From NCBI GenBank assembly GCA_016935655.1, contig JAFGQM010000091.1, positions 1-11,906 of the forward strand: a stretch of DNA of 11,906 nt, written 5' to 3'. The DNA comes from Candidatus Altarchaeota archaeon (GTDB lineage: Archaea > Altiarchaeota > Altiarchaeia > JAFGQM01). Made by a program: the position numbers and the translations under genes. Below the pieces are notes generated by a model. That model searched no databases. It saw nothing but the letters and a program-made list of their open reading frames with translations, and was not told the origin of the DNA. Positions 1-11,906 of this stretch are shown in pieces; the stretch's first letter is position 1; the number at the start of each line of letters is the position of its first letter.

Positions 1-20
1 CAAATCTTGCTTTCAGCATA

Positions 21-1109
21 TCATCTCTCCCTCTCGCCTGCTATGAACTCCTCCACCATCTGCTTGCAAACGGTATCAGGATACTGGATAGGCGGACTTT
101 TCATGAAGTATGAGGAAGGTGATGTCAACGCACCGCCTACCCCCCTGTCCAAAGCGAGTTTTGCGCATCTTATGGCATCCACCATCACTCCTGCTGAGTT
201 GGGGGAATCCTCCACGGAAAGCCTGAGCTCAAGGGTCAGGGGGATGTCGCCGAATTTGCGGCCCTCCATCCTGATAAAACAGACCTTGTTGTCCTTGAGC
301 CACGGAATATAATCGGAAGGCCCTATGTGTATGTCATCAGGTGACATTGGGGTGGGGAGCTGCGACTGGACACTCTGGGTTTTGCTTATTTTCTTGCTCT
401 TCAGTCTTGACCGCTCCAGCATATTGAGGAAATCGGTATTGCCGCCCACGTTAAGTTGATAAGTGTGGTCCAGTTTGACGCCCCTGTCAACAAATAGCTT
501 GGCCAGGGTCCTATGGACTATCGTGGCGCCTACCTGGCTTTTTATATCATCCCCTATTATAGGCACTTTCTTTTCCTCGAATCTCTTGGACCATACGGCA
601 TTTGATGCTATGAAAACGGGCATCGCATTTATGAACGCCACATCGGCATCCAAACAGGCATTAGCATAATACCTTGCAGCTTCCTCGCTGCCGACGGGCA
701 GATAGGAGATGCAGACCTCTGCTCCGCTGTTGGTCAGCTCGTCCACGACGTCGATCGGCTTCTGCTTTCCGTCCACTAGGAACTTTTCTTTTGCAGTGTC
801 ACCGACCCCGTCAAGAACCGGGCCTTTTTTTACTTCTATCCCCAGTTTTGGGACATCGCTGAATTTTTTGGTGCAGTTGGGTTGCGAAAAGATGGCCTCT
901 GAAAGGTCCTTGCCCACTTTCCTGCCGTCGACATCCACGGCAGAGACGAATTTTATGTCGCTGATCTTATAACCGCCCAGAACATTGTGCATCAGGCCAG
1001 GGACTGTCTCATCTGTCCCCCCGACCTCCTTGTAATACTCAGTACCCTGGATTAGGGAGGACGCACAATTCCCCACACCAACAATAGCGACTTTTATTTT
1101 ATTAGCCAT
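21..1109 (-). CDS. ino1: inositol-1-phosphate synthase (archaeal/actinobacterial type)
   Basis: NAD-dependent L-myo-inositol-1-phosphate synthase, which isomerises glucose 6-phosphate to inositol 1-phosphate in the cytoplasm. In archaea the product feeds archaetidylinositol lipids and, in some species, di-inositol phosphate solutes. The 362-residue protein has an N-terminal Rossmann motif (GVGNCAS, residues 11-17), the [10 protein letters not shown] segment (135-144), the family-defining [11 protein letters not shown] (187-197), [14 protein letters not shown] (218-231), a lysine-rich active-site stretch (237-243) and DSPNSAGV (301-308). These blocks match, from memory, the Mycobacterium tuberculosis and Archaeoglobus enzymes in order and overall length. 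The ATG at 1109 is chosen because the family starts just before this Rossmann strand. The frame stays open to a TTG at 1214, but that extension would translate through the TATA box and the repeats. It is separated from lysA by 118 bases and probably has its own promoter. Function is near certain. Confidence 0.96.
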
Positions 1110-1132
1110 TTTCCCTATAGTTTTACAATGGT

Positions 1133-1144
1133 AAAATATAAAAA
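1133..1144 (-). promoter_or_regulatory. TATA box of ino1, nearly leaderless promoter
   Basis: Read on the minus strand this is TTTTTATATTTT. Its centre lies about 28 bases before the ino1 ATG at 1109, the usual TATA-to-start-site distance in archaea plus one to three bases. Transcription would therefore begin at or just before the start codon, giving a leaderless or nearly leaderless message. No Shine-Dalgarno sequence precedes the ATG, which fits. A second A/T-rich run (1151-1158) could be an alternative box but would give a longer leader. Confidence 0.6.
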
Positions 1145-1160
1145 TTGCAAATAAAAATTG

Positions 1161-1189
1161 GTAGTGTAACGACAAAAATGTAGTGTAAC
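1161..1189 (-). promoter_or_regulatory. tandem 10-bp direct repeat, candidate operator upstream of ino1
   Basis: The decamer GTTACACTAC (minus-strand reading) occurs perfectly at 1180-1189 and again at 1161-1170, start-to-start spacing 19 bp, roughly two helical turns. Both copies lie upstream of the TATA box, about 50-80 bases before the inferred start site, a position more typical of an activator site than of a blocking repressor. I saw no further copy in the window. The binding protein is unknown. Confidence 0.5.
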
Positions 1190-1203
1190 CCCGCTTGTTA
1201 TAG

Positions 1204-1228
1204 GTTTTCCACAAAGTTTAGGGAAAAC
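1204..1228 (-). terminator. possible hairpin at the end of lysA
   Basis: A perfect 7-bp inverted repeat (GTTTTCC at 1204-1210, GGAAAAC at 1222-1228) with an 11-base loop overlaps the lysA stop codon. It could mark the 3' end of the lysine transcript before the ino1 promoter. It is A/T-rich and not followed by a T run on the minus strand, and archaeal termination depends mainly on T runs, so this is weak. Confidence 0.25.
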
Positions 1229-2469
1229 TAGGATATCTGGCCCCTTAATAGGTCGTCGAAACCCCCTCTTTCCCTTACCAGCCTTGACTTTCCGCCCTTG
1301 GTCAAAACCTCGGCGGGTCTTGGCCTCGAGTTGTATTCGGAAGCCATGGAGAAACCATAAGCGCCAGCGTTACATATTGCTAAAACATCCCCGACACGCG
1401 CCTCCGGAATGTCACGGTCAACTGGGTCCTCCCTGTCCCTAGTCATCACATCCCCCGATTCACACACATTACCGGCAACTATGACTCTCTCTTTCTTACC
1501 ACTGACATTGCTAGCGTTGATTATCTCATGATAAGAGCCGTAGATACTTGGTCTTATGAGCTGGTTAAACCCTGTGTCAGTACCTATGAATTTGTGCTTT
1601 GGCGTTTCTTTGATTGTGTTCACTACTGTCAATAGGAAACCCGATTGGCCGACAAGATATCTCCCAGGTTCAAACATAATCGTAAGCTGCCTGCCATAAT
1701 CGTCACAAAACCTTGTGAACAGGTCCGATACGTCCTTGCCGAATTTTTTCATGTCAATCTCCTTCTCACCCGGCTTGTAGGGTATGCCTATGCCTCCACC
1801 AAAGTCCATGAAGTCTATGTTCTTGAACTCCTTTGCAACATCCATGGTTATCTTCATTGCCTGCAGGTATATATCGACGTCTAGTATCCCCGAGCCTATA
1901 TGGCTATGCACCCCCACTATCCTTAGATTATGTTCCCTTGCGATTTTCTGGGCCTCGCCCACTTTGTCGAAATAGATGCCGAATTTGCTGTCGGGCCCGC
2001 CGGTTATTATGTGTTTATGGTAGCCGGCTCCAACATCCGGGTTTATCCTTACAGAGACTTTAGTACCCGGGAATAGTCTACCGTATCTCTCAAGCTGGTT
2101 TAAGGAATCTATATTGACGAGTACCCTGTTTTTTACTGCGAACTCCATCTCGTCGTTCCTGGTGTTGTTGCCTGTGAATACTATATCCTCAGGCTTAAAC
2201 CCCAGCTTAAGGGCAAGGTGTATCTCACCGGGACTGACTGCATCAATCCCGCATCCGAGTTCCTTCAGCATCTTCAGTATCGCAAGATTGGAGTTGGCCT
2301 TGCACGCATAGAGGATTTTCTTTTTCGGGTAGTCTATGGACGAGTAGAGATTATTATACCTTTCCCTGATCACCTCTTCCTCGTAGACGTATAAAGGGCT
2401 TTCATACTTCGCTACCAAATCCTCGGCCGATACGCCGCCCAAAAATAATTTGTTGTTCTTTGCTTCCAT
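1228..2469 (-). CDS. lysA: diaminopimelate decarboxylase
   Basis: PLP-dependent enzyme that decarboxylates meso-diaminopimelate to L-lysine, the last step of the pathway encoded by the genes upstream. The 413 residues show the fold-III TIM-barrel signature: the PLP lysine in YACKANSNL (K57), the phosphate/ring-contact motif HSHIGSG (188-194), the glycine-rich FGGGIGIPY (223-231), EPGRYLVG (267-274), the catalytic cysteine in CESGD (C336) and the C-terminal YGFSMASEYNSR (371-382). Length is normal for the family. The ATG directly follows the TGA of dapF with no gap, and a short GAGGT (2474-2478) 4 bases upstream inside dapF may help re-initiation. This suggests coupled translation. The CESGD motif together with the pathway context favours LysA over related arginine or ornithine decarboxylases. 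Confidence 0.96.
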   Translation of the reverse strand: MEAKNNKLFLGGVSAEDLVAKYESPLYVYEEEVIRERYNNLYSSIDYPKKKILYACKANSNLAILKMLKELGCGIDAVSPGEIHLALKLGFKPEDIVFTGNNTRNDEMEFAVKNRVLVNIDSLNQLERYGRLFPGTKVSVRINPDVGAGYHKHIITGGPDSKFGIYFDKVGEAQKIAREHNLRIVGVHSHIGSGILDVDIYLQAMKITMDVAKEFKNIDFMDFGGGIGIPYKPGEKEIDMKKFGKDVSDLFTRFCDDYGRQLTIMFEPGRYLVGQSGFLLTVVNTIKETPKHKFIGTDTGFNQLIRPSIYGSYHEIINASNVSGKKERVIVAGNVCESGDVMTRDREDPVDRDIPEARVGDVLAICNAGAYGFSMASEYNSRPRPAEVLTKGGKSRLVRERGGFDDLLRGQIS

Positions 2470-3297
2470 TCAAACCTCGAGTTCCCCTTTGAACACTTCT
2501 TCTGCTGGACCGGTCATAAAAACCCTGTTGTCATCGCGCCAGTCTACCTCCAACACCCCGCCGGGCAGATGAACCCTGGCCTTTCTATGGGTTTTCCCGT
2601 TTAAAAAAGAGGCCACGAGTGATGCGCATGCGCCCGTCCCACAGGCCATGGTCTCCCCCACCCCCCTTTCCCAAACCCTAATCCTCAATTCATCCTTATT
2701 GAGCACTTCGACAAACTCTACGTTGGTCTTTTGGGGAAACAAGTTATTGTTCTCCACTTCTCTCCCCACGGCTTCTACCGGGTAGCTGCCTATGTCTTCC
2801 ACAAAAAGTACTGCGTGCGGGTTCCCCATCGAAACAGCTGTTATGCTTATGTTCCTGTCTTTCAATGCCAAGGGCTCATTTAATACCTTATCCGAATCCT
2901 TGCCCATCAAGGGGATGTCCCTTCTGGCAAGTTTCGGCATGCCCATGTCAACCCTTACAAGCCCATTTAAGACTTCCGGTCTTATTATGCCTGCAAGAGT
3001 CTCCACTGTCAAAGACTTCTGTTTCACCAGGCCATGGTCATATAGATACTTGGCAAAACATCTGATACCGTTTCCGCACATCTCCGCCTCCGAGCCATCG
3101 GCGTTGAATATCCTCATCCTAGAGTCTGCTTTAGAGGATTTTAGAATCAGGATTAGACCGTCTGCGCCTATCCCAAACCTCCTATGGCAAAGTCTTCTAG
3201 CGGCCTCAGGTATGTCAGAAAAGGGAACCGAAGACCTGCAATCGACAAGGATAAAATCGTTCCCCGTCCCGTGCATCTTAGTAAATCCTACGGTCAT
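2470..3297 (-). CDS. dapF: diaminopimelate epimerase
   Basis: Cofactor-independent epimerase that converts LL-diaminopimelate to meso-diaminopimelate using a pair of cysteines as acid and base. The 275-residue protein has the N-terminal KMHGTGNDF (7-15), the first catalytic cysteine in NADGSEAEMCGNGIRC (C74), the GNPHAV block (158-163) and the second catalytic cysteine in ERGVGETMACGTGAC (C219). Both cysteines are intact and the length is standard. Its ATG overlaps the dapL TGA as ATGA. A good Shine-Dalgarno sequence, AAGGAG at 3306-3311, lies 8 bases upstream within dapL and supports this start. It sits between the gene making its substrate (dapL) and the gene using its product (lysA), matching pathway order. 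Confidence 0.97.
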   Translation of the reverse strand: MTVGFTKMHGTGNDFILVDCRSSVPFSDIPEAARRLCHRRFGIGADGLILILKSSKADSRMRIFNADGSEAEMCGNGIRCFAKYLYDHGLVKQKSLTVETLAGIIRPEVLNGLVRVDMGMPKLARRDIPLMGKDSDKVLNEPLALKDRNISITAVSMGNPHAVLFVEDIGSYPVEAVGREVENNNLFPQKTNVEFVEVLNKDELRIRVWERGVGETMACGTGACASLVASFLNGKTHRKARVHLPGGVLEVDWRDDNRVFMTGPAEEVFKGELEV

Positions 3298-4457
3298 ACT
3301 TCCAGCTCCTTTATCCTACGGGCGGCCTCCTTTATCCGCCCAGTGGATGAGGTAATCGACGCCCGGAAGTAACCTTCGCCATGCTGCCCGAAAGCTGTTC
3401 CCGGTGTTACTACCACTCCCGTCTCATCCAAAAGCTTGTTGACGAAAGCCACGGAGGTCATGCCGCTTGGTACCTTCGCCCAGATGTAGAAAGTCGCCTT
3501 AGGCTTTTTTACCGGTATGCCTGCTTCGTTCAAAGCCCCGACGATGGCTGCCATGCGCTTGTCGTATTCCGGCATAGCCGGAGCCCCCCTATAATTTCTT
3601 AATGCATAGACTCCTGCAATCTGAATCGCCTCGAAGACCCCCGAATCGAGGTTCTCCTTGACCTTGGACAACCCCTTTATTATCCCGGGGTTGCCGTATG
3701 CCACTCCAAGCCTCCACCCAGTCATGTTATACGTCTTGGAAAATGAGTGGAATTCCACTCCCACATCCATAGCACCCTCGGTTTCCAGGAAGGACATGGG
3801 TTTATAGCCGTCGTAAGATATCTCACTGTATGCATTGTCTGACAAGATTATCAGATTGTTCTCAAGGGCAAAGTCCACCAAAGACTTATAAAACTCCTTG
3901 TCCGCCACTGCTGCTGTAGGATTATTCGGATAGTTAACGTACATCATCCTCGCCTTTTTAGCGGTTGCTTTGTCTATCGAGTCCAAGTCCGGTAGGAACC
4001 CGTTTTCTTCCTTTAGAGGGATAGTTACTGGCACCCCACCGCTCAAAAGCACGCCCCCGTTCTTGTAACCCGGATATGCGGGGTCGGGGACCAACACCCT
4101 GTCCCCAGAGTTCACAAATGCTCGCGCGATGTTGCACAATCCTTCCTTTGATCCCGTGAGCGCCTGTACCTCGGAATCGGGATCAAGGGTTATTCCAAAC
4201 CTCTTCTTGCTCCACTCGGACCACGCCCCCCTGAAATCCTTCCTGCCGGCATCCATGGGGTACCTATGGGTGGAGGAATCGTCGATGGCCGTCTTCATGG
4301 CATCGAGAATCCCGCGGGGGGTAGGCAAGTCAGGATCCCCTATCCCAAGGTCGACGATGTCCTTGCCCTCGGCTATCTTCTGCCTTTTCTTCTTCGTGAT
4401 CTCCGCGAAGGGGTACGGAGGTATCTTAGCGAGGTTGTCTGAGTATCTTACATCCAT
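3294..4457 (-). CDS. dapL: LL-diaminopimelate aminotransferase
   Basis: Fold-I PLP aminotransferase. From context it converts tetrahydrodipicolinate directly to LL-diaminopimelate with glutamate as amino donor, replacing the DapD/DapC/DapE steps. The 387 residues include the N-terminal IPPYPFAEI (12-20), LGIGDPDLPTP (37-47), the TGSKEG phosphate loop (101-106), YPNNPT (176-181), DNAY (207-210), the Schiff-base lysine in SFSKTYNMTGWRLG (K241) and the C-terminal GEGYFRAS (360-367) holding the substrate-carboxylate arginine. The sequence looks closest, from memory, to the DapL type found in many bacteria, and its N-terminus is shorter than in the plant enzyme. Sequence alone could also fit a general class I aminotransferase. 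Its place between dapB and dapF, and the absence of dapD, dapC or dapE here, support DapL. There is an 8-base gap after dapB and no clear Shine-Dalgarno sequence. Confidence 0.9.
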   Translation of the reverse strand: MDVRYSDNLAKIPPYPFAEITKKKRQKIAEGKDIVDLGIGDPDLPTPRGILDAMKTAIDDSSTHRYPMDAGRKDFRGAWSEWSKKRFGITLDPDSEVQALTGSKEGLCNIARAFVNSGDRVLVPDPAYPGYKNGGVLLSGGVPVTIPLKEENGFLPDLDSIDKATAKKARMMYVNYPNNPTAAVADKEFYKSLVDFALENNLIILSDNAYSEISYDGYKPMSFLETEGAMDVGVEFHSFSKTYNMTGWRLGVAYGNPGIIKGLSKVKENLDSGVFEAIQIAGVYALRNYRGAPAMPEYDKRMAAIVGALNEAGIPVKKPKATFYIWAKVPSGMTSVAFVNKLLDETGVVVTPGTAFGQHGEGYFRASITSSTGRIKEAARRIKELEV

Positions 4458-4465
4458 TTTGAGTG

Positions 4466-5287
4466 TTATTTTAGGTTTAGGACATCAAACATCCCGTATA
4501 TGCCGGGCTTCTGGTCCACCAACCATTTGATGGATGTCAAACATCCGTAGGCGAATGCATCCCTGGAATGCGCTTGATGCTTTATCTCAAGACGTTCGCC
4601 AAGGTTTGAAAACAAGACTGTATGGTCCCCTACTATGTCTCCTGCGCGCACAGAGTGTATGCCTATCTGCTTTCTATCCCTCTCCCCCACCAGACCTTTC
4701 CGCCCGTATACCGCCACAGCATCAAGGTTGCTTTTCCTAGCTTCTGCAATAAGCTCTGCCAACCTCTTGGCGGTCCCCGATGGGGCATCGGCCTTAAATC
4801 TGTGATGCGCCTCTATCAATTCGACGTCAAAATCCCGCAAGACAGCCGCCGCATCTGCAGCCAGCTTGAAAAAGAAGTTGACAGCTATCGAGAAATTCGG
4901 GGCTATGATTGCTCTTACCCTAGCCTTTTGGACAGCGTCCCTTATCTCTGCCTTTTGTTTTCCATTTAACCCGGTGGTCCCCACCACAAGGCTGATGCCG
5001 TTCCGCGCCGCGATCTTCACATTCTCCACACAGGCCTGCGGAGTCGTAAAGTCGACTAGGACCTCTGGCTTTCTTAGCTTCAGCTCTTGCTCTATTCTCT
5101 CGGCCCCGACAACTTGCACGCCAATCCGGCCCATACCCAAGACCTCTCCTATATCCTTGCCGGCAGAAGGGCTATTCGGTGCGTCTACAGCTGCAACTAC
5201 CTTGAGATCTTTTGACTCGTGTGCCCTCCTCAAAACTTGACCGGCCATTCGACCACATGCGCCGCTTACAGCAATTTTGATGGTCAT
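4466..5287 (-). CDS. dapB: 4-hydroxy-tetrahydrodipicolinate reductase
   Basis: NAD(P)H-dependent reductase that turns the DapA product, hydroxytetrahydrodipicolinate, into tetrahydrodipicolinate, the DapL substrate. The 273-residue protein begins with the nucleotide-binding GACGRMAGQ (9-17). It continues with VDFTTPQA (78-85), VVGTTGL (101-107) and APNFSIAVN (129-137), then the catalytic signature EAHHRFKADAPSGTA (159-173) with the proton-donor histidine and lysine (H161, K165 by alignment with the E. coli enzyme), and ends with HSVRAGDIVGDH (211-222). All key residues are present and the length is normal. It starts 5 bases after the dapA stop. No strong Shine-Dalgarno sequence is visible, so it probably depends on translation of dapA. 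Confidence 0.97.
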   Translation of the reverse strand: MTIKIAVSGACGRMAGQVLRRAHESKDLKVVAAVDAPNSPSAGKDIGEVLGMGRIGVQVVGAERIEQELKLRKPEVLVDFTTPQACVENVKIAARNGISLVVGTTGLNGKQKAEIRDAVQKARVRAIIAPNFSIAVNFFFKLAADAAAVLRDFDVELIEAHHRFKADAPSGTAKRLAELIAEARKSNLDAVAVYGRKGLVGERDRKQIGIHSVRAGDIVGDHTVLFSNLGERLEIKHQAHSRDAFAYGCLTSIKWLVDQKPGIYGMFDVLNLK

Positions 5288-5292
5288 TATGG

Positions 5293-6177
5293 TTATAAGA
5301 GACCCAAATCCAGAAGAACCTTCTCCAACTGGATCTTACTTTTCTCGTTAATCTGTACCAAGGGGAGCCTTGGTTTACCGGCTGCAAGACCCATCATATT
5401 CATGGCCTCCTTTATAGGGGAGGGGTTGGTCTCGATGAATATCACCCCAAACAGGTCTAGATACTTGTAATGGATGTTCCTCGAAGCATCCACATTTCCC
5501 TCCAGATACTTATGAGTCATCTCTGCCACTGCGTCTGGAGCGACATTGGAGGCAACAGATATGACTCCATGGGCCCCTAGACATAGCATGGCGTAAGTCC
5601 AGCTGTCCTCACCAGATAGCATTGTAAAGCCCTCTGGAGCCTTACGTATTATCTCCATTATCTGGTCCATGTTGCAACTGGCTTCCTTGACCCCGACAAT
5701 GTTATCAAACTCCGCTAATTTTAAGACTGTCGCCGCATCGATATTTCTGCCAGTCCTAGAAGGGACATTGTAGATGATTATCGGTATGTCCACCTCTTCA
5801 GAAAGCTTCTTGTAATGTTGGTAAAGGCCCTCCTGGGTAGGCTTGTTGTAGTAAGGCGTTATGACTAGCGCCGCATCCGCACCGGCTTCCTCGGCAAACT
5901 TGGTATAATGAACTGCCTCTTGCGTATTGTTAGATCCTGTCCCTGCAATGACCCTGGCTTTTCCTTTGGCGTGCTTAACAGTTATCTCTATTAGTAACTC
6001 ATGTTCTTCTGGTGTGAGGGTCGGTGACTCACCAGTGGTCCCCACGGGGACCAAGCCGTCTATCCCCCTATCAAGCTGGAACTTTATGTTCTTTACCAGG
6101 CCCTTTTCGTCTATACTGTTCGCTTCATCGAACGGAGTAACCAAAGCGGTATACGCACCAGAGAAATCTAGTTCCAT
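5293..6177 (-). CDS. dapA: 4-hydroxy-tetrahydrodipicolinate synthase
   Basis: Class I aldolase-type enzyme that condenses pyruvate with aspartate semialdehyde, the committed step to lysine. The 294-residue TIM barrel has GTTGESPTL (46-54), GTGSNNT (79-85), PYYNKPTQEGLYQHY (108-122), the tyrosine and arginine of IIIYNVPSRTG (Y136, R141) and the Schiff-base lysine in IVGVKEAS (K164). The arginine and GTTGES motifs favour true DapA over N-acetylneuraminate lyase or keto-deoxy-gluconate aldolase relatives. Its ATG lies 2 bases after the stop of the DUF655 gene, and only a weak AGGGA precedes it, so it appears to be transcribed and probably translated with the information-processing genes upstream. 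Bacterial enzymes are often inhibited by lysine, but nothing here tells whether this one is. Confidence 0.96.
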   Translation of the reverse strand: MELDFSGAYTALVTPFDEANSIDEKGLVKNIKFQLDRGIDGLVPVGTTGESPTLTPEEHELLIEITVKHAKGKARVIAGTGSNNTQEAVHYTKFAEEAGADAALVITPYYNKPTQEGLYQHYKKLSEEVDIPIIIYNVPSRTGRNIDAATVLKLAEFDNIVGVKEASCNMDQIMEIIRKAPEGFTMLSGEDSWTYAMLCLGAHGVISVASNVAPDAVAEMTHKYLEGNVDASRNIHYKYLDLFGVIFIETNPSPIKEAMNMMGLAAGKPRLPLVQINEKSKIQLEKVLLDLGLL

Positions 6178-6179
6178 TT

Positions 6180-6767
6180 TTATTTTTCCCTGCCGAAGTC
6201 TGGAACGAACAGTCTATGTTCTACCTCACCCTGCATCTCCTCAATGATCCTGTCAGCCAGCAGTTTTGTAACATCAGGGAGGCCTTTGACTCTCTTGTCC
6301 AAATCGTCAAAACTCTTGAATGGCTCCTTCTCCCTCTCCTCAAGAATCTTCAACAACTGCTTTTTACCTATCTTGGGCAATAGCTCCAATTGATGGTGCT
6401 TTAAACTGATTGCCTTCGCCATGTTAAAGAAATCCACGAACTTTTTTTCATTGTCCTTCACAATCTCCTCCACGACGCCCGGCAGCTCGCTCTTGGCAGT
6501 AGAGGTAAGCTCAGTGTATTTCATCCGCCTCTTTATGGTCCTGACTTTGTCCCTCTCCCCCTCGCCAACATAAACTTTTTCCCGGGCCTTGAACGCCACG
6601 CCCTCTTTTGGCGTAGTCTCCAAAATGACAAAATATTCGCATCCGACCGTCTGAGCCACTGGATACCTCTTGTAAACCGGCAACGAGGTCATGCCCTCCG
6701 GTAGGTAATCTAGAATCCTGACATGCTCTTCCCTTATCTTCTCCTCATGCCTTTCATGTTTTCTCAT
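6180..6767 (-). CDS. DUF655 helix-hairpin-helix protein
   Basis: Archaeal DUF655 family protein of 195 residues whose precise role is not established. The N-terminal half is beta-rich and includes the family-like RILDYLPEG (17-25) and a PVAQTVG...YFVILE block (37-50). The C-terminal half has two helix-hairpin-helix segments, LLPKIGKKQLLKIL (129-142) and GLPDVTKLLADRIIEEM (162-178), which suggest nucleic-acid binding. The basic N-terminus and the link to RNA polymerase subunit F and L21e fit a role in transcription, RNA or ribosome biology (inference). The ATG at 6767 is preferred because it follows the rpo4 TAA by one base. An in-frame ATG at 6803 would add 12 residues and overlap rpo4 by 35 bases. 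The gene runs straight into dapA; in many archaea, as I recall, ksgA comes next instead. Confidence 0.88.
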   Translation of the reverse strand: MRKHERHEEKIREEHVRILDYLPEGMTSLPVYKRYPVAQTVGCEYFVILETTPKEGVAFKAREKVYVGEGERDKVRTIKRRMKYTELTSTAKSELPGVVEEIVKDNEKKFVDFFNMAKAISLKHHQLELLPKIGKKQLLKILEEREKEPFKSFDDLDKRVKGLPDVTKLLADRIIEEMQGEVEHRLFVPDFGREK

Positions 6768-6768
6768 T

Positions 6769-7104
6769 TTAACTGTATTTGGCAAGAATCTCGAGTATGG
6801 CATCTATCTGCTCTGTCTCCGGCTGCTTCCTCTCCTTTGAAAAAAGAGTCCTCAGCTCATCACGCGTCTTAGGCATGATGTTGATTATCTCCACAGATTT
6901 GGTCTCCTCTATGCCCTTTGCCATCAGGTCCTTTTGCAATGCCTCGGCATCCTTTAGGGAGACCTTTGATAGTTTTTCAGCATGCGCCAAAGCCTTTTTT
7001 TGCACGTAATCAAGCTCTTCTTTCTCCTTTGACAGATCCTTCAAGATCTTTTTTACCTCGACTAACGTTACCGGCTTCTCGTAGATGAATTCTTTTACGA
7101 TCAT
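6769..7104 (-). CDS. rpoF: DNA-directed RNA polymerase subunit Rpo4/F (Rpb4 family)
   Basis: Small stalk subunit of archaeal RNA polymerase, which pairs with Rpo7/E and helps open-complex formation and RNA capture. The 111-residue, mostly helical, charged protein matches the Rpb4 family in length and layout: an N-terminal strand region (residues 1-15), charged helices with VQKKALAHAEKLSKV (34-48), then IINIMPKTRDELRTLFSKE (73-91), the conserved segment that marks the family's HRDC-like part. Its position between L21e and DUF655 is diagnostic of archaea. The L21e stop lies 3 bases upstream, and a strong Shine-Dalgarno sequence (AAGGAG, 7114-7119) sits 9 bases before the ATG inside the L21e gene, giving this subunit its own ribosome entry. 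Confidence 0.92.
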   Translation of the reverse strand: MIVKEFIYEKPVTLVEVKKILKDLSKEKEELDYVQKKALAHAEKLSKVSLKDAEALQKDLMAKGIEETKSVEIINIMPKTRDELRTLFSKERKQPETEQIDAILEILAKYS

Positions 7105-7107
7105 TTT

Positions 7108-7395
7108 CTATTTCTCCTTTTTCAAATGTACGGGATGCACTACGACTGTTTTTTCTTTGTCCATGTCTTTTATAAGAACGTCATAGCAGTTCCCGTGCTT
7201 GGCGATTACCTCGCCAGATTTTCCCTGGAATCTCAGATGAGGCATGCCATCCTGGATGCTCGAATCTATGTCGATGACCACCTTATCGCCTATCTGGAAC
7301 TTCTTTAAAATGGCATTGACTGTAGTGCGCTCCCTATGTTTCCTCATCTGCTGTCGTGAATGACCGCCCCGATTTCCACGTACCCTTTTGACCAT
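7108..7395 (-). CDS. rpl21e: 50S ribosomal protein L21e
   Basis: Archaeal/eukaryotic large-subunit ribosomal protein eL21, 95 residues. It has the very basic N-terminus MVKRVRGNRGG, the helix region RERTTVNAILKKF, and the SH3-like barrel core QIGDKVVIDIDSS, MPHLRFQGKSGEV and VVVHPVHLKK at the end, all family hallmarks. I chose the ATG at 7395 because family members begin with M(V/T)KR. A TTG two codons upstream (7401) is in frame but not needed. It is the first gene of the minus-strand string, so its leader probably controls the polymerase subunit, DUF655 and perhaps the lysine genes. The 3' end uses TAG, three bases before rpoF. Confidence 0.95.
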   Translation of the reverse strand: MVKRVRGNRGGHSRQQMRKHRERTTVNAILKKFQIGDKVVIDIDSSIQDGMPHLRFQGKSGEVIAKHGNCYDVLIKDMDKEKTVVVHPVHLKKEK

Positions 7396-7399
7396 CTTC

Positions 7400-7440
7400 A
7401 AAAAACGACGTAATTCCTCTTAACTCTGTCAGAGCAAGAG
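7400..7440 (-). promoter_or_regulatory. leader hairpin plus T6 tract before L21e, possible attenuator
   Basis: On the minus strand, positions 7440-7417 form an imperfect hairpin: outer CTCTT/AAGAG (5 bp), a G opposite TT, inner CTCT/AGAG (4 bp) and loop GAC. Eleven bases later comes a run of six T (7405-7400), then GAAG and the L21e ATG. A hairpin and U run inside a ribosomal-protein leader could be a regulatory element, such as a protein-binding site or premature terminator. Function is inferred only from this arrangement. Confidence 0.35.
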
Positions 7441-7474
7441 AAAGCTGTACCTCCAATTTCAACTTAGAATTTTC

Positions 7475-7483
7475 TATAATTTG
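7475..7483 (-). promoter_or_regulatory. TATA-like box for the L21e operon
   Basis: The minus-strand reading AAATTATAG lies about 84 bases before the L21e ATG. Transcription would start near 7453, giving a leader of nearly 60 bases that begins at a GGAGGT (7449-7454) and contains the hairpin at 7417-7440. The match to the archaeal consensus is only moderate. The A/T-rich TTTTAAA around 7514-7520 is an alternative on either strand. Confidence 0.35.
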
Positions 7484-7543
7484 AAGGTTGGAGCTAAAAA
7501 ATAGATCAAATGCTTTTAAAGTTCGTGGCATAAAACTTCGGGG

Positions 7544-7552
7544 TTTTTTAGA
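7544..7552 (+). promoter_or_regulatory. TATA-like box for the surface-protein operon
   Basis: TTTTTTAGA centred about 26 bases before the ATG at 7574 would give a leaderless message. The match to the consensus is loose. No Shine-Dalgarno sequence precedes the ATG, consistent with but not proof of leaderless translation. The whole divergent stretch 7396-7573 (178 bases) holds no gene that I can support; it contains this box, the L21e promoter and the L21e leader hairpin. Confidence 0.3.
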
Positions 7553-7573
7553 ATAGTCAACCTAAAGGTCTTA

Positions 7574-8695
7574 ATGGACGGAAAGCCTATCCTAAGGGGC
7601 GTAATAGGTGCATTGATAGCCTGTCTTTTTGTGGGTAGCACATACGCTTTTTCCATAGGTACCTCCCCGGGGGTCTTGGACATAGGTGAGGTGGACCCGG
7701 GCCGCACCTATGACTTCGAATTCTATTTGCTCACAAATTCCGACAGGGACCTCATAGTAAGCCTCGGTTACAAAAGCCCGCAATTGGATCTGTTCAGGAA
7801 GAACCATACCGATGTCTACAGGTTCATCCCCAAAGAGTCCTCAAATGCAGAGATCTCCAGCTGGGTCAAGTTCCCGCAGAACCCGACGGTCGTAACCTCA
7901 ACGCCGGGACCGTTGATATATGTGGGTGGGCAGCCCATCCGGCCCAACGGCAAAGCATTGGTGTCTTTGGCTGTGCCTGAAGACGCAGAGCCCTGTTATT
8001 ACATAGGCACTATCGATATCAGTCCAAGGATAGTGGGTGCGGGGGCAGGGACGGGAGTCGGCACCATAGGGATAACCAGGTTCACATTCGTCTTCAAAGT
8101 AAGGGGTGAGGTAACAGGCAGCTATCGGGACGGTATAGTTGTAGACATGGAGGGGGAAAGGGAAGCGGATGACAAGGCCAGGATTGACGTCCTCTACAAG
8201 AATACTGGGGTCTGCACCGAGCTCGTGTACGTGGACAGACTGAGCATATTCAAGGATGTCGGAGGCTACGTCACCACGACCAAGTCAGGGCCAACCCGTG
8301 TAGAGCCCGGTGAAACTAAAGTGCTGTCCACCTACTGGGTAGGGAAGGACATGAAACCGGGCAACTACAGAGCACAGGCGACGGTAAATTATTTCACCGG
8401 GTACACATATGGTGAAAAGCCTATAGTGATCCCGGAGATTATCACTAGACCACCGCCGCCTGGTGGGGTGCTGCTTGCCGGTCCTTGCGGTATACCCACA
8501 GACATCATATTGATTTTGGCTGCCGTCTTGCTTATCATCTATTGGCTTGACTTCGACAGAAAATGGCTATTGCTGGTATTGGCGACTATCGTTATCATAG
8601 TGGTGGGTAGCATCCTGATGTGCAACATGCTGCCGTGGTGGGCCATACTTTTGCCCGTATTCTTCGTATTTTTATACTTTTACTGGAAATCCTAA
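7574..8695 (+). CDS. secreted beta-domain protein with three C-terminal membrane helices
   Basis: I do not recognise this 373-residue protein. It has a Sec-type signal peptide (ILRGVIGALIACLFV core, likely cut after STYA, residue 25). A first beta-sandwich-like region (26-180) opens with SPGVLDIGEVDPGRTYDFEFYL, holds SSWVKFPQNP (95-104) and ends with PEDAEPCYYIGTIDI (135-149). A second Ig-like domain follows (about 185-288) with NTGVC and VEPGETKVLSTYW. Then come a proline-rich linker (RPPPPGG, 292-298) and three hydrophobic helices (309-325, 329-349, 353-371) with almost no tail. One N-glycosylation sequon (N77) lies outside. The likely topology is domains outside the cell and the C-terminus in the membrane. 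The first region resembles envelope 'molecular spine' domains in general layout only. It is the first gene of the plus-strand string, and the next start is one base after its stop. Confidence 0.8.
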   Translation: MDGKPILRGVIGALIACLFVGSTYAFSIGTSPGVLDIGEVDPGRTYDFEFYLLTNSDRDLIVSLGYKSPQLDLFRKNHTDVYRFIPKESSNAEISSWVKFPQNPTVVTSTPGPLIYVGGQPIRPNGKALVSLAVPEDAEPCYYIGTIDISPRIVGAGAGTGVGTIGITRFTFVFKVRGEVTGSYRDGIVVDMEGEREADDKARIDVLYKNTGVCTELVYVDRLSIFKDVGGYVTTTKSGPTRVEPGETKVLSTYWVGKDMKPGNYRAQATVNYFTGYTYGEKPIVIPEIITRPPPPGGVLLAGPCGIPTDIILILAAVLLIIYWLDFDRKWLLLVLATIVIIVVGSILMCNMLPWWAILLPVFFVFLYFYWKS

Positions 8696-8696
8696 A

Positions 8697-9266
8697 ATGG
8701 CATTTAAAGGGGGTAAAGGATCGAAAAAGATGGGGAAAAAGTTTTTAGTAAAGGCTTTAATTGTTGTTTTTGTCCTCTTCGCCATCATAGGCCTCTGGTT
8801 CCACCATGAATTGACAAGATTGCCGCCAACTCCTGCGGTATTCGTCGCTGGCAGGGACAGCACAATGGAGGAAAGCGCATTCTTCAACATAACGACGGTC
8901 AAGTATGGCACGAGCGCTGTTGTTAAGTCTCTGGAGGTCATAAACCAGACTGTCAAGATGGGAGTAAGCACCGACCCCAATGAGATAAACTGGGGGGTTG
9001 TGCCCAAGGGCGTGTTTGTTGGAAAGACGATGAACTTGGGCAACACAAGGCCCACTGATGCAAAAGTCAATATAGCTGTACACGGGGACATAAAACCGTT
9101 TGTTAGCGTGGTTGGAGGCGACACTTTCATACTGAAGAGCGGTGAAAGCAAGAGCGTTGAGCTCTTGTTTAATGCCTCGGAGATCGGCGAGTACGTGGGA
9201 GAAATTGATGTCTATATACGCATCCCGAAGAACTGGCTCGTCAAATCATTCCTGGACTTAGCTTAA
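8697..9266 (+). CDS. N-terminally anchored single beta-domain surface protein
   Basis: Unrecognised 189-residue protein. A short basic start (MAFKGGKGSKKMGKK) precedes one hydrophobic helix (16-35), giving an N-in, C-out anchor without an obvious cleavage site. A proline-containing spacer (RLPPTPA, 41-47) leads to a beta-rich domain: NWGVVPKGVFVGKTMNLGNT (98-117) and KSGESKSVELLFNASEIGEYVGEIDVYI. This pattern, of a 'value comes from matching the chain' strand, a GNT turn and a GEY-G-I final strand, is like ASH/Ig-type beta sandwiches. Three sequons (N64, N84, N159) fit exposure outside the cell. The start is one base after the preceding stop (TAA-A-ATG). A second ATG at residue 12 is possible, but the first keeps the positive charges expected for the topology. 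It is probably a partner of its neighbours in one envelope complex (inference). Confidence 0.75.
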   Translation: MAFKGGKGSKKMGKKFLVKALIVVFVLFAIIGLWFHHELTRLPPTPAVFVAGRDSTMEESAFFNITTVKYGTSAVVKSLEVINQTVKMGVSTDPNEINWGVVPKGVFVGKTMNLGNTRPTDAKVNIAVHGDIKPFVSVVGGDTFILKSGESKSVELLFNASEIGEYVGEIDVYIRIPKNWLVKSFLDLA

Positions 9267-9283
9267 TTTTGGATAGGCACAAA

Positions 9284-10189
9284 ATGAAGAGATATGCACT
9301 GCCCATATTGTTAATCTTGGCCTTGCCCTTGGTTTCAGGCTTGATGGTCCGGGTAGAGGTCAGAGGGACCATAGAGGGCAACATACCCTACCAGGAGATA
9401 ACGGATGGGCTCCAAGACCGACCTTTTAGGTTCCTGATAACCTGGGAGAACACAGGTTCAGTCGGGTGTGATGTCGTCCTGCGTACGGATGTCTATGCTA
9501 AAGAGGCGGAAAAAAAGAGCCATGTATACACGGCCTGGAGTGAGAGCACGCCTATAGAAAGTGGGGCGACTGGCAATATAGAGGCCTATTGGCTGCCCGG
9601 GGAACCGGGAGAATATGAGGCCAACCTCTCGATAATCCTGTGTAACAACTTCCTCCAAGTTCTGCAGGCAAACATAAGCATAAATGAGTCTCAGGGAACC
9701 TTTGAAAAGGCGCCCTTCGAGGTCCTGCGCGTGGAAAACGACGAAAAACAAGTCGAATTTGAGGTGAAATCCGAGGAAGACCTAGAAGAGCTCATAATAA
9801 TCCCGACCAAATACCCCCTGGGATGGAGGGTTGATTCGAAGGCTTTCCGAAACATTGGGGGGGATGAGCCAAAAATCCTAAGCCTGGATTACGAGCCCGG
9901 CATAAAGGGGGAAAAAGAGATAACCTTTGAGCTTCTGGCCAACGGGGGCAAGTATAAAAAACTGCTGTTCTACACGATCTCGTTGGAGAAGAAACGGGAC
10001 TTTTGGAGCATATGGACCATACCCCTTTTAATATTTTTAGTTGTTATTTTAACCGCATCCAATCTATGCCTGCTCCAGAGGGAACGGCTATCACGCTTTA
10101 AGAGGAAGTACCTGACCAAAGGCTACCTGGGGCCGAAATTGGACAAATTCAGGAAGGAACGGGCCCGAAAAAAGGAAAAGAAGGATTAA
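9284..10189 (+). CDS. surface protein: signal peptide, Ig-like domain, membrane helix, basic tail
   Basis: Unrecognised 301-residue protein. The signal peptide is MKRYALPILLILALPLVSG. An Ig-like domain follows (about 22-135) with ITWENTGSVGC (52-62) and the IESGATGNIEAYWLPGEPGEYEANLSI run, clearly like domain 2 of the first gene in this string. A second beta-rich, acidic region spans about 140-235. A membrane helix (244-264) and a cytoplasmic tail of about 37 residues dense in K and R (RFKRKYL...KKEKKD) close the protein. Sequons at N114, N130 and N134 lie outside. The ATG at 9284 is preferred over the in-frame TTG at 9269 because it starts the signal peptide exactly. The basic tail is the only sizeable cytoplasmic part among the three complete surface proteins, so it could be what meets the MinD-like ATPase encoded next (inference). 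Confidence 0.78.
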   Translation: MKRYALPILLILALPLVSGLMVRVEVRGTIEGNIPYQEITDGLQDRPFRFLITWENTGSVGCDVVLRTDVYAKEAEKKSHVYTAWSESTPIESGATGNIEAYWLPGEPGEYEANLSIILCNNFLQVLQANISINESQGTFEKAPFEVLRVENDEKQVEFEVKSEEDLEELIIIPTKYPLGWRVDSKAFRNIGGDEPKILSLDYEPGIKGEKEITFELLANGGKYKKLLFYTISLEKKRDFWSIWTIPLLIFLVVILTASNLCLLQRERLSRFKRKYLTKGYLGPKLDKFRKERARKKEKKD

Positions 10190-10190
10190 G

Positions 10191-10216
10191 GTTTTTATTA
10201 AACCTACAGTTATAAA
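10191..10216 (+). promoter_or_regulatory. A/T-rich gap before the MinD-like gene, possible internal promoter
   Basis: The 38-base gap contains TTTTTATTAAA (10192-10202), centred about 30 bases before the ATG at 10228, and TATAAAT (10211-10217). The first is well placed for leaderless transcription of the ATPase gene; its T run could instead act as a weak terminator for the upstream gene. The other gaps in this string are shorter (1-17 bases) and show no such box. Confidence 0.35.
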
Positions 10217-10227
10217 TCCGGTCGAAT

Positions 10228-10974
10228 ATGCAAAGGGTTATTGGAGTACTGTCCGGCAAGGGTGGCGTAGGGAAAACCGTTACATCAATCAACCTAGGCG
10301 CTGCACTACATGAATTCGGGCAGGACAACACAATAGTCGACGCAGACATAAGCAGTGCAAATCTTACCATCCATCTCGGCCTGCCGGATTCCACCATCTC
10401 ACTCCAAGATGTCCTAGACGGTGAGGCACACATATTCAAAGCGTTAAGGGTCATACCCAGAGGCATGAAAATAGTCCCAGCATCCATATCCCTGGAAAAA
10501 AACATATCCGACCTGACCAGGCTGGGCGACGTTGTGAGGGGCGGCTTGGACGGCTTGACCATACTGGATTCCCCCCCGGGGTTCAGCAAGGAGGTCTACC
10601 ACATTATGAAGGCCTCTGACGACATCCTCATGATAACCAATCCCGATGTGCCATCCGTAACAGACGCGGTCAAAATAATAGAGATCGCCAAGAAGATGGA
10701 AAAGAACGTGCTGGGCATAGTGGTCAACAGGGTGAATGGCGACTCGTTTGAGGTCATGCCCCACGAAATCGAAGCCCTTTGCGAAGTACCCGTCGTATCA
10801 AAAGTCCCTGAGGACAAGAACATCAAAAGGGCTATATTCGAGAGGATACCCATAGTGTACCACTCGCCCTACTCACCAGCCTCTATTGAGTTCAGATACC
10901 TGGCGGCCAGATTACTAGGTAAGTCTTATATCCCACCGAGGATGTTATTCTTAAGGAGGGTGTTCAACCTTTAA
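10228..10974 (+). CDS. MinD/ParA-family ATPase with a C-terminal membrane-targeting-like segment
   Basis: Deviant-Walker P-loop ATPase of 248 residues. The P-loop SGKGGVGKT (9-17) carries both the signature lysine (K11) and the phosphate lysine (K16). The switch I aspartate is in IVDADISSANL (36-46), Walker B is LTILDSPPG (110-118) and NRVN (167-170) is the base-contact region. MinD-type proteins dimerise with ATP and organise partners on membranes. The last residues, MLFLRRVFNL (239-248), are short, amphipathic and basic, and resemble the FLKRLF ending of the E. coli MinD membrane-targeting sequence. Archaeal MinD homologues position chemotaxis arrays, archaella and other envelope structures, so with surface-protein genes on both sides a role in placing or assembling an envelope structure is the likeliest reading (inference). 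A plain chromosome-partitioning ParA is less likely, since no ParB is seen. The next gene begins 16 bases later. Confidence 0.9.
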   Translation: MQRVIGVLSGKGGVGKTVTSINLGAALHEFGQDNTIVDADISSANLTIHLGLPDSTISLQDVLDGEAHIFKALRVIPRGMKIVPASISLEKNISDLTRLGDVVRGGLDGLTILDSPPGFSKEVYHIMKASDDILMITNPDVPSVTDAVKIIEIAKKMEKNVLGIVVNRVNGDSFEVMPHEIEALCEVPVVSKVPEDKNIKRAIFERIPIVYHSPYSPASIEFRYLAARLLGKSYIPPRMLFLRRVFNL

Positions 10975-10990
10975 GAGAGAGACATGTAAG

Positions 10991-11906
10991 ATGCCACGGA
11001 ACCAGAAGTTTTTGATACTTGTAGTCCTATTTGTTCTTTTAAGCGTTAGCTTTGCTTCTGGTGCTCTCGAGGTGAGCGATGTGACTCTCTCCCCGACAAT
11101 ACTCTGGCTGCACAAGAACCCCGATCTCACGATCTCCGCAAAATGCGCCCTCGACGGGGTCATTTTGCCAAACGCCACCGTTAAGGCGGACATCTACCCG
11201 CCAAGCTCCAATGTACCGCTGACCTCTCCTAGCCTCGCATACGACCAGAACAGTGAGAGGTACAAAAAGACATTCCAGGCATCGTTCAGTGCCACTGGTA
11301 CTTATACGGTCAAGGTGACTTGCAGTTATCAAGCCGGCAGCGCGACAGCCCAGGAAAATTTTATAGGCAACAAGCTGGAGCTCAGGATTATAAACGACAT
11401 AGGGAACCCCGCAGATGCATATATGGGGGGCAAGCTCTCCCTTCATGTCGAATTGCTAAGGAACAACGCCCTTGTTTCACCGTCCCAGGACACCTTCGAG
11501 GTCTGGGTGGGCAAGGAAAAGTTGAGTGTCATATCGCTGCCGATAATAGACGGCAAATACCAAAAGATCGAGGTGAAGATACCCCTGGACCCGGCTGAAC
11601 TGACTGTGGGCGTATACGATTTAAAGGTCAATGCCAAGTATGAGGGAAGCAATGTAGAGTCTGCCCTGGACGATGTGATCCGCGTCAACACCCCGCTGAC
11701 CATGGACGTAACCGACGAGAAAGTGAAATGCCCGGCGGGTTTGGCCTGCAGCGAAAGCGTTAATGCAAAGGTGGTTTTCCACGATGGGGACATAGGGGAT
11801 TTCACGGCCGACAAGAACTTCCAGGCTCTCCTGAAAGACGGCAAGAAGTGGATTACCGTGTATGTCTCTGACGTCCAATGCAACGCGGTATCGGAGAGTT
11901 GCATCA
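10991..11906 (+). CDS. large secreted Ig-like multi-domain surface protein, 3' end outside window
   Basis: Open frame from the ATG at 10991 to the window edge, 305 residues seen and no stop. A signal peptide (KFLILVVLFVLLSVSFASG, cut near residue 24) is followed by at least three tandem beta-sandwich-like units: about 26-128 (with a C52/C111 pair), 129-235 (LRIINDIGNPADAYMGGKLSL...GVYDLKVNAKYEG) and from 236 onwards (C247, C253, C297, C304). Even cysteine spacing suggests disulfides outside the cell. Repeating phrases such as GTYTVKVT and GVYDLKVN mark final strands of Ig/MG2-like domains. I do not recognise a named family. Macroglobulin-like or CARDB-like surface proteins are possible. It follows the MinD-like gene by 16 bases and probably shares its transcript. 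Whether it has a membrane anchor cannot be told. Confidence 0.8.
   Translation, partial: MPRNQKFLILVVLFVLLSVSFASGALEVSDVTLSPTILWLHKNPDLTISAKCALDGVILPNATVKADIYPPSSNVPLTSPSLAYDQNSERYKKTFQASFSATGTYTVKVTCSYQAGSATAQENFIGNKLELRIINDIGNPADAYMGGKLSLHVELLRNNALVSPSQDTFEVWVGKEKLSVISLPIIDGKYQKIEVKIPLDPAELTVGVYDLKVNAKYEGSNVESALDDVIRVNTPLTMDVTDEKVKCPAGLACSESVNAKVVFHDGDIGDFTADKNFQALLKDGKKWITVYVSDVQCNAVSESCI

Follow-up and report, generated by a model that had tools for sequence, protein, structure and literature searches.

The window, the whole stretch of 11,906 nucleotides that was analysed, closes with a plus-strand run of five genes, P1-P2-P3-MinD-P5. According to the list of open reading frames, the gaps between them are 1, 17, 38 and 16 bases, in agreement with an earlier note on this DNA that described a plus-strand string with gaps of 1-38 bases. 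P1 (positions 7574-8695) encodes 373 amino acids with a signal peptide, two beta domains and three C-terminal helices, and is predicted to have a WxLIP-like or PapD-like fold. P2 (8697-9266, 189 amino acids) combines an N-terminal hydrophobic anchor with one ASH/PapD-like Ig domain. P3 (9284-10189 from its ATG, 301 amino acids; 306 from an alternative TTG start at 9269) has a signal peptide, an orphan and probably beta domain, a C-terminal hydrophobic segment and a basic tail. The MinD-type ATPase (10228-10974, 248 amino acids) was identified by TIGR01969, relatives in the PDB, alignment and a tree. P5 (10991-11906), recognised by alignment to its relatives, contributes the first 305 residues, without a stop, of a large multi-domain surface protein. 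No protein among P1, P2, P3 and P5 of the window has a Pfam or NCBIfam match above the curated cut-off. The description of four Ig-like proteins in the earlier note holds for P1 and P2 and is only suggested for P3 and P5, because P3 has no Pfam match (E<=1) and the P5 part has sub-threshold Ig-like matches only. We agree that no pilin or archaellum gene is visible: by eye, no secretion ATPase, TadC/ArlJ-type platform or class III pilin was recognised among the reading frames of the window, of which those of the plus-strand string were searched against families.

The gene string is unlikely to be a chance arrangement, since the identical order repeats in dozens of genomes. The P1 profile matched 75 of 247 genomes (four archaeal phyla), the P1-P2-P3 grouping is kept in 64 of 70 loci, and P2 comes after P1 in nearly all of them. 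In the set of 51 loci that extend 6 kb or more downstream, 47 have a P5-type gene within 9 kb, a label that here also takes in other, longer multi-Ig proteins, and 36 have a MinD gene within 9 kb (including L145, which is based on one frame of 2,182 residues). A P5 of 700-1000 amino acids with a C-terminal segment was found in 48 loci. Two duplicates were dropped (L099 of L003, L131 of L005), L117 was excluded because its P1 gene was lost in the simple gene caller, and the short loci L007-L012, L014-L021 and L025-L071 cover places already represented by longer ones; the weak matches L013 and L022-L024 and the P1 matches in genomes G185, G158 and G115 lie outside the locus set. Sequence comparison thus shows P1-P2-P3 and P5 to be conserved together in four archaeal phyla, and this recurrence bears out the earlier proposal of an envelope module that is as yet uncharacterised. 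Its core is P1-P2-P3-P5, and P1 is its most diagnostic gene. No relative of P1 was found in viral contigs, and a literature search returned no description of the module.

The AlphaFold2 model of P1 has beta domains at about residues 23-176 and 187-286, followed by the three C-terminal helices. Its top fold matches are the WxLIP chains 9i25_C and 9i1y, and pilus chaperones come next. Two tandem Ig-type domains and then a C-terminal membrane helix, the arrangement expected of a WxLIP, are present in this predicted structure. We therefore predict that P1 is a WxLIP-like, PapD-like two-domain protein held in the membrane by its C-terminal helix or helices. The WxLIP profiles PF06030 (WxLIP_PGBD) and PF11797 (WxLIP_HBD) were absent among the matches of the nine A3 members in the P1 test (E<=10), PF06030 was above cut-off in none of eight module genomes, its sub-threshold matches there not falling at P1, and PDB profile searches with P1 gave nothing relevant. 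P2 is related to a P1 domain by profile comparison (89 percent), and has a sub-threshold match to the Cep192/HYDIN Ig-type (ASH) family (Cep192_D4, 27.9 bits against a cut-off of 35.5, E 2.8e-6).

Membrane segments in P3 and P5 were called by a plain hydropathy threshold. By this rule, only 33 of 66 P3 proteins have a C-terminal hydrophobic segment, and the earlier suggestion that the basic tail of P3 recruits MinD was rejected as a general rule, as the other 33 lack the segment; it is still compatible with the lineage of the window. A weak association with MinD remains, which is near in 20 of 23 loci having a segment-bearing P3 versus 15 of 26 without the segment (Fisher p 0.03; the Fisher tests used here ignore kinship and genome incompleteness). 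The C-terminus of P5 is invisible here because the window ends inside the gene. Its relatives (about 750-990 amino acids) have a C-terminal membrane segment and a cytosolic tail, and the hydropathy rule finds the hydrophobic segment, then a tail, in 51 of 52 relatives of 700-1000 amino acids. P5 is thus probably not simply secreted, as had been proposed, and is predicted to link the outside to the cytosol. The pattern [ILVMFY]xx[IVLM][KR]xx[ILVMF], picked after inspection of the tails, occurs in 39 of 51 P5 tails (against a mean of 6.2 and at most 14 across 1000 shuffles). It was rejected as a docking site or binding mark for MinD because it is present in all 13 loci without a near MinD, versus 25 of 35 with one.

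The ATPase of the window is, judged by its sequence, an archaeal MinD-type protein. It scores 223.5 bits against TIGR01969 (minD_arch, cut-off 201.75), its best solved relative is MinD-1 (1hyq, E 2.6e-47), and the coding pattern of a GGVGKT Walker A motif has one match (10261-10280) and none in 200 shuffles. At their C-termini, where an archaeal MinD would be expected to have an amphipathic membrane-targeting stretch, the MinD proteins carry short basic-hydrophobic stretches; the helical moment of the one in the window (0.30) is the lowest listed, on an uncalibrated scale. In the tree, the window MinD falls within a clade of 42 rows, among them module MinDs from each of the four phyla. This clade and the nearby genes support the view that MinD belongs to the module in many lineages. 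The genomes also indicate that it is a frequent partner and not a universal centre, found with the unit in the majority of lineages but missing from some, because it is near in only 36 of the 51 loci; the earlier description of a module built around MinD is not supported as it stands.

A further secreted family, c0, is encoded outside the window. In the phylum tested, P1 and c0 co-occur almost one to one (33 genomes with both, two with P1 only, six with c0 only and 115 with neither). The c0 gene adjoins P1 in 25 of the 39 loci with both flanks and lies beside the module as one to four paralogues, and large multi-Ig (c1-type) proteins are found near the module in many loci. The c0 model is a beta-sandwich in which the N-terminal strand is conserved and unpaired in the monomer, a predicted arrangement of the kind expected of a strand-complemented fibre subunit. 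The first two rows of a Foldseek search with c0 are TasA and CanA, with weak scores, and fimbrial subunits are also among the weak matches. Neither a relevant match in general nor the WxL family in particular was found with Pfam (one c0) or NCBIfam (six c0), and PDB profile searches with c0 gave nothing relevant and no sequence kinship to fibre subunits. A parallel with small and long WxL proteins was dropped, the C-terminal part of c1 matching c0 with an hhalign probability of 0.1 percent.

The fold match of P1 and the co-occurrence with c0 are pointers to function. Our best reading, put forward tentatively, is that P1, P2, P3 and P5 make up a platform in the membrane. This would retain c0 through strand complementation, perhaps polymerising it as well, and in most lineages MinD would position the platform; the exchange of strands, the polymerisation and the positioning are the parts that we infer. 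The c0 protein would be exported by Sec, and P1, together with the PapD-like P2, would keep it at the membrane via strand complementation. From there it may be handed on, or anchored, to make a fibre, sheath or coat, the subunits of which would be joined by their N-terminal strands. P3 and P5 would complete the platform and extend it to the cytosol, where MinD could cluster or place platforms, by analogy with Haloferax MinD2 and MinD4. A bolder version, which we regard as rather doubtful, is that archaea have here a so far undescribed machine for the biogenesis of strand-complemented surface fibres, common to Altiarchaeota and a number of other phyla of small archaea, in which a tethered P1-P2-P3-P5 chaperone or anchor with a dedicated MinD replaces the periplasmic chaperone and usher in single-membrane cells.

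The role given to MinD in the preferred reading has to be weighed against the idea that it is an ordinary paralogue that happens to be transcribed along with an operon for adhesion or the envelope and has its function elsewhere, such as in division or in placing the chromosome. MinD is not near the module in 15 of the 51 loci, both its position and its orientation vary (same strand in 27 of 36), and the tree has 16 label changes, requiring at least several independent associations. The median gap between MinD and P5 is, against this, only 3 bases, and high-scoring MinD proteins (a 300-bit split set by eye at a gap in the score lists) track P1. In the phylum of locus L001, a MinD above 300 bits is encoded in all nine genomes with a strong P1 match and in one of 20 others, itself with a weak P1 match. 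In a second phylum, some MinD paralogue is present in 34 of 34 genomes and 10 of the 22 P1-bearing genomes are without a high-scoring one, so that surface proteins without the ATPase, which the earlier note named as evidence against its proposal, do occur in part of the range. Over both phyla, the high-scoring MinD is found in 21 of 31 genomes with P1 and three of 32 without (p 1.7e-6), in a test that is not fully independent because the MinD profile contains module MinDs. We consider an incidental MinD improbable.

It is also unlikely, in our estimate, that c0, with the large c1-type proteins, forms a non-filament coat or S-layer, with P1, P2, P3 and P5 as stalks that fix its distance from the membrane and MinD serving spacing or housekeeping only. 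Every extracellular part is an anchored beta-domain protein, and the c0 paralogues, the neighbouring multi-Ig proteins and the inconstancy of MinD are all consistent with such a coat. A flat coat would, however, not need the conserved unpaired strand of c0, P1 resembles chaperone-like partners, and general scans of single members against Pfam and NCBIfam brought up no S-layer family. Very unlikely is a scaffold or stator of a pilus-type motor encoded elsewhere, that is, an accessory complex of a type IV pilus or archaellum. Archaella are placed by MinD in Haloferax, locus L004 has a CheX-like gene, and L116, L127 and L128 carry, immediately before P1, small pilin-like genes and one for a large membrane protein, which in L128 matches T2SSF below the cut-off (E 6e-4, 20.2 bits versus 25.2). 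This TadC-like and pilin-like context was, however, seen in three of 73 loci. Similarly, a KaiC-like ATPase (ArlH superfamily) follows P3 in seven loci and was identified in L001, but scores 39.6 bits against ArlH, where the cut-off is 215. S-layer and archaellum stator proteins are both missing from the VIA lists, an absence with no weight as a test of them.

We regard the module as a candidate machine, so far undescribed, for building or anchoring part of the archaeal outer coat; its operon links a cytosolic ATPase to what is presumed to be a surface cargo. The assembly of strand-complemented fibres in archaea is an open question (PMC9715654), for which the module supplies co-occurring pathway candidates from four phyla of uncultured archaea. 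The proposal is within reach of a few recombinant proteins.

Chaperone-usher pili (FimC, Caf1M, YadV) count among the closest known systems. WxLIP is a membrane-anchored partner of bacterial surface proteins. The WxL clusters of Gram-positive bacteria, in which WxLIP consists of DUF916, DUF3324 and a transmembrane segment (PDB 9i1y, 9i25), share with P1 the signal peptide, two Ig-type domains and C-terminal membrane part, and P1 is likewise accompanied by secreted partner proteins. In contrast, P1 has no WxLIP profile match, the scanned c0 proteins have no WxL domain and the host is archaeal; P2, P3, P5 and MinD are without a counterpart in the available descriptions of those clusters. For WxL itself, insertion of a strand by WxLIP has been predicted (PMC10599100). 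Haloferax MinD2 and MinD4, which influence the placement of archaella and chemosensory arrays (PMC11588486), belong with the module MinD to the archaeal MinD family (TIGR01969); unlike them, the module MinD shares an operon with what is presumed to be its cargo, and the window shows no archaellum or chemotaxis gene. Finally, in strand-complemented fibres (Sulfolobus threads, TasA/TapA, the Pyrodictium cannulae protein CanA) the subunit is, as modelled for c0, a secreted beta-sandwich with an unpaired N-terminal strand. For the threads, PMC9715654 states that the assembly pathway is unknown, with no chaperone or usher assignable. c0, by comparison, is a putative fibre subunit that is accompanied by several conserved membrane proteins.

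Five plus-strand genes occupy the right part of the window, P1, P2, P3, MinD and P5 (P5 truncated by the window end). In the ORF reading they are separated by 1, 17, 38 and 16 bases and point away from a minus-strand block, so the gene string described in an earlier note is borne out. P1 is modelled as two beta domains and three C-terminal helices, and P2 combines an N-terminal anchor with a single ASH-type domain (Pfam match below cut-off). P3 has no Pfam match; by a hydropathy rule it carries one C-terminal hydrophobic segment followed by a basic tail. MinD scores above the minD_arch cut-off. Beside the module lies a tight minus-strand gene run (window positions 21-7401, read by eye), which we take to encode L21e, Rpo4, a DUF655-type protein, dapA, dapB, an aminotransferase, dapF, lysA and inositol-phosphate synthase, and so to include genes of the lysine pathway.

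Besides the window's own proteins, a search of 5.8 billion proteins returned three P1 relatives and two P3 relatives; one P1 relative and one P3 relative each lie on a 7654-base contig. When an alignment of four P1 sequences was first run against genome contigs, six loci emerged (L001-L006), labelled Altiarchaeales, Aenigmatarchaeota (two), Nanohalarchaeota and plain 'archaeon' (two). P3 adjoins P1 in all six, and a P2 match is immediate in five, the P2 of L006 being recovered by profile. With a nine-sequence P1 profile (E<=1e-15), P1 was detected in 75 of 247 genomes over four phyla: 9/29 in the L001 phylum (11 at 1e-4), 22/34 in that holding L002-L004, 35/156 in that of L005 and L006, and 9/28 in the fourth. 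All 36 matches among 394 relatives of the L001 genome, a sample whose share from outside is not stated, fall within these four phyla. The gene string of the window belongs to a module that is widespread in archaea and has a tightly linked secreted partner, c0, encoded outside the window.

Stretches of at most 20 kb were retrieved around 69 hits; genes were called with a simple script and labelled by profiles. Including the window, 73 loci contain P1, 70 of them with at least 1.2 kb downstream. The neighbourhood comparison across archaea proposed in the earlier note shows P1-P2-P3 kept together on a single strand in 64 of these 70. Among the 51 loci with at least 6 kb downstream, a P5-type gene lies within 9 kb in 47 and MinD in 36 (same strand in 27). 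Where both flanks are available (39 loci), c0 is found within 9 kb in 25, and c1 and a NEW3-type protein within 12 kb in 16 and 14, respectively. Median gaps are 1 base (P1-P2), 3 (P2-P3) and 3 (MinD-P5); together with the conserved order, they suggest that the module genes are co-transcribed.

Further genes accompany the module in particular lineages. One recurring trio comprises c1 (a secreted beta protein of ~280-1460 aa), c2 (~180-260 aa) and an N3-labelled protein with a C-terminal membrane segment (L005, L087, L089, L090, L092, L095, L096, L108, L109, L121, L123 and L125). Seven loci of the L001 phylum have a gene for a KaiC-like ATPase after P3 (L001, L072-L074, L076-L078; at L001:2329-3114, the one copy identified by family search); the window, L075 and L079 are without it at that place. 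At L004:2375-2962, P1 and P2 are separated by a relative of CheX/CheC-like chemotaxis phosphatases (E 5.8e-4, below threshold). Immediately upstream of P1 in L116, L127 and L128 are a TadC-like membrane protein and small pilin-like genes; at L128:2315-6374 these are a 696-residue protein with a sub-threshold T2SSF match (family search for L128 only) and four small genes whose N-termini resemble those of pilins.

The module had been described as built around its MinD. MinD matches in the L001 phylum form two score classes: one above 300 bits occurs in all nine strong-P1 genomes and in G014, a genome with a weak P1 match (E 1.4e-5), and is missing from the 19 others (p 1e-6). In the phylum of L002-L004 every genome has some MinD, and the high class is present in 12 of 22 P1 genomes vs 2 of 12 others (p 0.07 alone). 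Pooling both phyla gives 21/31 with P1 vs 3/32 without (p 1.7e-6). In a tree of 96 MinD rows, 41 of them module-adjacent, the window MinD joins those of the L001 phylum and a single L102 sequence (97/91). This group is nested in a 42-row clade (94/94) with module MinDs from all four phyla; 25 of the 41 adjacent rows fall inside it and 16 outside, and the adjacency label changes 16 times vs a shuffled mean of 31. High-scoring MinD tracks P1 across the genomes of these two phyla, but 15 of 51 loci have no MinD nearby. On this sequence evidence, MinD is a real partner of the module, but replaceable and losable.

The same note took the basic tail of P3 as a possible recruiter of the ATPase. Segment and tail are present in 33 of 66 P3 proteins and show a weak association with MinD, which is near 20 of 23 P3 genes with the C-terminal segment vs 15 of 26 without (p 0.03). 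Most cytosolic P5 tails, divergent in other respects, have in common the short pattern hydrophobic-x-x-[IVLM]-[KR]-x-x-hydrophobic (39/51). We dropped it as a marker of MinD, since its frequency is, if anything, higher in loci that lack a nearby MinD (13/13 vs 25/35 with one, p 0.04). By eye, fourth-phylum P5 tails (L141, L142, L143, L144 and L146) are acidic and end in a zinc-finger-like CxxC...HxxxxH motif.

The partner c0 is a secreted protein of ~300 residues that adjoins P1 as a single copy or as up to four paralogues. In the phylum of L005 and L006, the one in which co-occurrence was counted, 33 of 156 genomes have both, 2 P1 alone, 6 c0 alone and 115 neither (Fisher 2.5e-25). The link is well supported at the sequence level, by co-occurrence in this phylum and by neighbourhood in others. 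P0021, a c0 relative, is annotated Candidatus Anstonellales archaeon, and c0 may extend to a further archaeal group. The c0 model (pLDDT 88.6) is confident save for the stretch behind the signal peptide, where residues 22-31 fall below 50, block 31-40 averages 58, and the first assigned strand begins no earlier than residue 45. All 40 homologues have hydrophobic residues at positions 35, 37 and 39, as against no more than 20 percent at 36, 38 and 40. It is mainly this conserved alternating strand, partnerless in the predicted monomer, that suggests a donor strand.

The likeliest mechanism, held tentatively, is that a membrane-held platform would keep hold of c0, which might polymerise, by strand complementation and that MinD would position the platform in most lineages. 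A bolder reading, which we consider rather improbable, is an undescribed archaeal biogenesis machine for strand-complemented surface fibres with a dedicated MinD. No description of the module emerged from titles and abstract openings in full-text literature searches, subscription papers lying mostly outside them. With the c0 model, Foldseek places TasA fibre and CanA cannula in rows 1-2 and CfaB fimbrial subunits at rank 12, all at E 0.02 or worse. VIA scores are 7.5 for TLP-1b, 6.3 for FimG, 6.1 for TasA, 5.8 for CanA and 5.7 for Caf1. Because ciliary and hexosaminidase rows, which are unrelated, score as high as 8.0 and 7.8, the likeness to fibre subunits is suggestive only, and the odds of both readings are slightly lowered. 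The placement role proposed for MinD draws on Haloferax, in which MinD2 and MinD4 influence the placement of archaella and chemosensory arrays (PMC11588486).
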